From the IMG/VR virus record IMGVR_UViG_3300043465_001492, positions 42,637-106,636 of that record: a stretch of DNA of 64,000 nucleotides; one strand, given 5' to 3'. The DNA is from a virus. Below, one piece after another: positions 1 through 64,000 of the stretch (position 1 is its first letter; the number at the start of each line of letters is the position of its first letter). The notes under the pieces were generated by a model that was given only the letters and a program-made list of their open reading frames with translations, ran no database searches and was not told the origin of the DNA. The position numbers were made by a program, and so were the translations under genes.

Positions 1-629
1 TTATTTAATAACGCAGTCGCAAGTTCTGGGTATGCACTCCCTTGAAAACGTGATCCAGTGCAACGTAACCAATCTGAAGAAAATGTGGTGCCATTCGGAG
101 CATAATCAACGAGAGAACCAACTGCAAGAATTTCATTTGTGCTTACAACATTTGCAGCACCTTCACTTTGAACTTGAGAGATTATGCTACTTAGCGTTGT
201 CCATGACAGAGAGTTTCCAGACTTTCCTAAGATCGAGGCTTCACTTGGGTTTGTGTTTGGTATAGCATATGCATGTTCACCAAATTGTAATTGAGACTGT
301 AATATAAGTTTATTTACTTGAATCGGAGTTGTGGTTGATAGCGCTCCGTCACTTTCATAGAGTCCAACCTCCCCAATCTTTAGCACTGGGGCGGTTGATG
401 TGCCACCGATAAAGGTTTTGATACCAGAGATTGTTTGTGGTGTATCAAGAGTGACAGTACGCAGCAATGACGATGAGTTTTGGCCAGTACTATAAAATAA
501 TGGCGATATATCATTACGCAAATCGGTTAGTTCTGTTACTACACCATTCGTTTTTTGACGCCAAATATCAAAGGTGTCAGATATATTAACACCAACAGTA
601 GAAAATTCTGAAAATTGAATTGAATCCAT
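1..629 (-). CDS. Tail collar/fibre-like virion protein, 3' end cut by window edge
   Basis: The frame runs open from an ATG at 629 to the window edge, giving about 209 residues without a stop. The N-terminus has an SDTFDIWRQKTN motif (residues about 14-25), which I know from the N-termini of tail-fibre-like proteins in T4-type cyanophages. The middle has an SGIKTFIGG element, and the last visible residues (SDWLRCTGSRFQGSAYPELA) look like the start of a phage tail collar domain. It is last in the late minus-strand tail block. A late-promoter match (AATAAATA) sits 6 nt before the ATG. Role in host attachment or fibre assembly is inferred; the receptor-binding tip would lie outside the window. 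Confidence 0.75.
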   Translation of the reverse strand, partial: MDSIQFSEFSTVGVNISDTFDIWRQKTNGVVTELTDLRNDISPLFYSTGQNSSSLLRTVTLDTPQTISGIKTFIGGTSTAPVLKIGEVGLYESDGALSTTTPIQVNKLILQSQLQFGEHAYAIPNTNPSEASILGKSGNSLSWTTLSSIISQVQSEGAANVVSTNEILAVGSLVDYAPNGTTFSSDWLRCTGSRFQGSAYPELATALLN

Positions 630-635
630 TATCTT

Positions 636-643
636 TATTTATT
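636..643 (-). promoter_or_regulatory. Late promoter -10 (AATAAATA)
   Basis: On the minus strand AATAAATA ends 6 nt before the ATG at 629. It differs by one base from the T4 late consensus TATAAATA and lies inside the 3' end of the upstream 76-aa gene. A second overlapping match lies at 640-647. Confidence 0.5.
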
Positions 644-869
644 TATTCTCTTTTTTTGCTAGCATTTTCATTATTTCAACTTTCCAAGACAACAATTCTT
701 CAACTTTTGCTTGTAAATCTGCAATTATTCGTTCTTGATTTCGTATATGCTTTTTACGATTGCGTGCCGCAGTGTATGCAGCAAAATCAGTATTTAAAAT
801 TGCATTAGAAAAAGAATCTCTTTCTAATGATATATTTTCTTCTACTTTAATTTTTTTTCTTGTAGCCAT
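639..869 (-). CDS. Small basic coiled-coil protein, unknown function
   Basis: 76 residues, lysine-rich at the N-terminus (MATRKKIKVEE), with a heptad-like stretch in the second half (IADLQAKVEELLSWKVEIMKML) that predicts a coiled coil. It sits between the giant structural protein (5-nt gap) and the collar-like gene, so it is probably co-transcribed with late tail genes. A tail-fibre assembly helper is possible from position and coiled-coil character, but I recognise no family. Confidence 0.6.
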   Translation of the reverse strand: MATRKKIKVEENISLERDSFSNAILNTDFAAYTAARNRKKHIRNQERIIADLQAKVEELLSWKVEIMKMLAKKENK

Positions 870-874
870 ATATT

Positions 875-3800
875 TTATACTGTTGCAATTGCTCTAAAGT
901 CTCTAATTGTTGGTATATCAAAAATATTGTCTGATAAGAGTACAACCTTTACTTGGAAAGAAATAAAGTCATCACCTGGGTCAATTCTATATTGTGTTTC
1001 AGAATATACATCAAGATTAGCATTAATTGGTATAGGATTTGTAGGTGTCAATTCTGTCCACAACAATTGATCATCTGGAGTTGTAGTATCAAAACCTAGT
1101 TTGGCATAAACCTTAATGTTTGTTTCAGCCGTAGGACGATTAGTAGATATATAAATGTCTAACCAATCAGACGGAGCATTTAAATTAACTTTACGAGTAA
1201 TGTAGCGAGTGAGTGCAGCACCAACATTACCGGTTTCATCTGTAGAGTCATCATTAATAAGATTTGTTATTGTTAATAATGATGAGCCATCGGCATCAAT
1301 TACTGGTGATATTGCTGAATCAGCAGTGGCAAGGGTTGATGTTATTACTGCACGCGGTCCAAACGGAATGTTTTGATTTAATGAAGTGAGTGTATGTGAA
1401 TTTAAATTACCATAACTACTTGGAATATAATTATTTGTATTTGATTCAATGCGCACAGATGATTCTGCACCAAATTGAATGTTATGAGAAATTGCAGAAT
1501 TATTAAATATTAAATTTGGTTGGCGCAAATTATAAATTGACACTGGAACTTCTGCCCGTTTAGCAATTAGATTTGCCACAACTGGAGTATTAGTGTCTGT
1601 TGGGTCTTTAGTTACAATTACTGCTGGTGGATTGTTTGTGTAACCAGCACCGCGATCATGTATAATTATACGTGAAACGCTTCCATTAGATGGATCAAGA
1701 ATTGCTTCTGCGCGAGTTCCTCTGTCTGGACTAAATGTTAAAATTGGAGGCAACCCATAACCACTTCCGCCATCTACAATTTCAATGGCTTCAACACCGG
1801 TGTGTAATTGTGTTCTAAATGAAATGTTACCAGATTTAAATGAAGTTGTTGCAGGATCAAAGAATTGAGCACGATTAATTTTAAACTTTAAATCTTGTTC
1901 TTGTTGTGGCGTCCACGTAAATGCATTTGCACTAGTAAAGAATGTTCCAAGATATTCTTGTTTTTCTATGCGCTTGCCAGTAATTACATCAGACTCGCCA
2001 AGTATAGCATACCAGCAACGATAGTCACCGTCATTTGAAGACACAATTACTGCATACTCTTCATCACTCTTTAAAAAGACCGGATCACTAAATTTAAAGT
2101 TTGTAGGTAGTGATCCATTTGCACTTATTTGCACCTCAGACGGACGACGGAAAGTGCGTGAATATGGAACAATTTTACGTGTTGGTGCGCCATTTTCCAT
2201 AGTTACAATATAAATTTCAACTGGTTGGAAGAGTGCTTTTTGGGCAAAATATAAGTCAACTGAAGTTATAAACACACCAGTTGGATAGTCTTCTGGACTA
2301 ATTACAAATGACTGCGCAAGAGGGTCATGATATGTAGTTGTTGAAGTTACAACACTACCAGAACGCGTTTCATTTAATGGTGTTACAGTAAATTGCGGGG
2401 TTTTTGTAGACAATATTGTCTCTTGAACAGTTTCAAGTATACCACTTGCAGTATATTTCGATAGCGCGTATGTCGTCTCTGATGATAAGTTTCTAGGATC
2501 ATCTGTAAGCTTAAATGTGCGATCACCAGTTCGGAATCTCATTGAACTATTATTTGGAATAATAAATGATCCATACAATTCACCGGATGCATCAGTAGTC
2601 AATACACTTCCATATGCGCTATAACCAGACTCTGAAGCCGGCAATTCATTTGATAAAATTCCATCAAAACGACGAGTAGTGTTATCATTTACTGTTGTAG
2701 GAACAATAAATTTACTAGAATCATTATTTAATATTTGATTTGTGTAGGCTGATATATCTTTGTCTTCAAAAAATGGATAGACACGAGTAGACGCCTTTAA
2801 GCCAGTCGCATGGAAATATACTATTCGTGAGCGAATAAATGGTATAATTGCAGTGTCAACTACATTTTCGCCGAGACTTTTTGGAACAAATGAAAAACCA
2901 AGTGTCGTATTTGTGCCTGTACGCTCTTCAGTGTATTGACGTGTGGTTGTAGTAGTAGTTGGTATACCTCTACCTTTTTGAAATTTTCCTACTACTCGAG
3001 TAGTTGTAGAACCACCCCATTCACGTTCCCAGTTGTTCCAGTCTGTGCCAAGTATATCAAGGCTTGGGTCTTCAGCAATAAATTTAATTGCGTCAAACGC
3101 GCTGTTATCAGTGACGATAAGATCAGGACGAGTGACAGTGTCTTTCCAATTGTCTGCTGCTGGAGACAGACGAATTGAACCATTAATTTTAGCATAGACG
3201 TGTGGGTGAACGCTAATGTGTGCGGTTGCTTTTAAGTGAGATACAAGTTCAACTTCATCATATGAAAGTGTAATTATGCTGTCATGCACTCTTATTTTCC
3301 CATTGTCTGCAAGCTTTGTTGTGTCAGAAAGTGCGCTGTCAATTGCGAGATCAATATTATGACTGTTATATCTTGGGCGTAAAATTCCTTCATTTCGATC
3401 AACTGCACACTGATATTGTGGATCAAATACATCTCCTACGCCATGACCAATAAAGTTATCAACTAATATTCCATTTTTAAATCGTTCACCGGTATCATCA
3501 AATATCGATTTATCATTTGCAGAGCGTTCTAATAATGATAATGACGTATAATATTCAATATTGCCAATACGTTTTTCAAGAGTGCCAATGTCTCTCATTG
3601 TGTATCGACGATTATCAATGTAATTTTTTACGATTTCTGAAACATTTGCTGTGTATGCTGGAACATTCAATGAATAAAGCGTCATTGAATTTTTTGGGGT
3701 GTTTGGCTCAATTGGAGTCAAAGATGGAATGCCTTGTATAATTGAAAATTCATTTTTAGAATTTACTGTAAGTTTATCAATGCGTGGCAAATAAAATGTA

Positions 3801-6397
3801 GCTGCAGCAGTTATTGGAGTGTTTGGGTCAATAACAGCTTTGCCAAGATTTTGTACTACACTTCCAACAACTCCACCAGTTACGCTGTATAGTACGTCTT
3901 GTCTAAAGTCTAGTACATCAGAAAGTTTAACTCCTGCATATGTTGGAATGTCATCAAATGCTGTGCCAACACTATTGTTATTTGAGCTGTATGAATCAAC
4001 AGTATACATTACCAAGTCACGACCAGACACTCCACCAAGTCGCTCATAATATTCATATGTTATATTAATATTAGCATTTAATGTTGCAGATCCAATATAT
4101 TGAACTCGCCCATTTGTATAGACATTATCACGTTGTCCATCATCAATTAATTTAAATGATGACGTAATGTCTTTACTGTTTGAAGTTACACTTATTATGC
4201 GTATAATGTCTGTATTTTTAAGAGTGTATATTTTTGCAGTCCCACCTGACGCAGGCGTAATTCCGCTATCAGTAGTAGTTGCTTTGCTTTTTGTTACTCG
4301 TGATGCAGTATTAGCATTTGTAACTTTAACTTTTGCTATTACGCTATAAAGCGCGCCGGATGACCAGTTGCTACTAATTGGAACAATCGTAATAGTTTTT
4401 GTGTTTGACGAAAGTGTTGCAGTATAATGTGTGCCAACAGTTTTAACGTCTCCGTTGACAAGAACAACTATATCACTCGTATCAGTAAATACTTTATTGT
4501 CTCCAACAGTTAATGTTATATTTGGCCCAGTTGAACCACTAAAGGTTTGTTGAACATAGTATGATATATTTTGAAGAGTCTTTGTTTGCGGATGTGGAAG
4601 GTCAAATAGATTTGTATTTGAACCAGTTTCTAGTAGATTACCACTAGAGACATTAAACATAAAATTATTTCCAACAATTTGATCTATATTATCAAATCGA
4701 CGAATATTCCAATCTGCTGTAGGTGCAGACGTATTAAATGTTATATCATATACATAACATTTAAATTGCGTTGCTGAACCACCGGTTGCCTCAAATGCTT
4801 TTATACGACAAGTTCCAATTATTACGCCGCCAGACGTACTATTTGATGGTGCACCATTTGCATATGCATACAAATTATAAACATTTGTTATTGACGAAAG
4901 AGTTGGAAAAGTGGAATCGGAATTATTAGCCTTTTGTATATTACCAATAAAATAATTACCAATATTAGCACTTACGCTAATATTAAATTCTCCAGTCTCA
5001 AGAGCTTTTGGGGCAGTTATATTTAAACTTTTATCCAATGAGACTCGATAGCCATCTACATAAGCTATTGAAGGATCAACGGTGAGGGTATATTTACCGC
5101 GGGCGTCTTCAATTGCCGACTTTTGCTGAGCTAGTGTATCAAGCGTGTATCCTATTTGGTCAAGGTCATCAGCGCGATATGCGCCGTGTATGTATGCAAT
5201 CTCACTAACACGTCCGCCATTTACAGTTGCAGTTCCGTTTGTGCCATCGCCAGGAGGTAATACTGCGACAAATTCTGAACCTACAGTTGCCGGAGACGTT
5301 GCACCGAGAGCAACCCAATCAGTGAGTGGAGCAACTGTACTACCAAGATCTTGAATGCGATAACGTCGACCAACCACTATACAATTTGCAGGCAAAGCGT
5401 CACCATCAAACGTTTCGCGTATTTGTATAGAAAATGGATTTACTGTATAGTTACCAGACTCTTCACTTGTACGCTTTGCAAGTATATCAACAATTTCAGA
5501 GTATTCTGCAGTTTCAACAACTTCTACTGGACGCGAAGAATTTATTACAAGTAGTTTTATATATGAATTTAATGTGTCAGAGGCATATGCTGTTGACGTG
5601 ATCCATTGCAGTGTTAAGTCTATTGAATAGCGATCAGCGCCTGGAGCACTATAGTTTGGCGTGCCATTTGCATTATCAAGTAGTGTATTATCACTTGAAT
5701 ATATAACAATATTTTCGTCAATTTTTAAAACAGCATATCCAGAGAGCGTTGTTTCTTCAGATGTCTTATCAATGAAAACTGTTTGACGTGGAACTGCTAC
5801 AAATGATCCTTTTGTAAAAAATACACCTTCTTCACAGACTAGCCCAGATGCAAACCCAACAGAGACATAAGTTAATGCAGTTACTGTGGGCAACTCATTT
5901 TCAGTTAAATTTAAATCTGAAGAACGCATTATTAGACTATAACCGGTAGGAGTATCATCGTCAAATTCTGTTTCTCTAGAGTCTCCTGTACTGATGTATG
6001 TAAAATAAAACCTATAGATATTTGCCTCTATTTGTCTATAACCAAGTATTTCACCACGAAGACCTGAGATATATTCAATAGTTTTTGCAGTCTCGGCAAT
6101 TTGAGCGACAGTAAATGCGGTTTCGGCAACAGATGAAACTGCAGTTGATAGGTTTAATGTGAGTGAGCGTACACTAGGCAAAAAAGAAGTCTTGCCGCCA
6201 ATTACCGCAGTATCATTTTTCCAAACGCTGCTGCCAAGGCGATTAACTTGATCTTGCAGTGCAGACTGCAACTGATTAAGTTCTCTTACCTGTACACTAT
6301 AACCAGGTTTAAATAATACGCGAAGATAATTTTTATCGTCATTTCCAGACGCATTATAATCATCATGATATGTAGTGTTGTATGTTGTAACAGACAT
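875..6397 (-). CDS. Giant virion/baseplate structural protein (DUF4815-like N-terminus)
   Basis: 1840 residues, the largest gene here. The N-terminus (YHDDYNASGNDDKNYLRVLF, then KPGYSVQVRELNQLQSALQDQ) matches what I recall of the DUF4815 region in large structural proteins of T4-type cyanophages. The body is Thr/Ser/Asn-rich beta-type sequence. Near residues 1530-1600 there are two GGSGYG/GAGYT-PP motifs, also seen once in the neighbouring gp8 homologue. The C-terminus ends in a conserved-looking PTIRDFRAIATV. Its start overlaps the gp8 stop by 1 nt (both at 6397), so the two are translationally coupled. It occupies the place of T4 gp10 and later wedge genes, but homology to gp10 is not demonstrated. 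It probably forms peripheral baseplate or fibre-attachment structure. Confidence 0.8.
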   Translation of the reverse strand: MSVTTYNTTYHDDYNASGNDDKNYLRVLFKPGYSVQVRELNQLQSALQDQVNRLGSSVWKNDTAVIGGKTSFLPSVRSLTLNLSTAVSSVAETAFTVAQIAETAKTIEYISGLRGEILGYRQIEANIYRFYFTYISTGDSRETEFDDDTPTGYSLIMRSSDLNLTENELPTVTALTYVSVGFASGLVCEEGVFFTKGSFVAVPRQTVFIDKTSEETTLSGYAVLKIDENIVIYSSDNTLLDNANGTPNYSAPGADRYSIDLTLQWITSTAYASDTLNSYIKLLVINSSRPVEVVETAEYSEIVDILAKRTSEESGNYTVNPFSIQIRETFDGDALPANCIVVGRRYRIQDLGSTVAPLTDWVALGATSPATVGSEFVAVLPPGDGTNGTATVNGGRVSEIAYIHGAYRADDLDQIGYTLDTLAQQKSAIEDARGKYTLTVDPSIAYVDGYRVSLDKSLNITAPKALETGEFNISVSANIGNYFIGNIQKANNSDSTFPTLSSITNVYNLYAYANGAPSNSTSGGVIIGTCRIKAFEATGGSATQFKCYVYDITFNTSAPTADWNIRRFDNIDQIVGNNFMFNVSSGNLLETGSNTNLFDLPHPQTKTLQNISYYVQQTFSGSTGPNITLTVGDNKVFTDTSDIVVLVNGDVKTVGTHYTATLSSNTKTITIVPISSNWSSGALYSVIAKVKVTNANTASRVTKSKATTTDSGITPASGGTAKIYTLKNTDIIRIISVTSNSKDITSSFKLIDDGQRDNVYTNGRVQYIGSATLNANINITYEYYERLGGVSGRDLVMYTVDSYSSNNNSVGTAFDDIPTYAGVKLSDVLDFRQDVLYSVTGGVVGSVVQNLGKAVIDPNTPITAAATFYLPRIDKLTVNSKNEFSIIQGIPSLTPIEPNTPKNSMTLYSLNVPAYTANVSEIVKNYIDNRRYTMRDIGTLEKRIGNIEYYTSLSLLERSANDKSIFDDTGERFKNGILVDNFIGHGVGDVFDPQYQCAVDRNEGILRPRYNSHNIDLAIDSALSDTTKLADNGKIRVHDSIITLSYDEVELVSHLKATAHISVHPHVYAKINGSIRLSPAADNWKDTVTRPDLIVTDNSAFDAIKFIAEDPSLDILGTDWNNWEREWGGSTTTRVVGKFQKGRGIPTTTTTTRQYTEERTGTNTTLGFSFVPKSLGENVVDTAIIPFIRSRIVYFHATGLKASTRVYPFFEDKDISAYTNQILNNDSSKFIVPTTVNDNTTRRFDGILSNELPASESGYSAYGSVLTTDASGELYGSFIIPNNSSMRFRTGDRTFKLTDDPRNLSSETTYALSKYTASGILETVQETILSTKTPQFTVTPLNETRSGSVVTSTTTYHDPLAQSFVISPEDYPTGVFITSVDLYFAQKALFQPVEIYIVTMENGAPTRKIVPYSRTFRRPSEVQISANGSLPTNFKFSDPVFLKSDEEYAVIVSSNDGDYRCWYAILGESDVITGKRIEKQEYLGTFFTSANAFTWTPQQEQDLKFKINRAQFFDPATTSFKSGNISFRTQLHTGVEAIEIVDGGSGYGLPPILTFSPDRGTRAEAILDPSNGSVSRIIIHDRGAGYTNNPPAVIVTKDPTDTNTPVVANLIAKRAEVPVSIYNLRQPNLIFNNSAISHNIQFGAESSVRIESNTNNYIPSSYGNLNSHTLTSLNQNIPFGPRAVITSTLATADSAISPVIDADGSSLLTITNLINDDSTDETGNVGAALTRYITRKVNLNAPSDWLDIYISTNRPTAETNIKVYAKLGFDTTTPDDQLLWTELTPTNPIPINANLDVYSETQYRIDPGDDFISFQVKVVLLSDNIFDIPTIRDFRAIATV

Positions 6398-7782
6398 TAG
6401 AATTGAATAATAATCTTGATTTCTTCAGTTTGAGCACTTTGACGATTTATTTTTTTGCGATTTTCAGCAAATATAACTTCGCCGCTACGTGGTGTATACT
6501 CATTATTATTTACTGTTAAATAATTTATAGTGTTATTATTAGGCGCTGTAAATGAACCAGTTGATGGTATCACACCATATCCAGTAGTTGAGTTTTGGTG
6601 AAAATAAACACGATGTTGAGTGCTTCCACCAACAGAAACAGCAGAATAGTTATCAAAATACGCCTTTATTCCAGTCGTACCAAAAGTTATTAAACTACCA
6701 ACTGGAGGAGTACTTGTTGGAGCAGACGCTAATGTTAGGTAACGAAGCGCAGCTAGTGTATCAATTGATGAACCTTCAGAATATTCTATATCTTTTAATA
6801 TTGATATTTGACGATACGGTATATACAACCCATCATCCGAAATGGTATCAACTGCGTCTACCGCAATTCCAACATACCACGATGGTAAAGTTGCTGATGG
6901 TTTGTATGCAAATCCACTGGCAGGAGCAATATGTGGAACTATAACCGCCCCAGATCCAGTTTCAGCCGGGCCAAAAATAAAATATCCATCAACTATACCT
7001 TTTGAAGACTCCGAGATATAAGAATAGTCAGCAGGCAATAGCACACTTTCAATCGCTCCAGTAGTAGAATTTATATTTACTGGGCATGTTATTGTAATTT
7101 CGGTGTTATTGTTTTTTCGCGCAACAAACTGAACAGAATTTGTAGATGTATATCCACTGCCTCCAGAAGTTACTGTAAATCCATATAATAACCCTCCACC
7201 ATCATTTTCAATTGCTGCTGAAATTGAATCAGCAGCAACTCCAGAAGAAATGCTAATAAATTGATCAGTATTGATATTTGCAGTTGCAGTAACTACATTA
7301 TCAACAAGTATCCATATATAACCATCACTGCCATAACTAAGGGCACGATAGTCGGTAGACACTGGAATGTTAGCAACTGCTCCGTCGCCAGCCTTTAAGC
7401 ATAGATAAATTCGTCCACTTATAACTGCATAGCATGGATTAACTTCTCCTCCACCAATAAGCGTGCTAGGATAAAAACAATCAGGATAAGTTGGGCCGTA
7501 TGCCTTATAGCGAGCGCCAGCTTTCCATTTTATTTGTGGAATTACCAGTCCGCTACTAAACGCATTAATCTTAATTAATGTAGTTAAATTTGATTTTATA
7601 TCAGAGTCATCTGAAGGAATTCCGAGAGGAATAGGTATAACTAAACTTGTTGACTCCTCGTCGGTCGCCCATTGTTCAGATTTACCAAGCCCAAGATAAT
7701 ATTTACTGTCTGTAAGAGCAATATTGTCTAGAAAAAATTGTGTATTATTTCTACGAAAGGAGTCTGTTACGATTGCTGCCAT
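6397..7782 (-). CDS. 8: Baseplate wedge subunit gp8 homologue
   Basis: 461 residues against 334 in T4 gp8. Anchors shared with T4 gp8 as I remember it: an N-terminal AIVT-FR segment, a (F/Y)LGLGKSEQWATDEE stretch (T4 has ITFGRSEPW), YLCLKAGDG, SDGYIWI, YRQISI, then SGEVIFAENR near the C-terminus and a terminal QTEEIKIII. The extra length lies mainly between residues about 180 and 260, where a GGGLLYGFTVTSGGSGYTS insert repeats the GGSGY motif of the neighbouring giant protein. gp8 links gp10/gp7/gp6 in the wedge. A TATAAATA lies 18 nt upstream of the ATG. Confidence 0.85.
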   Translation of the reverse strand: MAAIVTDSFRRNNTQFFLDNIALTDSKYYLGLGKSEQWATDEESTSLVIPIPLGIPSDDSDIKSNLTTLIKINAFSSGLVIPQIKWKAGARYKAYGPTYPDCFYPSTLIGGGEVNPCYAVISGRIYLCLKAGDGAVANIPVSTDYRALSYGSDGYIWILVDNVVTATANINTDQFISISSGVAADSISAAIENDGGGLLYGFTVTSGGSGYTSTNSVQFVARKNNNTEITITCPVNINSTTGAIESVLLPADYSYISESSKGIVDGYFIFGPAETGSGAVIVPHIAPASGFAYKPSATLPSWYVGIAVDAVDTISDDGLYIPYRQISILKDIEYSEGSSIDTLAALRYLTLASAPTSTPPVGSLITFGTTGIKAYFDNYSAVSVGGSTQHRVYFHQNSTTGYGVIPSTGSFTAPNNNTINYLTVNNNEYTPRSGEVIFAENRKKINRQSAQTEEIKIIIQF

Positions 7783-7800
7783 ATTAGGATATATTTAATG

Positions 7801-7808
7801 TATTTATA
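7801..7808 (-). promoter_or_regulatory. Late promoter TATAAATA for gp8 homologue
   Basis: Exact T4 late -10 octamer on the minus strand, 18 nt from the gp8 ATG, in the 90-bp gap after the fibre-like gene. The predicted leader is about 12 nt. Confidence 0.6.
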
Positions 7809-7873
7809 TAAATTTTTTTAGTTGCAATAACAAAGAGTGTAATGAAATTTTGTAAATATTTTTAGAAAGTTGT

Positions 7874-9025
7874 TTATGCCGACCTAATAAGGCAACCAGA
7901 AAAGTATGTTTGATTCCCCCCAGTTGCTATTACTGCGCTTGTGCTGGACACATGATATCCATTAAGCTCAACATAATCAGATGATCCATTTAGATAAATT
8001 ATATCACTCACTGTAGATCTTAATCCCGCTGCATTGACCTGTCCAGAACCAAATGAAACAATGTTTCCATTTTTTGATATTGACGCTAAAATAGAAAATA
8101 TTGAGGATGTATTTGTAGCTATTGTTCCAGTTATTAAATAATAACCAGCTACACTTGGCGTAAATCTACTATTAGAAAAGTTTGAATTTGTATCAAATTC
8201 TTCAATCGTAAGGTTTATTTTTGTATGAGAGTTGGTTGGAAGTGTTGTAGTTGTGCCGGCATATGCTCTAAATGTCGGGCCATTTCCTGCAACATTAGAT
8301 GCAAGTTTACCTTGGGTTACATTAGCATCCGCGATCTTTAAAGTTGTTATGGAAGAATCATTAATTGTAACAGGAATTGTAATATTTTCACTTCCATTAA
8401 AACTAGTTGCCGTTCCACTTACGCTGCCAGAAATTGCAATTGTTCTGGCATTTTGAAGAATAGTTGCGGTATTAGCATTTCCAGTAAGTGCACCTATAAA
8501 TGTTGTTGCTGTTGTCGTACCAGTTGTTACAATATTTTGTGATCCAAAATTTGGAGATATTTTAGTTCCAGCAATCGCAGCAGATGCATTAATATCAGCA
8601 TTTACAATTGTGCCATCAAGGATCATACCACTCGTTACAGTACCAGTTGGAAGAGTAACTGTTCCAGTAAAGGTTGGGCTTGCAAGCGGTGACTTAAGAT
8701 CTAATTGTGTTTGAATAGAACTTGTAACACCAGACAACCGTCCTATTTCAGCACTATTAACGGCTCCTATAGAGGTTGTGTCTGGTAACACTACATTTCC
8801 ATCAAATGTAGGAGAATTAAGATTTGCCTTTGTTGCGAGTGACGACACAACTATAGGTGGCACACTAGAAATTAAATTTGCAAGTTGATTTGCAGCATTA
8901 GATGCAGTTATTTTTTTATTTGTTCCGGTAGGAGACATGTCAGTGTCATCACTATCAATAATTTGAATAAAATCATTACCTGTAATAGTAGTTGATGCAC
9001 GTAAATCTGTAATTTTAACTGGCAT
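7874..9025 (-). CDS. Fibre-like virion protein, paralogue of two neighbours
   Basis: 383 residues. The N-terminal about 50 residues (ITDLRASTTITGNDFIQIID, ending near KKITASNAANQL) align with the N-termini of the proteins at 9038-10450 and 11398-12432, suggesting a common virion-anchoring domain. The middle contains the repeat unit LSGVTSSIQTQLDLKSPLAS followed by PTFTGTVTLP, also shared with those neighbours. The C-terminal about 130 residues (from NGPTFRAYAGTTTTLPTNSH) resemble C1q/TNF-like beta-sandwich tips of phage fibres (an RFTPSVAGYYLITGTI element). Adsorption role is inferred. Confidence 0.75.
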   Translation of the reverse strand: MPVKITDLRASTTITGNDFIQIIDSDDTDMSPTGTNKKITASNAANQLANLISSVPPIVVSSLATKANLNSPTFDGNVVLPDTTSIGAVNSAEIGRLSGVTSSIQTQLDLKSPLASPTFTGTVTLPTGTVTSGMILDGTIVNADINASAAIAGTKISPNFGSQNIVTTGTTTATTFIGALTGNANTATILQNARTIAISGSVSGTATSFNGSENITIPVTINDSSITTLKIADANVTQGKLASNVAGNGPTFRAYAGTTTTLPTNSHTKINLTIEEFDTNSNFSNSRFTPSVAGYYLITGTIATNTSSIFSILASISKNGNIVSFGSGQVNAAGLRSTVSDIIYLNGSSDYVELNGYHVSSTSAVIATGGNQTYFSGCLIRSA

Positions 9026-9031
9026 ATTTTA

Positions 9032-9039
9032 TATTTATT
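9032..9039 (-). promoter_or_regulatory. Late promoter (AATAAATA)
   Basis: One mismatch to TATAAATA, ending 6 nt before the ATG at 9025, and overlapping the stop of the upstream collar gene. Confidence 0.45.
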
Positions 9040-10450
9040 AGAATTTTATGCAATAACGTAAAGCAATATTTACTGGGCGAGTTTCATTTGAAGTCCTAGC
9101 TACAGTACTTGGATCAAAAGTAACTTCTGAGCCAGTATCTGTAGCGCCAGTATTATCAATATACGAGCTAGGAGTTGTGTTTTCTGAAAAAACACCAGTA
9201 CCTTTCATCCAGGAATCAATTCTTAAAGTTCCAGTAAATTTTTGAAATGCATCTTTTACTGTTTGACCAAAGGTTGCACTATAAGAAGTTCCATCAATAG
9301 TTTGACTGCCACTTCCACGTATAAAAATACCACGCAAATCAGGAAGTCTAAATTGTGTCGATGACTCACCTCCAATGTTATATGTAGTGCCAATTACATT
9401 AAAAAGATCAGCATATGTTCCAATACGATTCACGACTGCTCCATTACATGTTACCCATCCAGCAGGCGTACTATTCATAGCAAATGGAATAACTGCGCCC
9501 ACTGGTATAAATTCAGAACTAATCGTAACACCATCAACTTTTGTAGTGCTTGGAAGAGATACATTTCCTGTAAAAGTAGGACTTGCAAGATTTGCTTTTA
9601 AATCTAGTTGACTTTGTATGCTACTTGTAACTCCAGACAAACGTCCTAATTCTGTGCTTGTGACAGCAGACACTGCAACTTTACCAGACGAGTCAGAAAC
9701 TAATGCTCGATTAACAGTAAGATTGTTTGAGACTATTGATGTTGCTCCTCCTGTTATTGTAGCCTGTTTGCCGTTTAATACAGTTGCAGTTGCTGTTGAT
9801 ATTGGCTTGTTTGCATCGCTCGTGTTGTCTACATTACCCAATCCAATGGACGCCTTTGATACGTTAGTTATAGCAGAGGAAAATTGAGTAAAATTTATAG
9901 GGTCAGTGCCAAGTTCTTCTACTACACTCGTTACAACCCATGCGCTGCCTTTAAGTGTATTGCCACCATCTACAAGTACATAGCCGTCATTAATTTCTAG
10001 CAGAGTGTCAAAATCTGTTGCGCGTAAAGGTACCCCTGATGATTGAACCACATAAATTCCGTTTTGCGCTGGGGCCGTTTGATTTTTTAATAACACACGA
10101 TTACCAGACACTAATGTTACTCCATCAAGTATAGAACCTGGAATAATATTAGACAGCGCATAGTTAAGGCCTGGAGACGCAGCAACTACTGGAACTGCAA
10201 TTTTTAAACCAGCGCTATTAAAGTTTTCAAGCGATACTTTGCTGTCTAATGCAGCCTGTACAACAGGTGATATTGTTGTAGTCAGACGAGAGAGTCCATT
10301 TGCGAGGGTACTCGCTTTAATCTTGCGATTTGTACCAGCTGGATATGTCGACGAAGTCTGCTCAATATTAATTATTTGTAAGAGGTCATTTGACGTTACA
10401 TCTGTGTCAACTGTTAGTTCGCTTAACTGTGAAATTTTTATGGTAGCCAT
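9038..10450 (-). CDS. Tail collar-domain fibre protein
   Basis: 470 residues in three parts. An N-terminal anchoring domain (MATIKISQLSELTVDTDVTS...) is paralogous to the neighbours. The shared LSGVTSSIQSQLDLK plus SPTFTGNV repeat follows. The C-terminus holds a clear phage tail collar domain at about residues 325-400: VGAVIPFAMNSTPAGWVTCN, then YADLFNVIGTTYN, then RLPDLRGIFIRG. Collar domains (T4 gp12 family) occur in short tail fibres, so a receptor-binding or short-fibre-like role is likely. An exact TATAAATA lies 6 nt before the ATG. Confidence 0.85.
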   Translation of the reverse strand: MATIKISQLSELTVDTDVTSNDLLQIINIEQTSSTYPAGTNRKIKASTLANGLSRLTTTISPVVQAALDSKVSLENFNSAGLKIAVPVVAASPGLNYALSNIIPGSILDGVTLVSGNRVLLKNQTAPAQNGIYVVQSSGVPLRATDFDTLLEINDGYVLVDGGNTLKGSAWVVTSVVEELGTDPINFTQFSSAITNVSKASIGLGNVDNTSDANKPISTATATVLNGKQATITGGATSIVSNNLTVNRALVSDSSGKVAVSAVTSTELGRLSGVTSSIQSQLDLKANLASPTFTGNVSLPSTTKVDGVTISSEFIPVGAVIPFAMNSTPAGWVTCNGAVVNRIGTYADLFNVIGTTYNIGGESSTQFRLPDLRGIFIRGSGSQTIDGTSYSATFGQTVKDAFQKFTGTLRIDSWMKGTGVFSENTTPSSYIDNTGATDTGSEVTFDPSTVARTSNETRPVNIALRYCIKF

Positions 10451-10456
10451 ATACAG

Positions 10457-10464
10457 TATTTATA
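10457..10464 (-). promoter_or_regulatory. Late promoter TATAAATA, leaderless geometry
   Basis: Exact late octamer, 6 nt before the ATG at 10450; no Shine-Dalgarno sequence fits in the space. Confidence 0.7.
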
Positions 10465-10511
10465 ATAATTTTAATAGTGATTATATTAGACACGTGTTGT
10501 TATTTATAGAG

Positions 10512-11396
10512 TTAATTTATTTTACTACGAACGACTCGGAAACCGGTCGTGTTTGAAGATCCTGGTTGGCCACCACCATTTCTAATTGCTACTCTTACAT
10601 CGGTTGCGTTTGTCGAATCCCAACTACCGCCTCGAAGTACTCTACTGTTAAGGTTTATACCTGAGGTTGGTCCACGCGGATTAATAAGATCGGTAGGGTT
10701 ATAACTTTCTGCATAATAATCCCAACACAACTCACTAATATTGCCTGCAACATCGTATAGACCATAACCGTTTGGTGGAAAGGTTCCTACTGCAGTAGTA
10801 TTCGGCATATCTGGCCCGAGAAGTTGGCTAGGATTCATATAATTTGCTTCAGCTCGTGTAATAGTATCACCTAACGAATATCTTTTCCCAGTTAGCCCTC
10901 CCCTCGCTGCTTTTTCCCATTCGGCCTCAGTCGGAAGCCTGTAGCCATTAGCATTCCATTTTACATGCGTGCTAGGTAGATTTGTATTTCCAGTCTTGTA
11001 AACCGCGGTCTGAGCGCTATCACTGTAGTAAACTGGAGTAAGTCCTTCCTTCTGACTACGCGCATTACACCATTTTACAGCATCAAACCAAGTGACATAA
11101 CTGATAGGGTGATTGCTAGCTGTGCCGAATCCCATAGTTGGGTTTATCGTAGTTTCTGAAGCTAAATCTGTATATCCGTTGATTAATCCCCAAGTTCGCA
11201 CTTCATTCCACTCGCCCCTTGTCACCTCACACTTACATATATAGAATCCATCTAAGGTTACTGTACGCGTAGGAGTAGCATTTGCGATACCATCTAATGA
11301 GTCACCCATCGTGAAGGATCCCTGTGGAATGAAAGCCCATGCGTTTGATCCCACATTACGCCGACGTCGCTTTCTTTTAATTGCAGAAAATAACAT
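10512..11396 (-). CDS. Formylglycine-generating-enzyme-like (C-type lectin fold) virion protein
   Basis: 294 residues with the FGE-sulfatase/SUMF1 signature: FTMGDSLDG near residue 30, GFYICKCEVTRGEW, PISYVTWFDAVKWCN, YRLPTEAEWEKAARGG, then AGNISELCWDYY, LRGGSWDS and a C-terminal TTGFRVVRSK. The short basic N-terminus has no secretion signal. In phages this fold usually serves as a binding scaffold rather than an enzyme, and lies in tail-tip genes. Here it stands between two fibre paralogues, so a receptor-binding function is the best inference. The C-terminal GFR(V/L)-type end is the region diversified in retroelement-driven variable proteins, but no reverse transcriptase or template repeat is visible in this window. 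Confidence 0.8.
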   Translation of the reverse strand: MLFSAIKRKRRRRNVGSNAWAFIPQGSFTMGDSLDGIANATPTRTVTLDGFYICKCEVTRGEWNEVRTWGLINGYTDLASETTINPTMGFGTASNHPISYVTWFDAVKWCNARSQKEGLTPVYYSDSAQTAVYKTGNTNLPSTHVKWNANGYRLPTEAEWEKAARGGLTGKRYSLGDTITRAEANYMNPSQLLGPDMPNTTAVGTFPPNGYGLYDVAGNISELCWDYYAESYNPTDLINPRGPTSGINLNSRVLRGGSWDSTNATDVRVAIRNGGGQPGSSNTTGFRVVRSKIN

Positions 11397-11397
11397 A

Positions 11398-12432
11398 TCA
11401 AATAAAGTCCCAAGTATTGCTGCTTATATTTTTAATCGCACACACTTCACCAGCAAGCACAGTTGCGGCATCATTATTATTAACTGTAACGCCATTTGCT
11501 GCAGTTAGTGTCAATGAACCAGCGCCAGTGTTGCGTCTAAATGTAATTGTAGTTCCTACTGGAGCTGACGTTAAAACGGGTAGTGTAATAGTTATAGCAC
11601 TTGCATTTGAAAGACGCACATATTTATTATAATGAGTGCTGCTAAGAGTCAGCGTAGATGTGGATATTTCTAATATATTATTATAACTATCAGTTATTGC
11701 AGATTGCACAAATTCCGTCGTAGCAATTTGAGTGGTATTTGTGCCAACGTTTGCTGTAGTTGATAACGGAGTCCCAGTAAAGGTAGGACTGCTAAACATC
11801 GTAGACTTGCTTTCATTTGTGACAGCGCCCAATCCAACCATAGTTGCAGTTATACCGCTCACTGTTCCGGTGAATGTTGGACTCGCAAGGTTTGCTTTAA
11901 GATTTAATGCGGTCTGTGTCGCCGACGATACTGGTTTGTTTGCATCACTTGTATTGTCTACGTTACTCAATCCTACCATCGATGCAGTAATGCCACTTAC
12001 AGTTCCAGTGAATGTAGGAGATTCACGGGGTGCTTTAGAGTTTAACTGAGTTTGAACGCTAGACGTTATTCCACTGAGGTAACCTATTTCTGTACTAGTT
12101 AGACCGCCAAAAGTAAAACCATCAAGTTGAGATTGTATATTATCTCTCAATCCTAACAAGAAGCTTATTTCAATACCAGTCACACTGCCAATGCTTGTTG
12201 TAGACGGCAGTGTAACGTTACCGGTAAAAGTTGGATTTGTTTGAATCTTGGCACTGCTCAATGCACCATCAGAAAGTCCGTCAAACAACGAATCTGCAAG
12301 ATCACCTACAGATATAATAGCATTGCTGCCATTTTCTGACATAAGTGGGTTAGAGGCGTCAATAATTGGTATTGAATCATTTGCTGCCGCCGCCGGTACA
12401 ACCTCTAATTGTGAAAATTTAATATCTGGCAT
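11398..12432 (-). CDS. Fibre-like virion protein with repeated PTFTGT units
   Basis: 344 residues. The N-terminal domain (MPDIKFSQLEVVPAAAANDS) is a divergent member of the anchoring domain seen in two downstream neighbours. The middle has at least four SPTFTGTVSGIT-type repeats separated by VDNTSDANKP segments that are found again in the collar protein. The C-terminus (IEISTSTLTLSSTHYNKYVR) is a compact beta domain of about 90 residues. It ends 1 nt before the FGE-like gene starts. A structural role as a fibre shaft is inferred from repeats and position. Confidence 0.75.
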   Translation of the reverse strand: MPDIKFSQLEVVPAAAANDSIPIIDASNPLMSENGSNAIISVGDLADSLFDGLSDGALSSAKIQTNPTFTGNVTLPSTTSIGSVTGIEISFLLGLRDNIQSQLDGFTFGGLTSTEIGYLSGITSSVQTQLNSKAPRESPTFTGTVSGITASMVGLSNVDNTSDANKPVSSATQTALNLKANLASPTFTGTVSGITATMVGLGAVTNESKSTMFSSPTFTGTPLSTTANVGTNTTQIATTEFVQSAITDSYNNILEISTSTLTLSSTHYNKYVRLSNASAITITLPVLTSAPVGTTITFRRNTGAGSLTLTAANGVTVNNNDAATVLAGEVCAIKNISSNTWDFI

Positions 12433-12438
12433 ATCTAT

Positions 12439-12446
12439 TATTTATA
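12439..12446 (-). promoter_or_regulatory. Late promoter TATAAATA, leaderless geometry
   Basis: Exact octamer, 6 nt before the ATG at 12432, in the 33-bp gap behind the 850-aa gene. Confidence 0.7.
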
Positions 12447-12465
12447 AAATTAAAACTACTTTACT

Positions 12466-15018
12466 TTATGTGTATGTATGAGAAGTTGTGTCTCCGCTAT
12501 TAATTGTAGTAGAAGGTGTAGCGTCACCCCATATTATTTCTACTTGTGATGGCGGAAAAGTGTTAATACTAAATTCATTTAAGACACTACTAGAAGCTGC
12601 AAATTCCCAAAGTTCATACACTATTTTTTGTACAATTACTGGTGCTGAGCCGCCAATAAGTATTGGCCCATCGGTTGCTCCTTTTCTTATAAAAATTGTA
12701 AATGTTTCAGATATTCCAGAGTTTTCACCCAATACCGGCACAACTCTAAAATATCCTGAATTATTTTTAATTACAAAACTACCAGAGTCCGATTCGATAT
12801 TTGTGCCAACTATGTTATAATATAGTATAGTGCCATCTGGTATAAATTTTGTATTTACATAAAATCTCACTGATTCGCCTTCAAATATATTAGTTTTATT
12901 TGAGAAAAATGTGCCCATTTGCACATTTGTTTGACCTTCAGTTATAAGTGTGTATTCGTCGTCTTCAGTTAAAAATGACTCTGAATCTTGTGTAGTAAAT
13001 GGATATCGATAAACTAGTGGTTCTTTGTCTTCAAGTGTACTATTCATATAGGCTTCCATAGTTATATCAAAAGATTCGACGACTGCTTCATCATATTCTG
13101 GGTCCGTGTCTTCATATGTTGGATCAAGTGGAATTAATTCACTATAAAACCATGGGTAGTATGAAAGATCGAGTACTTTAAATGTTATAAAACTTGATAT
13201 ATTACTAAACAGTCGATCAGCATTTGGTGTGTATGGCGCACTTGCCTGAGCAATAGTCTTGTGTGAAAAGCCAGAGACTAGTTCGTTTGGATCAAAGAAT
13301 TTTATCCAACGTTGATAGTCTTCATAGACTACTTTGTCTCTATAATTGGCATTAATTGCAAATATGCGAAGGGCAAGTTGAACCATACGTACTAGAGACT
13401 CCGGCGCGTTGCGATCTAGCAGTCTTGTAAGTATAATTGTTAGCAGTCTTTCGTTTGCCGTTAACCAACCTGGTTGACTACGAGGGCTATGATAGCCGAG
13501 TACTGGAGGATGATATGCATTTAGCCATGAATAACTTTCCTGCGGTTTGCGAACGACATAGTCAATAATATCGTACCATTCACTACGAGCAATAAATTCA
13601 AAGATTATAGCGCTAAATAGTTTTAACCCAGAAGGGTGTACAAACCGCAAATAATCATCGCCCCACTCATCATATGGTAATTCACTTTTGATTTCATATG
13701 AATAATTTTGCCAATAATAACCGTCATGCAACTTATATAGATTAGAAGCAAATGATTTGTTATCAGAATATGTCCATACATCTTCATCACTTGGAATTAC
13801 ACTCCATAGAATTGGATCTAGGTCTTCACACCGATAAATTGTTGGTGTTGGTGCGTCTTCTAATGAATATATAAGGTCACCAATTTTAGATGTATATTCT
13901 GGGCTTGCCGTTACGCTAAATATATGAGCATACTCGACATTTGAAATGTCAACTACATATGTTGAGCCGCCCGCTTCTTCTGTGACAATACCATTGTCTT
14001 CAGGAGGCAGTCCTTTTTGAGTTAATATATAGTCTGCCGTGCCCTCTTCAGTCTCTAAACCAAAAACTGAAATGTTTATACTATCATCACCAAGAGTAAT
14101 TATTTTTTCAGTAATTATTTCGTTGTTTGTAATAGACTCATCAACTAAAACTTTACCAGACTCATCAAGTATTTCTTCTGTGTCTGTAGATGGAACTATA
14201 GGAGTTATAGTTAACCTACTATACTCTATATTTTGAGAGTCTATTGTGTCATCATATTCAATGTTACGCGCAAAGATGTCCCAAACTGCTTCATCTGGCC
14301 AAGGCGTGTCATTTGTACTGTATAACTCAAAGTCATCTTTATATCGATAGACCCAACGATAAATGGGATCTGCTCCTTCAGTGGCAATATTTACTTTTTG
14401 TATATATGGAAGATTAAATGACTGTTCAACTTCTCCGTATGTCCAAAGATTAGTTGAAAAACATCTAAGAGTGACAGCATATGGCGCAACCGCAGAAGTT
14501 GGAAATGGACCAATTTTATAATCAGACGTTACAACAATTGTATTTTTATTTGGGTTTGTGCCTGATGTGCGTAATGATGGTATGTCAATTGGGGCCCAAC
14601 GGCCGCCGCCGCCTGACAAGTCAAATAGGTAATTTTTAGGGTAAAATATACTTACAATTTCGTCAAAGAAAAGTTTGAAAAATGTGTGTATGCTGTCTTC
14701 CGAACCGCGTGTATGATAATATTGTATAATAACGCGATAGAGAGTGACCTTATCAAGCACACGTGAATTTGGAATATTGCGTGCAATTAGGCTTTGTATT
14801 TGGGTTAGATATTTATCAGATACAATATCAATATCTTTTTCGCGAGTAATGGCAGCAATTTCGTTTGACGGCAAACCATTACGGTTTAGATGCTCATAAT
14901 AGCGCTCAATAAAATTGATAAGATTGCTCGCAGGCTCTTTTAAAGAATCTGGATACAAACTTTCGGTTTGTATTGATTCTATATTACGCGGGCGCGAATT
15001 TGCTATACTTAAAAGCAT
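12466..15018 (-). CDS. Large baseplate protein at the gp7 position, ends inside a PKD-like domain
   Basis: 850 residues. It directly follows the gp6 homologue (2-nt gap), as gene 7 follows gene 6 in T4, but I see no convincing sequence match to T4 gp7. Residues about 30-140 are a helical domain (IERYYEHLNRNGLPSNEIAA, then YYHTRGSEDSIHTFFKLFF) that I associate with large structural proteins of marine myoviruses. Residues about 700-790 look like the FEGESVRFYVNT/IPDGTILYYNI beta domain of other phage structural proteins. The last 40 residues start a PKD-like fold (VEIIWGDATPS ... HTY), but the stop comes right after HTYT, where a PKD domain normally has one more strand. Confidence 0.7.
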   Translation of the reverse strand: MLLSIANSRPRNIESIQTESLYPDSLKEPASNLINFIERYYEHLNRNGLPSNEIAAITREKDIDIVSDKYLTQIQSLIARNIPNSRVLDKVTLYRVIIQYYHTRGSEDSIHTFFKLFFDEIVSIFYPKNYLFDLSGGGGRWAPIDIPSLRTSGTNPNKNTIVVTSDYKIGPFPTSAVAPYAVTLRCFSTNLWTYGEVEQSFNLPYIQKVNIATEGADPIYRWVYRYKDDFELYSTNDTPWPDEAVWDIFARNIEYDDTIDSQNIEYSRLTITPIVPSTDTEEILDESGKVLVDESITNNEIITEKIITLGDDSINISVFGLETEEGTADYILTQKGLPPEDNGIVTEEAGGSTYVVDISNVEYAHIFSVTASPEYTSKIGDLIYSLEDAPTPTIYRCEDLDPILWSVIPSDEDVWTYSDNKSFASNLYKLHDGYYWQNYSYEIKSELPYDEWGDDYLRFVHPSGLKLFSAIIFEFIARSEWYDIIDYVVRKPQESYSWLNAYHPPVLGYHSPRSQPGWLTANERLLTIILTRLLDRNAPESLVRMVQLALRIFAINANYRDKVVYEDYQRWIKFFDPNELVSGFSHKTIAQASAPYTPNADRLFSNISSFITFKVLDLSYYPWFYSELIPLDPTYEDTDPEYDEAVVESFDITMEAYMNSTLEDKEPLVYRYPFTTQDSESFLTEDDEYTLITEGQTNVQMGTFFSNKTNIFEGESVRFYVNTKFIPDGTILYYNIVGTNIESDSGSFVIKNNSGYFRVVPVLGENSGISETFTIFIRKGATDGPILIGGSAPVIVQKIVYELWEFAASSSVLNEFSINTFPPSQVEIIWGDATPSTTINSGDTTSHTYT

Positions 15019-15020
15019 AC

Positions 15021-16889
15021 TTAACGGTCTCTACTAAATGTATTATACTGCACTGAACGATTTGAACCACCAACCGCAATTAGGTCAACTTCGCCATAAA
15101 CATTTAGGCGTGTTGTATCAATGCGCATAAGTTGGTTGCGTTTAGGCGCAAGGTCATTTGATAGCGGTATTACGTCTATTATCATTGTGGTATCAGTGTC
15201 GGCGAGTAGCGGTTCTATTTCCATTACTCCTGTACTCAATGTAAGCGTGCCAACGTCTTTATTACGAATAATTGGTTTATCATTGACATCATAATAATAG
15301 ACATATAGCAAGCGTATGTCAGACAGTGTTGGATGCGCCTCTTCACCAATATAATATGTAACTCCATCATAAACCCAACCAGTAGAATTTACAATGGCAA
15401 TATTATCGTCAACAGTTAATGATGTACCAAATTTTATTGTTATTTTTTGCGGTTGTCCACTAACTAACGTAAAACTTTTAGAAATAAACACTCGTATAAG
15501 TGAATTTAATATTGCAGGACTTGTTCCATCAACAGTCTTTGATAAAAATGAATGACGAAACACACCATCAAAAGATTCCAAATATTGACTATTAAATGCG
15601 CCTATACTTTCTTTAACCTTTGTTTCAAGTTGTGTTTTTGTGTATGTAGTCAGGTTACGGTTATACTTAAAGAGTACATCAAGCACAATATCAACATATT
15701 CAGGATCAACTATTTCAGGAAATATTGAGAGTACTTTTTTATCACTTAAATATGTTAGCAATCCTTGTTTTTCATTTGAAGTTAAAACTGATGAAGAATC
15801 CGATTTTTTTGCAGATATAAAAACTTTACCATATTGTGGCGGATCATTATCTTCGCCTCCCCACACAGCTACTGATTTTACATTTGTTAGATAACTGTGT
15901 ACCAATGTTTTATAGTCATCAGCAGTTACTGCACGATTTTGTGAAACATATTGAAGTGGCGCGTTATATTTTATACTGCTAATAGACTCACGGTCTGACC
16001 CGCCAACTGCACTTGCAACTGTATTTAAACTAACTCGAGTTAGTTGAGTTGAATCAAAAAAATCAGAGTATGAAAAAATATTTGAAGAGTTTGCGCCAAT
16101 ACCATCAGTAACCAAATATGTTAACTCTAAAACGTTTAAGTTATCTGGTTTTTTGCCAAATAAACCATTACCAAATGATATTACATAGTTGCCATTATAG
16201 TTTTCGTATAAGAAATAAATTGGGGTTGTATCATCAACAATATTAATATCCGTAAATAAAGAATATACTTCGTTAATTTCTGAACGTCCAGTTTGATATA
16301 CCGCTACTTTTAACGTGCTCGTATCAATATTTTTATCATCTATAATATATTCATTATTACTTTGTGTAGAATTTATTTGAATTCTCTTTTTAATAAATGT
16401 ACCTTGATATATGTCAACGTTATTTGCTACCAAGTTTCCACTAGAATTTTTTGTGCAGACAATATCATTTAAATTTGTGAATTTATAGGTTTGACTTTTT
16501 GAAAGGTCTGTTATATTTGATGAAAAAGTTGAACCCACTGGAAAAACATATTCATTTAATAATGTATTTCTTGGCGTTACAGTTACGTTTATTTGTGCCT
16601 TTGCAGAGGCATAACTGCGTGGGGTATATCCAATTAACTTTGCGGCAGACACCACGTTTTGTCGTAACTGTGCAGTATCAATAAAACTTTCATTGACTGC
16701 CATGTGTGCGAGTAATGCATTGTAATGTGTGTTATGCGAGAGCACATCAATCAACATATTTAATCCAGACCCAGCATAATCCCAGTCTTTAAATGGACTG
16801 TCTCCAGCCTTGAAATATTCTATTAGATTAGCCTTGATTTGATCAAAATCTAATTCTGTAACATTTACTGATTGTGTAGGAATTTCCAT
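15021..16889 (-). CDS. 6: Baseplate wedge subunit gp6 homologue
   Basis: 622 residues; T4 gp6 is 660. The N-terminus has the typical gp6/gpJ-family pattern: ELDFDQIKANLIEYFKA, then FKDWDYAGSGLNMLIDVLSH, NTHYNALLAHMAVNESFIDT and AAKLIGYTPRS. A GNGLFGKKP element follows near residue 225, then an RAVTADDYKTLV segment near residue 310. gp6 is the central scissor-shaped wedge protein that drives baseplate rearrangement. It overlaps the gp25 stop by 1 nt, keeping the conserved gp25-gp6 neighbourhood. Confidence 0.9.
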   Translation of the reverse strand: MEIPTQSVNVTELDFDQIKANLIEYFKAGDSPFKDWDYAGSGLNMLIDVLSHNTHYNALLAHMAVNESFIDTAQLRQNVVSAAKLIGYTPRSYASAKAQINVTVTPRNTLLNEYVFPVGSTFSSNITDLSKSQTYKFTNLNDIVCTKNSSGNLVANNVDIYQGTFIKKRIQINSTQSNNEYIIDDKNIDTSTLKVAVYQTGRSEINEVYSLFTDINIVDDTTPIYFLYENYNGNYVISFGNGLFGKKPDNLNVLELTYLVTDGIGANSSNIFSYSDFFDSTQLTRVSLNTVASAVGGSDRESISSIKYNAPLQYVSQNRAVTADDYKTLVHSYLTNVKSVAVWGGEDNDPPQYGKVFISAKKSDSSSVLTSNEKQGLLTYLSDKKVLSIFPEIVDPEYVDIVLDVLFKYNRNLTTYTKTQLETKVKESIGAFNSQYLESFDGVFRHSFLSKTVDGTSPAILNSLIRVFISKSFTLVSGQPQKITIKFGTSLTVDDNIAIVNSTGWVYDGVTYYIGEEAHPTLSDIRLLYVYYYDVNDKPIIRNKDVGTLTLSTGVMEIEPLLADTDTTMIIDVIPLSNDLAPKRNQLMRIDTTRLNVYGEVDLIAVGGSNRSVQYNTFSRDR

Positions 16890-17320
16890 TATCGTACTCG
16901 TGTTAAATATATTACAATTTCAGCAGTTGAATTGTATGATGCTTGAAAAGTTATGCCCACCCGATATGCATTTTGATCAGACTCGTCCACTACAGTCACT
17001 TCATAGTCGCTTATACGTGGTTCATAATCATCAATCATTCGTTCTATTTTTGTCTTTAGCTCATATTCTGTAAACATGTTTGCATTTTCAAACAGCAAAG
17101 AACGAATGTCCGAAGCAATTTCTGGTTGAAACAGCCGATCATATTGATTTGTTAACAACAAATTTTTTAAACTTTGACGTATTGAATCAATATCAAGAAT
17201 TGGACGTATGTCATTATAAATCGGGTGTATAGCAAAACTATTGTCTATATCGGAATATAAATTTTTTCTAGCCACATTCGATGGCCTAGAATCATTATAA
17301 TCCGATAAAGTTTTACTCAT
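16889..17320 (-). CDS. 25: Baseplate wedge gp25 (GPW/gp25-like) protein
   Basis: 143 residues from the ATG at 17320, close to T4 gp25 (132). The family core is visible: NSFAIHPIYNDIRPILD, DSIRQSLKNLLLTNQYDRLF, then the C-terminal YEPRISDYEVTVVDE. I chose ATG 17320 over an upstream in-frame TTG because an exact late octamer lies 5 nt before it. gp25 is the inner wedge component conserved in nearly all contractile systems. Confidence 0.9.
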   Translation of the reverse strand: MSKTLSDYNDSRPSNVARKNLYSDIDNSFAIHPIYNDIRPILDIDSIRQSLKNLLLTNQYDRLFQPEIASDIRSLLFENANMFTEYELKTKIERMIDDYEPRISDYEVTVVDESDQNAYRVGITFQASYNSTAEIVIYLTRVR

Positions 17321-17325
17321 ATTTC

Positions 17326-17333
17326 TATTTATA
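17326..17333 (-). promoter_or_regulatory. Late promoter TATAAATA for gp25-gp6 operon
   Basis: Exact octamer, 5 nt before the gp25 ATG. Confidence 0.7.
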
Positions 17334-17365
17334 TAATTTATAATACGCGGTAAATTATACAAACA

Positions 17366-19564
17366 TTATGATCTAATCAACGAACTGAGAGACGAACTGG
17401 CAGATGATATAAGTGATGAAATACCACCGATAGAAGAACCTGAACTTAGAGTGGTCCCCTCAGCAGCAGATGCGGCTGCGTTTGCTGGATTGTTGCGTAT
17501 TGCATCTATGTTATTTTCCATCACAGACTTTATTTTATTTACTCTGGCATTATACTCTGCAATTGTTGCTTTTGACCAGAACGGATTTTTCTTAAGCATT
17601 TCTTTAGCAGAAAAATTAAATTCATTTTTAAATGCAGTTATAGAGAATCCAGTCTCCCCCATTGCAAAACTTGTAACTGAACTTAATCCAGCTGTAACTC
17701 CGCTAATTGTATTTGCAACTGAACCAAGTCCGGCATTTAATGAGTCTACTGAAAAGCCTGAAGATTTTTTTGTGCCGCTTGAAGTGGTTGTCGTAGAGGC
17801 AGTGTCTGTATAGACACTTGATAATATGCTTGTAGCATCGCCTAGTACACCATACACTGATCCGAGCGAGTTGCTAAATTCTCCAATGTCATTGCCTGGA
17901 TCTAATATACCCAATGCGTTTCCAGTCGATGCTATACGATCATGATAGTTATATGCGAGTTCATGTACTGCAGTAAGCATCGAAACATATTCTTGTACGC
18001 CAACTACATTTCCAGCAGCATTCATGGTGTTTATCTTTTCAGAATCTTTGTTTAATGCATCTCTCAAACGAAATTGAAAAAGGTCATAGCGAGCTTTAGC
18101 TTCAACTGGTTGTCGTGAAGTTGCAGGGATAAATCCTACAACTGCTTCAGGCACCTTTGTATTATCGGCCTTTATAAGTGACATATCAAGGTTACAAATA
18201 TCAACAAGTCCATTTGCAACATCTTTTACAAATTGACCGACATCACCAGTCATGCCTGGAAAACTTTCTTGTATTGCAGCAATTTGTTCATTCGCTAATT
18301 TGCCTAACGCGTCATATGCACCACTAGTTTCAAGTACCATATTCAATGCAGCCCATGGGTTCTCTTTAACAAACTCAATAAGCGCCATTATCTTTTTCAC
18401 CATCTCTATCAACTCCATTATTGAAGTTAATAGCTTTATAATGCCTAACCCTGGTATATAACTTAAAACAAATGCTGCTATTTTAGCAGCTGCAAACATC
18501 ATTAAACGTTGAGGTAAACTTTGAGCACATTCTGCAAGTGTTTTAATTGTACCAAGACCTTCAATGTCTGCTTTTTCAAGTATTGTTAATACGCCAGTCT
18601 CGATAAATTCCTCCTTTGTCATTTTATTAGATGACGACGCATAACTTGAATTTATTAAACTACTACCACTACTTACTCCGCTGGTAGAAATATAGGTGTT
18701 ACTTCCTTCAAAATTATTAACATTACCGGACCCATTTGCCCCAGACGTAACATTTTGAAATAAGTCTGATTTTTCTTGATAAATTGCGGCATTTTCAGCA
18801 GCTTCTATATTTGTTAGGTTACGAATCACAAATGATGTAGTTTCAGAACCGACATAATTAAAGTCAAGAGCAGTTGCTGTTACAGTATATGTTCCAATTT
18901 CTGTGGGCGATGCTAGTGGAGCAACTACGCTATTTCCGCTATACATTAATCGTAATGGGATGTTTCCTGGAGCGTTTGGATCTGTTGGGTCTAACAACTG
19001 TGGATTTGTTATATACTCTGGAGATAGTGTATTTCCAGTGTATCCTAACTCAGTATCAGTAAAAATAATTTCTACTGGGCAAGGATCTATTATTAAAAAC
19101 TTGTATGTATTTCGTAGTCCTTGTGGTTTTGGAAATCCACTCTCCGTAGTAAATAAAGAATCGCTGTATATTGTACTATCTGGCGTAGGAGTGCCACTTG
19201 GTACACTTGTAAAATAATTTGTAGTAAAGAAATTACGATATGTACCATTATAGGAGTCGTCTAATATATTACGAACATATGTCATCGCAATATTATAATC
19301 ATAACGCCCAACATTTTTTGGAACATTTGATAGCGTAGGAATTCCACTATCATATGTTAATTCAAAGGTGACGTCATCTAAAGATATTTCTAATGCCTCC
19401 CATTCAATTCGGGTTAAACCACTACCACTACCTTTTTGTGTAATAATAAAAATATTTGAAACAATATCACGCACTGATTTAACTGTTGCATCATATGTGT
19501 CTCGTACTGGATCATAACTAGTATTTTCAAGTACAATGTATAAAAATGGATCTACTTGTGCCAT
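17366..19564 (-). CDS. Baseplate-region structural protein with an MBG-like Ig domain
   Basis: 732 residues; no T4 counterpart recognised. The N-terminal about 160 residues are soluble mixed sequence. Residues about 165-250 match the MBG-type immunoglobulin-like pattern: VEIIFTDTELGYTGNTLSPE, then PLRLMYSGN, then TYTVTATALDFNYVGSETTS. Residues about 350-400 form a hydrophobic helical stretch (FVLSYIPGLGIIKLLTSIMELI), and the C-terminus is serine-rich low complexity. It lies between the hub beta-helix gene (4-nt gap) and gp25, so it is probably a virion protein of the hub or central spike region. Confidence 0.65.
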   Translation of the reverse strand: MAQVDPFLYIVLENTSYDPVRDTYDATVKSVRDIVSNIFIITQKGSGSGLTRIEWEALEISLDDVTFELTYDSGIPTLSNVPKNVGRYDYNIAMTYVRNILDDSYNGTYRNFFTTNYFTSVPSGTPTPDSTIYSDSLFTTESGFPKPQGLRNTYKFLIIDPCPVEIIFTDTELGYTGNTLSPEYITNPQLLDPTDPNAPGNIPLRLMYSGNSVVAPLASPTEIGTYTVTATALDFNYVGSETTSFVIRNLTNIEAAENAAIYQEKSDLFQNVTSGANGSGNVNNFEGSNTYISTSGVSSGSSLINSSYASSSNKMTKEEFIETGVLTILEKADIEGLGTIKTLAECAQSLPQRLMMFAAAKIAAFVLSYIPGLGIIKLLTSIMELIEMVKKIMALIEFVKENPWAALNMVLETSGAYDALGKLANEQIAAIQESFPGMTGDVGQFVKDVANGLVDICNLDMSLIKADNTKVPEAVVGFIPATSRQPVEAKARYDLFQFRLRDALNKDSEKINTMNAAGNVVGVQEYVSMLTAVHELAYNYHDRIASTGNALGILDPGNDIGEFSNSLGSVYGVLGDATSILSSVYTDTASTTTTSSGTKKSSGFSVDSLNAGLGSVANTISGVTAGLSSVTSFAMGETGFSITAFKNEFNFSAKEMLKKNPFWSKATIAEYNARVNKIKSVMENNIDAIRNNPANAAASAAEGTTLSSGSSIGGISSLISSASSSLSSLIRS

Positions 19565-19568
19565 AAAC

Positions 19569-20408
19569 TTATCCTGCTATTGGTGGTGATGTTGGGGCAG
19601 GGGTGCCTGGGGCGCCATCACCAAGGTGAATATGTGTGAGCAATCCGCGAGCTCCAGCGAGAGCTCGCACATCTCCAGCTGCAATTAGTGCTCCACCTAA
19701 TATGTTTACAAGTGGTGTTGTCATATTTGTTACAGTTGAAAACATATTAGTTGGTCCAAGTGATGTTAGAGTTAACATTGATACACCATCAATTGCTGCA
19801 GTCATGCCGCCAATTGTAGCTGCACCGGCCGGAGCGGTCATACTTGCTCCAAGTAATGCTGTTGTACTACTCGAACCAGTATATATTCCAGTATATCCTC
19901 CAGCTACAGTTTCTTCAATGCTACCAACTACCATGCTTTTTATACCACCACCTCGTATAGTATTGTTTACTCCATTACCAATTATGCTGTCCTTTTTACC
20001 AGCAATATTTTCTGCCTTGTCGCCGAGCACTTCATTTTTGTATGCTCCGCCAACCTTTAAACGATATTGACCCTTAACAGTTTGACTCATGCTGCCATTG
20101 ACTTCAACATTGTAGTCGCCATTTACAGTTAAGTTTGCAGAACCATTTATGGTAATGTTTGCATTGCCTATAATTGATATAGAATCTTCACCACATACAG
20201 TTGTATAGCGATTTGATACAACAGTTACTGAAAGTGCGCCAGTTGCGTCAATTGTGCGGCATGTTCCAGACTTATGCTTTTCATGTATACGTTCATTGCC
20301 TAGCGTGTCATCAACCTCAAAGACATGTCCAGACCGCGTCTGCGTCACGTTGTTATACGGATAAACTGATTGATTTGTAGGAAATGGTTGATTATGTAAA
20401 CTTGGCAT
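19569..20408 (-). CDS. Baseplate central spike, gp5 C-terminal beta-helix as a separate protein
   Basis: 279 residues. Residues about 65-160 are the VxGxxxxxV-type octad repeats of a VgrG/gp5 triple-stranded beta-helix (ITINGSANLTVNGDYNVEVN, then VKGQYRLKVGGAYKNEVLGD). The C-terminus ends in THIHLGDGAPGTPAPTSPPI, as in gp45-type spike proteins, and could bind an ion at the tip. There is no OB or lysozyme domain, so this is only the C-terminal third of a T4-type gp5. The other parts are encoded at 21282-21917 and 20440-21243. Confidence 0.8.
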   Translation of the reverse strand: MPSLHNQPFPTNQSVYPYNNVTQTRSGHVFEVDDTLGNERIHEKHKSGTCRTIDATGALSVTVVSNRYTTVCGEDSISIIGNANITINGSANLTVNGDYNVEVNGSMSQTVKGQYRLKVGGAYKNEVLGDKAENIAGKKDSIIGNGVNNTIRGGGIKSMVVGSIEETVAGGYTGIYTGSSSTTALLGASMTAPAGAATIGGMTAAIDGVSMLTLTSLGPTNMFSTVTNMTTPLVNILGGALIAAGDVRALAGARGLLTHIHLGDGAPGTPAPTSPPIAG

Positions 20409-20439
20409 AACTTATATATTAGAAAAATGATTAATAGTT

Positions 20440-21243
20440 TTACCAGTTTGTATTATAGTTTCGAGTGTCTATGTGCGTAAAACCAGGATAACTGCCAAGC
20501 CCGCCAGTAAACTTACCATTTGCTCGCCATTTTACTAGTTTTGCATAGACTGTGCTTGCTGCAATTCCGGGAAACGAAATATCTAAAGCTTTAAACGTCA
20601 TATGTAGACTATTTGGCTTACCACCAACTTTAGCATTATATTCCGGATTGCGATAAGAACTAGTAATAGTGCAAGTTACGCCAAAATCATCACAAAGATC
20701 TTCGACAATTCGCAGTGTCGGCACAATGTTATTCCAATATTTGCTAGGAGGTGGAGAATTACTAACATTCCCTCTGGTCTTATTAAAGCTATTGATAAAA
20801 GTTTGTGCAGAAAATCTCCTAAAACCTTGTTTGTTAAACCAATCGGCAAATGATCCTTCTGGAGCTGCTGTTGGCGCAACATAGTCACGTTTTGATCCGC
20901 GCGCTCGCAATACATATGTTACTGGTCCAGACGTCTCTTTTTTAACAAATTTCTTAGTTGCTGAGTTACCTTCAGCAATTTTGTATTTTCCTGATACTGC
21001 TCCTCCCTCATATACTACCGCAATATAGTCTTGAGCTGTGTCTCTAATTATTATATCACCTTTATATAAAAGCTTAGGGTTTAAGACTCTTTCAAAATAT
21101 TTCCCGCCTTTTCCACTTGGCCAATTTGACCAACTATATAAACTACTGGTGTCGGCTGGAAAATCTTCATTTTCAATTTTAAAACTAGATTTCAAAAACT
21201 CATTTAGTTTTTGTGCACACCATTGATTTGAAACATTTGCCAT
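20440..21243 (-). CDS. M15-family D,D-peptidase of the baseplate hub
   Basis: 267 residues. The C-terminal half is an M15_3-type (VanY/D-Ala-D-Ala carboxypeptidase-like) domain. It has TSSYRNPEYNAKVGG, then SLHMTFKALDI, which supplies the SxH(x)4AxD zinc motif, and GFTHIDTR with the third zinc histidine. The N-terminal about 140 residues are unassigned. It lies exactly where the lysozyme domain sits inside T4 gp5, between the OB-fold and beta-helix genes. It is therefore likely to cut peptidoglycan peptides during tail penetration rather than in late lysis; the endolysin candidate is the amidase at 41643-42407. Confidence 0.8.
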   Translation of the reverse strand: MANVSNQWCAQKLNEFLKSSFKIENEDFPADTSSLYSWSNWPSGKGGKYFERVLNPKLLYKGDIIIRDTAQDYIAVVYEGGAVSGKYKIAEGNSATKKFVKKETSGPVTYVLRARGSKRDYVAPTAAPEGSFADWFNKQGFRRFSAQTFINSFNKTRGNVSNSPPPSKYWNNIVPTLRIVEDLCDDFGVTCTITSSYRNPEYNAKVGGKPNSLHMTFKALDISFPGIAASTVYAKLVKWRANGKFTGGLGSYPGFTHIDTRNYNTNW

Positions 21244-21281
21244 AGTTTATTATTTAATTTTCATTTAAACTATTTATTAGC

Positions 21282-21917
21282 TTATTGTGGCAAAGGTGGT
21301 AATAGCTCATCAGTGTTATTATCAACTGGTTCAGAGTCATCGAGGCCCGGTATGGGATCGTTGGTTCCGGAGACGCCGCTGCTTCGAGTCGAAGATGTAT
21401 TTTCGTCTGTTGATTCTGAAAGAACTTTGTTTACAAAATTATTTACCTCTGCTGAAGAATTTGTACTACTCTGTGCTTGTGGCGAACTCTCTCCATCAAG
21501 TGCAGATGTATTTGCTTGATTTGCTACCGGAGAATTTTCAACAAGTTGTGAAGTGTTTGTTGCCCCAGAATAGGCAATGCCGACAGAAGAACTGCTTGCA
21601 TCTCGTGGTATGTCGGCACCATTTACTGAAGCCACTCCAGGTATGCTTGCAAGTATTACTGGATCTTGTTGATCGGAATCTCTAAAAAAACCAAAAACCC
21701 AACTGCCAACCATAAGTCCGGTTGCTCCAGTACCAATTGAGGTATTTGACGCGCTGGTAATTGGTAATAATGGAGTAGCCCATGGCAAGTTTTCACTTGG
21801 TATGCTATTTACGTCATCGAGTTCATGATATTCATAGATACGAACCTGTACTCGACCAGCATTTAGCGGGTCTGCAATATTTTCTATGATTCCTGTAAAC
21901 CAATGTTCAATTTTCAT
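21282..21917 (-). CDS. 5: Baseplate hub gp5 N-terminal OB-fold protein
   Basis: 211 residues. The first about 100 match the T4 gp5 OB domain closely: HWFTGIIENIADPLNAGRVQ, then IPSENLPWATPLLPITSASN, SIGTGATGLMVGSWVFGFF and QDPVILASIPG. The remaining about 100 residues are Ser/Thr/Asn-rich and disordered-looking (ending DDSEPVDNNTDELLPPLPQ), a linker where T4 gp5 continues into lysozyme. It should bind the gp27 homologue, whose gene lies 4 nt upstream. Confidence 0.85.
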   Translation of the reverse strand: MKIEHWFTGIIENIADPLNAGRVQVRIYEYHELDDVNSIPSENLPWATPLLPITSASNTSIGTGATGLMVGSWVFGFFRDSDQQDPVILASIPGVASVNGADIPRDASSSSVGIAYSGATNTSQLVENSPVANQANTSALDGESSPQAQSSTNSSAEVNNFVNKVLSESTDENTSSTRSSGVSGTNDPIPGLDDSEPVDNNTDELLPPLPQ

Positions 21918-21921
21918 TTTA

Positions 21922-23511
21922 TTATTGTATCATATTTCCAGGTTGCCCTAGTGGTATTGGTGACGCACCAGATGGGGGTTGATCAGGCAATATATTCAGA
22001 TCTTCTTGCGCTGCTTGTGTATCTTGCACATCTTGTAAATTTGGCAATGGGACAGTATTATTTGGATTTGGATTAATATTTGGTGTAACTGCAACCTCAG
22101 ATGTAGATGTATTTGAAGGTATGTATATGCCATCGGCGCCACTTAAAGCCTCAACTCCTCCAATACGAACTAATTTTAATTTATTTGTATAGATACCATT
22201 TGAAAAAACATGAGCCGCCACAACAATCATAAACTCACCTGATACTACTGGATCAAGGTTGTCTTTACCTTGGCCAATGGTGCGTTCTCGTAATGTTTTT
22301 GGTATCTCCAATTTTAGTTTTACTCCTGGATTAAATGCAGTGTCTCCATACACTACAATTTCATGATTAATTTCGTTTAATCGCGCAATAAACGCATTTG
22401 CTATTGATATGTTAGGATATAGCGCATTAGTAACTGAATTACCTTTGCCATCTGGATTTATTGCAGTATTAATATGAACACTTGCGGTATTTGCAGAAGG
22501 AATATTATGCATCGTTGCATCTTCGACAATGGCGCCTTCTCTATTTTTTATTTTATATTTTTGAGGTGTCCAATCTTTAGTTGCTTTGCTTTTAAAATCT
22601 AAAGTATAATATGTCTTTGCCGTGTAGTCAGTTACGTTTAATCGACTAGCATATGCTCCAGCATTGGCAGAAGCAAGTCTATCAAATTTTATGTTTGATG
22701 ACATACTTAATATACGAGAGCGTTCTTCTATTGTATGTTTTGTTGTACCTGGAGTCTCTTCAGACTGTTGACGATACTTATATTTTGCTACAATAGCTCC
22801 AGCACTTAAACTTTTCCAGGAAGACAAAAATATTCTTTTTGGTTGGGTTATGTTACTATGAAGAAAGAATGGAGAGCCATTTTCTTCAAAACAACGCGAA
22901 CGTAACCATTCAGCTGCCTTTAGTGGTCGTTGTATGTTTATAATGCCTTCAAATTTAGTTGATACGTCTCCGTCAACATTAAATCCATCTTCTTTATTAA
23001 ATCCCAAATCTTCTATGAAAATAGTTTTAATATTTTCTGCAACAGTTTGATTCTTATCAACTACTCGGCAAATATTCATTAGACTACTACGATACGCAAA
23101 TTCTGAAATTGCCACGAGTGAGTATATTTGAGTATTTGGAAAATCAAGTGTTTTTGTATAATTTACATACTCTTTTACATAAAATGTTTGTTTTATTGCG
23201 TCACCCGCAATTAATGGATCTATTTCAACTTCAATAATTTCTTGACCACATATATCAAATGTATCAATGAAATTTTCATTATCTCGTATAGTTGCCGTAA
23301 ATGTAACTACCGGTGAAAATAATTCAGTCGTTATAGTAAATGAATCAACTAGGTTAAGGGCTTTTAAATCTTTCTTGACTCCTCTTGAATTTGTCATTAT
23401 CAATCTTTTAATTTCAAATGCGCCAGGTGTCTTTACGTCAGAATTATCTCCAGCATAGCCAGTCTTTGGTGTATTAATCGCTGGATTGTTTGCATTAGAC
23501 GTAGTTGCCAT
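21922..23511 (-). CDS. 27: Baseplate hub gp27-like protein
   Basis: About 529 residues from ATG 23511; an in-frame TTG two codons earlier overlaps the gp53 stop and is less likely. Recognisable hub features: FEIKRLIMTNSRGVKKDLKA, SFTITTELFSPVVTFTATIR, a helical TVAENIKTIFIEDLG segment, then RPLKAAEWLRSRCFEENGSP, where hub proteins of the gp27/gpD group carry their central domain. The C-terminal about 60 residues are proline/asparagine-rich. gp27 forms the trimeric hub between tail tube and gp5. It is tightly coupled to the OB gene downstream and gp53 upstream. Confidence 0.8.
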   Translation of the reverse strand: MATTSNANNPAINTPKTGYAGDNSDVKTPGAFEIKRLIMTNSRGVKKDLKALNLVDSFTITTELFSPVVTFTATIRDNENFIDTFDICGQEIIEVEIDPLIAGDAIKQTFYVKEYVNYTKTLDFPNTQIYSLVAISEFAYRSSLMNICRVVDKNQTVAENIKTIFIEDLGFNKEDGFNVDGDVSTKFEGIINIQRPLKAAEWLRSRCFEENGSPFFLHSNITQPKRIFLSSWKSLSAGAIVAKYKYRQQSEETPGTTKHTIEERSRILSMSSNIKFDRLASANAGAYASRLNVTDYTAKTYYTLDFKSKATKDWTPQKYKIKNREGAIVEDATMHNIPSANTASVHINTAINPDGKGNSVTNALYPNISIANAFIARLNEINHEIVVYGDTAFNPGVKLKLEIPKTLRERTIGQGKDNLDPVVSGEFMIVVAAHVFSNGIYTNKLKLVRIGGVEALSGADGIYIPSNTSTSEVAVTPNINPNPNNTVPLPNLQDVQDTQAAQEDLNILPDQPPSGASPIPLGQPGNMIQ

Positions 23512-23513
23512 AA

Positions 23514-24503
23514 TCAAAGAGTGTCATTTAAAACATTAAAATATTCGTCTGCAAAATCAGAGATAAAATCTGGGCGTATAACTTGTATGACTCGCTTACT
23601 TTCGTTTATTTCATTTTCGCTGTCATAAAATGATTTGTATTTTGGAATAACTACATTCTCATCAGTTAAGATATCATATGCAGAATGTATGACGCCAATT
23701 GGATCAACATATTCATATGCAGCATTGGCATAGTTGCTCCATCGATATTGTGGATCTGCCACGTTTAGCGTTTTCGTAGACACATATTGTTCTGGAGGTG
23801 TATTTGCTTCAATGTGTTCAGCATATCCAACTGGATCATATTTTAAAATTTGCGTATAAACTAAATTTATCCATTCTGTCTTTAATTCAGTTGGCATTGT
23901 GTCATCACATACAATTGTATAACTAAGATTGCTATTTTCTATAAATGCTTCTCTAGATATTTCTATTCTTGTGCCAGTGATATTAACTTTATGACAGTCA
24001 TATACGACTAATTGTTGGCGCCCGCTGTCATACTGCGCTATGCTTGAACGATACTCGCGATCTTGAGAAACAAATTTTAAGTATGGCAGATATTTTTCAT
24101 CAAGCGGTATGCATGACATGTCTAGTTTACCTCGGCCATTTAGATCAACTGTTGGATCAACAACAGGGACAATTGATATCGCAGAATATTTACCATATTC
24201 ACTCTCAATCATCTTTGTAAAATTTCTATAAGACAGCGGCCAAGACGACAAATAACCGTCGCGTAAAAAATTATTTATTATAAAAAATGTCCAATAATAC
24301 TGAATATCATCATAAAGTTTATGCGATACTATATCAGGTCTTTCTCCATCTTCTATTTCATAGTATGTGTAGAGTGCATTATCATCCTGTATCTTATTTG
24401 TGTTTATTACAACAGATCGTGTGATGTCTGTTAATTCAAATATAGACCCATCAGAAACCAGGTCATAATTTACTTTTGGATATTTTGCAAAAAAGTTTGG
24501 CAT
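23514..24503 (-). CDS. 53: Baseplate wedge gp53 homologue
   Basis: 329 residues. N-terminal FFAKYPKVNYDL, then YYEIEDGERPDIVSHKLYDD and YYWTFFIINNF are the gp53 (LysM-like wedge) signature. T4 gp53 is 196 residues, so this version carries about 130 extra C-terminal residues. gp53 joins neighbouring wedges around the hub. The 3' end lies 2 nt before the gp27-like ATG. Confidence 0.85.
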   Translation of the reverse strand: MPNFFAKYPKVNYDLVSDGSIFELTDITRSVVINTNKIQDDNALYTYYEIEDGERPDIVSHKLYDDIQYYWTFFIINNFLRDGYLSSWPLSYRNFTKMIESEYGKYSAISIVPVVDPTVDLNGRGKLDMSCIPLDEKYLPYLKFVSQDREYRSSIAQYDSGRQQLVVYDCHKVNITGTRIEISREAFIENSNLSYTIVCDDTMPTELKTEWINLVYTQILKYDPVGYAEHIEANTPPEQYVSTKTLNVADPQYRWSNYANAAYEYVDPIGVIHSAYDILTDENVVIPKYKSFYDSENEINESKRVIQVIRPDFISDFADEYFNVLNDTL

Positions 24504-24506
24504 ATA

Positions 24507-25247
24507 TTATTTAGGTATTGTGTTATATGTATACGCCTTTGTTTCCATAAAGGACACCTGTATAGTTGTTTCAAGCGGCGAACCGTCATCTCTCCACATA
24601 TTTGTAGATCCATTGTATGTAGTATTTACTTCAGTTAAATATGTCTCACCAATCTTTGGTAAATGATCTAAACTACTACTGCCACTCGTTTTAAACTCTA
24701 TTTTCCATTTTGGGGGATATTTTAATTGAAAACCAATTGATTCTGGATATAATCCTTCTCTAAAGGTCTTTACTATATTTTTTATTTTAGTACTTTCACT
24801 AGATGTTCGTGGTATGAGTTGAAATTGAAATGAAAATACACGCGTATTTGTAGAGGTAAATTCAGTTGTTATATTTTTATTTACCGTTGTTCCAGTGGCT
24901 ATACTTATTGCACTTTGAAGACCTTCATTTGCTCCAGTCATTGTAGTTATCCCTTGTACTAAAGTACCTATCGATGCTCCACTATATTCAGATTTTTTAT
25001 TTAAAAATTCATTAGCCAGTGCACTTTTTACTGATTCACCACTAAGGCCCCGAGTAGATACTGTTGATGCAATATTAGCTAAACTACCCCCTAAAAATCC
25101 GAGCTCAGTATTGTTGTATGTAGCACCATCACTAAATTGTAGCGATCCTGGAATCGGCAGTGCTATAACTTCGCTATTTCGTGCGGTACATTGAAAAAAT
25201 ACATATGGACGACTTGTGTTTGCGTCTTCTGGAAAATTAAGTGCCAT
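24507..25247 (-). CDS. 48: Baseplate tail-tube cap gp48-like protein
   Basis: 246 residues from the ATG at 25247. The C-terminal half fits gp48: TNTRVFSFQFQLIPRTSSES, YPPKWKIEF, then LPKIGETYLTEVNTTYNGS and a terminal TTIQVSFMETKAYT. T4 gp48 is 364 residues, so this is a shorter version. gp48 caps the hub and starts tube polymerisation. I reject an upstream in-frame ATG at 25304 because it would run into the divergent gp4 gene and its promoter. Confidence 0.75.
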   Translation of the reverse strand: MALNFPEDANTSRPYVFFQCTARNSEVIALPIPGSLQFSDGATYNNTELGFLGGSLANIASTVSTRGLSGESVKSALANEFLNKKSEYSGASIGTLVQGITTMTGANEGLQSAISIATGTTVNKNITTEFTSTNTRVFSFQFQLIPRTSSESTKIKNIVKTFREGLYPESIGFQLKYPPKWKIEFKTSGSSSLDHLPKIGETYLTEVNTTYNGSTNMWRDDGSPLETTIQVSFMETKAYTYNTIPK

Positions 25248-25259
25248 ATAAGTATTTAT
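25248..25259. promoter_or_regulatory. 12-bp divergent late promoter pair between two start codons
   Basis: The two ATGs (minus at 25247, plus at 25260) are separated by 12 bp. Together with the start codons the 18 bp are almost a perfect palindrome. On the minus strand TATAAATA precedes ATG by 5 nt; on the plus strand TATAAGTA precedes ATG by 5 nt. The two -10 elements overlap completely, so the two transcription complexes should exclude each other. Confidence 0.7.
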
Positions 25260-25715
25260 ATGAAACGTGGGCAATATTATAGTGGTAAGTATCGGCCAAT
25301 ACATCCAGGAAAATATGACGGTGACTATACTGCAATATGTTACCGATCACTTTGGGAACGTCAAGTATTTAAATGGTGTGATGAGAATATCAACGTTGTG
25401 AAATGGAGCAGTGAAGAAACAATTGTGCCCTATCGATGTAAAACTGATAATAAATTACATCGATATTTCGTAGACTTAAAAATACAATTTAAAACTGGTC
25501 AAACGTATCTCATCGAGATAAAGCCAAAGAAGCAAACTCAAGAACCAAAGGTGCGTACCCGAAAAACGAAAGCATACATTACTGAAGTGCTTACATATGT
25601 AAAAAATCAATCCAAATGGTGCGCCGCAACCGAGTATTGTGCAGATCGTGGCATGATTTTTGAAGTATGGACGGAAGACACCATAAAGGCGCTTGGTATA
25701 AAATTATTGACATAA
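25260..25715 (+). CDS. 4: Head completion protein gp4 homologue
   Basis: 151 residues, matching T4 gp4 (150). Conserved blocks: SGKYRPIHPGKYDGDYTAIC, YRSLWERQVFKWCDEN, VKWSSEETIVPYRC, LHRYFVDLKIQFK and YLIEIKPKKQT. The D and E-x-K residues in the last two blocks resemble a PD-(D/E)xK-type nuclease core. The protein is needed to finish filled heads before tail joining. It is the first gene of the plus-strand block. Start is ATG 25260; an upstream in-frame ATG lies inside the divergent gene. Confidence 0.9.
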   Translation: MKRGQYYSGKYRPIHPGKYDGDYTAICYRSLWERQVFKWCDENINVVKWSSEETIVPYRCKTDNKLHRYFVDLKIQFKTGQTYLIEIKPKKQTQEPKVRTRKTKAYITEVLTYVKNQSKWCAATEYCADRGMIFEVWTEDTIKALGIKLLT

Positions 25716-25723
25716 ATCTACAT

Positions 25724-25731
25724 TATAAATA
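25724..25731 (+). promoter_or_regulatory. Late promoter TATAAATA, leaderless geometry
   Basis: Exact octamer in the 21-bp gap, 5 nt before the ATG at 25737. Confidence 0.7.
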
Positions 25732-25736
25732 GATAT

Positions 25737-26321
25737 ATGCCATCTCTTTTTTCTAAAATTCAGTCTGATGCAGAAAAAACTGGATTCTTACCTCGTACAA
25801 AAGAATCCAGAGAATGGTTTTATCGTAAAATACGTACACTTACAAATGTATCTCCATCAAAAGTATTAAACGACGACTCATTGACAGTAAGAAACAGACC
25901 TCTTATTGGTCGTATGTTTATGTTTTTATATGATCCAAAATACAAAGAGACGCTGCCGTATTATGATAGATTTCCACTTATACTCATGGTAGGCCCAGCA
26001 AAAAAAGGATTCTATGGATTGAATCTACACTATCTTCCGCCTCGTCAACGCGCAATATTTTTTGATCGCCTGATGGATTATATGAACAACAATAAATTAG
26101 ATGAAACTACACGGTTTAAACTATCATATGATTTACTAAATGGCACATCAAAATTGCGTGCATACGCTCCATGTTTTAAACACTATTTGTATGCACACGT
26201 CACTTCTAAAACTGTTGAGGTGCTTCCAAAGGAATGGGAAACTGCACTTTTTCTACCAACTGATTCTTTCGTTGGCCAAAAGAATGCCTCAATCTGGCAA
26301 AAAACACGTACACTAATCTAA
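25737..26321 (+). CDS. Conserved T4-type phage protein, probable virion assembly role
   Basis: 194 residues. The central block (YYDRFPLILMVGP, then GFYGLNLHYLPPRQRAIFFD) is familiar from uncharacterised proteins in T4-type marine phages. The C-terminal half is helical, ending KEWETALFLPTDSF. It stands between head-completion gp4 and the tube-type protein, so late morphogenesis is likely. I cannot name it. Confidence 0.65.
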   Translation: MPSLFSKIQSDAEKTGFLPRTKESREWFYRKIRTLTNVSPSKVLNDDSLTVRNRPLIGRMFMFLYDPKYKETLPYYDRFPLILMVGPAKKGFYGLNLHYLPPRQRAIFFDRLMDYMNNNKLDETTRFKLSYDLLNGTSKLRAYAPCFKHYLYAHVTSKTVEVLPKEWETALFLPTDSFVGQKNASIWQKTRTLI

Positions 26322-26324
26322 ACT

Positions 26325-26852
26325 ATGTCATCTTCAATAAATGATTTTAAATCCGCAATAATGCGAAATGGGGGCTTAGCGCGTCCAAATAGATTTTCAG
26401 TAACATTTGCTAGTTTACCTGGTTCATCATCTGTATCAAGGGATATTTCATTTTTATGTGAGTCTGTTAATATACCTGGAAAACAAATTACAACATTAGA
26501 CTATGATATAGGCACTCGTCGTCCATTAAAAATACCAACCGGTTATATTGAAGATGATGTAACAATGACATTTATTTCAACTAATAATAACGCCATTAAA
26601 AAGGCGATAGATGAATGGATGAAAAAAATAATAAACATTGATTCCTATCTACTCGCTAAAGATCACCAAACTTACAAGGCTGATATTACTATTACGCAGC
26701 TAAACGAAAATGACGAAGAAATTCAAAACGTTAAATTGCAAAACGCATATCCAATAACTTTGAATTCTATTGAACTAGATAATAATGCTGAATCAACAAT
26801 ACAAAAAATATCTGTAGTATTTACATATGATAAATTAGATATTAAGAAATAA
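26325..26852 (+). CDS. Tail-tube-fold protein (gp19/gp54 family)
   Basis: 175 residues, close to T4 gp19 (163). N-terminal GGLARPNRFSVTF, then CESVNIPGKQI, YEVGF-equivalent PTGYIEDDVTMTFIS, IDEWMKKII and YPITLNSIELDNNAESTIQK follow the tail-tube pattern. T4 gp54 has the same fold, and this gene lies beside baseplate genes rather than a sheath gene, so a tube-initiator role cannot be excluded. Confidence 0.75.
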   Translation: MSSSINDFKSAIMRNGGLARPNRFSVTFASLPGSSSVSRDISFLCESVNIPGKQITTLDYDIGTRRPLKIPTGYIEDDVTMTFISTNNNAIKKAIDEWMKKIINIDSYLLAKDHQTYKADITITQLNENDEEIQNVKLQNAYPITLNSIELDNNAESTIQKISVVFTYDKLDIKK

Positions 26853-26876
26853 TTAAACAATAAATAACATTATATT

Positions 26877-27587
26877 ATGCCATTACCAATCCTAGAATCC
26901 CCAAAATATGTATTGACTGTACCATCTACATCACAGTCAATTGAATATCGTCCTTTTCTTGTAAAGGAAGAAAAAATATTGCTGCTCGCACAGGAGTCAA
27001 ACAGCTCATCAGAAATGATGTCCGCGATTAAAAACATTATACGAGCCTGTACATTCGGTGTCGTTGACCCAAACGATTTGACTTCGTTTGACTTAGAGTA
27101 TATTTTCTTAAAGTTACGAGCAAAGAGCGTAGGTGAAGTTAGCAATATCAAATGTAAGTGCGATCATTGTGAAACTTACAACGAGGTGTCTGTTAATATT
27201 GATGATATTGAAGTAACGTGGCCAGTTAAAGAAATTAGCAACAAAATTATGTTAACTGATAAAATTGGTGTGGTTTTAAGACATATACGTGTAAATGATA
27301 TGTCAACGATTATAAGCACATCTGAAGTTGATATGGACACAATAACAAATATGCTTATTGCTTCAATTGATTCAATCTTTGATGACAGTGGAGTGTATCC
27401 CTCAGCACAGTCGTCTCGCGAAGAGTTGCTAACATTTGTTAACAGCTTAAGCCGAGCTCAACTTAATAAAATTGAAGAGTATATATCAAACTCTCCTAAA
27501 CTACAACATAGTGTAAAATTTAATTGTACTGGTTGTAAGACTGACAATGATATTACACTTGTAGGCACACAAGCTTTTTTCGAATAG
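26877..27587 (+). CDS. 26: Baseplate hub assembly protein gp26 (T4_baseplate family)
   Basis: 236 residues (T4 gp26 has 208). N-terminal SIEYRPFLVKEEKILLLAQE, MMSAIKNIIRACTFG and FDLEYIFLKLRAKSVGE are the family core. A zinc-ribbon-like pair of CxxC motifs follows: CKCDHC near residue 100 and CTGC near residue 222. AATAAATA lies 10 nt before the ATG. The last codons are GCT TTT TTC GAA TAG and contain the slippery heptamer T-TTT-TTC, which would fuse this protein to the gp51-like product. Confidence 0.85.
   Translation: MPLPILESPKYVLTVPSTSQSIEYRPFLVKEEKILLLAQESNSSSEMMSAIKNIIRACTFGVVDPNDLTSFDLEYIFLKLRAKSVGEVSNIKCKCDHCETYNEVSVNIDDIEVTWPVKEISNKIMLTDKIGVVLRHIRVNDMSTIISTSEVDMDTITNMLIASIDSIFDDSGVYPSAQSSREELLTFVNSLSRAQLNKIEEYISNSPKLQHSVKFNCTGCKTDNDITLVGTQAFFE
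27575..27581 (+). promoter_or_regulatory. Putative -1 ribosomal frameshift site TTTTTTC
   Basis: In the gp26 zero frame the bases read T-TTT-TTC, a canonical X-XXY-YYZ slippery heptamer, two codons before the gp26 stop. A -1 shift continues for 58 codons (27581-27757) and encodes RIALSHESLTNYYQTNFALM and onward into the gp51-like sequence. I see no strong stem-loop 5-9 nt downstream. Confidence 0.55.
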
Positions 27588-27637
27588 CCCTCTCGCATGA
27601 ATCGTTGACTAATTACTATCAAACAAACTTTGCACTC

Positions 27638-27757
27638 ATGCAACATCACAAATATAGTTTAACTGAATTAGACACGATGATACCATGGGAGAGGGAAATT
27701 TATATTGCAATGCTAATAAAACACATAAGAGAAGAAGAAGAAAAACGTAAAAAATGA
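27638..27757 (+). CDS. 51: gp51-like hub assembly protein; also readable as a frameshift extension of gp26
   Basis: As a free gene this starts at ATG 27638 and gives 39 residues (MQHHKYSLTELDTMIPWERE onward, ending in an E/K-rich helix). The same frame is open upstream to 27581, adding 19 sensible residues (RIALSHESLTNYYQTNFAL) that have no start codon, which is why frameshifting from gp26 is attractive; the fusion would be 293 residues. T4 also places 51 near 26. The stop overlaps the next ATG (ATGA), so tape-measure translation is probably coupled. Confidence 0.65.
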   Translation: MQHHKYSLTELDTMIPWEREIYIAMLIKHIREEEEKRKK

Positions 27758-29487
27758 CCGCAGAATCGTCACTAGCCCAGGTTGTAAAAGAATTACAAAG
27801 TTCTAATTTGTCTCAAGATCTTATTCTTGATACAATCGATAACTATGACTTTACACTTGCATCGAATGCTGCTCGTGAAAACACTACAGAGGTTCCTACG
27901 TTTTTAGACAAGTTAGTTAATGTTGCAGGTGACCTAAAGGATAAATTTGATGTTTTAATACGATCAAATGTAGTGTTGGCAAAACGTCTTGAAGGCAATA
28001 AACTTCAAGAACGTGAAAATCGTGACGAATTACTTGATGCTCTTAGAGGTTTAAAACCAGATAAAACACGTTCAGCACCAGCTAAAAATTCTAAGATTGA
28101 AATCCCCGGTGGAATATTTGGAAAATTAGCTGGTTTATTAGCTGGTTTATTTGCAGCGGGAGGACCATTTGCGGGTGGATTATTGAAGGGGTTGGGTAAT
28201 ATATTTGCTACATTAGGTACAAAAATTCTTCCAGCTGGATTGTTGAATATGCTAAGTAAAATGCCAAAAATATTTTCTATTTTTGGTAAACTTACTAAAT
28301 TGGCTGGCCCAATTGGACTTGCAATAACTGTGGTTACTGGACTTATTGGTGCTATTATGGGTGCAATTAAAGGATATAAAGAAGATGGAGTTATGGGCGC
28401 AATTAAAGAAGGATTAATTGGTCTTTTTAATAGTGTTTTTGCTTCGACGATACAAGTACTTGCTGATATAGGAGGTTGGATTTTAAAACTTTTTGGTCTT
28501 GAAAAACTTGGAACACTCCTTGGACCAACTGTAAAACAAGTCATTGACCAAGTTATAGATAATTTTAGAAGTTTATTTACTATTTTTGATGCTATTCTTT
28601 CATTAGATGCTAATAAATTAACTGATGAATTGAGAAAATATTTTACAAACAGTTGGGAAAATATTGTCAAACCTTTAGGAAATCTTCTTCTTACTGGAAT
28701 AATGGAAATATTTCCTCTTATTATAAAGGGTTTTAAATTTTTATTGTTTGATCTTCCAGTATTTATTAGTAAACTTGGTTATAAAATTATAGAATATTTG
28801 ATTACCGAAGGACCAGGTATCATTAAAAAAATTGGTGTGTTTATTTTTGATGTGATCAAAAATCTTTTTACAGAAGTATTTCCAAATTTATTTAGAACTA
28901 TTTTTGCTGATGTTGAAAATTTATTCTCTTCTGCTGGTGGCGCAATAGGAGATATAGCAGGTGACATGGGAAATGCAATAAATGAACTTTACAAATCAAG
29001 TATACGAGCAATATTGCCAGATCCGAAAGAAGATCTATCAAAGGCAAATCCGAAGTATTGGGTACGCAAGGCAATACCACCAAAAATTTACGAGTATGCA
29101 TACAGTAGTTCTCCAAAAGAAAAAGAGTCATCATCATCATCTGAAAAATTAGCAACTGCTACATTATCGTCATCTGAGAAAATATTAAAGGCTACATCTA
29201 CAAATAATTTTACTGAACTGTCTAAAACTGAAAAGGCGATGGCTGCCGGTTATGGTTCATGGGATGAGTATGCTGCTTCAGACTTTAAGTGGAAAGCAAA
29301 CATCAAAGCAACACCATTAACAACTGGTAATACACTAGCGACTGCAGGTAACTTTGCAAATATAGCACCAACAATAGTTGTTAATAACAATAATGGCGGA
29401 AACACTAATAATATTAGTACGAGTAATGTAAATAATAATGCCACGCCAATGATGCCAATATTAACTGGCAGTGCGATGGGTTATTAA
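27754..29487 (+). CDS. 29: Tape-measure candidate (gp29 position)
   Basis: 577 residues against 590 for T4 gp29, which sets tail length. The N-terminal 130 residues are helical and charged. Residues about 125-230 are very hydrophobic and glycine-rich (IFGKLAGLLAGLFAAGGPFA, then GPIGLAITVVTGLIGAIMGA), as in tape measures. More amphipathic helices follow to residue about 400. A Ser-rich linker and an Asn-rich tail end the protein. Its length, hydrophobic core and neighbours gp26/gp51 support the call; direct homology to gp29 is not obvious to me. Confidence 0.65.
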   Translation: MTAESSLAQVVKELQSSNLSQDLILDTIDNYDFTLASNAARENTTEVPTFLDKLVNVAGDLKDKFDVLIRSNVVLAKRLEGNKLQERENRDELLDALRGLKPDKTRSAPAKNSKIEIPGGIFGKLAGLLAGLFAAGGPFAGGLLKGLGNIFATLGTKILPAGLLNMLSKMPKIFSIFGKLTKLAGPIGLAITVVTGLIGAIMGAIKGYKEDGVMGAIKEGLIGLFNSVFASTIQVLADIGGWILKLFGLEKLGTLLGPTVKQVIDQVIDNFRSLFTIFDAILSLDANKLTDELRKYFTNSWENIVKPLGNLLLTGIMEIFPLIIKGFKFLLFDLPVFISKLGYKIIEYLITEGPGIIKKIGVFIFDVIKNLFTEVFPNLFRTIFADVENLFSSAGGAIGDIAGDMGNAINELYKSSIRAILPDPKEDLSKANPKYWVRKAIPPKIYEYAYSSSPKEKESSSSSEKLATATLSSSEKILKATSTNNFTELSKTEKAMAAGYGSWDEYAASDFKWKANIKATPLTTGNTLATAGNFANIAPTIVVNNNNGGNTNNISTSNVNNNATPMMPILTGSAMGY

Positions 29488-29759
29488 TCTGCAGTTCGAT
29501 AATATACAATATCGTCAAACTCTTCAGGAGTTTTTATTCCTGGAAAACTATGCATAATTTCACCACGTATATTATAGCATATTGTGTGTGGTATGCCATC
29601 TATTTTATGTTCAAATATAAGTGGTATATTTTCTTCCTTGTCAATATCAATTATTTGTAAACTTGTAGGAGTGCGTTCACAATAGTCACGTAATGTCTTT
29701 AGATGACGTAAACAATCAGTACAATTTAAGTATGTAAATACTTTTATTAGAAAGATCAT
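29484..29759 (-). CDS. Thioredoxin/glutaredoxin-fold protein
   Basis: 91 residues. N-terminal strand IFLIKVFTYLNC leads into a CTDC active-site motif (CxxC) near residues 13-16. The cis-proline motif appears as GIPHT near residue 56, then a C-terminal helix. It is a probable disulfide reductase; in T4 phages such proteins serve ribonucleotide reductase. It converges on the tape-measure gene, overlapping its last 4 nt. Confidence 0.75.
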   Translation of the reverse strand: MIFLIKVFTYLNCTDCLRHLKTLRDYCERTPTSLQIIDIDKEENIPLIFEHKIDGIPHTICYNIRGEIMHSFPGIKTPEEFDDIVYYRTAD

Positions 29760-29777
29760 ATTAGTAGTATATATGCA

Positions 29778-29812
29778 AACAGGGGGTAGAACTATTCTAC
29801 CCCCTGTTTTTT
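29778..29812. terminator. Strong bidirectional rho-independent terminator
   Basis: Perfect 14-bp stem (AACAGGGGGTAGAA / its complement) with a 3-nt loop, followed on the plus strand by TTTTTT. It would stop plus transcripts of the tail block running through the antisense thioredoxin gene, and minus transcripts leaving the gp32 gene. Confidence 0.9.
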
Positions 29813-29826
29813 CTAATCTTTAAATA

Positions 29827-30747
29827 TTAGCCGCCTTGAGCAAGCTTTGCAAAGTAGCTAAGCGACTCATCGTCATCGTCATCTGTGCTTGATGCAGCAA
29901 ATGTCGATTCAGTACTCTTATAACTTGGTGTCTGTTCAACTGTTTTTCCAACTGCTGCAGCAGCGACATTCACACTTTCTGGTTCAGTAGAAGAACCAGC
30001 AAGTGCCTCTGCTCCAAGTACCTCAACAAGTTTACGCTTAAGGTCTGCATATGACTTATAATTTGCAGGATCAATAAAGTCCTTCAATGAATACAACGAG
30101 TTGTAAGTCTTCTCAAGTTTGGCTTCATCTCCACTGAAGAGTTCAGAAGCTCCTTCAAATTCAGACTTATCATAGTTACGATAGCCTTCAAAGTTGCGAA
30201 TCTTCAACTTGAAGTTTGCACCTGCCCAAAAATCAAACGGGTTGATTGGTGTCTCATCTTGAAACTGTGGTTGCATAATATCCATAATTTTGTCAAAGAT
30301 TTTCTTGCCATATTTGTACAAGAAAACTTTACCTTCATTGTCTGGATTTGCAGGGTCACTAAGCACAAGAATGTTAGAGACATAATGCAAACGACGCTTG
30401 CGCTCGCGAGCAATCTCTTTATCTTTTTCATTACCGCTATTCCAGAGCACGCTATTGATCTCGCTTACCGGGTCAGGTTGACCAATACTGGTAAGAGAAT
30501 TTTCAATATACCAACGACCAGTTGGTCCCTTAAAACCATGATCCCAAAAGCGAACCCATGGCAGATCTTCACCTTCAAGTGCTGGCAAAAAGCGAATCAC
30601 GGCATAACCGTTTCCAGCTTTATCAACTACTGGGCTCCAAATACGATCATCGCCGTATGAAGCTTTTGGTGTACTCAATTTTTCTGCAGCTTCAACAAGT
30701 TTATTGATGCTTGCTGCCCGATTTTGTTTTAGTTTGTCAAATGACAT
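29827..30747 (-). CDS. 32: Single-stranded DNA-binding protein gp32
   Basis: 306 residues (T4: 301). N-terminal cooperativity region SFDKLKQNRAASINKLVEAA; core WYIENSLTSIGQPDPVSE, LHYVSNILVLSDPANPDNEG, KVFLYKYGKKIFDKI, GANFKLKIRNFEGYRNYDKS; and an acidic tail (STDDDDDESLSYFAKL). The three cysteines and histidine that bind zinc in T4 gp32 are all absent, as I recall for cyanophage gp32. It coats ssDNA during replication and recombination and partners gp59. An early-type promoter and a TACAAATA late-like box lie upstream. Confidence 0.95.
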   Translation of the reverse strand: MSFDKLKQNRAASINKLVEAAEKLSTPKASYGDDRIWSPVVDKAGNGYAVIRFLPALEGEDLPWVRFWDHGFKGPTGRWYIENSLTSIGQPDPVSEINSVLWNSGNEKDKEIARERKRRLHYVSNILVLSDPANPDNEGKVFLYKYGKKIFDKIMDIMQPQFQDETPINPFDFWAGANFKLKIRNFEGYRNYDKSEFEGASELFSGDEAKLEKTYNSLYSLKDFIDPANYKSYADLKRKLVEVLGAEALAGSSTEPESVNVAAAAVGKTVEQTPSYKSTESTFAASSTDDDDDESLSYFAKLAQGG

Positions 30748-30752
30748 ATGTT

Positions 30753-30760
30753 TATTTGTA
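30753..30760 (-). promoter_or_regulatory. Late-like promoter TACAAATA for gp32
   Basis: One mismatch to TATAAATA, 5 nt before the gp32 ATG. Confidence 0.4.
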
Positions 30761-30804
30761 TTGCAGTGTATTGTTATTGTGTGATGTTATACAACCACTT
30801 GGTT

Positions 30805-30833
30805 ATTATAACATATTTCAAGACTTTGTAAAT
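30805..30833 (-). promoter_or_regulatory. Early-type promoter ATTTAC-17-TATAAT for gp32
   Basis: Minus strand -35 ATTTAC (30833-30828), 17-nt spacer, -10 TATAAT (30810-30805). The 5' leader is about 50 nt. The -35 lies in the last codons of the gp59 gene. Confidence 0.7.
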
Positions 30834-31435
30834 ATTTTTATTACAGTTTCTTGAAAAGCTTTTTGTTGCAATGGTAAATTGCGAATAAATGGCTTGTAGT
30901 TATTTATCTTATGTGTCAAAGATGTAATTAGTCCCATGGGATCTGACACTGTTTTGACTACTCGCGGAGAATAATTGCAAAGCATATCAAGTATGCACAG
31001 TGTCTCTAAAGAAACTTGACCTGACATGTGTAGGGCATACAACGGCACCTGACCTCCGCGCGGTTGCAGCAACGAGTCAAAATTTTCTACGCGACTTGCA
31101 CAAGTTGACATCTCTTCTTTAAATGCATATTGTAGTCGCTGCATCTTAGCTGTCCAAACTACATAGGCTTCATCTGTCATATTACCTACCCAGTCTTGAC
31201 CGACAAGTATGTTTGCTAAAAAATATTCTATTACTATTTTTTTCTTAACATATCGTCGAGCCAATTTTTCAAAGAAATAGCGATCACGGCGCGCCTGAAA
31301 AGTACTTTCTTTTAGACGTGGCCCTTTAAAGTTAAACTTAAATGCGTCATAGTTGCCCTCACCAAAATGTAGTTTTATGGCCATATAGATTGACCATGTT
31401 TCAAAGCCAGAAACTCGCGTGTCTTGAAGCATCAT
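30818..31435 (-). CDS. 59: Helicase loader gp59 homologue
   Basis: 205 residues (T4: 217). The N-terminal half matches T4 gp59: WSIYMAIKLHFGEGNYDAFK, then ESTFQARRDRYFFEKLARRY and FLANILVGQDWVGNMTDE. The C-terminal half is more diverged (SLETLCILDMLCNY). It loads the gp41 helicase on gp32-coated forks. Gene order 32-59-33 is as in T4. The start overlaps the gp33 stop by 4 nt (ATGA). Confidence 0.9.
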   Translation of the reverse strand: MMLQDTRVSGFETWSIYMAIKLHFGEGNYDAFKFNFKGPRLKESTFQARRDRYFFEKLARRYVKKKIVIEYFLANILVGQDWVGNMTDEAYVVWTAKMQRLQYAFKEEMSTCASRVENFDSLLQPRGGQVPLYALHMSGQVSLETLCILDMLCNYSPRVVKTVSDPMGLITSLTHKINNYKPFIRNLPLQQKAFQETVIKIFTKS

Positions 31436-31668
31436 GCAAATAGAGACGCAGATTTAGGCAGCAAGTTGTTTCGTTGCGCTTCTGCCTCAAGCTTTTCTTT
31501 TAAACTGCCAACTACGAGTTTTGATATTTCGTCTGGATCAATATTACGATCATCACAATAATCAATAATAGCTTCAAGATAGCCCATAGACTTATGACGA
31601 ACACGACGTTCAATTTCAAGAGCAAACTCTTGTTTTGTTAGAATTTTCACTGGTAGTTCTTCAGACAT
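31432..31668 (-). CDS. 33: Late transcription coactivator gp33 homologue
   Basis: 78 residues from ATG 31668; an in-frame TTG upstream is less likely. The core KSMGYLEAIIDYCDDRNIDP, EISKLVVGSLKEKLEAEAQR and NNLLPKSASL align with T4 gp33 (GMSYLEATTAFLEENSIPE ... EAIDENLLRPS). gp33 bridges RNA polymerase to the sliding clamp at TATAAATA promoters, which agrees with the late octamers found across this window. Confidence 0.85.
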   Translation of the reverse strand: MSEELPVKILTKQEFALEIERRVRHKSMGYLEAIIDYCDDRNIDPDEISKLVVGSLKEKLEAEAQRNNLLPKSASLFA

Positions 31669-31669
31669 A

Positions 31670-32887
31670 TTAGATTTTGTGTTCAATTACTTTTAAGATT
31701 ATGGTTTGTTCATTTATGCGGCCGTTTGCGGGTTTCTTTTTAACTGTTAAAGATGTGAGTAGTTTTTCTAGTTGTTTTGGTGTAGAACTTAAGATTCCAT
31801 TTAAGGTTTCTTTAGGTTTGCGCAACGTCGCAGTAAAGCTAGCTTCGGTATCATAACCTTTTAATGATGTGCCTTTTACTTCAAATCCTGCCACGCCAGA
31901 TGCAACATAGACACTCAAGCCTCGCGTCTTTGTATTAAAGAGATAGAGTCGCTGCGAAGTTGGAATACGAGTTGGTGAAACAGAGTCTAGACTCCAGTCT
32001 GCGGAGTGCTGTTGATATTTCATCTTAGAAACTTGTTTGCTCGCGTCCTTAACCTTTTTCTTACGAGGTTTACGAGTAGAGTTTTTAATTTTTGCATGGT
32101 TACGAACATCACCAATCATGCTTTCAAGCGACTTTACAATCTTACGAAGTTCTGGCTTTGGTAAGTGTGAATAACCTTCAACAAGTTGTTCATCGAGACG
32201 TTGAAGAGCTCCATTATATTCTTCATAGTTTTTTTCTAACCAATCGAGTATAGTCTTACAGCCTTGTGCTGGAATCTTAGAGTCTCGCAAAGCGGCAGAC
32301 ATATTAAAAGAAGCATTTCCAGAACGAGTGGTTGCCCATTGATCGGTACAATCCTCAAGTTGCACAACAATCTCCTTATGCACTCTCTCGCGTATACGAT
32401 CAAGTGGACTTGGAGTTGCAACTTTAACCTTTGTGTCGTCATTATTATCTGACGACGAGTTTGCTCGTAAAAGTGTAATTGCTCGTTTTAACTCATGATG
32501 CACAACTGACGCATCATTCTTTGGAACTGGCGGTTCATCGTGAAATGGTAGAGTTGCGAAATATTCTGTTGCTTGTGGGTGTATACTTGGCATTCCGCGC
32601 GTCAAACACCTTACTAGTTTGCCAACTGTACTTGGTAAAACGTTTGGGTTTGCCTCTTTGATTGCAGAGACATCATCCTTGTTATATCCGTTGATCTTCA
32701 TCCAATCAAGCACGAGTGGCTTCATCGATGTGGCATCCAAGTAGTAGTTATAAAACCCTAAAGCACGAGCCCGTGTCTTATAAAACTTTTCAATTGGCCA
32801 AGTTTCCCAACCATTCCATTCTGGCTCGTCACCTGTCCACTTTGCGTCTGGCGCAATAACGCGACCTGCTTTAAATGCATTACTCAT
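31670..32887 (-). CDS. Conserved phage protein of unknown function, 405 aa
   Basis: Start chosen at ATG 32887, which overlaps the stop of the upstream WYL-type gene. The N-terminus WNGWETWPIEKFYKTRARAL is distinctive. Residues about 150-290 are helical with a very basic stretch (RKPRKKKVKDASKQVSKMKY), and the C-terminal about 100 residues are beta-rich (RIPTSQRLYLFNTKTRGLSV). Its operon with gp33, gp59 and gp32 suggests a replication or transcription role, possibly nucleic acid binding through the basic segment. I recognise no named family. Confidence 0.6.
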   Translation of the reverse strand: MSNAFKAGRVIAPDAKWTGDEPEWNGWETWPIEKFYKTRARALGFYNYYLDATSMKPLVLDWMKINGYNKDDVSAIKEANPNVLPSTVGKLVRCLTRGMPSIHPQATEYFATLPFHDEPPVPKNDASVVHHELKRAITLLRANSSSDNNDDTKVKVATPSPLDRIRERVHKEIVVQLEDCTDQWATTRSGNASFNMSAALRDSKIPAQGCKTILDWLEKNYEEYNGALQRLDEQLVEGYSHLPKPELRKIVKSLESMIGDVRNHAKIKNSTRKPRKKKVKDASKQVSKMKYQQHSADWSLDSVSPTRIPTSQRLYLFNTKTRGLSVYVASGVAGFEVKGTSLKGYDTEASFTATLRKPKETLNGILSSTPKQLEKLLTSLTVKKKPANGRINEQTIILKVIEHKI

Positions 32888-33149
32888 TTGTGTCAAAAAT
32901 TGAAATTACACTGTCAACATTAAAGCTGCGCCATCCTTGTTTTTCAAGGTCATAGACCTTAACGAGATTATCATTTTCGGCGATAACTCGAGGAGCCGAG
33001 CTTTTAACTTCAACCTGAGGTGTTAACGATTCAGCGAGCGTACACTTCATGCCGCGAACTGTGCCATCTTTTTTGGTAAAAGTGACGAGTGCGACTCCGT
33101 TTTGAAGTCTTTGCAATATTGATGACTTATCTAAACTTATGTTTTTCAT
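32880..33149 (-). CDS. WYL_2/Sm-like SH3-barrel protein
   Basis: 89 residues from ATG 33149. The pattern GVALVTFTKKDGTVRGMKCT ... LVKVYDLEKQGWRSFNVDSV fits the small Sm-like SH3 beta-barrel family (WYL_2) frequent in T4-type phages. Function unknown; nucleic acid or ligand binding is plausible. It is the first gene of the 33-59-32 early operon, directly downstream of an early promoter. Confidence 0.7.
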   Translation of the reverse strand: MKNISLDKSSILQRLQNGVALVTFTKKDGTVRGMKCTLAESLTPQVEVKSSAPRVIAENDNLVKVYDLEKQGWRSFNVDSVISIFDTNE

Positions 33150-33155
33150 ATAGTT

Positions 33156-33185
33156 ATTATACACTAATTTACTAGAAATGTAAAT
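33156..33185 (-). promoter_or_regulatory. Early promoter ATTTAC-18-TATAAT
   Basis: -35 ATTTAC at 33185-33180, 18-nt spacer, -10 TATAAT at 33161-33156, 6 nt before the ATG at 33149. It probably drives the operon down to gp33/gp59. Confidence 0.7.
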
Positions 33186-33193
33186 AAGAAACT

Positions 33194-33589
33194 TTAGTAT
33201 GTTTTAACACGATGGTTATCTACTTGCATTTCAAGTTCACGAATTTTACAAAGAGCGTCTTCATGCGACTTTTTTAAATTATCGAGTTCTGATTTGTTGT
33301 GAACGTTTATAATCCAGAAAAGATCTTCTGGAGTTTTGATCTTCTTCATATCGCTACCATAACCAGCTTCATATTCCTTAGCTCCATATTCATTCTCTAA
33401 AATATGCCACATGATCCATCCTTCTGGATCAAAGAAGCTAATAACTCTCTCTATTGAGGACCAAATAGCATTTTGCAGTCGTCCTTCGATTTCAAGGCAC
33501 CCTGCCGCTCTTGCCGCGTCACATGCATCGCTAAGTTCTTTATACTCTTCTAGGAGCTTTGTTAGTTGTTCAAGTGTTAGTGTATACAT
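33194..33589 (-). CDS. Hypothetical early protein with C-terminal coiled coil
   Basis: 131 residues. The N-terminal half is helical (LEEYKELSDACDAARAAGCL); the last 40 residues look like a coiled coil (LDNLKKSHEDALCKIRELEM). No family recognised. It lies 4 nt downstream of thyX. Confidence 0.55.
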   Translation of the reverse strand: MYTLTLEQLTKLLEEYKELSDACDAARAAGCLEIEGRLQNAIWSSIERVISFFDPEGWIMWHILENEYGAKEYEAGYGSDMKKIKTPEDLFWIINVHNKSELDNLKKSHEDALCKIRELEMQVDNHRVKTY

Positions 33590-33593
33590 AATG

Positions 33594-34274
33594 TTAGATA
33601 TTCCAGGCTGCTAATGTGTGTTTAAATGGCTCTCCTTCAATTTCTGATACAAGTCGGAGCATCTCTTGTGCAATCTCACGAATTTCTAGCTGTGCATGCT
33701 CAGAGTTACGTAGCTTCAAAAAGTTTGCAAAGCTGCGCATATTAAATTGAACATCAGCCTGTATTTGAGAGTTGTATGTCTTGAAGAAACGTGCGCTTTC
33801 CTTCGCGCGTTTACGACCAAGTGTGCCACTAAGATCTTCAACTGCGCGGTGATAGAGTTCATTACCTAATTGTGTATATTCTTCAAGAATTTCAGTCCAG
33901 TTCTGATGCCACACATCAAATGTTTGCCCAAAATAAGATAGATTTCTACCATCACTAGCATTGCATTGTTTCCAATCATTTGGAATATATGCCTTGTCTT
34001 CCTTTAGTTCTTTATATCGGGCTGATTCAGCATTAATGCTAGCAATACGATGTTTGAGCAGATGAATATGAGAGGCAATGTCACAATCAACAAGAAAATG
34101 CACGCTGCCTTTTTCAAACGGTGTTTCGTGACCATTAGACCACAGCATATTGATGAGTCCAGGAATGCGCGATTTCTTTTCATCAGTTAATTCTCGTGAT
34201 GTGCTTGTCCATGCACTACATGCGATAGTTTCATCACACCCATAATGCCCAATTAGTTCTACTTTATTTATCAT
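33594..34274 (-). CDS. thyX: Flavin-dependent thymidylate synthase ThyX
   Basis: 226 residues from ATG 34274. The ThyX signature is present as KHRIASINAESARY (residues about 74-87): the family motif RHRx7S with the first Arg replaced by Lys. Conserved FANFLKLRNSEHAQLEIREI near the C-terminus and SNGHETPFEKGSVHFLVDC near residues 46-64 complete the fold. It makes dTMP from dUMP using FAD, NADPH and methylene-tetrahydrofolate, supplying phage DNA synthesis. It begins 5 nt after the stop of the upstream gene. Confidence 0.92.
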   Translation of the reverse strand: MINKVELIGHYGCDETIACSAWTSTSRELTDEKKSRIPGLINMLWSNGHETPFEKGSVHFLVDCDIASHIHLLKHRIASINAESARYKELKEDKAYIPNDWKQCNASDGRNLSYFGQTFDVWHQNWTEILEEYTQLGNELYHRAVEDLSGTLGRKRAKESARFFKTYNSQIQADVQFNMRSFANFLKLRNSEHAQLEIREIAQEMLRLVSEIEGEPFKHTLAAWNI

Positions 34275-34279
34275 AAATT

Positions 34280-34759
34280 TTACCAAGATGATTGATAGAA
34301 GAGGCGTTCGTTATCCCAATCAGTGTCGTCGATGAGTTTTGAAATAATTTGAATACAGCTCTCTACTTTATCCCAATAGTAGTCGTCTACTTCAGTTGAT
34401 CCCCAAAAGAATCCTTGCGTGGGAGGAAGCTTAGAAGGGTTCTTAAGATGGTAAACATCCTCAAGAATCTCTAACAGTTCAAAAAGAACATCTTTATCTA
34501 GTTCATAAAGATCGCATTTATCAATACCTAGTTGAACAGTTGTAACGAACCATTGATGCAGTGCGTTAAACTTACGCCAGTATGCGACCTCTTGGAAGAT
34601 TGTGTAATGATCAGGACACGTATCTTCATACGGGCGCTGCAATGGTTCAAACTCCGCAACTTCTAGCTGTCCAGGTTCCGGATTGCGATCAAGATCGCTC
34701 AGTTCTTTAATAGAGTGAGCAGTCTTCTTAACTTTAAATATATACATGTCAAGTCCCAT
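34280..34759 (-). CDS. Conserved phage protein (MGLDMY family), unknown function
   Basis: 159 residues. MGLDMYIFKVKK, EVAYWRKFNALHQWFV, then LPPTQGFFWGSTEVDDYYWD is a familiar pattern of an uncharacterised family found in many phages. Acidic and soluble. A 20-bp element identical to one before the gene at 44127 lies just upstream. Confidence 0.65.
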   Translation of the reverse strand: MGLDMYIFKVKKTAHSIKELSDLDRNPEPGQLEVAEFEPLQRPYEDTCPDHYTIFQEVAYWRKFNALHQWFVTTVQLGIDKCDLYELDKDVLFELLEILEDVYHLKNPSKLPPTQGFFWGSTEVDDYYWDKVESCIQIISKLIDDTDWDNERLFYQSSW

Positions 34760-34761
34760 AC

Positions 34762-34785
34762 GTTTATTATATTAGAGTTCCTTAA
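34762..34785 (-). repeat. Repeated leader element AAGGAACTCTAATATAATAA, copy 1
   Basis: The 20-nt minus-strand sequence occurs here and at 44339-44358, each time ending just before a start codon. It contains a TATAAT-like -10. In the second copy it also encodes the last codons of a 44-aa gene. Confidence 0.5.
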
Positions 34786-34883
34786 TACCAAAAGTCTTCA
34801 TCGCTAGCCTTATAAAGGATGTAGCACACAGCAAATAGCGCTAATGAGCCCATGATGATAATTGCTAACCACATATCACTCAT
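34782..34883 (-). CDS. 33-aa single-pass membrane protein
   Basis: MSDMWLAIIIMGSLALFAVC then YILYKASDEDFWY: one membrane helix and a short acidic tail. The ATG overlaps the stop of the 34876-35262 gene by 8 nt. Small membrane proteins of this kind are common in early regions of T4 phages; function unknown. Confidence 0.5.
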   Translation of the reverse strand: MSDMWLAIIIMGSLALFAVCYILYKASDEDFWY

Positions 34884-35262
34884 CTGTTTTATGTTGTTTA
34901 GCTAGTTTCTTTGCAGCAAGAGCATAAACCTCAAAGAAAGTTTCACGATCTTCTAGTGATAGATCTAATACTCGCTCACCTACAGTCTCTAAGAATGTGT
35001 CTTCTTCCTTAGTGCTATAGATAAGATCAGCAATCACTATATTATTCTCTTTGCCTTCAAAGCAGTTCTTGTGAATGCTACACATATCTTTTATGACACG
35101 ATCTCCGATATCATTCCAACCATCATCAATATATTCCCGCAATTTACCATATTTAGGGTTAGGAAAATACTTAACAATAACAAGTCTTTTGTCTACATCT
35201 TCTGGAGACTTGCCAATATAGGTCGGAGGCTGTGCGCCAATGTTGTCAATTCTAATCTTCAT
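34876..35262 (-). CDS. Hypothetical early protein, 128 aa
   Basis: Start ATG 35262, 11 nt inside the upstream gene end. N-terminal MKIRIDNIGAQPPTYIGKSP, a central KYGKLREYIDDGWNDIGDRV and an acidic helix (VGERVLDLSLEDRETFFEVY). No family recognised. Confidence 0.55.
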   Translation of the reverse strand: MKIRIDNIGAQPPTYIGKSPEDVDKRLVIVKYFPNPKYGKLREYIDDGWNDIGDRVIKDMCSIHKNCFEGKENNIVIADLIYSTKEEDTFLETVGERVLDLSLEDRETFFEVYALAAKKLAKQHKTDE

Positions 35263-35569
35263 AGTTCTGTTCGGGTATATTATTATCAAAGAGTTCCTTC
35301 CAATCTTCTACTGCTTTCTTCTCCTGTGAAAAGCCGTCTTCATCCATAAAGGAAGAGAAACTATCCGTAAAGTATGCAAGTGCTCGATAGAGTGCATGTC
35401 CTCTTTCAACGAGCTTTTGATTGAGTTCTCCTACTGGCTCGCAGGCATAGCATGCTCCTTGAAAGCCATTGTGTAGCCTATAGTTTTCTTCTTTGAGAAA
35501 GTCAATCTCTTGTTGTAAATCAGCAAATCTGATGTCAAGCACTTCACGTATGGAATCTAGTCTATTCAT
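35252..35569 (-). CDS. Hypothetical early protein, 105 aa, with coiled coil
   Basis: Start ATG 35569, preceded by AGGAG at a good distance and 1 nt after the stop of the 57-aa gene. It has an N-terminal coiled coil (IREVLDIRFADLQQEIDFLK), a CYACEP motif, then helices (RGHALYRALAYFTDSFSSFM). Unknown function. Confidence 0.55.
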   Translation of the reverse strand: MNRLDSIREVLDIRFADLQQEIDFLKEENYRLHNGFQGACYACEPVGELNQKLVERGHALYRALAYFTDSFSSFMDEDGFSQEKKAVEDWKELFDNNIPEQNYED

Positions 35570-35570
35570 G

Positions 35571-35744
35571 TTATGCTCCTGGTTTTGATCCAACTGCAAT
35601 CTGAGATTTGAAAGATTCTCCACAAAATTTAAAACTCATCACGTCTCCGAATGGTCCTTCTTCGATGTCAGAAAATTCCACCTCGTCGGTTGAAATCCAA
35701 CCCCATTGCCCGGCGCAAACCCAAGTTTTTTGTTTCATATTCAT
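35571..35744 (-). CDS. Hypothetical 57-aa early protein
   Basis: Starts MNMKQKTWVCAGQWGWISTD and ends in GSKPGA. The ATG overlaps the upstream stop (TGATG) and the stop is 1 nt before the next ATG, so it fits an operon precisely. Tryptophan-rich and soluble; no family recognised. Confidence 0.55.
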   Translation of the reverse strand: MNMKQKTWVCAGQWGWISTDEVEFSDIEEGPFGDVMSFKFCGESFKSQIAVGSKPGA

Positions 35745-36076
35745 CAGTGTTCAATTGTGTCGTTAAAGTGTGGGACCTTTTCCCATCCAACCATCTTGCA
35801 TTTATAGAATGTGCCGTTGATACCAATTACGTCTCCACGAGAAAGTGAGTATAGTCCCGCTTCAGAGAAGGTTTTGCGCACCCACATCTGCTCAGCGTCG
35901 AGAAAACTTTCTGGAGCATTAGTTGCTTCAAACAGCCACTCGGGCATGTTATCTGCAATTATGCAACGAAACGTAATGTGACGTTGACGATCATCTGCAT
36001 CGTCCTGAAAAAGATTATCAAGGCTGCGATAAAGACTTACAGTAGCTACGGCAGTGGTTATATCAGTGGCGGTCAT
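35744..36076 (-). CDS. Hypothetical early protein, 110 aa
   Basis: The start is taken at ATG 36076 (MTATDITTAVA), which follows the early promoter cassette; the longer in-frame start would translate the promoter itself. The C-terminus (LSRGDVIGINGTFYKCKMVG) is beta-like. First gene of an early operon. Confidence 0.6.
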   Translation of the reverse strand: MTATDITTAVATVSLYRSLDNLFQDDADDRQRHITFRCIIADNMPEWLFEATNAPESFLDAEQMWVRKTFSEAGLYSLSRGDVIGINGTFYKCKMVGWEKVPHFNDTIEH

Positions 36077-36178
36077 ATTATTGCTTACATGGTTATTATA
36101 GCATAAAACGCGCAGAAAGTACACAACTTTTTTCATAAAAGTGAAAAAACTTCACGTTTTTGACCTCCAGGGTCAAAT
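36077..36178 (-). promoter_or_regulatory. PeSL-like cassette 1: stem-loop plus early promoter
   Basis: Minus strand: stem TTTGACC/GGTCAAA (36177-36159) ending the ligase transcript, then a T-run, then -35 GTGTAC (36124-36119), 18-nt spacer, -10 TATAAT (36100-36095), and a 19-nt leader to ATG 36076. It shares about 70 nt with the cassettes at 38059, 40553, 44809, 49528 and 62154. Confidence 0.85.
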
Positions 36179-36179
36179 T

Positions 36180-37292
36180 TCAGTCAATTCCAGGTCCAGG
36201 TCTCAGTCTGGTGACGTACGGGAAGCGTGGAATGCCGTCTGGGGTAAGATTGAAATAGGTGCATGTAGCATATGTTCCACGAAGAGACTCAGCATCCTTT
36301 AAGAGCTCTTTCAAAAATGAGTGTGTACCTTTAATGTTGCTTCGGAATGTTTTGCCGTCTGGTCTTTGTAAGACTGCATAACCGGCCATACCGCTTTTAT
36401 TACCGTTGCCTTCGCAAATTTCAACAATAAGATACTCACCATCCTGAAACTCTTTGCGCTTTAATAGCAAGTCACTTCTCTTACACTCGTATGGCGCATC
36501 AACTCGTACCATCTGACCTTCATAGCCATCTTGCAAATAGTTTTCGTATGTAGCATCAAGGGAAATCTCGTCACACACCATAGTGGTAGGTACATCCACG
36601 ATAATGTTTGGATTCAACTTGAACACGTTTGCATAGTAAGCAGCCTGAGAGGAACGTGCCGAAAACTTTTTACTTGGGTCAACAATATCATACCACCAAA
36701 ATTGGATTTTGGCAGCACACTCTTGTAGGTCTGTGGCAGACGGTTTAGTCTTTTTCACGAGACTACAGATACTATTAAAGTCATCTTTATATTTGTGAGT
36801 ATAGAGCTCGCCATCAAGTACAAGATCTGGATGTGCCTTAAAGAGAGGAGCCAACTCATGCAAGATATGCGGAATTGTGACCCAGGCCTTGCCATTTCGT
36901 GTCGTTGCTCCGTTTGCTGTAATGACTGCTCGTAAACCATCAAGCTTTGGTTGACTATAGACTGGATAGACGACTCTACTCTTTCGATCCTCCCATTTTT
37001 TAGCAAGCATCGGCTCAATATAGAGACTGCGATCAATATCGGCAATTGACTCAAAGCAGCCACTTTCACTTTTCTTTTTCCAAAGAGAGGTAGCCTCAAA
37101 GAGCGCCTGAGCCGATTCGTCACGTTCATTTGCTCGACCGACATTTGTGGCTTCACATGTGGTCCACAGCGTGGTCACAATCTTGCCTCCGACCTTGCCA
37201 TGATGGGTACGACACCGCCCATCTTCGATTTCAATCGTCCATTCTTGAATGCTCCCAGTCGATGTACGACTGTATAGTGTAGGTAATTTCAT
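36180..37292 (-). CDS. ATP-dependent DNA ligase with N-terminal WGR-like domain
   Basis: 370 residues. Residues about 8-75 resemble a WGR domain (STGSIQEWTIEIEDGRCRTH, then NERDESAQALFEA), unusual for a viral ligase. The ligase core follows: motif I PKLDGLRAV with nucleotidyl lysine K116, motif III VLDGELYTH, motif IV YEGQMVR, motif V LLLKRK, then an OB domain (EFQDGEYLIVEICEGNGNKS). It seals nicks in phage replication or repair. It is the last gene before a stem-loop terminator. Confidence 0.92.
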   Translation of the reverse strand: MKLPTLYSRTSTGSIQEWTIEIEDGRCRTHHGKVGGKIVTTLWTTCEATNVGRANERDESAQALFEATSLWKKKSESGCFESIADIDRSLYIEPMLAKKWEDRKSRVVYPVYSQPKLDGLRAVITANGATTRNGKAWVTIPHILHELAPLFKAHPDLVLDGELYTHKYKDDFNSICSLVKKTKPSATDLQECAAKIQFWWYDIVDPSKKFSARSSQAAYYANVFKLNPNIIVDVPTTMVCDEISLDATYENYLQDGYEGQMVRVDAPYECKRSDLLLKRKEFQDGEYLIVEICEGNGNKSGMAGYAVLQRPDGKTFRSNIKGTHSFLKELLKDAESLRGTYATCTYFNLTPDGIPRFPYVTRLRPGPGID

Positions 37293-37310
37293 ACGATATA
37301 AAGTTGAAGT

Positions 37311-37547
37311 TTAGCGCATGCCACGAACATAGTCCTTTTCACGAAGTTTGTGATAGGTGCGTTCAAGAGTCTTCATTCCAGTATGGGTGCATACAATCCA
37401 ACCGTCTGGTTGACGAGTAAACGTCCATGCTGCTCCAATGCCAAATCGTCCTCGTTTTGTGAAGATACCAAGGGCTTCGGCTGGTGTGCGAGCAAGTACT
37501 GTTGCTTCTCCACCAGTTTTTGTCTTTACAATGTATTCTTTGTCCAT
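37311..37547 (-). CDS. Hypothetical 78-aa early protein
   Basis: Start ATG 37547 (MDKEYIVKTKTGGEATVLAR); a longer form would overlap the upstream gene by 47 nt. TPAEALGIFTKRGRFGIGAA and WTFTRQPDGWIVCTHTG suggest a compact beta fold. It lies 18 nt before the ligase gene in the same operon. Confidence 0.55.
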   Translation of the reverse strand: MDKEYIVKTKTGGEATVLARTPAEALGIFTKRGRFGIGAAWTFTRQPDGWIVCTHTGMKTLERTYHKLREKDYVRGMR

Positions 37548-37566
37548 ATTTTCGTGTGTTGAGAGA

Positions 37567-38058
37567 TTAGAGAGCATAGACTCGGCTGTGCTTGCTTTTA
37601 CAAATGACCTCACCTGTAAACTGGCCTTCTAGGTAACGGGCTCGTAGTGTGCCAGCATCAGTGTCTTGGACTCGCTGCATAAGTAGAGCGCCTTCATAGT
37701 TAGAACTTTTGAATAGTCCACCAACTGGAATCGCGCTCAAAAACCAACGTAACTTTCGCGGCTTTACCTTGGTTGGTTTAAAGAGGTGATGAAAGCGAAC
37801 CGAAGTGGGGGACCAGCCAGAATGTTTGAGAACTTCAAGCACAATGAGTGGTTCGTACCACTGCTCTTGAATTATGTCAGTGACACGATAGAGTGTAATG
37901 TCACCTGCAAAGTTGTTGTCTTTGATGATGTCTCCAATACGAACATCTTGCTCAGAGATATGAGCTTCATAATTGGCAAGGGCAAGTTCTGCAGCTTCTG
38001 CCAATGTTGCTGAGTATTCTTCGGGACTGACTTCTGATGCGTAGTAGGTGGCGGTCAT
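37567..38058 (-). CDS. Hypothetical early protein, 163 aa
   Basis: Start ATG 38058 (MTATYYASEVS), directly after PeSL cassette 2. The first residues repeat the MTAT start of the gene at 36076 because the cassette includes that leader. Contains an acidic helix (EYSATLAEAAELALANYEAH), a beta-like RIGDIIKDNNFAGDITLYRV part and a basic middle (KVKPRKLRWF). Unknown function; it heads the ligase operon. Confidence 0.6.
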   Translation of the reverse strand: MTATYYASEVSPEEYSATLAEAAELALANYEAHISEQDVRIGDIIKDNNFAGDITLYRVTDIIQEQWYEPLIVLEVLKHSGWSPTSVRFHHLFKPTKVKPRKLRWFLSAIPVGGLFKSSNYEGALLMQRVQDTDAGTLRARYLEGQFTGEVICKSKHSRVYAL

Positions 38059-38180
38059 ATTGTTGCTTACATGGTTATTATAGCATAAACCGCGACAAAA
38101 GTACACAACTTTTTTCATAAAAGTGAAAAAAGGCCCCGGACAGTGTCCCCGTATAGAGAAAATGGCCTTCTGGAGGCCTA
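38059..38180 (-). promoter_or_regulatory. PeSL-like cassette 2
   Basis: -35 GTGTAC (38106-38101), 18-nt spacer, -10 TATAAT (38082-38077). Upstream are GGCCTCC-type and GGACAxTGTCC stems followed by TTTTTT, ending the exonuclease operon. Confidence 0.85.
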
Positions 38181-38186
38181 AAAAAC

Positions 38187-38789
38187 TCACAATTGAGGGA
38201 TATCTTTACGTAAATACCGAAAAAGCTCTAGGGTTTGACAAATATCATAGGCAGCATCATGCGCGGCAGACTCATCCCATCCTAATTCAGCGCATTGACA
38301 TAGGGTTCCAAGTTTGAAATTTGGGAGGGCACCTCGCACTCTCATAGTCATCCATGCAGCAGCTTGCATCACACAAATTGGTGGGTTCCAAAACCAACTG
38401 CCAAAAAACTGATCTCCGTTTTTCTCAAAAAACCTGCGAATAAAATCAACATCAAAAGCTGCGTTATATGCAACAAAATGAAGTTTGTCCTTTTTATCAA
38501 ACTTATCACAATGACGTCCTAACATTTCAATTAGTTGTGAATATGCCTCTCGAGCAGAAAGAGGTAAATCACTCAAACTTTGGAGAGTCATTCCAGTCTT
38601 GCCAAGAGCCTCCTCCTGAACGCATTCAAGAGACAGTGGACGAAATCTCAAATCACACTCTTCAAGAACGTTAAGATTTGCATCAGTGATTATTCCACTA
38701 ATTTGAAATATTTCATTACGGTCACGATCAAGACCAGTCGTCTCTACGTCAAGAAAAAAGTGTTTGTATCCCGTATATTGTGTGCTCAT
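38187..38789 (-). CDS. DnaQ-like 3'-5' exonuclease (DEDDh)
   Basis: 200 residues. ExoI motif FFLDVETTGL (D14, E16), ExoII HFVAYNAAFDVDFI near residue 110, ExoIII HDAAYDICQTL near residue 178 with the DEDDh histidine. The insertion between ExoI and ExoII is typical of epsilon-like enzymes. It acts on single-stranded DNA or RNA 3' ends. T4 dexA has a related role, but orthology is not shown. The ATG overlaps the stop of the HD-like gene by 4 nt. Confidence 0.88.
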   Translation of the reverse strand: MSTQYTGYKHFFLDVETTGLDRDRNEIFQISGIITDANLNVLEECDLRFRPLSLECVQEEALGKTGMTLQSLSDLPLSAREAYSQLIEMLGRHCDKFDKKDKLHFVAYNAAFDVDFIRRFFEKNGDQFFGSWFWNPPICVMQAAAWMTMRVRGALPNFKLGTLCQCAELGWDESAAHDAAYDICQTLELFRYLRKDIPQL

Positions 38790-39319
38790 AGTTGTTTATA
38801 GTTATGCAGTGCGTGTGCTAATTTTATATTTGATAGCAAGAGGTGAGCCTCTGGAGTAGATGGTCGATATGTCAATGTTGAAAGTATATTATGCACTACA
38901 TTTGCGACAGAAATGTCATCAGTTGTATTCAAAGTAGACGTGTGAATTTCAAACTGAGAGGCTGACCTGTATGCGGTTTCTATTTTAGGATTTTGTGTGG
39001 CATATGACCATGTTTGCGAGTTAGCATCTGTGCAGACATATTCCCATAATTTTCCATAGTTACACCATATTGCGCTAATAATATACTCTCGAGTGTTTAT
39101 AGGTGCGTCATTATAGTTTTTGTACAGTGAGCATAACAATATTCCAGAACTTATAATCTCATGTGTGTGATTACATAGGCCTCCAACATATGAGTATGGA
39201 GAGTCTGGTTCTAAATTTAAAGGACATGCTAAAAAAGTAGGAGAGTCAAGTACTGGAAGACAATATTCTAAAGTACATGAGTCTTCACAAAGTTTTTTAA
39301 GTTCATCTAGCGTTAACAT
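38786..39319 (-). CDS. Degenerate HD-domain-like protein
   Basis: 177 residues. The layout follows small phage HD hydrolases: SYVGGLCNHTHEI (normally GGLxxHT), then SAIWCNYGKLWEYV where the HD dyad of a typical AAxxHDxGK motif reads CN, then VVHNILS and TPEAHLLLSNIKLAHAL where the last metal aspartate is missing. If the alignment is right the metal centre is lost and the protein is catalytically inactive. Function may be binding only. Confidence 0.45.
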   Translation of the reverse strand: MLTLDELKKLCEDSCTLEYCLPVLDSPTFLACPLNLEPDSPYSYVGGLCNHTHEIISSGILLCSLYKNYNDAPINTREYIISAIWCNYGKLWEYVCTDANSQTWSYATQNPKIETAYRSASQFEIHTSTLNTTDDISVANVVHNILSTLTYRPSTPEAHLLLSNIKLAHALHNYKQL

Positions 39320-39324
39320 ATTTT

Positions 39325-39588
39325 TTAAAATTCAGCCGCGTATGGCATACCATCACCACCTCTAAACACATAACCGTTTACATATTGAGGATCAGGATCA
39401 AACCCATGTGCAACCGGGGTAATTGTTGGCCTACGATATGAGCGATAACAATTGTATGGTCGATATGTAGATGATGAGTATGAACCAGAATATCTATAGT
39501 AACCAACCGATGAATAGCCGGTTGGAGTATATTCGACAACACAACTCGTTAAACAAATTGATAGCAGTGCAGTTATTAAACGTTTCAT
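39325..39588 (-). CDS. Small tyrosine-rich lipoprotein
   Basis: 87 residues from ATG 39588. The signal peptide MKRLITALLSICLTSC has lipobox LTSC, so Cys16 would be lipidated. The mature part is Tyr/Ser/Arg-rich (GYYRYSGSYSSSTYRPYNCY). Phage lipoproteins of this size often act in superinfection exclusion or as outer spanins. A spanin pair exists elsewhere in this window, so exclusion is the more interesting guess, but it is unproven. Confidence 0.6.
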   Translation of the reverse strand: MKRLITALLSICLTSCVVEYTPTGYSSVGYYRYSGSYSSSTYRPYNCYRSYRRPTITPVAHGFDPDPQYVNGYVFRGGDGMPYAAEF

Positions 39589-39589
39589 A

Positions 39590-39751
39590 TTAAAGGCTTT
39601 CATCAACATTTACAAACCCTTCATCAATCAAGTAAGAAACTATAGTTTGTAGTGTCACCAAATCTGGAAGTGGATCCAATGTAAAACAGCCATTGACATA
39701 ATAGACATCATGACCGCGAAGGTGAGCAATAAAATTTGATTTGTCATTCAT
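39590..39751 (-). CDS. Hypothetical 53-aa protein
   Basis: MNDKSNFIAHLRGHDVYYVN ... VSYLIDEGFVNVDESL. The ATG overlaps the upstream stop (ATGA) and the stop is 1 nt from the lipoprotein ATG. Soluble, no family recognised. Confidence 0.5.
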   Translation of the reverse strand: MNDKSNFIAHLRGHDVYYVNGCFTLDPLPDLVTLQTIVSYLIDEGFVNVDESL

Positions 39752-39996
39752 GCAGTCAAAAAGATATACAGTGTCATAAGAATTAAAATGATCATAGTAA
39801 TGCCCTGTAAAGCTTTAGGCGACAACATTTCGACTATGCATAATGCTGCAAAAATTTTTAGATTATGAAAATCTTTATTAAAAATTTTAGTAATTGTCCA
39901 ATCCGCCCACAGCACTTGTAGATATATTCCAAATGCTACAATTGCAAAAAAAGCAACTATGAATGCAAACGCCAGCGGCTTAGATATAACTTTCAT
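39748..39996 (-). CDS. Small membrane protein, two or three helices
   Basis: 82 residues with hydrophobic segments at about 8-28 (AFAFIVAFFAIVAFGIYLQV) and 62-82 (LQGITMIILILMTLYIFLTA) and a weaker one at 48-58. Inner-membrane location is inferred; function unknown. Confidence 0.55.
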   Translation of the reverse strand: MKVISKPLAFAFIVAFFAIVAFGIYLQVLWADWTITKIFNKDFHNLKIFAALCIVEMLSPKALQGITMIILILMTLYIFLTA

Positions 39997-40001
39997 GCAA
40001 C

Positions 40002-40196
40002 TTAAGACTGAGCACTATTCAATTCCTTCAACTCATTTTCTAAAACATCAACCACTCTCTCGAGCGTGAGGTTTTCAGTTTGAAGGTCAAGTGCTTCAGC
40101 ATAGCGGGCATCGGGCAAAATCTCAGCAATATTCTGTAGATTAGAGGCAATATCAGAGTTGAACTGAGCGATTAGTTTCTGTAGTGTATTTTTCAT
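40002..40196 (-). CDS. Hypothetical 64-aa helical protein
   Basis: Acidic, leucine-rich helices throughout (AQFNSDIASNLQNIAEILPD; LTLERVVDVLENELKELNSA), probably a coiled coil. Operon member. Confidence 0.5.
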   Translation of the reverse strand: MKNTLQKLIAQFNSDIASNLQNIAEILPDARYAEALDLQTENLTLERVVDVLENELKELNSAQS

Positions 40197-40199
40197 AGA

Positions 40200-40346
40200 T
40201 TAGTCTTCAAGTGTAAATGCAACCAAGCACAGCATTGCGGCAAAAATAGGGGAGCCTCCAATGAGTGCAAATAATGCACCAATATAGAGCAATTTACGAT
40301 GATTGCGGTTCGACATATTTTCTATACGTTCTAGTAGTGTTTTCAT
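40200..40346 (-). CDS. 48-aa single-pass membrane protein
   Basis: A basic N-terminus (MKTLLERIENMSNRNHRKL) is followed by a long hydrophobic helix (LYIGALFALIGGSPIFAAML) and a short acidic end. The ATG overlaps the upstream stop by 4 nt. Function unknown. Confidence 0.5.
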   Translation of the reverse strand: MKTLLERIENMSNRNHRKLLYIGALFALIGGSPIFAAMLCLVAFTLED

Positions 40347-40552
40347 ACGGGTGTTTTCTTATTACGTTTTTTAGCCTCAATGCTAGCAATCTCTTCCTCC
40401 AAGGACCGTATGATGCCGTCATAGCTATGAATAACGGCACCGACATTATAACCGGCTCGTTTAATAAAAAACCCGCCAGAACCGTCTACCAGGGCTTCAC
40501 GACTTTTGAGGTGAATTTCAAGGTCAGTCTTTAGTGTTTCGAGGTGTGTCAT
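40343..40552 (-). CDS. Hypothetical 69-aa early protein
   Basis: Start ATG 40552 (MTHLETLKTDLEIHLKSREA), right after PeSL cassette 3. A C-terminal coiled coil (DGIIRSLEEEIASIEAKKRN). First gene of the operon of small membrane and lipoproteins. Confidence 0.55.
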   Translation of the reverse strand: MTHLETLKTDLEIHLKSREALVDGSGGFFIKRAGYNVGAVIHSYDGIIRSLEEEIASIEAKKRNKKTPV

Positions 40553-40625
40553 ATTGTTGCTTACATGACTATTATACCACAAAACTCACGATTTGTACAC
40601 AACCTTTTTCACAAAAGTGCATAAA
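40553..40625 (-). promoter_or_regulatory. PeSL-like cassette 3 (promoter part)
   Basis: -35 GTGTAC (40600-40595), 18-nt spacer, -10 TATAAT (40576-40571). It shares the leader and -10 with other copies but has diverged upstream, where the GC stem is missing. Confidence 0.8.
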
Positions 40626-40719
40626 ATTCTCGACAAAATAGGAAAAAATGTCTAATCTGGCATTAACTCAACACTATTTATCCGTTCCGGAACCTTCGGG
40701 CATAGTTTGGATAAGTCTT

Positions 40720-40727
40720 TATTTATA
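40720..40727 (-). promoter_or_regulatory. Isolated late promoter TATAAATA
   Basis: Exact octamer inside the 236-bp gap, far from any ATG (168 nt to 40552). It might allow late transcription of the small-gene operon; no ORF starts beside it. Confidence 0.35.
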
Positions 40728-40739
40728 CTTGTCTTTTTT

Positions 40740-40792
40740 GGGGTTTTCTATGTACCATAGATTTATCTATATAGAAAACTATAGAAAACCCT
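40740..40792. repeat. 11-bp inverted repeat downstream of phoH
   Basis: GGGTTTTCTAT (40741-40751) and ATAGAAAACCC (40781-40791) form a perfect stem; a third ATAGAAAAC copy lies at 40771. There is no T-run on the exit side, so this is not a standard terminator. The rest of the 40583-40818 gap holds the promoter cassette, an isolated late octamer and a GTTCCGGAAC palindrome (40684-40693). Confidence 0.5.
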
Positions 40793-40818
40793 CAAAAAAG
40801 TGAAAAAAGTTTATTTTT

Positions 40819-41580
40819 TTATGCTTCAAGCACCTGTACAATATATCGTAATATCTTGCTGCGTACAATCTCGCTTTCTCCAAACTTAAAGGTGTGTATG
40901 TTATTTTCTACAGCAGATGTATTGTTAAATCGAGAATAGACATCTGGATAGCCCGAAAGTTTTCCAATATCTGACTGCTTAAGATCTCCGCAGATTACAT
41001 ATTTTGTATTTTTACCGAACCGAGTAAGTATCGTTACAAGCTCTGAACGTGTTAGGTTTTGTGCCTCGTCGACAATCACAACACTATCATTGAATGTAAG
41101 ACCACGTACAAAATTTACTGGAGTGGCACTCACCACATTTGCGTTGCGAAGTTGCAGACAGGTACTCTCATCTGTAATCTCGCGTATTTTTTCTAGACAT
41201 GGCATTGCATATGGCAAAAACTTATCGTCAACCTCACCAGGCAATGCACCAATGCTACGAGACGCGCTTTCAATTACGCTGCGTATATAGTTTATATGCT
41301 TAATCTTTTTGTCCTTAAAGAGTTCCAAGGCAGCAAGTACAGCAATATAACTTTTAGCGCTTCCTGCAGGACCGTCAACAAATGCCATGTTTGTATCGTC
41401 TGCCTTTATACAGTCATAAAATGCCTTGTGCGCCTCATTAAAGTGAAACGGCTTTTTGACTTTAAAATTAAAGCAGAAATTTAAAGCAATCGAGGACTCA
41501 ATGTTAGTTGAGTCCTCGGCGAAAAGATCAGGTTTTGAAGCAGTAGCTTTTTTCTTTTTTTCTCGTTTGGCAGTGGCCAT
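40819..41580 (-). CDS. phoH: PhoH-like P-loop ATPase
   Basis: 253 residues. Walker A GPAGSAKS (70-77) has an alanine where most have glycine. Walker B VVIVDEAQN lies near residue 170, and ICGDLKQSDI is the sensor-like segment. The lysine-rich N-terminus (KREKKKKATASK) is unstructured. PhoH is a widespread auxiliary gene of marine phages, with a suspected RNA-related ATPase/helicase role. It is monocistronic here, ending before an inverted repeat. Confidence 0.9.
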   Translation of the reverse strand: MATAKREKKKKATASKPDLFAEDSTNIESSIALNFCFNFKVKKPFHFNEAHKAFYDCIKADDTNMAFVDGPAGSAKSYIAVLAALELFKDKKIKHINYIRSVIESASRSIGALPGEVDDKFLPYAMPCLEKIREITDESTCLQLRNANVVSATPVNFVRGLTFNDSVVIVDEAQNLTRSELVTILTRFGKNTKYVICGDLKQSDIGKLSGYPDVYSRFNNTSAVENNIHTFKFGESEIVRSKILRYIVQVLEA

Positions 41581-41642
41581 AATTTTATTTGTGTGTTGTT
41601 ATTGTTGGTGTTACCATAATATAATACATCACTCCATTAAAA

Positions 41643-42407
41643 TTAAGATTTTTTAGGCACGTCTGCGTCTAATTCGCTGTTGAGTGCAAGTGTGGTTGCG
41701 CGCTGTGAGTCATAACGTGCGCTTTCGATCCATGTTCCATTAAAGGTTGTCATTCCATTTTTAACCTTTAATAACTTTGTTGCTGCTGTAGCATCATAGC
41801 CTTTGTGCTGCACCACATAGTCAATGAGTGGTACTTCTGTTCCAGCTATAGCAAATATTGGAGCAGGAGTAACTGTTTTAACTTCACTACCTTGTACAAG
41901 TGAGATGAACCAATCCTTTTTAACCTTTTTACCAGGACAGGTTTTACTTGTCTTTGGGTCATCGCGATGAAACTTTAATGTATTTTCATTAACTGGCATG
42001 TCTAACCAATTGAAAAGCGCCTTTGTAATTGCAGCTGTATTTTTCATGCATGCTAATCCACGACCAGTTAGCGGATCTTCACTGTCATAGTCTCCAAGTA
42101 TTTCGATGCCTATAGAGTTACGATTAAATGAAACTGCATGTATGCCAGGAACATTCAGTGGGGTCATGCCAAAGATTTGATCCTCGTCAACAAAAAGATG
42201 CGGTCCACGATTCCAACCGAGTGATTGGTAATATGCCTTTATGTTTAAGATATGTTGAGCGAGCAGACCACTCTTGCGCTGCGCCAATGAAGGTGCACCT
42301 GTGTGGTGTATAGTAACGCTCTTTACATATGCAGGCTTTTTAAGCGTGCTTAGATATTCTTTAAATGACTCTACTGTCCAAACTTTACCAACGTTTGCGT
42401 ATGACAT
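41643..42407 (-). CDS. N-acetylmuramoyl-L-alanine amidase, probable endolysin
   Basis: 254 residues. Amidase_2/PGRP domain: VTIHHTGAPS with the first zinc His, AYYQSLGWNRGPHLFVDEDQ, NRNSIGIEILGDY, and FHRDDPKTSKTCPGK supplying the second His and the Cys ligand. The C-terminal about 90 residues (APIFAIAGTEVPLIDYVVQH ...) may be a wall-binding domain. No signal peptide, so export depends on a holin. It lies 5 nt downstream of the spanin genes with its own late box. Confidence 0.88.
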   Translation of the reverse strand: MSYANVGKVWTVESFKEYLSTLKKPAYVKSVTIHHTGAPSLAQRKSGLLAQHILNIKAYYQSLGWNRGPHLFVDEDQIFGMTPLNVPGIHAVSFNRNSIGIEILGDYDSEDPLTGRGLACMKNTAAITKALFNWLDMPVNENTLKFHRDDPKTSKTCPGKKVKKDWFISLVQGSEVKTVTPAPIFAIAGTEVPLIDYVVQHKGYDATAATKLLKVKNGMTTFNGTWIESARYDSQRATTLALNSELDADVPKKS

Positions 42408-42412
42408 AACTT

Positions 42413-42652
42413 TTATTTATTAGAATTTCCTATAATTATTGCTCTGCGATAGCTATAGTCGCTATGAAATTTTTGACCACGCCCAACGAGTGTTCCTTCA
42501 GCAAAGGTGTATTGTTTTCCTTCGATGAGGGTAACTGTCACCGGATCATAGAGCGCCGAGGCGTTCAAGCTTTCGTTTTTTTCTCGTTGCGAGTCGTTCA
42601 ATCCGCAACTTTGCAGCAGGATCACCAGTGGCAGCAAGCTTATCAATTTCAT
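42413..42652 (-). CDS. Outer-spanin (Rz1-like) lipoprotein candidate
   Basis: 79 residues. Signal peptide MKLISLLPLVILLQSC with lipobox LLQSC, mature part about 64 residues. The gene starts inside the inner-spanin candidate in another frame (107 nt overlap) and runs past it, the hallmark architecture of Rz/Rz1 pairs. It is not proline-rich like lambda Rz1, so the assignment rests on lipobox, overlap and location between holin and endolysin. Confidence 0.7.
   Translation of the reverse strand: MKLISLLPLVILLQSCGLNDSQREKNESLNASALYDPVTVTLIEGKQYTFAEGTLVGRGQKFHSDYSYRRAIIIGNSNK
42414..42421 (-). promoter_or_regulatory. Late promoter (AATAAATA) for the amidase
   Basis: Ends 6 nt before the ATG at 42407; one mismatch to TATAAATA; overlaps the last codons of the outer-spanin candidate. 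Confidence 0.5.
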
Positions 42653-42746
42653 CTTCTATACGATCTATTTCAGTCTCTCGTTGCCATGCCACCCATGATG
42701 CATAGGCATTGCACGCAGCAGCAATGGCAACTAAGAGAGCTTGCAT
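42546..42746 (-). CDS. Inner-spanin (Rz-like) candidate
   Basis: 66 residues: an N-terminal membrane helix (MQALLVAIAAACNAYASWVA) followed by a charged helix (ETEIDRIEDEIDKLAATGDP ... ERLATRKKRKLERL), the type II topology of an i-spanin. It is short for the class. The ATG overlaps the holin stop (TAATG). Confidence 0.7.
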   Translation of the reverse strand: MQALLVAIAAACNAYASWVAWQRETEIDRIEDEIDKLAATGDPAAKLRIERLATRKKRKLERLGAL

Positions 42747-42934
42747 TATTCACCTTTATCTTTAGCCTTGCCAAAGTTTAATGCAAGAAAGTCAATGACT
42801 GCATAGAGCTTTGCAATGGCTGTTCCAGGAGTTGGGGTTGGGGTAGCAGCTGCGATTGCACTTGCAAGAGTGACGACTGCAGTAAATATACCAAACCAAC
42901 TTTGTGTCTGTACGAAGTTTACGAGTAGTTCCAT
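42746..42934 (-). CDS. Holin-like small membrane protein
   Basis: 62 residues with two hydrophobic segments (about 12-30, FGIFTAVVTLASAIAAA; about 38-54, TAIAKLYAVIDFLALNF) joined by TPTPTPG, and a charged C-terminus (GKAKDKGE). Size, topology and position at the head of the lysis cassette suggest a holin. A late promoter lies about 50 nt upstream. Confidence 0.65.
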   Translation of the reverse strand: MELLVNFVQTQSWFGIFTAVVTLASAIAAATPTPTPGTAIAKLYAVIDFLALNFGKAKDKGE

Positions 42935-42983
42935 ATCTTTATTTTGTTAATTTCTAAACATACTATAGAGTCTTCACTAGTTT

Positions 42984-42991
42984 TATTTATA
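42984..42991 (-). promoter_or_regulatory. Late promoter TATAAATA of the lysis cassette
   Basis: Exact octamer; leader of about 44 nt to the holin ATG, one of the few late promoters here with a real leader. Confidence 0.65.
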
Positions 42992-43024
42992 AAAAAAGGC
43001 ATATCAAAACGATATGCCTTTTTT
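42991..43024. terminator. Bidirectional terminator
   Basis: Stem GGCATATC/GATATGCC with a 5-nt loop, an A-run before and a T-run after (7 A, 6 T). It separates the 43049-44333 operon from the lysis cassette and abuts the late octamer. Confidence 0.85.
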
Positions 43025-43048
43025 AGTTTATGTATGTCTCTAAATGGT

Positions 43049-43249
43049 TTAGAACCCATTTAGCTTATCATAGTCACTCTTTAAGCATTTTGTTATGCTA
43101 TATTCTAGCTTTGTGCCAGAGTTTTTAAGCGTCTTTTGTTTTATGTATTGTTTGATTGCTGACTTATCGCTTTGAAAAAAACATGCAGTCGAGCCATCAG
43201 ACCATTTCATGAGCACAACTATAGCATCACCCAAAGCAGGTTTTTTCAT
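43049..43249 (-). CDS. Hypothetical 66-aa protein
   Basis: MKKPALGDAIVVLMKWSDGS ... a small alpha/beta protein with a lysine-rich middle (SAIKQYIKQKTLKNSGTKLE). The ATG overlaps the upstream stop (ATGA). No family recognised. Confidence 0.5.
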   Translation of the reverse strand: MKKPALGDAIVVLMKWSDGSTACFFQSDKSAIKQYIKQKTLKNSGTKLEYSITKCLKSDYDKLNGF

Positions 43250-43500
43250 GCCCCATTGTATATTTTAGAGATGATACCCTCAAAAGCTTTTACCTTGTCT
43301 AACCGATTTGGCCAGTAGATATAGTCCTTTTCTGGGTTTTTCTTTAGATTTGAGACAAGAGGCAAGATAGATTTATAGAGCGAATCTAGACGAGTCTGAA
43401 GTTCAATCACTTCATCTTCCTTTGCATTTGCTGCACGAACTACCTCTAGTTCGTCTTCTGCAACAGCAGTAAACCCAAAATCAAATACTTCGTCTGACAT
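43246..43500 (-). CDS. Conserved T4-type phage protein (FDFGFTAV family)
   Basis: 84 residues. N-terminal SDEVFDFGFTAVAEDELE and C-terminal NPEKDYIYWPNRLDKVKAFE with a coiled-coil middle. The C-terminal IYWPNR pattern reminds me of T4 UvsW.1-type proteins and of small conserved proteins in cyanophages. Function unknown. Confidence 0.6.
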   Translation of the reverse strand: MSDEVFDFGFTAVAEDELEVVRAANAKEDEVIELQTRLDSLYKSILPLVSNLKKNPEKDYIYWPNRLDKVKAFEGIISKIYNGA

Positions 43501-43509
43501 AGCTAGAGA

Positions 43510-43824
43510 TTATGCTTGTGGCTTTTTACGAATAGCGGTCTTTTTCTTCGCCGGTTGTTTTTTTGTCACTGCTTTTTTAGCAGCATCTGCAGCAGCTTGC
43601 TTTATAGTTGGCTGTTTTTTTGCAGGATTTTTATATACCGCTTTCTTTTTTGGTGCAGTTTGTTTTTTTACAAATGGCACTTCTACTGGCGTTGGCATTT
43701 TAAGCGGCTTCAGTTTACGCATCGCAATATATTCAGAGAAGAGTCGGCATGCAACGTAAAACAGGCTGCAAATCGCGCCAAGACTAAGGGTATATGCTAA
43801 TATTGTAGTTAGTGTTGTCATCAT
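43510..43824 (-). CDS. Membrane-anchored lysine-rich protein
   Basis: 104 residues. One membrane helix at about 8-30 (ILAYTLSLGAICSLFYVACR), then a C-terminal half dominated by KK, KKxP and AAKK repeats (KKQPAKKKTAIRKKPQA), similar to histone H1-like tails. It could tether DNA or an acidic partner at the membrane. A late-like AATAAATA lies 8 nt before the ATG. Confidence 0.6.
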   Translation of the reverse strand: MMTTLTTILAYTLSLGAICSLFYVACRLFSEYIAMRKLKPLKMPTPVEVPFVKKQTAPKKKAVYKNPAKKQPTIKQAAADAAKKAVTKKQPAKKKTAIRKKPQA

Positions 43825-43832
43825 ATATTTTG

Positions 43833-43840
43833 TATTTATT
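43833..43840 (-). promoter_or_regulatory. Late-like promoter AATAAATA
   Basis: 8 nt before the ATG at 43824; one mismatch to consensus. Confidence 0.4.
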
Positions 43841-43878
43841 GTGGTTCTATAGTCATTTATAGATTTTTTATAGTAATT

Positions 43879-44115
43879 TTACGTTAGTTGTCCTCCAACC
43901 CATTCTTTACTCCATACCGATATAGAGTCAGGTGTATAACAACCTTCTGGGATTGATGATGCCGCTTTGTTGTATTTTCCTGCTAACACATCACATAGGT
44001 GACTCCATTCTTCTGCATCAAAAACCATCTCTTTGCCTTCTTTATAGATACAAATTTTTTCTGGCTTATAAGAGCCGTCCCATTCTCTTAAAAGATTTGC
44101 TAGTACACTAATCAT
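43879..44115 (-). CDS. Hypothetical 78-aa protein
   Basis: Soluble, acidic; LANLLREWDGSYKPEKICIY, then EEWSHLCDVLAGKYNKAASS. No family recognised. Confidence 0.5.
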   Translation of the reverse strand: MISVLANLLREWDGSYKPEKICIYKEGKEMVFDAEEWSHLCDVLAGKYNKAASSIPEGCYTPDSISVWSKEWVGGQLT

Positions 44116-44126
44116 ATTTGAGTTTC

Positions 44127-44333
44127 TTATTTCAATCTGTAAACTTCAAGTCCGCAATCCTCAATGTCACTATCGGTAAACATATCATAGTCACTGTTAT
44201 ATACAAATCCTATGGTTGGTTCCCATGTATGACAGGTGTATACTCGTGTACCTACATCATCTAAGATGTCTGTTACCTGAAAGATTTGATCAGCAGCAAC
44301 TAGTAAGTCTTCTACTTTAATATCTTCTTGCAT
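44127..44333 (-). CDS. Hypothetical 68-aa acidic protein
   Basis: MQEDIKVEDLLVAADQIFQV ... rich in D/E and beta-prone (GTRVYTCHTWEPTIGFVYNS). Preceded by the second copy of the AAGGAACTC element. Confidence 0.5.
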   Translation of the reverse strand: MQEDIKVEDLLVAADQIFQVTDILDDVGTRVYTCHTWEPTIGFVYNSDYDMFTDSDIEDCGLEVYRLK

Positions 44334-44344
44334 ACCTTATTATA

Positions 44345-44479
44345 TTAGAGTTCCTTCTGTATTTCCTTCTTACCATCTTTACGCACACGCTTATTCTGTA
44401 CTCGTCCCCAGTACTTGCGTAGATGCTTCCACCATTGAACGGTCTTGACACCGCCTTTGCTCTTTGCTGAACTACTCAT
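44345..44479 (-). CDS. Small basic protein, 44 aa (intact copy of a decayed paralogue)
   Basis: MSSSAKSKGGVKTVQWWKHL then RKYWGRVQNKRVRKDGKKEI and QKEL: strongly basic with tryptophans, plausibly nucleic acid binding. A degraded relative lies at 45197-45329. Its last codons form copy 2 of the 20-nt repeat. Confidence 0.55.
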   Translation of the reverse strand: MSSSAKSKGGVKTVQWWKHLRKYWGRVQNKRVRKDGKKEIQKEL

Positions 44480-44505
44480 AAATTTATCAAGTGTGATGGT
44501 TAGAT

Positions 44506-44808
44506 TTATTTAAGAACTGCATCGATTTTAGACAACATGCTCGCTGGAACTTTCCATCGACCGCCACTAGTTTGAACCGTGACAAACTTAACGGCAATCT
44601 TGACAACATATCCAGTGGTCACGCCTCCACTTCGTGGGCTTGTAAATTGGACATTGTCGCCGAGATGAAGAGAAGCTTTGGTCTTTTGAGCAAGGCGAGT
44701 GCGGGCAAAGGTGACAGCTTGAAGGATGCTATTGATGTCATCAATTGTAAAATTTCCAGAGATGATCGCCGAGTTGATGTCTTGTACGCTGAGTGATGCT
44801 TTTTTCAT
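44506..44808 (-). CDS. SH3/KOW-like early protein, 100 aa
   Basis: Start ATG 44808, directly behind PeSL cassette 4. An N-terminal helical part (ASLSVQDINSAIISGNFTID) is followed by a barrel-like part LHLGDNVQFTSPRSGGVTTG, YVVKIAVKFVTVQTSGGRWK, similar to KOW or Sm barrels. Function unknown, possibly RNA or DNA binding. Confidence 0.55.
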   Translation of the reverse strand: MKKASLSVQDINSAIISGNFTIDDINSILQAVTFARTRLAQKTKASLHLGDNVQFTSPRSGGVTTGYVVKIAVKFVTVQTSGGRWKVPASMLSKIDAVLK

Positions 44809-44910
44809 ATTGTGTGGTTTGTTGCTTACATGGTTATTATAGCATAAACCACTGCAAAAGTACACAACTTTTTTCATAAAAGTGAAAAAAGGCCCCGGAC
44901 GGTGTCCGGG
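44809..44910 (-). promoter_or_regulatory. PeSL-like cassette 4
   Basis: Clearest copy: stem CCCGGAC-ACC-GTCCGGG (44910-44894) followed by GCC and TTTTTT as terminator, then -35 GTGTAC (44865-44860), 18-nt spacer and -10 TATAAT (44841-44836). Confidence 0.88.
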
Positions 44911-44925
44911 CTTAGAAAAATGACC

Positions 44926-45192
44926 TCAGCAAGGCCATTCCGGACGTGGTTTTGGCCACACAACCTCCAATCCGCGCCGCCTAAGAGCCTCAATCTCTTC
45001 GATCTTTGTGTATACATCGAGTGCCTCTTCAAAGGTGTCCCAGTTTTTACCGCTTCTGTAGAAACTCGAGTCGATGTCAAACGGGTCAATGTCATTCCAC
45101 ATCCATAAGAACTTGCGTTGAATATAGTATTTTTCATATGACAGTTTTGTGTTTCTGTCACGATAGTCCCTTACGATTCTGTATTTTGGCAT
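44926..45192 (-). CDS. Hypothetical 88-aa protein, paralogue of 46523-46723
   Basis: Start ATG 45192 (MPKYRIVRDYRDRNTKLSYE). A longer frame upstream reads through the pseudogene and is rejected. The core YRIV ... YYIQRKFLWMWNDI matches YRIV ... YYAIQEKFLWFWIT in the gene at 46523. C-terminus EALRRRGLEVVWPKPRPEWP. Unknown function. Confidence 0.55.
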   Translation of the reverse strand: MPKYRIVRDYRDRNTKLSYEKYYIQRKFLWMWNDIDPFDIDSSFYRSGKNWDTFEEALDVYTKIEEIEALRRRGLEVVWPKPRPEWPC

Positions 45193-45196
45193 AAGT

Positions 45197-45329
45197 TTAT
45201 TTTTGTGTTTGTTTTTTCCCATCAGCGCGTACACGTTTATTTTGAACGCGCTTCCAATATTTTCGAAGATGCTTTCACCGCTGAATGGTTGACACACTCA
45301 CTTCCTTTACCCTTTGATAAACTACTCAT
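45197..45329 (-). pseudogene. Decayed paralogue of the 44-aa basic protein
   Basis: ATG 45329 begins MSSLSKGKGS like the intact gene at 44479. After a frame change the sequence reads ...TIQR, a TGA where the intact gene has TGG (Trp), then KHLRKYWKRVQNKRVRADGK and KQTQK before TAA at 45197. The frame shift plus nonsense codon mean no full product. Confidence 0.7.
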
Positions 45330-45408
45330 AATTTTTTACTGGGTTTGATCGTTTTTACTGTGCAGTGAAAGTTTGTTATGGAGTAAACTATTAAGGTCAC
45401 TGCTTAGC

Positions 45409-45765
45409 TCATTGATAGGGCGGCAGTTCCCACTTTTGTGGCACAAACGTTTTGCATGAGAAGTTGTCGGTGCAAACGGTTAATGTATCATCATACTCTT
45501 TAATTTTTTCTTTTAGCATCATAACCGCTGCTTCAAAACGATTGGCATCAAGTCGATAGTGCTCAGCAGTTTCTTCTGCTTCCTTTAGTTTATATCGCAT
45601 GTCGATAATGTCATTGACTGCATTGGTCGCTTCTGCGATTGCATTGTCGCGCTCGCGTTCTAGTTTGCATGCATGTTCTGACATCTCTTCCCATGCTTCA
45701 TGATATGGGGTGTCTGACATAATTTGTGCGTCCCACAGGGCGTCTGTTTCTGATGTTTCACTCAT
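45409..45765 (-). CDS. Coiled-coil protein with SETSETD N-terminus, 118 aa
   Basis: MSETSETDALWDAQIMSDTP, then helices HACKLERERDNAIAEATNAV and MRYKLKEAEETAEHYRLDAN. The N-terminal S-x-T-x-x-TDA plus LERERDxA pattern recurs in the gene at 45978 and in many phage and environmental bacterial proteins of unknown function. Strong ribosome site AAAGGAGG before the ATG. Confidence 0.6.
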   Translation of the reverse strand: MSETSETDALWDAQIMSDTPYHEAWEEMSEHACKLERERDNAIAEATNAVNDIIDMRYKLKEAEETAEHYRLDANRFEAAVMMLKEKIKEYDDTLTVCTDNFSCKTFVPQKWELPPYQ

Positions 45766-45977
45766 GATTGCCTCCTTTCACATGTAGATCTTCTTCGTCC
45801 GTTTTTAGTGTGACACTCATGGCTTTCGTTTCCAATAGTAGTATTAAAGGCAAAACCATCCCAGAAATCGGGTTTAGCTTTGTGTATATCTCTCTCCTTC
45901 GTCACAGCAGCGATCTTTTCGATCCATGGTTTGAGGTGTTCATCGAGTTGTACGACAGTGCATCCCTCAAACGATCC
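45762..45977 (-). other. Open frame without start codon, in frame after the TGA of the upstream gene
   Basis: Directly after the TGA of 45978-46340 the same frame stays open for 71 codons to TGA at 45762. It encodes plausible protein (CTVVQLDEHLKPWIEKIAAV, then KAKPDFWDGFAFNTTIGNES). There is no ATG. Either a gene that lost its start or a stop-interrupted extension. Confidence 0.4.
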
Positions 45978-46340
45978 TCACATAACATTGATGCGAACCA
46001 TTGCGATTAAATCGTTAGTAATAGTCGTCAATCTGTCTCGTTGCTCTTGCATACGATGTCCGTGTAGCACAGCAGTCTCGTAGTTGTTGACCGCTTTGTT
46101 GCGTTCTTCTAACAGCAATTGCATATTAGGATGAGACAAATCCAGAATTGATTCTTTAAGCGTATCAAGTTGCTCCTGCATACGATGCTCTCGTAGCACA
46201 GCAGTTTCATAGTTGTTGACTGCTTCATCGCGTTGCTGTTCTAGCTTACGAGCAACTGTTGCTGGCACAAAATAGTCACCTTCATCTGGATTGAATCCTA
46301 GAAAGATTTGATTTGCATCTGTGTCCGGTGTATTACTCAT
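45978..46340 (-). CDS. Coiled-coil protein with internal duplication, 120 aa
   Basis: MSNTPDTDANQIFLGFNPDE, then two copies of a 26-residue unit: RDEAVNNYETAVLREHRMQE and RNKAVNNYETAVLHGHRMQE. Same family feel as 45409-45765. Function unknown. Confidence 0.6.
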   Translation of the reverse strand: MSNTPDTDANQIFLGFNPDEGDYFVPATVARKLEQQRDEAVNNYETAVLREHRMQEQLDTLKESILDLSHPNMQLLLEERNKAVNNYETAVLHGHRMQEQRDRLTTITNDLIAMVRINVM

Positions 46341-46530
46341 GATCTATTTTATTGACTGCGCATTGTAGTATCGTTGTAACGGTTACATGCTGTTTAATCT
46401 GTGGTTTTGTTCCCATTTTTAGTTTCTCAACGTAAAAATCTAAAGCAATGTCCTGATCAAAAAAGATTGCATTTTTAAACACTTTATTTTTGTTTAGCCA
46501 AAGCACTTCGTATTTTATATCTTCACTCAT
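46333..46530 (-). CDS. Hypothetical 65-aa protein
   Basis: MSEDIKYEVLWLNKNKVFKN ... alpha/beta, ending QCAVNKIDHE; it overlaps both neighbours by 8 nt, fitting tight operon packing. No family recognised. Confidence 0.5.
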   Translation of the reverse strand: MSEDIKYEVLWLNKNKVFKNAIFFDQDIALDFYVEKLKMGTKPQIKQHVTVTTILQCAVNKIDHE

Positions 46531-46723
46531 AAGAAAATGTTTTTACTATTCTGTTTGGGTTTTTCAATAGTTTCATAACCATATCTTCTGCAGATTCTGC
46601 TGTTGCCCAAATTCCATAACTAAAATCTGTGATCCAAAACCAAAGAAACTTCTCTTGAATTGCATAGTATGTTCTAGCAGTTGGAACGTCTATACGTTCT
46701 ACTATTCTATATAGTTCTTTCAT
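46523..46723 (-). CDS. Hypothetical 66-aa protein, paralogue of 44926-45192
   Basis: ELYRIVERIDVPTARTYYAI followed by QEKFLWFWITDFSYG, matching the YRIV...YY-IQ-KFLW-W pattern at 44926. C-terminus helical (TAESAEDMVMKLLKNPNRIV). Confidence 0.55.
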   Translation of the reverse strand: MKELYRIVERIDVPTARTYYAIQEKFLWFWITDFSYGIWATAESAEDMVMKLLKNPNRIVKTFSYE

Positions 46724-46727
46724 AAGT

Positions 46728-46979
46728 TTATTCTACTACAGTTTCGGTCCACGTTCTGTATTTTCGTTGGAGTCCTCGCTTCTTATATTCTCTTTCGATA
46801 GTGTCATCAATATGTGCGCTGCCATCTGCACCGATTACTTCATCACCACATGAACAGCAGCGAAGCATCGGAATGTCTGTTATAGTAATGCTTCCAAGAA
46901 CATGTTCATCATAAGTTTCGGTGACGAACACCCGCTGCAGTGTGCCATTGCATTCCCAACATTTTTCATTTTTCAACAT
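46728..46979 (-). CDS. YgiT/MqsA-type zinc-finger protein, 83 aa
   Basis: Start ATG 46979 behind GGAG. Two CxxC pairs, CWEC near residue 7 and CCSC near residue 42, frame an ITITDIPMLRC beta segment, as in YgiT/MqsA-N zinc ribbons. The C-terminus DDTIEREYKKRGLQRKYRT is basic helical. MqsA-type domains act in toxin-antitoxin antitoxins or as DNA-binding adaptors; no partner toxin is seen. Confidence 0.6.
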   Translation of the reverse strand: MLKNEKCWECNGTLQRVFVTETYDEHVLGSITITDIPMLRCCSCGDEVIGADGSAHIDDTIEREYKKRGLQRKYRTWTETVVE

Positions 46980-46999
46980 ATTAAAGATCTCCTTCAAAT

Positions 47000-47953
47000 T
47001 TATGCCTCCCAACTTGTAACGAGCATTGCTTCTACACTCGGGATATCAAGTAAGTTTCTTCCGCCCGAGTAAGAAACCGCACTTTGAAGGTCCTGTTCTA
47101 TCTCGAGCAATTTTTCTGCATAGGTCATTGTGTCAAGATCTAGTGAACGCTTAACTCCTTCAACGTTTCGATATTCACCCTTGTTGTATTGAGAAGCACT
47201 TCCAAAATAAACTTTTTGACCGTCAATCATTTCAGCCGGTGAATCAATACATCGACTAAAGAGACCACCAACCATAACCATCTCTGCTCCGGCGTGAATT
47301 GCTTTTACAATGTCGGCATGCTCACGAACTCCGCCATCTGCGACTATTGGTGGATCATCAAGTTCTCGCACACGATCAATGAGTGTGATACAACTATACA
47401 TTGGAAAAGTAAAGCCAGTCTTATTTTTTGTGCTACACACACCACCACCCCCAATACCAACCTTTACAGCATCTGCTCCCCATTCAACAAGCCTGCGATA
47501 GCCTTCGGGAGTGCAGACATTGCCGGCAATAATTTTTGTATCAAGAGACAGCAAAGAAATATGACTCAACATCTCTTTCATAAGAATGCTATCACCATGA
47601 GCAATGTCGATTGTGACATAGTCTAACTTTAAATCTTCTGCTGCGATCTGCTCAAGTAGATATTTGTCGACTTCTTGTACGCCTACGCTGATGCTGATTG
47701 TTTTCCAACCTTGGGCAGCGCGAACAAATTCAAGGTTATCGATGCCAAAACGATGCATGACATAGAAATAGCCGCGTTCACTCAGCCATTTTGCATGTGA
47801 TTCGTTTATGACACATACCATATTCGAAGGCACCACTGGTAATTTAAATTGTGATCCTAAAAATACTGTAGAAACTTCAGCTCTCTGACGAGTCTTTAGG
47901 CTACTATAGCGAGGCAGCAAACATATGTCTTTATATTGATATGCAGTTTTCAT
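47000..47953 (-). CDS. guaC: GMP reductase (GuaC-like), IMPDH/GMPR superfamily
   Basis: 317 residues without a CBS insert, matching the length and sequence of Bacillus-type GuaC: KLPVVPSNMVCVI, GYFYVMHRFGI, DYVTIDIAHGDS, IIAGNVCTPEGYR, catalytic loop VGIGGGGVCSTKNKTGF with Cys173, IVADGGVREHADIVKAI, VMVGGLFSRC, YFGSASQYNKGE and EQDLQSAVSYSGG. GMP reductase converts GMP to IMP with NADPH. An IMP dehydrogenase is the main alternative, but the TGF after the loop and the missing CBS domains favour reductase. Unusual for a phage: it would shift the guanine pool toward IMP and adenine nucleotides. Confidence 0.88.
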   Translation of the reverse strand: MKTAYQYKDICLLPRYSSLKTRQRAEVSTVFLGSQFKLPVVPSNMVCVINESHAKWLSERGYFYVMHRFGIDNLEFVRAAQGWKTISISVGVQEVDKYLLEQIAAEDLKLDYVTIDIAHGDSILMKEMLSHISLLSLDTKIIAGNVCTPEGYRRLVEWGADAVKVGIGGGGVCSTKNKTGFTFPMYSCITLIDRVRELDDPPIVADGGVREHADIVKAIHAGAEMVMVGGLFSRCIDSPAEMIDGQKVYFGSASQYNKGEYRNVEGVKRSLDLDTMTYAEKLLEIEQDLQSAVSYSGGRNLLDIPSVEAMLVTSWEA

Positions 47954-48039
47954 TTGTCGTATTTTTCAAAAATTATAAGTGTGCCAATCGCAAGCGAAGT
48001 CATGAGAATACAATAGAGTACTATGGTCAAATCATTCAT
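47950..48039 (-). CDS. 29-aa single-pass membrane peptide
   Basis: MNDLTIVLYCILMTSLAIGT then LIIFEKYDK. The ATG overlaps the upstream stop by 8 nt and its TGA overlaps the guaC ATG (ATGA), so it sits exactly in the operon. Confidence 0.45.
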   Translation of the reverse strand: MNDLTIVLYCILMTSLAIGTLIIFEKYDK

Positions 48040-48229
48040 AGTCATATCCTATTTTATGAGTCTCGATCCAACGATAGACTTTTTCCCCATTGTCTCTTGA
48101 CATAATCATAAGTCCGTTTTCATATGCTTCACGATATGTGTCTTCACGACCAGTAATATAACCTCCAATAAAAGCAGCAATGCTCCATGTGATAAAGGCA
48201 ATAACAAATGTTATGACATTAAATTTCAT
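48032..48229 (-). CDS. Small membrane protein, 65 aa
   Basis: Start ATG 48229 (MKFNVITFVIAFITWSIAAF), then GGYITGREDTYREAYENGLM: one N-terminal membrane helix with a charged cytoplasmic or periplasmic tail. Function unknown. Confidence 0.5.
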   Translation of the reverse strand: MKFNVITFVIAFITWSIAAFIGGYITGREDTYREAYENGLMIMSRDNGEKVYRWIETHKIGYDYE

Positions 48230-48407
48230 TTTTATTTTCAAGTTTAAAGATTAATTCAGAAATTATTTTTCTTCCATCTTCACTTAACATTAAATAGCGT
48301 GGCCTTTTATTGTGCAACTCTTTATTGGGAATATCAAGCCATGCTTCCAAAGCACACTTGTTAGTCATTATGTCTAATAATTTACAATATATTTGTTTCT
48401 CATTCAT
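48219..48407 (-). CDS. Antitoxin Xre/MbcA/ParS C-terminal-like protein, 62 aa
   Basis: Start ATG 48407. The segment ALEAWLDIPNKELHNKRPRY then LMLSEDGRKIISELIFKLE follows the DUF2384 (MbcA/ParS/Xre toxin-binding) pattern WL..PN..L....P..L....G...I...L. It lacks the usual N-terminal helix-turn-helix, and no RES toxin lies nearby. It may be a phage anti-toxin decoy, which is inference only. Confidence 0.4.
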   Translation of the reverse strand: MNEKQIYCKLLDIMTNKCALEAWLDIPNKELHNKRPRYLMLSEDGRKIISELIFKLENKNEI

Positions 48408-48425
48408 CGCCACTATATTCTACTA

Positions 48426-49097
48426 TCATATAATCTCTTTTATTTCGAGTTCGTCTAATATAATACTAGTGCATCCTTCAACATCAACTATCGAACTTAA
48501 ATGAAAATGACCGCAGTAATGACGAGTTGCGCCACACAACTTTACAAGCATATCATGCTCCTTACGTTCTTGTACGCATTCATCCCAAAGCGTAGAGTCA
48601 CGATCACACCAACCTGAGATTCCAGACTTATCAAATGGACCACTCCATGTTGGAGCACTGTGCGTAATGAGTACATCACATCGCTTTATCTTGAAAACAT
48701 CCAAGACAAACTTTTCATCTGCCCAATATGAAATGCCCTGTGCTCTCATACGTCGATCGATGCTGACAGCACCACCGACAAACAAAAATTCTTTATCATC
48801 TAGAGTCATTGATGTATAATCTGGAAGCAACTTGAAATTACTCATGCTTACCTTTCCATCAAAATATGCTGGGTCATCATGATTGCCGCGTATACCTAGA
48901 AAATCAATGTTTCGACTTTTGAAAAAGGTGTTGATATATTCAAACTGACGGGCCTGCTGCTTCTCGAGTTTAAACCCGACTCCAAGGTCACCAACGCCAA
49001 TCAAGACAAAATCACGAATATCGCCAGCTTTTATCTTAAGAAAAAGCGCATCCCATTTGCCATGAATGTCTCCTACTACAAAGATTGGCTTGTTCAT
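48426..49097 (-). CDS. Calcineurin-like metallophosphoesterase
   Basis: 223 residues with all family metal motifs in order: VGDIHGKWDAL (D10, H12), GVGDLGVGF, IRGNHDDP near 70, ITHSAPTW near 144, YCGHFHLS near 194. Related to ser/thr phosphatase or Ap4A hydrolase-type enzymes; substrate unknown. Confidence 0.85.
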   Translation of the reverse strand: MNKPIFVVGDIHGKWDALFLKIKAGDIRDFVLIGVGDLGVGFKLEKQQARQFEYINTFFKSRNIDFLGIRGNHDDPAYFDGKVSMSNFKLLPDYTSMTLDDKEFLFVGGAVSIDRRMRAQGISYWADEKFVLDVFKIKRCDVLITHSAPTWSGPFDKSGISGWCDRDSTLWDECVQERKEHDMLVKLCGATRHYCGHFHLSSIVDVEGCTSIILDELEIKEII

Positions 49098-49106
49098 AAT
49101 TATTAT

Positions 49107-49256
49107 TTACTCTACTCTATTAGCTATTGACGCACTCCAATCCAAAATGAACTGAGCATCTTCTTCACTCAATACCACCTCTCTGCCATCCGTGAGATTA
49201 GCAATTGGAGTATTGCCATCATACCAAAATCCTTGTACTGTAGTAATATCAATCAT
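49107..49256 (-). CDS. Hypothetical 49-aa early protein
   Basis: Start ATG 49256 (MIDITTVQGFWYDGNTPIAN). The 25 nt upstream retain the leader of the PeSL cassettes (CATAAGCAACAATATG with an ATAATAACC remnant) but have no -35, so the promoter looks decayed. Acidic C-terminus. Confidence 0.5.
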   Translation of the reverse strand: MIDITTVQGFWYDGNTPIANLTDGREVVLSEEDAQFILDWSASIANRVE

Positions 49257-49278
49257 ATTGTTGCTTATGTGGTTATTA

Positions 49279-49527
49279 TTAGGCATATTGAAGCAGCGCT
49301 TCTGGCGAGTTTGCATACTCTTCAAGAATTTCATAAAGTTCCTGTAGAGCTTCTTGATGAGAATAGTATTCCTCAATGCTTACTTCCCACTTGTCGCGAA
49401 GAAGTCCAGTATTGGTAAACGTTCCAGTGATAAACTTATCTCCTTCTTTTACTACTTCGGTGGTGAAATACTCACCATTTGACATCTTGATCTCTACTGT
49501 TCCATAATGTTTGTCGTCGTTGGTCAT
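49279..49527 (-). CDS. Hypothetical 82-aa early protein
   Basis: MTNDDKHYGTVEIKMSNGEY with a beta-barrel-like start (FTTEVVKEGDKFITGTFTNT) and an acidic helical end (HQEALQELYEILEEYANSPE). First gene behind PeSL cassette 5. Confidence 0.55.
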   Translation of the reverse strand: MTNDDKHYGTVEIKMSNGEYFTTEVVKEGDKFITGTFTNTGLLRDKWEVSIEEYYSHQEALQELYEILEEYANSPEALLQYA

Positions 49528-49645
49528 GCTGGTATCGGTTTGTTGCTTACATGGTTATTATAGCATAAACCGCGGCAAAAGTACACAACTTTTTTCAAAA
49601 AAGTGAAAAAAAGCCCCGAAGTTAAGCCCCGTATAGAGAAACCGA
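49528..49645 (-). promoter_or_regulatory. PeSL-like cassette 5
   Basis: -35 GTGTAC (49586-49581), 18-nt spacer, -10 TATAAT (49562-49557). The upstream part has GGGGCTT direct repeats and a T7 run but a weaker stem than cassette 4; nearly identical to the upstream part of cassette 6 (62154). Confidence 0.85.
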
Positions 49646-49648
49646 CCT

Positions 49649-50566
49649 TTAGGAGGCAAAAAAGGTGCTCAGAATATGAGCAATCGCGTTGTCTTTTGCC
49701 TTGAGTTCGACTTCCCAGGTGACGTCACGATTTGCAGAGACTACATGTGGGAGATGAGTCGCATAGTCAGTATGACTACGAGTGCTGCCAATACCCTCAC
49801 TCCAATGAAACACAGGTGTGTACTTTCCCCAACTTTGGCGAAATCGAGAGATGCTTTGAGACGAGTCGCATGACGGGTTGCACGTGTCATGAAGATTGTC
49901 ATAGACGAGTGGAAGATGCCCTGCAAAATGTGTGTAGAGATTCTCGCAATTCCAGTATGCCTTGTCTTCGTTTTCTAACACAAGTCGATGACGAACGCCA
50001 CGACTACAACGGGCGAGATTTGCACAAAAGCGAGACACATACTCGCCAATAGTTTCACGCTTAAAGTCAGGGCTCTTGTTGAGATGCAGACACATTGGAG
50101 AACTATAGTTTGCTTTACATCCCATCATATCAAGCACATATGACTGATGGTCAAGTTCGCGAATAGTCTTGTCTACAACATCAGGGTTATAACTTGATAG
50201 GACATTAAACTGATCGGGATGTGAGCTGCATGTGATGTCATGCTGCCGAGCAAATTCACCAGCCTTCGCAAGGTTGCTTGCGATATCATCAAACCCATGC
50301 AGGTCGTTGTAGCGCAACTCGAGCGTATGATCAGTAAGCAACGGGAAAATTGAACTCGACACACGATAGTGACGAGCACCTGAGTCGATGCATGCCTGGA
50401 GTGTACGCAAGATGTGCTGCGAATTATGAAGTATACGCTCGGATAGTATCTGCAACCCACGCTCACGACCAAGAGTTACAAACTGCTTGCGAGTCATCGT
50501 CTTCGCTGAGATCTTTTGGTATGTCAGTCTTTCACTTATGCAAACTAGTCCCAGTCGTGGTGTCAT
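49649..50566 (-). CDS. uvsE: UV damage endonuclease UvsE/UVDE
   Basis: 305 residues, TIM-barrel UVDE family: LGLVCISERL, the RVSSSIFPLL block, SSHPDQFNVLSSYN, DVVDKTIRELDHQSYVLDMM, LVLENEDKAYWNCEN, PLVYDNLHDTCNP, PVFHWSEGIG. These supply the metal-binding His/Glu/Asp set. It nicks 5' of UV photoproducts. Its own early promoter begins right behind the tmRNA T-run. Part of its 5' end is duplicated at 51090-51128. Confidence 0.92.
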   Translation of the reverse strand: MTPRLGLVCISERLTYQKISAKTMTRKQFVTLGRERGLQILSERILHNSQHILRTLQACIDSGARHYRVSSSIFPLLTDHTLELRYNDLHGFDDIASNLAKAGEFARQHDITCSSHPDQFNVLSSYNPDVVDKTIRELDHQSYVLDMMGCKANYSSPMCLHLNKSPDFKRETIGEYVSRFCANLARCSRGVRHRLVLENEDKAYWNCENLYTHFAGHLPLVYDNLHDTCNPSCDSSQSISRFRQSWGKYTPVFHWSEGIGSTRSHTDYATHLPHVVSANRDVTWEVELKAKDNAIAHILSTFFAS

Positions 50567-50571
50567 GATGT

Positions 50572-50601
50572 ATTATACCCTAAAAGCGTCAATTTGTAAA
50601 C
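50572..50601 (-). promoter_or_regulatory. Early promoter GTTTAC-18-TATAAT of uvsE
   Basis: -35 GTTTAC (50601-50596), -10 TATAAT (50577-50572), 5 nt before the ATG. The -35 is immediately preceded by the T7 run after the tmRNA, a terminator-promoter layout as in the PeSL cassettes. Confidence 0.8.
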
Positions 50602-50608
50602 AAAAAAA

Positions 50609-50935
50609 TGGTGGATGTGTGGAGGATCGAACTCCAGTCCATGACTTCTCGGCAATATACTTCTACAATTTATTGATTGATGTTAGGACAATCACAACCT
50701 AGATTGTTGTCGAGCAATCCCGCATCAATATTCGAATCGATGAGTCTATTATATTTTCGATATACAATTATCCGACCCTCCTCTGTACCAACGCATGTTA
50801 TCGGAGTTGATGCGTTGGTGCGGTTATGCCGCGAGAGCTAGTGTATCTTTTTCGTTTTTCTCTTGCACTTAGAGTCGTGCAGACTGTGCATTGCATATAT
50901 TGCTTCAAATGTCATGTCGAAACCATGTCACACCC
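50609..50935 (-). ncRNA. ssrA: Phage-encoded one-piece tmRNA
   Basis: 327 nt. 5' GGGTGTG pairs with 3' CACATCC (7 bp, one GU), followed by encoded ACCA. The 5' hallmark TGGTTTCGACA is present and the T arm is TGGAG-TTCGATC-CTCCA. Pseudoknot helix ACCAACGCAT/ATGCGTTGGT (10 bp) follows the tag. The tag frame at 50868-50824 reads (V)QEKNEKDTLALAA then TAA, ending in the LAA degradation signal. It would rescue stalled ribosomes and tag peptides for host ClpXP. A T7 run follows. The resume codon is not certain (GTG 50868 or CAA 50865). Confidence 0.92.
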
Positions 50936-50937
50936 GT

Positions 50938-51128
50938 TTAAGTTATTATTTTATTTATCTCATTATGTATATTATCATCTAGACCTCCCCATGACCAATA
51001 TTGTTTACAAACAGTTGGTACATCACTAGGATACATCCAAGTAAACGCATCTTGCATGAAATTTACGTGCCAATTGACCAAGTGTATTAAATTCACTAAT
51101 ACGAACAAGTCTCAATCTTGGCATCATG
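50938..51128 (-). pseudogene. Chimeric remnant: uvsE 5' end fused to glycosyltransferase 3' end
   Basis: The first codons (MMPRLRLVRIS, from ATG 51128) and the promoter before them match uvsE (MTPRLGLVCIS). From ISEFNTLGQ on, the sequence matches the C-terminus of the glycosyltransferase at 51815 (FSEFNTLGQWAHK ... KQYWSWGGLQDD). A one-base insertion after LARKFH shifts the frame; the second part reads QDAFTWMYPSDVPTVCKQYW and ends at TAA 50938, 2 nt before the tmRNA. Confidence 0.8.
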
Positions 51129-51132
51129 ATGT

Positions 51133-51162
51133 ATTATACACCAAATCTACTTATTTGTACAC
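51133..51162 (-). promoter_or_regulatory. Early promoter GTGTAC-18-TATAAT upstream of the tmRNA
   Basis: -35 at 51162-51157, -10 at 51138-51133. A duplicate of the uvsE promoter region. It is the only promoter I see that could start tmRNA transcription, through the remnant. Confidence 0.75.
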
Positions 51163-51164
51163 AA

Positions 51165-51818
51165 CTATTGTAATCGTACTAAATTCAACAATTGTGTTTT
51201 ATTATGCAACCCTACTGTAAAATTTGCATGAAATGCTAAGGCATCACTATCTAAAACAAAATGCGGAGAATCTGGACTCCAAAGGCCGAGTTCTAGATTG
51301 CCATATGTCGTAAATTTGAGACTAAGTGGAATATATTTTAAACCTGAATGCGGTAACATCTCATTTATTACAGTTTGGTCACATTCCTTTGCTGCATAAT
51401 ATTCTTTATTACAAATGAGAGCTTCTTTTACATTATTAAAAAAGTTAATAGTTTCAGGACATACCCGACATACAAAAAGTCCGGCGCATAATGCGTTTTT
51501 GCTATCTTGTTGAAATGCAATATGAGAGTCTCCAAGTTCTTCTAACATTGTAGTTACTATGTTGCCTCTTACGCATATATCACTATCTAGATATATGAGT
51601 GCATCACCATATTGCAAAGCCTCAAGTTCAGTGATAATATGGTGTGTTTTATTATAACATGCATTAAAAAATGCCTCACTTTGAAAGTCTCCTTCGCAAC
51701 TATTATCAAGATATGCAATCTTACATTCATGTTTGCAATGTAACAAAATTTCATTATAAAGCTTTTCAGTAAAGTTTTGATGACGAGCCGAACAAACTGT
51801 TAAAAGCAAAACTTTCAT
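51165..51818 (-). CDS. Glycosyltransferase (GT-A, DxD) candidate
   Basis: 217 residues. KVLLLTVCSARHQNFTEKLY at the N-terminus, metal motif LIYLDSDICVRGNI (DSD) near residue 77, then CAGLFVCR, KECDQTVINEM and FHANFTVGLHNKTQLL, the order seen in GT77/GT8-type nucleotide-sugar transferases. It may modify phage DNA, capsid or host surface; target unknown. Confidence 0.7.
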   Translation of the reverse strand: MKVLLLTVCSARHQNFTEKLYNEILLHCKHECKIAYLDNSCEGDFQSEAFFNACYNKTHHIITELEALQYGDALIYLDSDICVRGNIVTTMLEELGDSHIAFQQDSKNALCAGLFVCRVCPETINFFNNVKEALICNKEYYAAKECDQTVINEMLPHSGLKYIPLSLKFTTYGNLELGLWSPDSPHFVLDSDALAFHANFTVGLHNKTQLLNLVRLQ

Positions 51819-52498
51819 GCCAGTAATGTTTCAATGTCTTTGATTATATCATCTTGCAATCCTCCCCATGACCAATATTGCTTACAATATTCTGGAATTT
51901 CGCTTGGGTGACACCATGAAAATGCTTCAGGATAAACTTTATGCGCCCATTGACCAAGAGTATTAAACTCACTAAATTCATTACGCTGTTGTTGGCATAT
52001 CCATTGTTCAAGGCTGCAACTATGTTTTTTCATTATCCATGCTCTAAACTCGTTATATATCCATCGTGGATATATAATTGGATGTCTTCTCATATATTCA
52101 TAACTATCATACCAACCAAGAGTCTTTTCAGAGATCGCATTCCATGGACTATTAGAACATTCTTCGCGAAGCATAATAGGTTTGTTATCTTTAAAAAAAC
52201 AAGTTGGTGAAAAATCTTTATAAAAAATACAGTCACTATCAACATGAAGAATATAGTCAGATAAACACCACGTGTCTGCATGTAATTTAGTAATCTGTTG
52301 CGCAAGATAGCCATCACATTGATCAACTGTGCCATGTACATTCTCTGCTGTAAGGTGAGCGAGCAGTTGAACATCAGATTCTGGGACTACAAGATGAAGA
52401 GTTTCAAACTCTTTACCATATTTATGTATACTTTTTAAAGAATGCCACAACCATTTAAAGTCATTGCGATACGAACGTATGAGTATATCAGTTTTCAT
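51815..52498 (-). CDS. Glycosyltransferase-like protein with DSD motif
   Basis: 227 residues from ATG 52498, which overlaps the methyltransferase stop. TDILIRSYRNDFKWLWHSLK, then ILHVDSDCIFYKDF (DSD), WIYNEFRAWIMKK and a C-terminal HPSEIPEYCKQYWSWGGLQD. The C-terminus is partly duplicated in the remnant at 50938-51128. Its 3' end overlaps the next glycosyltransferase by 4 nt. Confidence 0.7.
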   Translation of the reverse strand: MKTDILIRSYRNDFKWLWHSLKSIHKYGKEFETLHLVVPESDVQLLAHLTAENVHGTVDQCDGYLAQQITKLHADTWCLSDYILHVDSDCIFYKDFSPTCFFKDNKPIMLREECSNSPWNAISEKTLGWYDSYEYMRRHPIIYPRWIYNEFRAWIMKKHSCSLEQWICQQQRNEFSEFNTLGQWAHKVYPEAFSWCHPSEIPEYCKQYWSWGGLQDDIIKDIETLLA

Positions 52499-53151
52499 TG
52501 CGGTATGCAAAGTATGTCATATTGTTCACCAACTTCAGGGAATGGTATTATGTCATAACCAAATTGAGACAGAAAGTTTTCAATATCATGCGCAGTTTTA
52601 CCATGTTGCGCAAGGGCACCGACATTAATTTCAATCCAAAAAACTGGACGATATTTTGAAATTGTTTCTTTTGCTCCTTCTAAAGCATTGAGTTCATAAC
52701 CTTCTATGTCAAGCTTAAAAAAATCAAGAGCAGGTAGGTTTAGTGAGTCTAATGTTATAGTTTTTATGCAAAATGAACCATCACCAGACTGTTGTGATAT
52801 TCGGCCAGCTCCGGCATTATTATCTACTGAATAGTTTACTTCTTCGTCACAATTTGATAGTCCGCAATTAAATAATTTTGCTGAACCACAATTATATTGT
52901 AAACATTCAAAGGCTGCAGGATTAGGTTCAAACGCATAAACGTCTCCATTTTTACCAACTGCATCACAATATGCAAGTGTGTGGTCGCCTATAAATGCGC
53001 CAGCATCAACAACTGTATAACCAGGTTGTATGTGTTCTAAAATGATTGGCAACGCGTAGCGATCATGATCGAGGCGGCCACTTTCTTCAACCCAACGTGA
53101 TATATGAGTATCATTCTCTAAAATCGCAATGTTTTCACGCGTTATTTTCAT
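52495..53151 (-). CDS. FkbM-family SAM-dependent methyltransferase
   Basis: 218 residues. SAM motif VVDAGAFIGDHTL (47-59), VYAFEPNPAAFECLQYN, then the FkbM signature LDFFKLDIEGYELNALEGA near residue 145 and PVFWIEIN. Typically O-methylates sugars; together with the adjacent glycosyltransferases it suggests synthesis or capping of a glycan. A late octamer lies 6 nt before the ATG. Confidence 0.85.
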   Translation of the reverse strand: MKITRENIAILENDTHISRWVEESGRLDHDRYALPIILEHIQPGYTVVDAGAFIGDHTLAYCDAVGKNGDVYAFEPNPAAFECLQYNCGSAKLFNCGLSNCDEEVNYSVDNNAGAGRISQQSGDGSFCIKTITLDSLNLPALDFFKLDIEGYELNALEGAKETISKYRPVFWIEINVGALAQHGKTAHDIENFLSQFGYDIIPFPEVGEQYDILCIPQ

Positions 53152-53157
53152 ATATTT

Positions 53158-53173
53158 TATTTATAATAAATAA
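53158..53173. promoter_or_regulatory. Divergent late promoters
   Basis: Minus strand: exact TATAAATA at 53165-53158, 6 nt before ATG 53151. Plus strand: the same A/T block offers AATAAATA at 53166-53173, 4 nt before ATG 53178; this second call is weaker. Confidence 0.55.
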
Positions 53174-53177
53174 TAAC

Positions 53178-53990
53178 ATGCTCATACACACATACTTTGC
53201 AAAAGAAAGGGGGATGGGATTGGGTGATTTTATACGAGGGTCAATCGCGGCAAATCAACTATGCGTGGAATATAGTATACCATTTGAAATTGATTTTAGG
53301 CAGCACCCAATTGGTCAATATTTACAAAATCAATGTTCGGTTACACCTCCAAATACAAATAAAATTTTAGATTTACAAGACATTCAAAATGCCACTCTAC
53401 GGGCACTACAAACCAATCTTAAAAATCAAATAAATCTAAAAAATTTACGGCGGGATAATTTACATATTTACACAAATGTATGGCCAGTATTTAAACTACC
53501 AAGGCGAATAGTAGAGTCTGTTAGAAAATATTTGCAACCAACTGAAGAGTGCGAACGTGCAATAGTTGCTGCATTAGATTCGCTGACAGATTATGAAGTT
53601 ATTCACGTTCGCGTCGGTGACATACTTTCATTTGGTACCCAAATAGGAGACACTGTTGACTATACAATGGAACAGCTTATTGATAGTTTGTATGTCATAA
53701 AAAATATAAAAGAATCAACGGGTCGTCCATGCATAATAATGTCAGACTCAGCTGAATGTAAGCGCATCTTAGCAGAAAAATATGGTTTGAGATGCACTTC
53801 TACGGTTCCAAGTCATATGGCACTTGAAAATGATTCTGCGCTTGACACACTAGTAGATTTTTTTATCCTATCACGAGCACGACATATACATCAGTTTAGT
53901 GTGCATCATTGGGGCTCAGGATTTAGTGACTCAGTACACTGGCTCTATCGAGTGCCAATTACAAAACATAAGCTATCTCCCACAAACTAA
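53178..53990 (+). CDS. Fucosyltransferase-like glycosyltransferase
   Basis: 270 residues from ATG 53178; a longer frame would overlap the divergent methyltransferase. FAKERGMGLGDFIRGSIAAN at the N-terminus, EVIHVRVGDILSFG (HxRxGD motif of GDP-fucose-type transferases) near residue 145, SDSAECKRILAEKYGL near 195 and DTLVDFFILSRARHIHQFS. GT-B fold likely. It converges on the gene at 53973 with an 18-nt overlap. Confidence 0.65.
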   Translation: MLIHTYFAKERGMGLGDFIRGSIAANQLCVEYSIPFEIDFRQHPIGQYLQNQCSVTPPNTNKILDLQDIQNATLRALQTNLKNQINLKNLRRDNLHIYTNVWPVFKLPRRIVESVRKYLQPTEECERAIVAALDSLTDYEVIHVRVGDILSFGTQIGDTVDYTMEQLIDSLYVIKNIKESTGRPCIIMSDSAECKRILAEKYGLRCTSTVPSHMALENDSALDTLVDFFILSRARHIHQFSVHHWGSGFSDSVHWLYRVPITKHKLSPTN

Positions 53991-54227
53991 TTTAGCAAAA
54001 ACTGCAGAAAAGCGATAATCATCAACTGTTGCATCACGCACTTCGCTTGTGGTGTCCCAACTATGAGTGGTGTGAAAGGTTTCCGTCTTTAACACCTTGT
54101 TGCTAGCAGTGTCAATATAGTAATTTGACTGCCAGTCATATACTTTACGAAGTTTATTGAGAGTAATTTGAAGAACTGTAAAATCATCAAGCTCACACTG
54201 AACACCGTTTTTATCCTTGATTTTCAT
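53973..54227 (-). CDS. Hypothetical 84-aa early protein
   Basis: Start ATG 54227 (MKIKDKNGVQCELDDFTVLQ). Central beta-like YDWQSNYYIDTASNKVLKTE, acidic end. It sits alone behind an early promoter and ends antiparallel to the glycosyltransferase. Confidence 0.5.
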   Translation of the reverse strand: MKIKDKNGVQCELDDFTVLQITLNKLRKVYDWQSNYYIDTASNKVLKTETFHTTHSWDTTSEVRDATVDDYRFSAVFAKLVCGR

Positions 54228-54233
54228 GTCGTT

Positions 54234-54263
54234 ATTATATACAATATTTTTTAATATGTAAAC
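54234..54263 (-). promoter_or_regulatory. Early promoter GTTTAC-18-TATAAT
   Basis: -35 at 54263-54258, -10 at 54239-54234, 6 nt before ATG 54227. Directly preceded by a terminator stem and six T, a PeSL layout with unrelated stem sequence. Confidence 0.8.
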
Positions 54264-54297
54264 AAAAAAGTAGCCAGCGCAATACAACACTGGCTAC
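54264..54297 (-). terminator. Terminator GTAGCCAG/CTGGCTAC
   Basis: Perfect 8-bp stem with a 12-nt loop (54297-54270) followed by TTTTTT on the minus strand; ends the 54311-54529 gene. Confidence 0.85.
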
Positions 54298-54310
54298 TCG
54301 CTATTAACCT

Positions 54311-54529
54311 TTATGCTCCGTGCACAAATGCATAGAGTTCTTCTGCTCTTTCGATAACCTTAGATACAGCTGGTAGTGTGACATCTACAGTAGACAAGTC
54401 TGATGTTTCCTGTCCGTCCTGATAAATCGTCTCTTTTTGACAATTTAATGCCTCATGATATTGCGTCATAATATCGCCATGAGCGAGTTGTAATACCTCT
54501 AGTCGTATTTCGTATGCGTTTTTATTCAT
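54311..54529 (-). CDS. Conserved T4-type small protein, 72 aa
   Basis: MNKNAYEIRLEVLQLAHGDI then MTQYHEALNCQKETIYQDGQ. I have seen the NAYEIRLE-L-LAH pattern in small conserved proteins of marine T4-type phages. Helical; function unknown. Confidence 0.6.
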   Translation of the reverse strand: MNKNAYEIRLEVLQLAHGDIMTQYHEALNCQKETIYQDGQETSDLSTVDVTLPAVSKVIERAEELYAFVHGA

Positions 54530-54563
54530 TTTATTGTGTGTGTTTGTGTGTGTTTGTGTGTGT
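54530..54563. repeat. GTGTGTTT microsatellite
   Basis: Three tandem GTGTGTTT/GTGTGTGTTT-type units in the leader of the preceding gene. The remaining gap to 54664 holds a terminator and nothing else I can see. Confidence 0.6.
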
Positions 54564-54610
54564 TAAGTATAGAAGACAACCGCGTCCTCTATAGAGTTAT
54601 ATATACGAGA

Positions 54611-54642
54611 AAAGCCACTCAGAGTGACCCGAGTGGCTTTTT
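54611..54642. terminator. Bidirectional terminator AGCCACTC/GAGTGGCT
   Basis: 8-bp stem with a 10-nt loop; TTTTT on the plus side and TTTT on the minus side. Ends the internal-protein block. Confidence 0.85.
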
Positions 54643-54664
54643 CTATATTATTTTTTAATTAGTA

Positions 54665-56761
54665 TTAGTGTATCAATGCAAGATGTGTGACTTTGTCGTA
54701 TAGATGGGGCACGACATACCATTGCTCTGCATCAGATATATCTTTTGGAGATTCGAGTGCACCAATCTCAAGAAGATCTGTTCCCCATGCAACTGATACT
54801 GCTTTCCACTCGCTGCCTAATTTCATGTGTGACATAAGTTTGCTGCTAGAGATTCGATCAAAATCAGTCTTTGCAAGCAGTTTATATGGGTCGAGTTGAT
54901 AGAGTTCGCGGTCTTGAATAAAGAAGATATATTTTCCTTGCACTGGTTTGATGTTAGCAGCTTCTTCGAGTGTCTCACCTTGCACTTCGGTGTCTTCCAT
55001 ACGAACTGGACGCTTTGCATAGGCATCAGCTGCTGCAGAAATATGATCAGCTACTGCTGCCCACGCCTTTGCATTTGATGCACCACTTGTATTTTTATCT
55101 GGCATTCCAAGAGCATTTACTGGACGGCTCATATTAGAGATGCCTTGTGCATTGTCTGCGAGTGCTTGTAAGAAAAGTAGATAGTCTTTAGGGCTCATTT
55201 CATCAATCTTGGCAATAAGCTTTTGTATTGCTGGTGTTGGAACAGCTTCTTCGAGGGTCTCTTCCTCCTTAACAAGGTTTTTATAGAGACCACCTGGACC
55301 AGACAATTTGCTGCCAGCTGGACGATATTTACCAAGTTTATACTTTTTGTTGTAGTCATCACGACTCATAACGCCAGCATTTACTCGGGCCATATCAATC
55401 TGTTTGCGGCGCTTGAGTGCGGCATCTGCTGGAGTGGCTTCATTCATCTTTTCATCAGAGCAATCAGACTCTTCTTTGTATGTACCGACATGAGGAAGTT
55501 TTGGCTCTTTGATGCCCTTTGCCTTTTGCTTGAGATATTCTTCAGCGTGATCCTTTGCCTCTTGAGGCACATTGTATCTGACTGCACTTTGGTATATAAC
55601 CCTTTTAGTTTTCTTATCAAGTATAGTCGGACGATATCCGCCAAACTGACTCTTTTCAGAAGTTGTGAGATAGTCACCAAGCCAGTTGATTGCTTCATCA
55701 AGGGTTTCTTCTTCAGTGCTCTCTTCTTCTTTATAGACTGGATTGCTTTTCTGAGATTTGTTGAGGTCTGGATAATATTTGCGCACTGCTTCAATTGCTT
55801 TTTTAGCAATTTCTTTTGTCTTTTTAGCGCCATTTGGTTGCATAATTTCAAACCACATGTCTTCAACATAGTCATAAATCTTTGGAAAACGATCAAAAAT
55901 ATCTTCATGACTTAAACGAATAGACACGCTAGTGACGTCCCAAAGTTTTGAATCTGGGGCGTCGACTATGCTTTGTAATTCGTCGATGAGGTCGGCTGGC
56001 TTGCGTAATGGCTTGTATGCTTCAGCAACGTCCTCTTCTTCAAGTTCAGTCTCTTCCTTTAGTTTGATTGTTTTAAGAAGTAAAAATTCTGAGCTGCCCA
56101 TCTTGCGTTGGTTAAACGCGATTGTTGTCTTTGGAAGATCTTTTGCCTTGAATGTAATGCTGTTAGGACCAATCTCTAACACCTTGCCAAAGTTTGTAGT
56201 GTCGCCAACCTTTAGAGTGTCAATGATTGTCTTGACGTCTTCTACGCCTTCTTCGAGAGTATCAGCGCTTTCACGAATGGTATTGTTATAGATGTCATTT
56301 ATCAATGCATACTCATCATCGCTTAATAATGTTTTGAGACGTGCACTATAAGCTCTAACTAGCTTTTTACGCTCTTCATTATTCTTTTTAGCTTCTTCTG
56401 TAGATTTTGATGAATAAGGAAAAGATTTAATTTGTGAAATAAGCTCTTTTGATTTGCTGTCCTTTAAGATTTTATCGAGTGTGCTCTTTAAGAATTGTGC
56501 AGACTCCTTTGCGTCTCTTTCGTCTGCTTTATCTGAAAGATATCTTTTTATTGCGCCACCAAATATAGCAGCTACACCAATTCCTCCTCCAATTACTAAT
56601 GCTGCTACAATATCAATAATGTCTTTTACATACATTGATTGGATAAGGTTCCAATCAATTGCTTCGTCAAGAGTATCAGACTCTTGCAGTTGAGTTTTGC
56701 CAGTTAGAATTGCTGCAGCTGCAGCATACATCGGGTCTTGGTGATAGTGGAAGTTATTCAT
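54665..56761 (-). CDS. Modular candidate internal head protein / polyprotein, 698 aa
   Basis: N-terminal MNNFHYHQDPMYAAAAAILT plus LQE (residues 25-27) is shared with four neighbours. The same acidic E-rich linker with an LxE-A/G site recurs at module borders: TLDEA (residues 30-34), TLEEG (168-172), TLDEA (353-357), TLEEA (502-506), TLEEA (597-601). The pieces in between differ: a membrane-prone glycine segment (about 50-70), a beta domain (about 180-235), helical domains and a C-terminal soluble domain. Residues about 507-580 resemble a domain in the 57233 protein. This fits processing by a T4 gp21-type prohead protease (L/I-x-E). A late octamer lies 9 nt upstream. Confidence 0.6.
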   Translation of the reverse strand: MNNFHYHQDPMYAAAAAILTGKTQLQESDTLDEAIDWNLIQSMYVKDIIDIVAALVIGGGIGVAAIFGGAIKRYLSDKADERDAKESAQFLKSTLDKILKDSKSKELISQIKSFPYSSKSTEEAKKNNEERKKLVRAYSARLKTLLSDDEYALINDIYNNTIRESADTLEEGVEDVKTIIDTLKVGDTTNFGKVLEIGPNSITFKAKDLPKTTIAFNQRKMGSSEFLLLKTIKLKEETELEEEDVAEAYKPLRKPADLIDELQSIVDAPDSKLWDVTSVSIRLSHEDIFDRFPKIYDYVEDMWFEIMQPNGAKKTKEIAKKAIEAVRKYYPDLNKSQKSNPVYKEEESTEEETLDEAINWLGDYLTTSEKSQFGGYRPTILDKKTKRVIYQSAVRYNVPQEAKDHAEEYLKQKAKGIKEPKLPHVGTYKEESDCSDEKMNEATPADAALKRRKQIDMARVNAGVMSRDDYNKKYKLGKYRPAGSKLSGPGGLYKNLVKEEETLEEAVPTPAIQKLIAKIDEMSPKDYLLFLQALADNAQGISNMSRPVNALGMPDKNTSGASNAKAWAAVADHISAAADAYAKRPVRMEDTEVQGETLEEAANIKPVQGKYIFFIQDRELYQLDPYKLLAKTDFDRISSSKLMSHMKLGSEWKAVSVAWGTDLLEIGALESPKDISDAEQWYVVPHLYDKVTHLALIH

Positions 56762-56770
56762 GTGTTAATA

Positions 56771-56778
56771 TATTTATA
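56771..56778 (-). promoter_or_regulatory. Late promoter TATAAATA
   Basis: Exact octamer, 9 nt before ATG 56761. Confidence 0.65.
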
Positions 56779-56779
56779 T

Positions 56780-57223
56780 TTAGTTTAGTTCGTCAATTTC
56801 TAATTTTTGATCGAAGGTTTTAAAATAGTATTTGTTGTCGCTGTGTTCCTTTGCAATCTCATAGACCTTTTCAGCAGACGTCTTTGGATTTGCGATGTGT
56901 GTCACGTCTTGACTGTAGACATTAAAATAACTTTCACCATCTTCTTTTTCAATTGTATAGAATGTAGTCTTGGTAATCCATCCTTTGTTCGACTGCTTGA
57001 AAATCATAATAGCAATTGTGTCAGCGTCTTCTTGAGCTGCAGAGAATCCACCATTTTTACCAAAGATCCGATTATTTTTTGACTTTAACATTGCAGCGCC
57101 CTTAGAAGCTTTAAGTTCTTTAAGGGCAGACGCATGCGATGCATCTTCTGTTAATGATTCTCTGCCGAGTATCTTTGCTGCAGCGGCATACAACGGGTCT
57201 TGGTTGTAATGAAAATTATTCAT
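56780..57223 (-). CDS. Candidate internal head protein, 147 aa
   Basis: N-terminus MNNFHYNQDPLYAAAAKILG then LTE (24-26) is nearly identical to the 698-aa neighbour. The rest (KGWITKTTFYTIEKEDGESY ...) is a small alpha/beta domain of unknown role. Removal of about 26 residues would leave a 13-kDa soluble protein. Confidence 0.6.
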   Translation of the reverse strand: MNNFHYNQDPLYAAAAKILGRESLTEDASHASALKELKASKGAAMLKSKNNRIFGKNGGFSAAQEDADTIAIMIFKQSNKGWITKTTFYTIEKEDGESYFNVYSQDVTHIANPKTSAEKVYEIAKEHSDNKYYFKTFDQKLEIDELN

Positions 57224-57229
57224 ATGTCT

Positions 57230-57237
57230 TATTTATT
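57230..57237 (-). promoter_or_regulatory. Late promoter (AATAAATA)
   Basis: 6 nt before ATG 57223, overlapping the end of the upstream gene; one mismatch. Confidence 0.5.
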
Positions 57238-57754
57238 CTGCTTCCTTTGTGCTCTCAATATAGTCACGAGCACTGACAACATACTCTTCTGCCTTTACGA
57301 GATTTGCTTGAACGTGCTCTGGTAAATTTTCGTCGTCGCTTAGCATGTCATGCAATCCTTTTGCGTTGCGAATGATTGTGCGGAGTGCGGTCTTTGCCAT
57401 GCTGCCTTCAGCGTCATACTCGCCTGCGTCTTGCTCAGCAGCTTCAAAATAACCATACTTTTCTCCAGTCTTTAATCCACTTGCTGCTCTTGCTGCGTCA
57501 TATAGATGATCACTTATTTTTTTAATGACTTCTCTTGGATTGCCTTTTTGATCACGTGATGATGCATATTTTGTCATCTCATCCATGTGATCGGCAAATG
57601 CAAGTAAAAATTCTTGCATCTGACTTCTATTTAAATTATCAATTTCTGCTAATAGGCGTTTTACAATTGTGCTTTGTGCTTCTTGAAGAGACTCGTCCGG
57701 AGTCTTGCCCTGCAGTATGAGTGTTGCTGCTTCTACAAGTGTGTCTTTATGCAT
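57233..57754 (-). CDS. Candidate internal head protein, 173 aa
   Basis: N-terminus MHKDTLVEAATLILQGKTPD with LQE-A at residues 23-26, the same design without the FxYxxDPLY part. Residues about 30-100 are helical (IVKRLLAEIDNLNRSQMQEF, LLAFADHMDEM) and resemble the module at residues 507-580 of the 698-aa protein and the C-terminus of the 57747 protein. Acidic C-terminal half. Confidence 0.6.
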   Translation of the reverse strand: MHKDTLVEAATLILQGKTPDESLQEAQSTIVKRLLAEIDNLNRSQMQEFLLAFADHMDEMTKYASSRDQKGNPREVIKKISDHLYDAARAASGLKTGEKYGYFEAAEQDAGEYDAEGSMAKTALRTIIRNAKGLHDMLSDDENLPEHVQANLVKAEEYVVSARDYIESTKEAE

Positions 57755-58535
57755 ATCTTTCGTTTCTATTTTTCCAAATTTGTGCTGCCTTATAGATTAA
57801 TGCAGAGATGTTGCTTGATTCTTTATAGTCAGACATTTCGCCTTCTTCGAAAAAGCTATCAAGCGCAAACAAGAAATCTTCCATTTCGTCTTCATCCAGA
57901 TTGCCTACTGCTTCAATTGCTTTTTTAGCAAGTGGAAACTTAGCAGTATAATATTCTTGGAGTGTGATGTCTTCATATAAATCAGACTCTTCAGCAAGCT
58001 TCTTATATGGCCCAATTGCTGCTACACTATTTCCAGTAATATACAATTTAAATCCGCCTTTACGAGCAAATTTTTGTACTTTTACCTTCATGTCTTTAGA
58101 AGAAGCTTTAGCATTATTTGTCTTTATCAAATCTAAAAGTTTGTTAGCTGCAGCTTCACTGTCTACAGCAGCAATTACTCTATTAGGCATAGCTTCCTTT
58201 TCAGGTTTAGCAAAGTCACCCTTTTCAGCCATTACTGCTCGTACTAAATCAGCTAATTTGATCTTTGGATTGAATATAGCATCTCGAATTGCGGTTTTGC
58301 TAGCAACTACAAAATCAGTATCATCAAAATATGGTTTAGCTTTGATTTTACGAAGATGATCTTTTACGCCAGGCAGTTTTAATAGTGCAGCAATAATTTC
58401 TGGAGCACTGCCAAAGCCGTCAAGCGTGTCATTAGCTGATGCTTCTGATAAAGTTTCTTCTGAAATATTTTTGCCAGCAAGAATTGATGCAGCAATATCA
58501 TATAATGGATCTTCATTATAATTAAATAATTTCAT
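57747..58535 (-). CDS. Candidate internal head protein, 262 aa
   Basis: N-terminus MKLFNYNEDPLYDIAASILA with ISE (24-26) and LSE-A (29-32). A second potential site TLQEY lies near residue 200. The C-terminal helical domain (AKKAIEAVGNLDEDEMEDFL, FALDSFFEE) is shared with two neighbours. It is preceded by a 9-codon upstream ORF whose TGA overlaps this ATG. Confidence 0.6.
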   Translation of the reverse strand: MKLFNYNEDPLYDIAASILAGKNISEETLSEASANDTLDGFGSAPEIIAALLKLPGVKDHLRKIKAKPYFDDTDFVVASKTAIRDAIFNPKIKLADLVRAVMAEKGDFAKPEKEAMPNRVIAAVDSEAAANKLLDLIKTNNAKASSKDMKVKVQKFARKGGFKLYITGNSVAAIGPYKKLAEESDLYEDITLQEYYTAKFPLAKKAIEAVGNLDEDEMEDFLFALDSFFEEGEMSDYKESSNISALIYKAAQIWKNRNERYA

Positions 58536-58568
58536 AATTGATAGTTGTCAAAGGGTTGCATATAAGAC

Positions 58569-58606
58569 TATTTATACATTTTCATAATTCGAAAATTGTA
58601 TAAATA
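58569..58606. promoter_or_regulatory. Divergent late promoters
   Basis: Minus: exact TATAAATA at 58576-58569, 7 nt before the ATG of a 9-codon leader ORF (58561-58532). Plus: exact TATAAATA at 58599-58606, 5 nt before ATG 58612. Confidence 0.75.
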
Positions 58607-58611
58607 AGAGT

Positions 58612-59070
58612 ATGACTAATTTTACTTCTTATAAAAACGACTCATTGGTTTCTGCTGCTGCACAGATTATGTCTCAAGAACAATTAAGCGAAGGCATTGT
58701 AACATTTCCAAGCTATCGTGCTAAAGGTAAAGGCATCTATATCGGAAAGGATCTTGTAAGTAAAGATGATCTTGGCTCAGCTGTCGATACAATCAACAGA
58801 CAGGTAGACAAGTTTCCACTCTTTGGTAAATATCTTGAAGTTCACTCTGGTTCTGACAGCATTCGTGGAGAGTGTGTTGGCTATGCTCATATTCATGGTG
58901 CACCAATGCTGCTCATTCGCGACAGCAACTATAAAGAAGTATGGATTGATGCAGATCGTGCTCAACGGGAGATCTATGCATTTACTCCAGCGAAAAAAGA
59001 AGTCACTACAACCGGTACTGGATCAAGTGACAATCCAATGCTTTATAGCTTTGGCAAGACCAACTATTAA
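58612..59070 (+). CDS. Candidate internal head protein, 152 aa, plus strand
   Basis: N-terminus MTNFTSYKNDSLVSAAAQIM with LSE-G at residues 25-28: the same targeting-peptide design on the other strand. The mature domain (RAKGKGIYIGKDLVSKDDLG ... GECVGYAHIHGAPMLLIRDS) is a compact beta domain; the end is Ser/Thr-rich. Late octamer 5 nt upstream. Confidence 0.6.
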   Translation: MTNFTSYKNDSLVSAAAQIMSQEQLSEGIVTFPSYRAKGKGIYIGKDLVSKDDLGSAVDTINRQVDKFPLFGKYLEVHSGSDSIRGECVGYAHIHGAPMLLIRDSNYKEVWIDADRAQREIYAFTPAKKEVTTTGTGSSDNPMLYSFGKTNY

Positions 59071-59073
59071 TGT

Positions 59074-59157
59074 TGGTGGGCAAGGAGGGACTCGAACCCT
59101 CACGCATCACTGCACTAGATCCTAAATCTAGCGTGGCTACCATTACACCACTTGCCC
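59074..59157 (-). tRNA. tRNA-Leu(UAG)
   Basis: Acceptor GGGCAAG/CTTGCCC with A and encoded CCA; anticodon arm CTAGA-TTTAGGA-TCTAG; 13-nt variable arm; T arm GAGGG-TTCGAGT-CCCTC. Confidence 0.9.
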
Positions 59158-59165
59158 TATAATAA

Positions 59166-59200
59166 AAAAACGGAGCCAACATAGAGAAGGCTCCGTTTTT
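59166..59200. terminator. Bidirectional terminator CGGAGCC/GGCTCCG
   Basis: 11-bp stem including A/T flanks, with A-run and T-run on both sides, between the tRNA and the porin-like gene. Confidence 0.9.
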
Positions 59201-59219
59201 GTTTTTATTCTATTATCTA

Positions 59220-59948
59220 TTAGAACGACTTCTTAAACTCAATTCCACCGAAGAAAAGATTCTTCATGTCTGAATGCACGCCAACCGAGTCATCAAGACC
59301 GAGTGAGTACGAAACAAACGGGACAGCGGTCACACCTTGCACAACTGGAATGTCAGTCGACATAGTGGTCTCAAAATGAGTGCACTGTCCTTCTTGAGCG
59401 AGATAACCAAGCTCAGCACGAAAGTCAAGCATCAATGAAGATCCAAAGTCATCACTGTATGTTGCAGCAAGTTCGCTGTAAGCATTGTTATCACCTACAA
59501 TACTCATATACTGAGTAAGCGAAAGATCGATTGGACCAACTGCACGTGATACAGTCAAGCCAGCTTCTTGCGCTTGTCCTTCCTGGCCTGCATAGTCCTG
59601 CGAATACCAGGTATAGCTCAAAGATACGAGATAGTCAGCAATACTCTTAGAGAAGATTGCAGACAGCTCAGTAGCTTCGTCCTTCCCAGTTGTTTCAGCG
59701 TTTGCATAGTCAGCGCTCAAAGCCAACGAAACGTCCGCAGGAAGTTCAGTTGTCGTTGTGACGATTGCATTTGCTTCATTTGCGCCTAGATCAGCACCAC
59801 GCCAGACCTTATCAGAAGAGTAGCCAGTTTCAAGCATCACCGGCGTGAATGCTGAAGGAGCGTCTTCGATTGTACCAGCGTATGCATAGTTAAGAGCAGC
59901 AAGTGCTGCAATCATACCAATTTTAACGATTTGTGTTTGTTTTTTCAT
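59220..59948 (-). CDS. Outer-membrane beta-barrel (TorF-type porin-like) protein
   Basis: 242 residues from ATG 59948. Signal peptide MKKQTQIVKIGMIAALAALN-YAYA, cleavage likely after AYA. Mature protein of alternating beta strands with LETGYSSDKVWRGADLG, similar to the GY-SD-x-xRG start of TorF/Gcw_chp putative porins, and a C-terminal phenylalanine (EFKKSF) typical for BAM-assembled barrels. A host-type outer-membrane protein in a phage; a receptor-masking or lysogenic-conversion-like role is inferred. No promoter clearly recognised. Confidence 0.75.
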   Translation of the reverse strand: MKKQTQIVKIGMIAALAALNYAYAGTIEDAPSAFTPVMLETGYSSDKVWRGADLGANEANAIVTTTTELPADVSLALSADYANAETTGKDEATELSAIFSKSIADYLVSLSYTWYSQDYAGQEGQAQEAGLTVSRAVGPIDLSLTQYMSIVGDNNAYSELAATYSDDFGSSLMLDFRAELGYLAQEGQCTHFETTMSTDIPVVQGVTAVPFVSYSLGLDDSVGVHSDMKNLFFGGIEFKKSF

Positions 59949-59981
59949 ATTATAGTTCATTTTGTTTTTCAGGGGGAGAAG

Positions 59982-60056
59982 TGGTGGGGAGTGAGGGATT
60001 CAAACCCCCGGCCGACTCGGTGTAAACGAGATGCTCTATCGCTGAGCTAACTCCCC
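59982..60056 (-). tRNA. tRNA-Val(UAC)
   Basis: Acceptor GGGGAGT/ACTCCCC, A, encoded CCA; anticodon loop TTTACAC; T arm GGGGG-TTTGAAT-CCCTC. Confidence 0.9.
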
Positions 60057-60079
60057 ATAAAAGTATCTATATGTGTCGG

Positions 60080-60166
60080 CGGAACGTGTAGGATTTGAAC
60101 CTACGGTAGAGTCACCCCTACGTTCCCTTAGCAAGGGAGTGCTTTCAGCCACTCAGCCAACGTTCC
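60080..60166 (-). tRNA. tRNA-Ser(GCU)
   Basis: Acceptor GGAACGT/ACGTTCC, discriminator G, CCA not encoded (CCG follows); anticodon loop TTGCTAA; long variable arm. Confidence 0.88.
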
Positions 60167-60283
60167 AAAAATGGCGGGTGAAGTAGGATTTGAACCCACG
60201 GTGACCTTTCAGCCACTCAGCCAACGTTCCAAAAATGGCGGGTGAAGTAGGATTTGAACCCACGGTGACCTTTCAGCCACTCT
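60144..60283. repeat. 64-bp tandem duplication joining two tRNA-Ser genes
   Basis: The sequence at 60144-60207 is repeated at 60208-60271 and continues identically to about 60283. The junction is the 13-nt GAGTGGCTGAAAG present in the D arm of tRNA-Ser(GCU) and the variable arm of tRNA-Ser(UGA). Confidence 0.85.
60172..60230 (-). pseudogene. Chimeric tRNA-Ser remnant without anticodon arm
   Basis: 5' part GGAACGTTGGCTGAGTGGC from tRNA-Ser(GCU) is joined to the variable, T and acceptor 3' parts of tRNA-Ser(UGA) including CCA. No anticodon stem remains and the acceptor strands do not match. Confidence 0.85.
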
Positions 60284-60325
60284 TGTTTTCAAGACAAGTG
60301 CAATAAACCGCTCTGCCATTCACCC
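60236..60325 (-). tRNA. tRNA-Ser(UGA)
   Basis: Acceptor GGGTGAA/TTCACCC, discriminator G, encoded CCA; anticodon arm CTTGT-CTTGAAA-ACAAG; long variable arm. Confidence 0.9.
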
Positions 60326-60342
60326 AAAAAATTTATTTATAA

Positions 60343-60625
60343 TGGTGGGCCCGGCAGGATTCGAACCTGCGACCAATCGATTATGCTTACCACTATAGTT
60401 TTCACTACCTTTTCAGTTTGTGGTCTGGACTATCCCTTAATCTTCAGCATAACCTGTTAAGATTGAACTATTATAGTCTCTGCACGTCCCTCTTTCGAGG
60501 TTTCGCTCAGGATTGGCATCGGCATTACCCGTTAAGCGTTCCCTGAATTTAAGTTCTGCTAACTTACTATTTCTAATAAGAAGACCCTATCGAGTCGACT
60601 GCTCTTACCGCTGAGCTACAAGCCC
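60343..60625 (-). tRNA. Intron-containing tRNA with CAU anticodon (Met elongator or Ile)
   Basis: Exons 60625-60593 (33 nt) and 60385-60343. Joined, they give acceptor GGGCTTG/CGGGCCC with ACCA, D arm GCTC/GAGC, anticodon arm GTCGA-CTCATAA-TCGAT and T arm GCAGG-TTCGAAT-CCTGC. G1-C72 pairing excludes initiator tRNA. Met versus lysidine-modified Ile cannot be decided here. Confidence 0.88.
60386..60592 (-). ncRNA. 207-nt group I self-splicing intron in a tRNA anticodon loop
   Basis: Inserted after U33. P1: exon GACU pairs with intron GGUC, with the U-G wobble at the 5' splice site. Core segments GCCAATCCTGAGC (P4-P6 region), GTGCAGAGACTA (P7/P3 side) and GGATAGTCCAGA (P7' side) match group I introns of bacterial tRNA genes (IC3 type). 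The intron ends in G. Length is near the 205-nt Azoarcus intron. No ORF inside. Confidence 0.85.
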
Positions 60626-60673
60626 TTTTATTATGTTAAACCTTTTCAAGACATGCTCAGGTCCTAGATCATT

Positions 60674-60898
60674 CTAAATTAGTTTACTTATGTTGCAAGT
60701 CACCTTGGTTTTATCTTCAATCTTTTTATGATTCCAACGACCGATATACTCATGCTTAGCAGCATTATTCATGTTCTGAGTTTTGAGATGAAATGATTCA
60801 TGCTCAAGTTTACTTATTCTCTCTCTGAGTTCAGTTATTTCAGAGAGCAGCGCTTCTACTTCTGCCTCAATCAAGGTTTTTATGCGTTCTTCATTCAT
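60674..60898 (-). CDS. Hypothetical coiled-coil protein, 74 aa
   Basis: NEERIKTLIEAEVEALLSEI then TELRERISKLEHESFHLKTQ: a clear coiled coil, basic C-terminus. Lies among tRNA genes; function unknown. Confidence 0.5.
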   Translation of the reverse strand: MNEERIKTLIEAEVEALLSEITELRERISKLEHESFHLKTQNMNNAAKHEYIGRWNHKKIEDKTKVTCNISKLI

Positions 60899-60910
60899 AA
60901 TTTTTTAAGG

Positions 60911-60995
60911 TGGTAGCTGTGGTCGGACTCGAACCGACAAGCCATAAGGCAACGAATTTTAAGTTCGCAATGTTTACCGATTTCATCACACAGCC
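60911..60995 (-). tRNA. tRNA-Leu(UAA)
   Basis: Acceptor GGCTGTG/CACAGCT (first pair GU), A, encoded CCA; anticodon loop CTTAAAA; T arm GTCGG-TTCGAGT-CCGAC; variable arm present. Confidence 0.88.
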
Positions 60996-61098
60996 ATTAT
61001 AAAATTTAGAGGTTGTCGACGAGATGTTTGTTCGACTTTAGGGACCTCATGCTCCTGTAAGCGATACCACCACAGTACCGAAATTTTATTTATTAGTT

Positions 61099-61173
61099 TG
61101 GCGGGCATACTAGGATTCGAACCTAGGCGAAGGATTTAGAAGACCCTGATGCTATCCATTACATCATATGCCC
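61099..61173 (-). tRNA. tRNA-Arg(UCU)
   Basis: Acceptor GGGCATA/TATGCCC, G, encoded CCA; anticodon arm AGGGT-CTTCTAA-ATCCT; T arm CTAGG-TTCGAAT-CCTAG. The 103-bp stretch before it (60996-61098) holds a nested hairpin (GAGGT.GTCGA / TCGAC.ACCTC) but no recognised gene. Confidence 0.9.
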
Positions 61174-61181
61174 GAGTGTTT

Positions 61182-61388
61182 TCATATTGGTACGCCGTCA
61201 TATGTGTCGACAACGATGTCATGTTGCTTAAGAAGACGAACCGCGTTGTCACGTTTATGTTTGCTGTTCCAGAAAAGCTCAATCTCTGCAGCATCGGCAT
61301 CGTTATAGGTGTGAATGTCGCTTAACGTCATTGCTTCTATATAGCATTCAGCTGTGTGAAATACAATCGAATATTGTTTTGTTTTCAT
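61182..61388 (-). CDS. Hypothetical 68-aa protein
   Basis: MKTKQYSIVFHTAECYIEAM ... RLLKQHDIVVDTYDGVPI; mixed alpha/beta, no family recognised. Confidence 0.5.
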   Translation of the reverse strand: MKTKQYSIVFHTAECYIEAMTLSDIHTYNDADAAEIELFWNSKHKRDNAVRLLKQHDIVVDTYDGVPI

Positions 61389-61411
61389 GCGGTCTTAGTG
61401 TTGATGTTGCT

Positions 61412-61687
61412 TTAGTCGATGAGTGAATACCATTGGTTTTCAGTGTCACAAAAGAAAATATAACTGAAAATATAACTTGAACCTTCATGATGCTTCTCTT
61501 TATAAGAGAGTTCTTCATATCGCATAAAGTGTCCAAACTCACCCGGTGACATGGTCGAAAAGACACCCGATTCAAACTCAATCTCTACCGAGTCTTTTAA
61601 AAAGGAGATTTGCTTGATTGTCTCCTCATTTTGATAGCCGTGAGAGCCATGCCTTACTTTCTTGCCAATTGATTCAGTGATAGTCAT
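61412..61687 (-). CDS. Hypothetical 91-aa protein
   Basis: MTITESIGKKVRHGSHGYQN, then beta-rich ISFLKDSVEIEFESGVFSTM and SSYIFSYIFFCDTENQWYSL. No family recognised. Confidence 0.5.
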   Translation of the reverse strand: MTITESIGKKVRHGSHGYQNEETIKQISFLKDSVEIEFESGVFSTMSPGEFGHFMRYEELSYKEKHHEGSSYIFSYIFFCDTENQWYSLID

Positions 61688-61727
61688 ATAAAGATGTGGT
61701 GGAGTTTATTAGTGCTCAACTAATGTG

Positions 61728-61916
61728 TTAAGCTTTGAGCCGACGCGTAGAGGTAATCTTTTCAGTAATGTATAGAGCAGGGGATCTCTTTGCGACCTTC
61801 TTCTCTTCGTAGAATTCCTCTGCGTCTTTCTGCTTACGGAACATAACTGTCTTGCGCTTTGCTTGCGTTGGAGAATTCCAAGTGACAGTAAACTTTTGAT
61901 CGATGTCCTGTTTCAT
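61728..61916 (-). CDS. Hypothetical basic 62-aa protein
   Basis: FTVTWNSPTQAKRKTVMFRK then QKDAEEFYEEKKVAKRSPAL; lysine/arginine-rich, short alpha/beta. Function unknown. Confidence 0.5.
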   Translation of the reverse strand: MKQDIDQKFTVTWNSPTQAKRKTVMFRKQKDAEEFYEEKKVAKRSPALYITEKITSTRRLKA

Positions 61917-61940
61917 ATTGTATTGGAGTTTCTCAAAAGA

Positions 61941-62153
61941 TCAGACTTCAGCATTGACCTCACATTCATTTATAACATAATCATCATACGCAGTATTTTC
62001 ATAATGATTGTTGACACGATCAGCATCAACCTTAGCCTTATAAGCATCTAGTGCGCAATTTGCTTTTTTAAGTGAGCTATAGGCTCCTAATACGTCGTCG
62101 CCTTCATAGTCTACGCGTCCTAATAAGAGAAATATTGAAGATTTGTTTTTCAT
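61941..62153 (-). CDS. Hypothetical 70-aa early protein
   Basis: Start ATG 62153 (MKNKSSIFLLLGRVDYEGDD), first gene behind PeSL cassette 6. The pattern ...LGAYSSLKKANCALDAYKAK resembles small phage proteins that copy the pentad of DUF-type 'hyp early' genes, but I cannot name it. Confidence 0.5.
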   Translation of the reverse strand: MKNKSSIFLLLGRVDYEGDDVLGAYSSLKKANCALDAYKAKVDADRVNNHYENTAYDDYVINECEVNAEV

Positions 62154-62285
62154 ATTGTGGTTGGTGTTGCTTACATGGTTATTATAGCATAAAACCCACA
62201 GAAAGTACACAACTTTTTTCAAAAAAGTGAAAAAAGGTCCCGAAGTTAAGCCCCGTATAGAGAAAAACTGACCTCCAGGACTTAT
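62154..62285 (-). promoter_or_regulatory. PeSL-like cassette 6
   Basis: -35 GTGTAC (62210-62205), 18-nt spacer, -10 TATAAT (62186-62181); T-run and GGGGCTTAACTTCGGG segment upstream as in cassette 5. Confidence 0.85.
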
Positions 62286-62295
62286 TTTTGTGAAA

Positions 62296-62325
62296 ATTTG
62301 CCCATGACAGATTGCTGCTACACTC
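62296..62325. repeat. 31-bp direct repeat, copy A
   Basis: Sequence beginning ATTTGCCCATGACAGATTGC and ending CACTCA; copy B is at 62578-62608 with one mismatch. The copies flank the helix-closed domain 62384-62577. Confidence 0.8.
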
Positions 62326-62577
62326 ATTTTCCTGTCTGTTTTCTCTGAATACTTCGGGCGATCAAAACGCACGATAGAAAATGAATTTAACGGGTGTTGT
62401 TGTTACACCAAAGGAGTTACGATTGCTCGTCCTATGAAACGCAATTCACGAGTATCGCAGTACCTTTTGCAAGGGTGTATGGCTTGATTGAATTGTATCC
62501 ATACGAATTACCTCTTCTTCACGTTTAGTTCCACTTCTTATATGATGGCTACTTCTAAGCCGACATACCCGTTAAAT

Positions 62578-62608
62578 ATTTGCCCATAACAGATTGCTGC
62601 TACACTCA
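62578..62608. repeat. 31-bp direct repeat, copy B
   Basis: Second copy, 282 bp from copy A, abutting the ATTTAACGGGT arm of the structured domain. Confidence 0.8.
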
Positions 62609-62681
62609 CCCAGGGCTGGGGCTATCTAGGAACCACACCTAGCTGCGTCATGACATATTTGGATTCGCGCATGATACGAAT

Positions 62682-62750
62682 TGCGAGGGGGAGGGCTTTA
62701 ACCTCCACTCTAGACTATGGGCCTAGCGATCTCCGTATGATCCCTCTCGC
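62682..62750 (-). tRNA. tRNA-like domain (CAU-like), probably not a functional tRNA
   Basis: Acceptor-like GCGAGAG/CCCTCGC (one mismatch), D-like GATC/GATC, anticodon-like CTAGG-CCCATAG-TCTAG with C at position 33 instead of U, T-like GGAGG-TTAAAGC-CCTCC, no CCA. Better read as part of the larger RNA or a decayed tRNA. Confidence 0.4.
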
Positions 62751-63052
62751 AAAGTGTTTTCCCCACTACCGATGAAGCAACGATGTTGCTTTGAAGAAAC
62801 ACAGTGACTATTTCATCTTGGTAGCGACTCCAAGACTAGTTTAATTTGCGTCGGATTACGTTTGTCATCATCGGGTTGCTAACCCGCTCTCTGTCAAATC
62901 GCTCATTGCAGTGTCTATGCCTACAATGGCAGGGAAAAAATGGTGGGGGTATTCTCATGTCATTATTAAAACCATGCGCTGTCTAGTGTGCACCCATCAA
63001 GCGTAGAGGGTATAAAGAGAATAGAAGCCGCTAAGCTTCACCCCATTGAAAT

Positions 63053-63126
63053 TGGTGCGTCATGTGAGGGTCGAACTCACGCCTTCAGAGTGGAAGTCTA
63101 ATGTGCTGCCGTAACACTTATGACGC
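63053..63126 (-). tRNA. tRNA-Gly(UCC)
   Basis: Acceptor GCGTCAT/ATGACGC, A, encoded CCA; anticodon arm TTAGA-CTTCCAC-TCTGA; T arm GTGAG-TTCGACC-CTCAC. The homing endonuclease frame reads through almost the whole tRNA. Confidence 0.9.
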
Positions 63127-63827
63127 GAAAGTTTTCCTTTAATAAATCCTTCTGGTATAGATTCATTTTTTAGTATTGCTTTGTTAATTGTTCCATTGTT
63201 AATCCAAATCCTACCAGTTAAAGATTCATTGCCTAAACGAGATTTTTTATTTGCTTTAGATATTTTTTCTTTTGTTTCAATACTTAGTTTTTTTCCTATA
63301 CGTGCGTCTCTTACTCGATTTCTATGTTCTTTAGAACCCTTTGCTGTTCGCGTTAAGTATTTATGTTTCCATTTATTGCGACCGGCAATCCATCCGTCTG
63401 GAATCAAACTATCTTTAGAAATTTTACGATTTTCTTTTAAAGTTATATTACATATCCAACGAGTTCCAAATTGACTATTTTGTTCTCCTTTTGAGGTAAT
63501 CATATTATTTTTTGCTACATATTTAGCAAATTCTTTACGAGCCCATTCATACATTCTACCAGATTTAATAAGAGGGCGCCCTTCGTTCGTAATATTTTTT
63601 ATTTGCATCATACAAAGTGCATATATAGTTTGACTGCATTTATTATATCTTGCTAGAAGTAAATGAGCAACATAATGTTCACGACCTGTTAAAGCCACTA
63701 TATTTGTTTCTTCATCAGATCCACCAAGTGATCGAGGCACAATGTGGTGTCGTTCAATATATCCATCTGATAAAATATTTTGTTGTCTATATTTTATCAG
63801 ATTATCATAAATCTTTTTGTAGTTCAT
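63060..63827 (-). CDS. HNH homing endonuclease with two NUMOD-like repeats
   Basis: 255 residues. HNH core ERHHIVPRSLGGSDEETNIV (H27/H28, N42) and GREHYVAHLLL (H51). Two similar DNA-binding repeats: TRWICNITLKENRK ... IPDGWIAGR and GRIWINNGTINKAI ... IPEGFIKGK. The natural product probably ended near GFIKGK; the last about 23 residues are the tRNA-Gly gene read as protein. It stands between a truncated and an intact tRNA-Gly, as a mobile element would. Confidence 0.88.
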   Translation of the reverse strand: MNYKKIYDNLIKYRQQNILSDGYIERHHIVPRSLGGSDEETNIVALTGREHYVAHLLLARYNKCSQTIYALCMMQIKNITNEGRPLIKSGRMYEWARKEFAKYVAKNNMITSKGEQNSQFGTRWICNITLKENRKISKDSLIPDGWIAGRNKWKHKYLTRTAKGSKEHRNRVRDARIGKKLSIETKEKISKANKKSRLGNESLTGRIWINNGTINKAILKNESIPEGFIKGKLSRHKCYGSTLDFHSEGVSSTLT

Positions 63828-63832
63828 ATATG

Positions 63833-63844
63833 TATTTATTTATA
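63833..63844 (-). promoter_or_regulatory. Late promoter (TATAAATA / AATAAATA overlap) of the HNH gene
   Basis: TATAAATA at 63844-63837 (9 nt from ATG) and AATAAATA at 63840-63833 (5 nt from ATG). The first base abuts the truncated tRNA-Gly. Confidence 0.6.
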
Positions 63845-63899
63845 CGAACTGATGACTCCAACTTGGAAGGATGGCGTATTACCATTATACAAATCCCGC
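63845..63899 (-). pseudogene. Truncated tRNA-Gly(UCC), 5' three quarters
   Basis: GCGGGAT acceptor strand, D arm GTAT/ATAC, anticodon arm CCATC-CTTCCAA-GTTGG (one mismatch), then ATCAG-TTCG; it breaks off inside the T loop where the HNH promoter starts. No 3' acceptor strand follows. Confidence 0.75.
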
Positions 63900-63908
63900 G
63901 AAAATTAA

Positions 63909-64000
63909 ACAATGCAGATGGAATCGAACCATCACCTCGGCGTTGTCGCCTATCCTATCGGATAAGAAACCCCTTGCTTGGGGCGTGCTACCACTACACT
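63909..64000 (-). tRNA. tRNA, partial at right window edge, isotype unresolved
   Basis: T arm GATGG-TTCGATT-CCATC and 3' acceptor strand TGCATTG are clear, D-arm-like GTGTAGTGGTAGCAC near the edge. Two hairpins (CTTATCC/GGATAGG; GGCG-ACAA-CGCC) occupy the variable region, so the anticodon arm (CCCC-AAGCAA-GGGG) is not canonical. The 5' acceptor lies beyond the edge. Confidence 0.5.

What the first reader, a model, noticed from the sequence alone, without database searches (positions are those of the whole stretch)
54665..59070. Five adjacent proteins share a capsid-targeting-like N-terminal peptide with an LxE site
Each protein starts with a short amphipathic peptide (pattern F-x-Y-x-x-DPLYAAAA-x-IL in three; relaxed in two) and has L/I-x-E at residues 24-26, 23-25, 24-26, 25-27 and 25-27. 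Mature parts differ except for one shuffled helical domain. Established: T4 prohead protease gp21 cuts after L/I-x-E and removes targeting peptides from internal proteins; phiKZ-type phages do the same with inner-body proteins. All five lie in late-promoter units. I infer a set of internal head proteins packaged and probably injected with the DNA. I know of no described family with this set.
Basis: partly seen in the sequence, partly recalled or inferred. Interest (0 to 1): 0.85.

Follow-up and report, generated by a model that had tools for sequence, protein, structure and literature searches.

The report
Modular cargo polyproteins of phage heads
Five neighbouring genes of an uncultured T4-like virus of bacteria appear to make small proteins that are loaded into the virus head by a short tag and cut free there, and in related viruses some of the same protein pieces are found in joined chains or inside the head scaffold itself, which suggests a plug-in system for delivering proteins into bacteria.

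Summary
Observation: confirmed. Five adjacent ORFs start with related leaders ending in L/I-x-E at the stated residues. The record carries a T4 gp21-type protease (S77), a gp22 scaffold and a gp23 capsid protein.

Interpretation: supported by comparison, but too narrow. The 698-aa protein is not one cargo: it is a chain of about seven modules joined by acidic linkers with L-x-E sites. In relatives from uncultured phages modules are gained, lost and swapped, often at these linkers. The same modules also occur inside gp22 scaffolds of relatives: residues 23-194 of the 262-aa protein match a scaffold whose core is 97% identical to this phage's (E 2.5e-88). At least eight module families occur in both places. 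gp22 is a known gp21 substrate in the prohead core, so this is strong indirect evidence that the modules reach the head.

Best reading: a modular version of the T4 internal-protein system, with one leader or the scaffold carrying several cargo modules that gp21 separates; cleavage, injection and function are inferred.

Limits: no virion data for this phage, no known domain in the five proteins, plain L-x-E counts near chance, leader unlike T4's. Verdict: new variant of a known kind.

The parts
54665..56761 (-). P1: 698-aa multi-module precursor (leader plus about seven modules joined by acidic L-x-E linkers)
56681..56761 (-). P1 leader, residues 1-27, ends LQE
56270..56662 (-). P1 module 1 (residues 34-164); P1 residues 26-168 also match inside a gp22 scaffold (L114 211-351, E 9.6e-29)
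56054..56248 (-). P1 module 2 (residues 172-236, 'FKAKDLP' small beta-barrel); found in leader proteins and in gp22 scaffolds
55694..56035 (-). P1 module 3 (residues 243-356, edges set by hand)
55439..55693 (-). P1 module 4 (residues 357-441, edges set by hand)
55247..55438 (-). P1 module 5 (residues 442-505, edges set by hand)
54962..55246 (-). P1 module 6 (residues 506-600), helical; related module in L038
54668..54961 (-). P1 C-terminal module(s) (residues 601-698)
56780..57223 (-). P2: leader (57146-57223, ends LTE) plus one 121-aa cargo
57233..57754 (-). P3: leader (57680-57754, ends LQE), helical module, and C-terminal 'SMAK' module shared with cyanophages
57747..58535 (-). P4: leader (58458-58535, ends ISE), core module (residues 32 to about 186), second helical module after L-x-E linkers
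58612..59070 (+). P5: leader (58612-58692, ends LSE) plus one 125-aa cargo
56771..56778 (-). TATAAATA late-promoter-like motif upstream of P1
58569..58576 (-). TATAAATA motif upstream of P4-P3-P2
58599..58606 (+). TATAAATA motif upstream of P5

Best explanation
The five genes encode internal head proteins of a T4-superfamily phage, in a modular form. Each N-terminal leader carries the precursor into the prohead core (inferred, by analogy with the T4 capsid-targeting sequence). The gp21-type protease of the same genome then cuts after L/I/M-x-E, removing the leader (inferred). In P1, and in the two-module P3 and P4, it also cuts the acidic linkers and releases several small domains from one precursor (inferred from module boundaries). 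Some of the same modules ride inside the gp22 scaffold of relatives instead of behind a leader (shown by sequence), so leader genes and the scaffold act as interchangeable carriers. Repeated linker DNA may let modules be swapped by recombination (inferred). The released domains of roughly 6-17 kDa stay in the head and are probably injected with the DNA, like T4 IpI-IpIII, perhaps against host defences (inferred, weakest step).
For: Protease, scaffold and capsid protein in the same record. gp21 also lies on a second contig with P1, of 173,760 bases and with a 97%-identical capsid protein; 2 of 15 relative records searched had gp21, the two over 140 kb, and the 13 misses are records of 19-89 kb. 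P4 residues 23-194 match inside a relative's gp22 (L083, E 2.5e-88), P1 residues 26-168 inside another (L114, E 9.6e-29); 24 non-scaffold proteins gave 183 domain matches to gp22 N-termini, in at least eight module families by my reading of the list. These carriers are gp22: L083 and L114 by the core profile (97% and 54% identity), L066, L072 and L073 by PHROG 237 (E 5.7e-61, 2.5e-69, 1.8e-63). Homology boundaries lie within 10 aa of an L-x-E in 99 of 151 cases on the scaffold side (random mean 72.7, maximum 95 of 2000 draws) and 127 of 184 on the leader side (68.2, maximum 92). Among nine P1-type proteins 58 of 112 breakpoints lie within 8 aa (random 32.6, maximum 52 of 5000). The FKAKDLP module has an L-x-E within 15 aa upstream in 25 of 26 distinct copies and downstream in 24 of 27. 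In five relatives the P4-P3 gene pair keeps a leader on each gene while modules swap between them. Linker-like DNA is repeated imperfectly, 5 copies in the window's P1 and 7 in L009. In two cyanophages the P3 C-terminal module follows an MKTFKQLRE leader resembling T4's MKTF/MKTY. S-CREM2 virion mass spectrometry (PMC10665884) found gp160, a multi-L-x-E protein sharing stretches with the 1007-aa P-TIM68 protein (E 1.5e-21), and gp154, whose N-terminus has an LTE at residues 8-10. T4 ipI lies beside the tRNA cluster, as the leader genes do here.
Against: No virion data for this phage. L-x-E counts as such are not above shuffles in P1, and modules do not avoid internal L-x-E (14 observed, 14.0 expected); the P3 helical module has three. 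Much of the boundary enrichment is linker composition: the end-to-inside ratio is 3.3 for L-x-E, but 2.2 for any E, 1.25 for L/I/M two places before, and 1.9 for [ASTGNQ]-x-E; the 2.2 and 1.25 multiplied give about 2.7, so the excess for L-x-E itself is modest. The leader is not like the T4 CTS. P2, P3 and P5 have no scaffold-embedded match. No known effector or anti-defence domain was found in the five. Most of the 24 proteins were fetched because they hold the FKAKDLP module, and boundaries share ancestry, so counts and random draws are a guide only. The S-CREM2 link runs through P-TIM68, whose own match to a module here is weak (E 0.03).
Confidence: 0.7

Rival explanations
1. Core filler: the modules enter the prohead with the leader or the scaffold but serve as core or scaffold bulk, and are cut up and leave the head before DNA packaging, as T4 gp22 fragments do. 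They are not injected cargo.
For: T4 gp22, gp67 and gp68 are degraded by gp21 and the peptides presumably leave (PMC9958956 passages). Modules sit inside gp22 of relatives. No selection against internal L-x-E was seen.
Against: At least one module is predicted as a folded domain (FKAKDLP, best model pLDDT 86.9) and is conserved across both carriers (15 invariant columns of 65 in 27 sequences), more than filler would seem to need. Modules have dedicated leader genes, as T4 injected proteins do. Their size overlaps T4 IPs of 95, 100 and 193 aa.
Confidence: 0.18
2. Uncut multidomain protein: P1 is packaged or expressed as one intact chain of domains with flexible acidic linkers, like a polyvalent protein; only the leader is removed.
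For: Linker acidity and composition explain much of the L-x-E signal at the joints. Multidomain injected proteins have been proposed (PMC5512222 passages).
Against: L-x-E at the joints exceeds each single control; module edges in two carriers coincide with L-x-E more than random positions do; a module embedded in gp22 shares gp21 exposure with a substrate that is degraded.
Confidence: 0.13
3. Not head proteins: the five share a leader for another reason (for example binding a common partner in the cell), and L-x-E is chance.
For: The leader is unlike T4's, and the genes lie far from the head genes in this record, in an accessory region with tRNA genes.
Against: Module sharing with the gp22 scaffold; 5 of 5 with L/I-x-E ending at residues 25-27 against 2 of 88 other ORFs; T4 ipI also lies beside tRNA genes, away from the head genes.
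Confidence: 0.05

Closest known systems
Phage T4 internal proteins IpI, IpII, IpIII and Alt with the capsid-targeting sequence, cut by gp21
   Same: Short N-terminal leader ending at an L/I-x-E site, related leaders with unrelated mature parts, several small cargos per phage, gene position beside the tRNA cluster, homologous protease and scaffold.
   Different: Leader unlike T4's and longer (25-27 aa against 10-19 aa); several modules per precursor; the same modules embedded in gp22 of relatives. T4 gp22 is only 269 aa.
SPN3US/phiKZ inner-body and ejection proteins
   Same: Internal head proteins with propeptides removed by a gp21-like protease; multiple cleavages in one protein (PMC10052503, PMC5694885 passages).
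   Different: There the multiple cuts remove long propeptides from a single mature protein; no module exchange with the scaffold is mentioned in the passages read. No PHROG match of the five to such proteins.
Polyvalent proteins (PMC5512222, 2017)
   Same: Multidomain phage proteins proposed to be packaged and injected (passages).
   Different: Those combine disparate biochemical activities in one polypeptide, and where processing is discussed in the passages read it is by a peptidase domain of the protein itself; here no known catalytic domain was found in the five and separation is ascribed to the prohead protease.
Cyanophage (Kyanoviridae) L-x-E-bearing proteins: P-TIM68 AIR93496, SynMITS9220M01 156/157, S-WAM2 and S-H9-1 ORFs, S-CREM2 gp160; Flavobacterium phage immuto 192
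   Same: Related modules (E 4e-13 for the P3 module; 0.002-0.06 for the weaker ones), L-x-E at many joints, short N-terminal stretches before the first site; S-CREM2 gp160 is a reported virion protein.
   Different: Deposited as hypothetical proteins or with a domain name only; different leaders; no polyprotein reading seen in the papers searched.

Membership tests
T4-type CTS internal head proteins | gp21-family (S77) prohead protease in the same genome | tested here: met
   PF03420 E 3.4e-44; 5jbl E 1.2e-27; phrog_207 E 4e-80
T4-type CTS internal head proteins | Short N-terminal leader ending in L/I-x-E | tested here: met
   All five; that the site is cut is not tested
T4-type CTS internal head proteins | Leader conserved, mature parts unrelated | tested here: met
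   Leaders of P1, P2, P4 and P5 cluster together (P3's does not), and no cluster joins mature pieces of two of the five
T4-type CTS internal head proteins | Leader resembling the T4 CTS (MKTF/MKTY...) | tested here: not met
   Side by side, by eye: MNNFHY..DPLYAAAA against MKTYQEFIAE; only the cyanophage carriers of the P3 module have MKTF
T4-type CTS internal head proteins | Late expression | tested here: inconclusive
   TATAAATA upstream of P1, P4 and P5; no transcript data
T4-type CTS internal head proteins | Present in the virion in cleaved form and injected | not testable with these tools
   No virion data for this uncultured phage; S-CREM2 gp160 and gp154 are virion proteins by published mass spectrometry
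Polyvalent proteins | Several known, biochemically distinct effector domains in one chain | tested here: not met
   No Pfam family at E 0.01 or better in the five proteins or in 8 of 10 relatives; the other two gave DUF5856 (just below its cut-off) and DUF7141 (well below)
phiKZ/SPN3US inner-body proteins | Sequence similarity to their inner-body or ejection proteins | tested here: not met
   PHROGs scan of the five: best hit E 0.0027, unknown function; tblastn of P1 and P4 against 50,697 phage records, no match; P3 matched 8 records, of Synechococcus and Flavobacterium phages only; P2 and P5 not searched there
gp22 prohead scaffold (as the alternative carrier) | gp22 core in the proteins that embed the modules | tested here: met
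   phrog_237 in L066, L072, L073 and in the window's gp22 (E 9.4e-72); L083 and L114 by the core profile

The most novel reading that the evidence does not exclude
T4-superfamily phages of freshwater and sea run a plug-and-play delivery system. Any small domain flanked by prohead-protease sites can be inserted behind a leader, into a polyprotein, or into the gp22 scaffold, is set free inside the head, and is injected. The scaffold is thus both builder and cargo carrier, and the heads hold many different small effectors made from few genes.
Probability: 0.5. Interest if true: 0.87.

Novelty: new variant of a known kind. Interest (0 to 1): 0.73.

Why it matters
T4 internal proteins are known as individually tagged injected proteins, and T4 IpI-IpIII block type IV restriction enzymes (PMC12373910 passages). 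A version in which one tag or the scaffold carries many cargos, cut apart in the head, would explain how uncultured T4-like phages could diversify what they inject, would turn the L-x-E linker into a search key for unknown counter-defence proteins, and offers a natural design for loading several proteins into a phage head. It would also give a function to the long variable N-termini of gp22 in these phages.

Tried and rejected
Counting L-x-E in P1 against shuffles: not significant, so I moved to site placement. AlphaFold2 on full P1 with 9 sequences: mean pLDDT 45, not used as evidence. Avoidance of internal L-x-E inside modules: rejected, 14 observed and 14.0 expected; the zero inside the FKAKDLP module is not significant for one sequence (P 0.65), and the 27 sequences are related (4.2 expected in all). 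Amphipathic leader: not above shuffles. Pfam, PHROGs, NCBIfam and PADLOC on the five: only weak hits, such as PifA on P3 at E 3.5e-4 over a helical stretch, taken as chance. Fold search of the FKAKDLP module (best of five models 86.9, two of the five below 67): no match below E 0.001 in either library; the leading PDB matches are MscS-type channels (that the matched part is an Sm-like barrel is recalled), too weak for a function. tblastn of two further modules against GenBank phages: no match. P2 and P5 were not searched against GenBank phages.

Literature: six full-text searches for polyprotein, scaffold-cargo or internal-protein versions showed no description of this arrangement in their listings or in the passages I opened; three more looked for virion proteomics of phages carrying the modules. 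The library lacks most subscription papers. Of the papers cited, I saw passages of PMC5512222, PMC7411985, PMC10052503, PMC12373910, PMC3012670, PMC9958956 and PMC5694885, and passages plus one whole section of PMC10665884.

Module edges and in the parts list were set by hand with the L-x-E sites in view, so the contrast of 19 L-x-E in 243 aa of leader and linker against 12 in 1189 aa of module is partly circular; the tests use homology edges instead (in one search the profile itself came from pieces cut at L-x-E, so its edges are not fully independent). Breakpoints and boundaries are not independent (shared ancestry, shared scaffolds), so the random draws are a guide and not exact probabilities. 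On re-checking I lowered the main confidence from 0.72 to 0.70 and the novel case from 0.55 to 0.50, because P4's scaffold match covers its core (residues 23-194), not nearly all of the mature protein, and because the composition controls leave only a modest excess for L-x-E itself.

Full report
WHERE IT LIES. The window is bases 42,637-106,636 of a 106,636-base virus record. The record is a T4-superfamily phage: terminase, sheath, tube, portal, protease, scaffold and major head protein match PHROG families of those names. The protease also matches the T4 gp21 crystal structure entry 5jbl, the only PDB sequence matched at E 0.001 or better. In this linear record the five ORFs stand roughly 80-95 kb from the head genes, beside seven tRNA genes. 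In T4, ipI lies next to the tRNA cluster, and ipII and ipIII a few kb away.

The five leaders and their L/I-x-E sites are at the stated residues. Among 88 other ORFs of 100 aa or more in the record, 2 have an L/I-x-E ending at residues 25-27 and none fits the leader regex. Leaders recur in relatives: a regex found 29 distinct sequences, several of them truncated copies, in the loci. Amphipathicity was not supported, nor was it for T4's own leaders.

P1 IS A CHAIN OF MODULES. Marking [LIM]-x-E on P1 and related leader proteins shows blocks of mostly 50-130 aa separated by short acidic stretches, often with two sites in tandem. The related proteins are 953, 818, 716, 703, 687, 396 and 321 aa long, plus one of 611 cut by a contig end; the 396-aa one shares little with P1 beyond the leader. 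In the alignment the 818-aa version joins the leader directly to module 2, without module 1. The 953- and 818-aa versions carry different modules at the same joint after module 2. One module sits next to module 2 in L014 but four modules further on in L012. An extra module in L009 is bordered by a duplicated linker. Linker-like DNA recurs, 5 copies of 30 nt in the window's P1 and 7 of 23 nt in L009, at 65% identity or more, which offers a route for recombination (inference). Of 112 breakpoints from pairwise comparisons of nine proteins, 58 lie within 8 aa of an L-x-E, against a random mean of 32.6 and a maximum of 52 in 5000 draws.

THE SAME MODULES RIDE IN THE SCAFFOLD. A profile of module 2 found 33 loci. 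Besides leader proteins, module 2 lies in 7 of the 67 ORFs that match the gp22 core profile; three such proteins were confirmed with PHROG 237 (L066, L072, L073). A gp22-core search found 504 relatives, of which the tool kept the best 80. An ORF with the core signature was recovered from 61 of the 80, giving 50 distinct proteins; among those complete at the N-terminus, 179 to 779 residues precede the signature. A phmmer comparison of 24 non-scaffold proteins (two cut at the N-terminus) with the N-terminal parts of the scaffolds gave 183 domain matches. By my reading of that list at least eight module families occur in both settings. The strongest for this window are P4 residues 23-194 against L083 scaffold residues 227-398 (E 2.5e-88) and P1 residues 26-168 against L114 residues 211-351 (E 9.6e-29). 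The gp22 core of L083 is 97% identical to that of this phage, so that move looks recent. P2, P3, P5 and the L025 protein had no scaffold match; 20 of 24 did, a share inflated because most were fetched through module 2.

BOUNDARIES AND CONTROLS. Edges of these matches fall within 10 aa of an L-x-E in 99 of 151 (scaffold side) and 127 of 184 (leader side), above every one of 2000 random draws. Module 2 has a site within 15 aa upstream in 25 of 26 distinct copies and downstream in 24 of 27. Against this, linkers are acidic: at edges any E is enriched 2.2-fold, L/I/M two places before 1.25-fold, [ASTGNQ]-x-E 1.9-fold, while L-x-E is enriched 3.3-fold. The 2.2 and 1.25 multiplied give about 2.7, so the excess for the full motif is modest. 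Raw L-x-E counts are near chance, and modules do not avoid internal sites. Module sharing with gp22 carries the argument more than the sites do.

NEIGHBOURING GENES TRADE MODULES TOO. In five orthologous loci (L165, L166, L168, L174, L175) the gene in P4's place has a leader, the helical module that the window keeps in P3, and P4's second module; the gene in P3's place has a leader, a new module, and P3's C-terminal module. The core module of P4 is absent from those two genes, and in L083 it sits in the scaffold. L055 has that core in a five-module leader polyprotein.

LINKS TO CULTURED PHAGES. tblastn against 50,697 phage records found nothing for P1 or P4. P3's C-terminal module occurs in cyanophages S-H9-1 (E 4e-13) and S-WAM2 (E 7e-13), behind a leader MKTFKQLRE, and weakly in Flavobacterium phage immuto (E 0.06), where an 841-aa protein holds two copies by eye. 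A module of L038 matches weakly in four cyanophages (five records, E 0.002-0.03), one of them in a 1007-aa protein of P-TIM68. S-CREM2 gp160 shares two other stretches with that protein (E 1.5e-21 and 3.4e-11) and is in the published virion proteome with 7 unique peptides, as is gp154 with 3, which has an LTE at residues 8-10 (PMC10665884 Table 3). This is the nearest thing to experimental support, and it is indirect: of the proteins compared, gp160 matched only P-TIM68 and SfCH8, none of the window or IMG/VR module proteins.

MECHANISM. Shown by sequence: leaders, sites, protease, scaffold and module exchange. Inferred from T4, where a short CTS directs proteins into the core and gp21 removes it (PMC7411985, PMC9958956, PMC3012670; passages): packaging, leader removal, linker cleavage, retention and injection. 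Function of the cargo is open: T4 IpI-IpIII inhibit type IV restriction enzymes and share only the leader (PMC12373910 passages). Module 2 is predicted as a small, mostly beta domain (best model pLDDT 86.9) with weak likeness to MscS-type channels. One polyprotein (L061) carries a module matching DUF5856 just below its cut-off and PHROG 858, a starvation-inducible regulator family.

VERDICT. The system works like T4 internal proteins, with a leader that is not the T4 one by sequence, and with two features I did not find described in the searches listed: precursors with several cargo modules, and cargo shared with the gp22 scaffold. I file it as a new variant of a known kind.

Noticed in passing
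L002:13522-16142 (record bases 13522-16142): The gp17 terminase is split: N-terminal half (PF03237), a GIY-YIG ORF (just below the Pfam cut-off), then a C-terminal half (PF17289) preceded by about 150 residues that look intein-like by eye. Possibly a fractured gene with a homing endonuclease and a split intein.
   Followed up: partly
whole record, e.g. window 10457-10464, 12439-12446, 25724-25731, 53158-53165: TATAAATA late-promoter-like motifs often stand only 5-9 nt upstream of the start codon (13 of 24 sites assigned to an ORF, 29 sites in all), which would leave almost no 5' leader on late mRNAs.
   Followed up: partly
contig of L005 (G001, 143,932 bases): Its P1 is about 92% identical to the window's, but its gp21 and gp23 are distant (gp23 34-45% in three pieces; gp21) and its gp22-like ORF is different by eye (L076). 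Either a chimeric contig or replacement of the head module.
   Followed up: partly
L061:5896-6636: A leader polyprotein with a module matching PHROG 858 (starvation-inducible regulator, E 7.6e-9) and DUF5856 just below its cut-off, perhaps a Dps-like cargo.
   Followed up: no
L005:2889-3314 and other loci: A sixth leader-type gene (141 aa, MNAFNS...DSLVEAAKQILEKV) about 5 kb from the P5 gene in relatives; tblastn found no counterpart in this window.
   Followed up: partly
window 59220-59960: ORF with a signal-peptide-like start and outer-membrane-like sequence by eye, between tRNA genes; no Pfam match.
   Followed up: no
window 47000-47953: Phage-encoded IMP dehydrogenase/GMP reductase domain (PF00478, E 1.6e-45).
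   Followed up: no
window 51815-53151: DUF6492 protein and an FkbM-type methyltransferase next to each other, possibly sugar or glycan modification genes.
   Followed up: no
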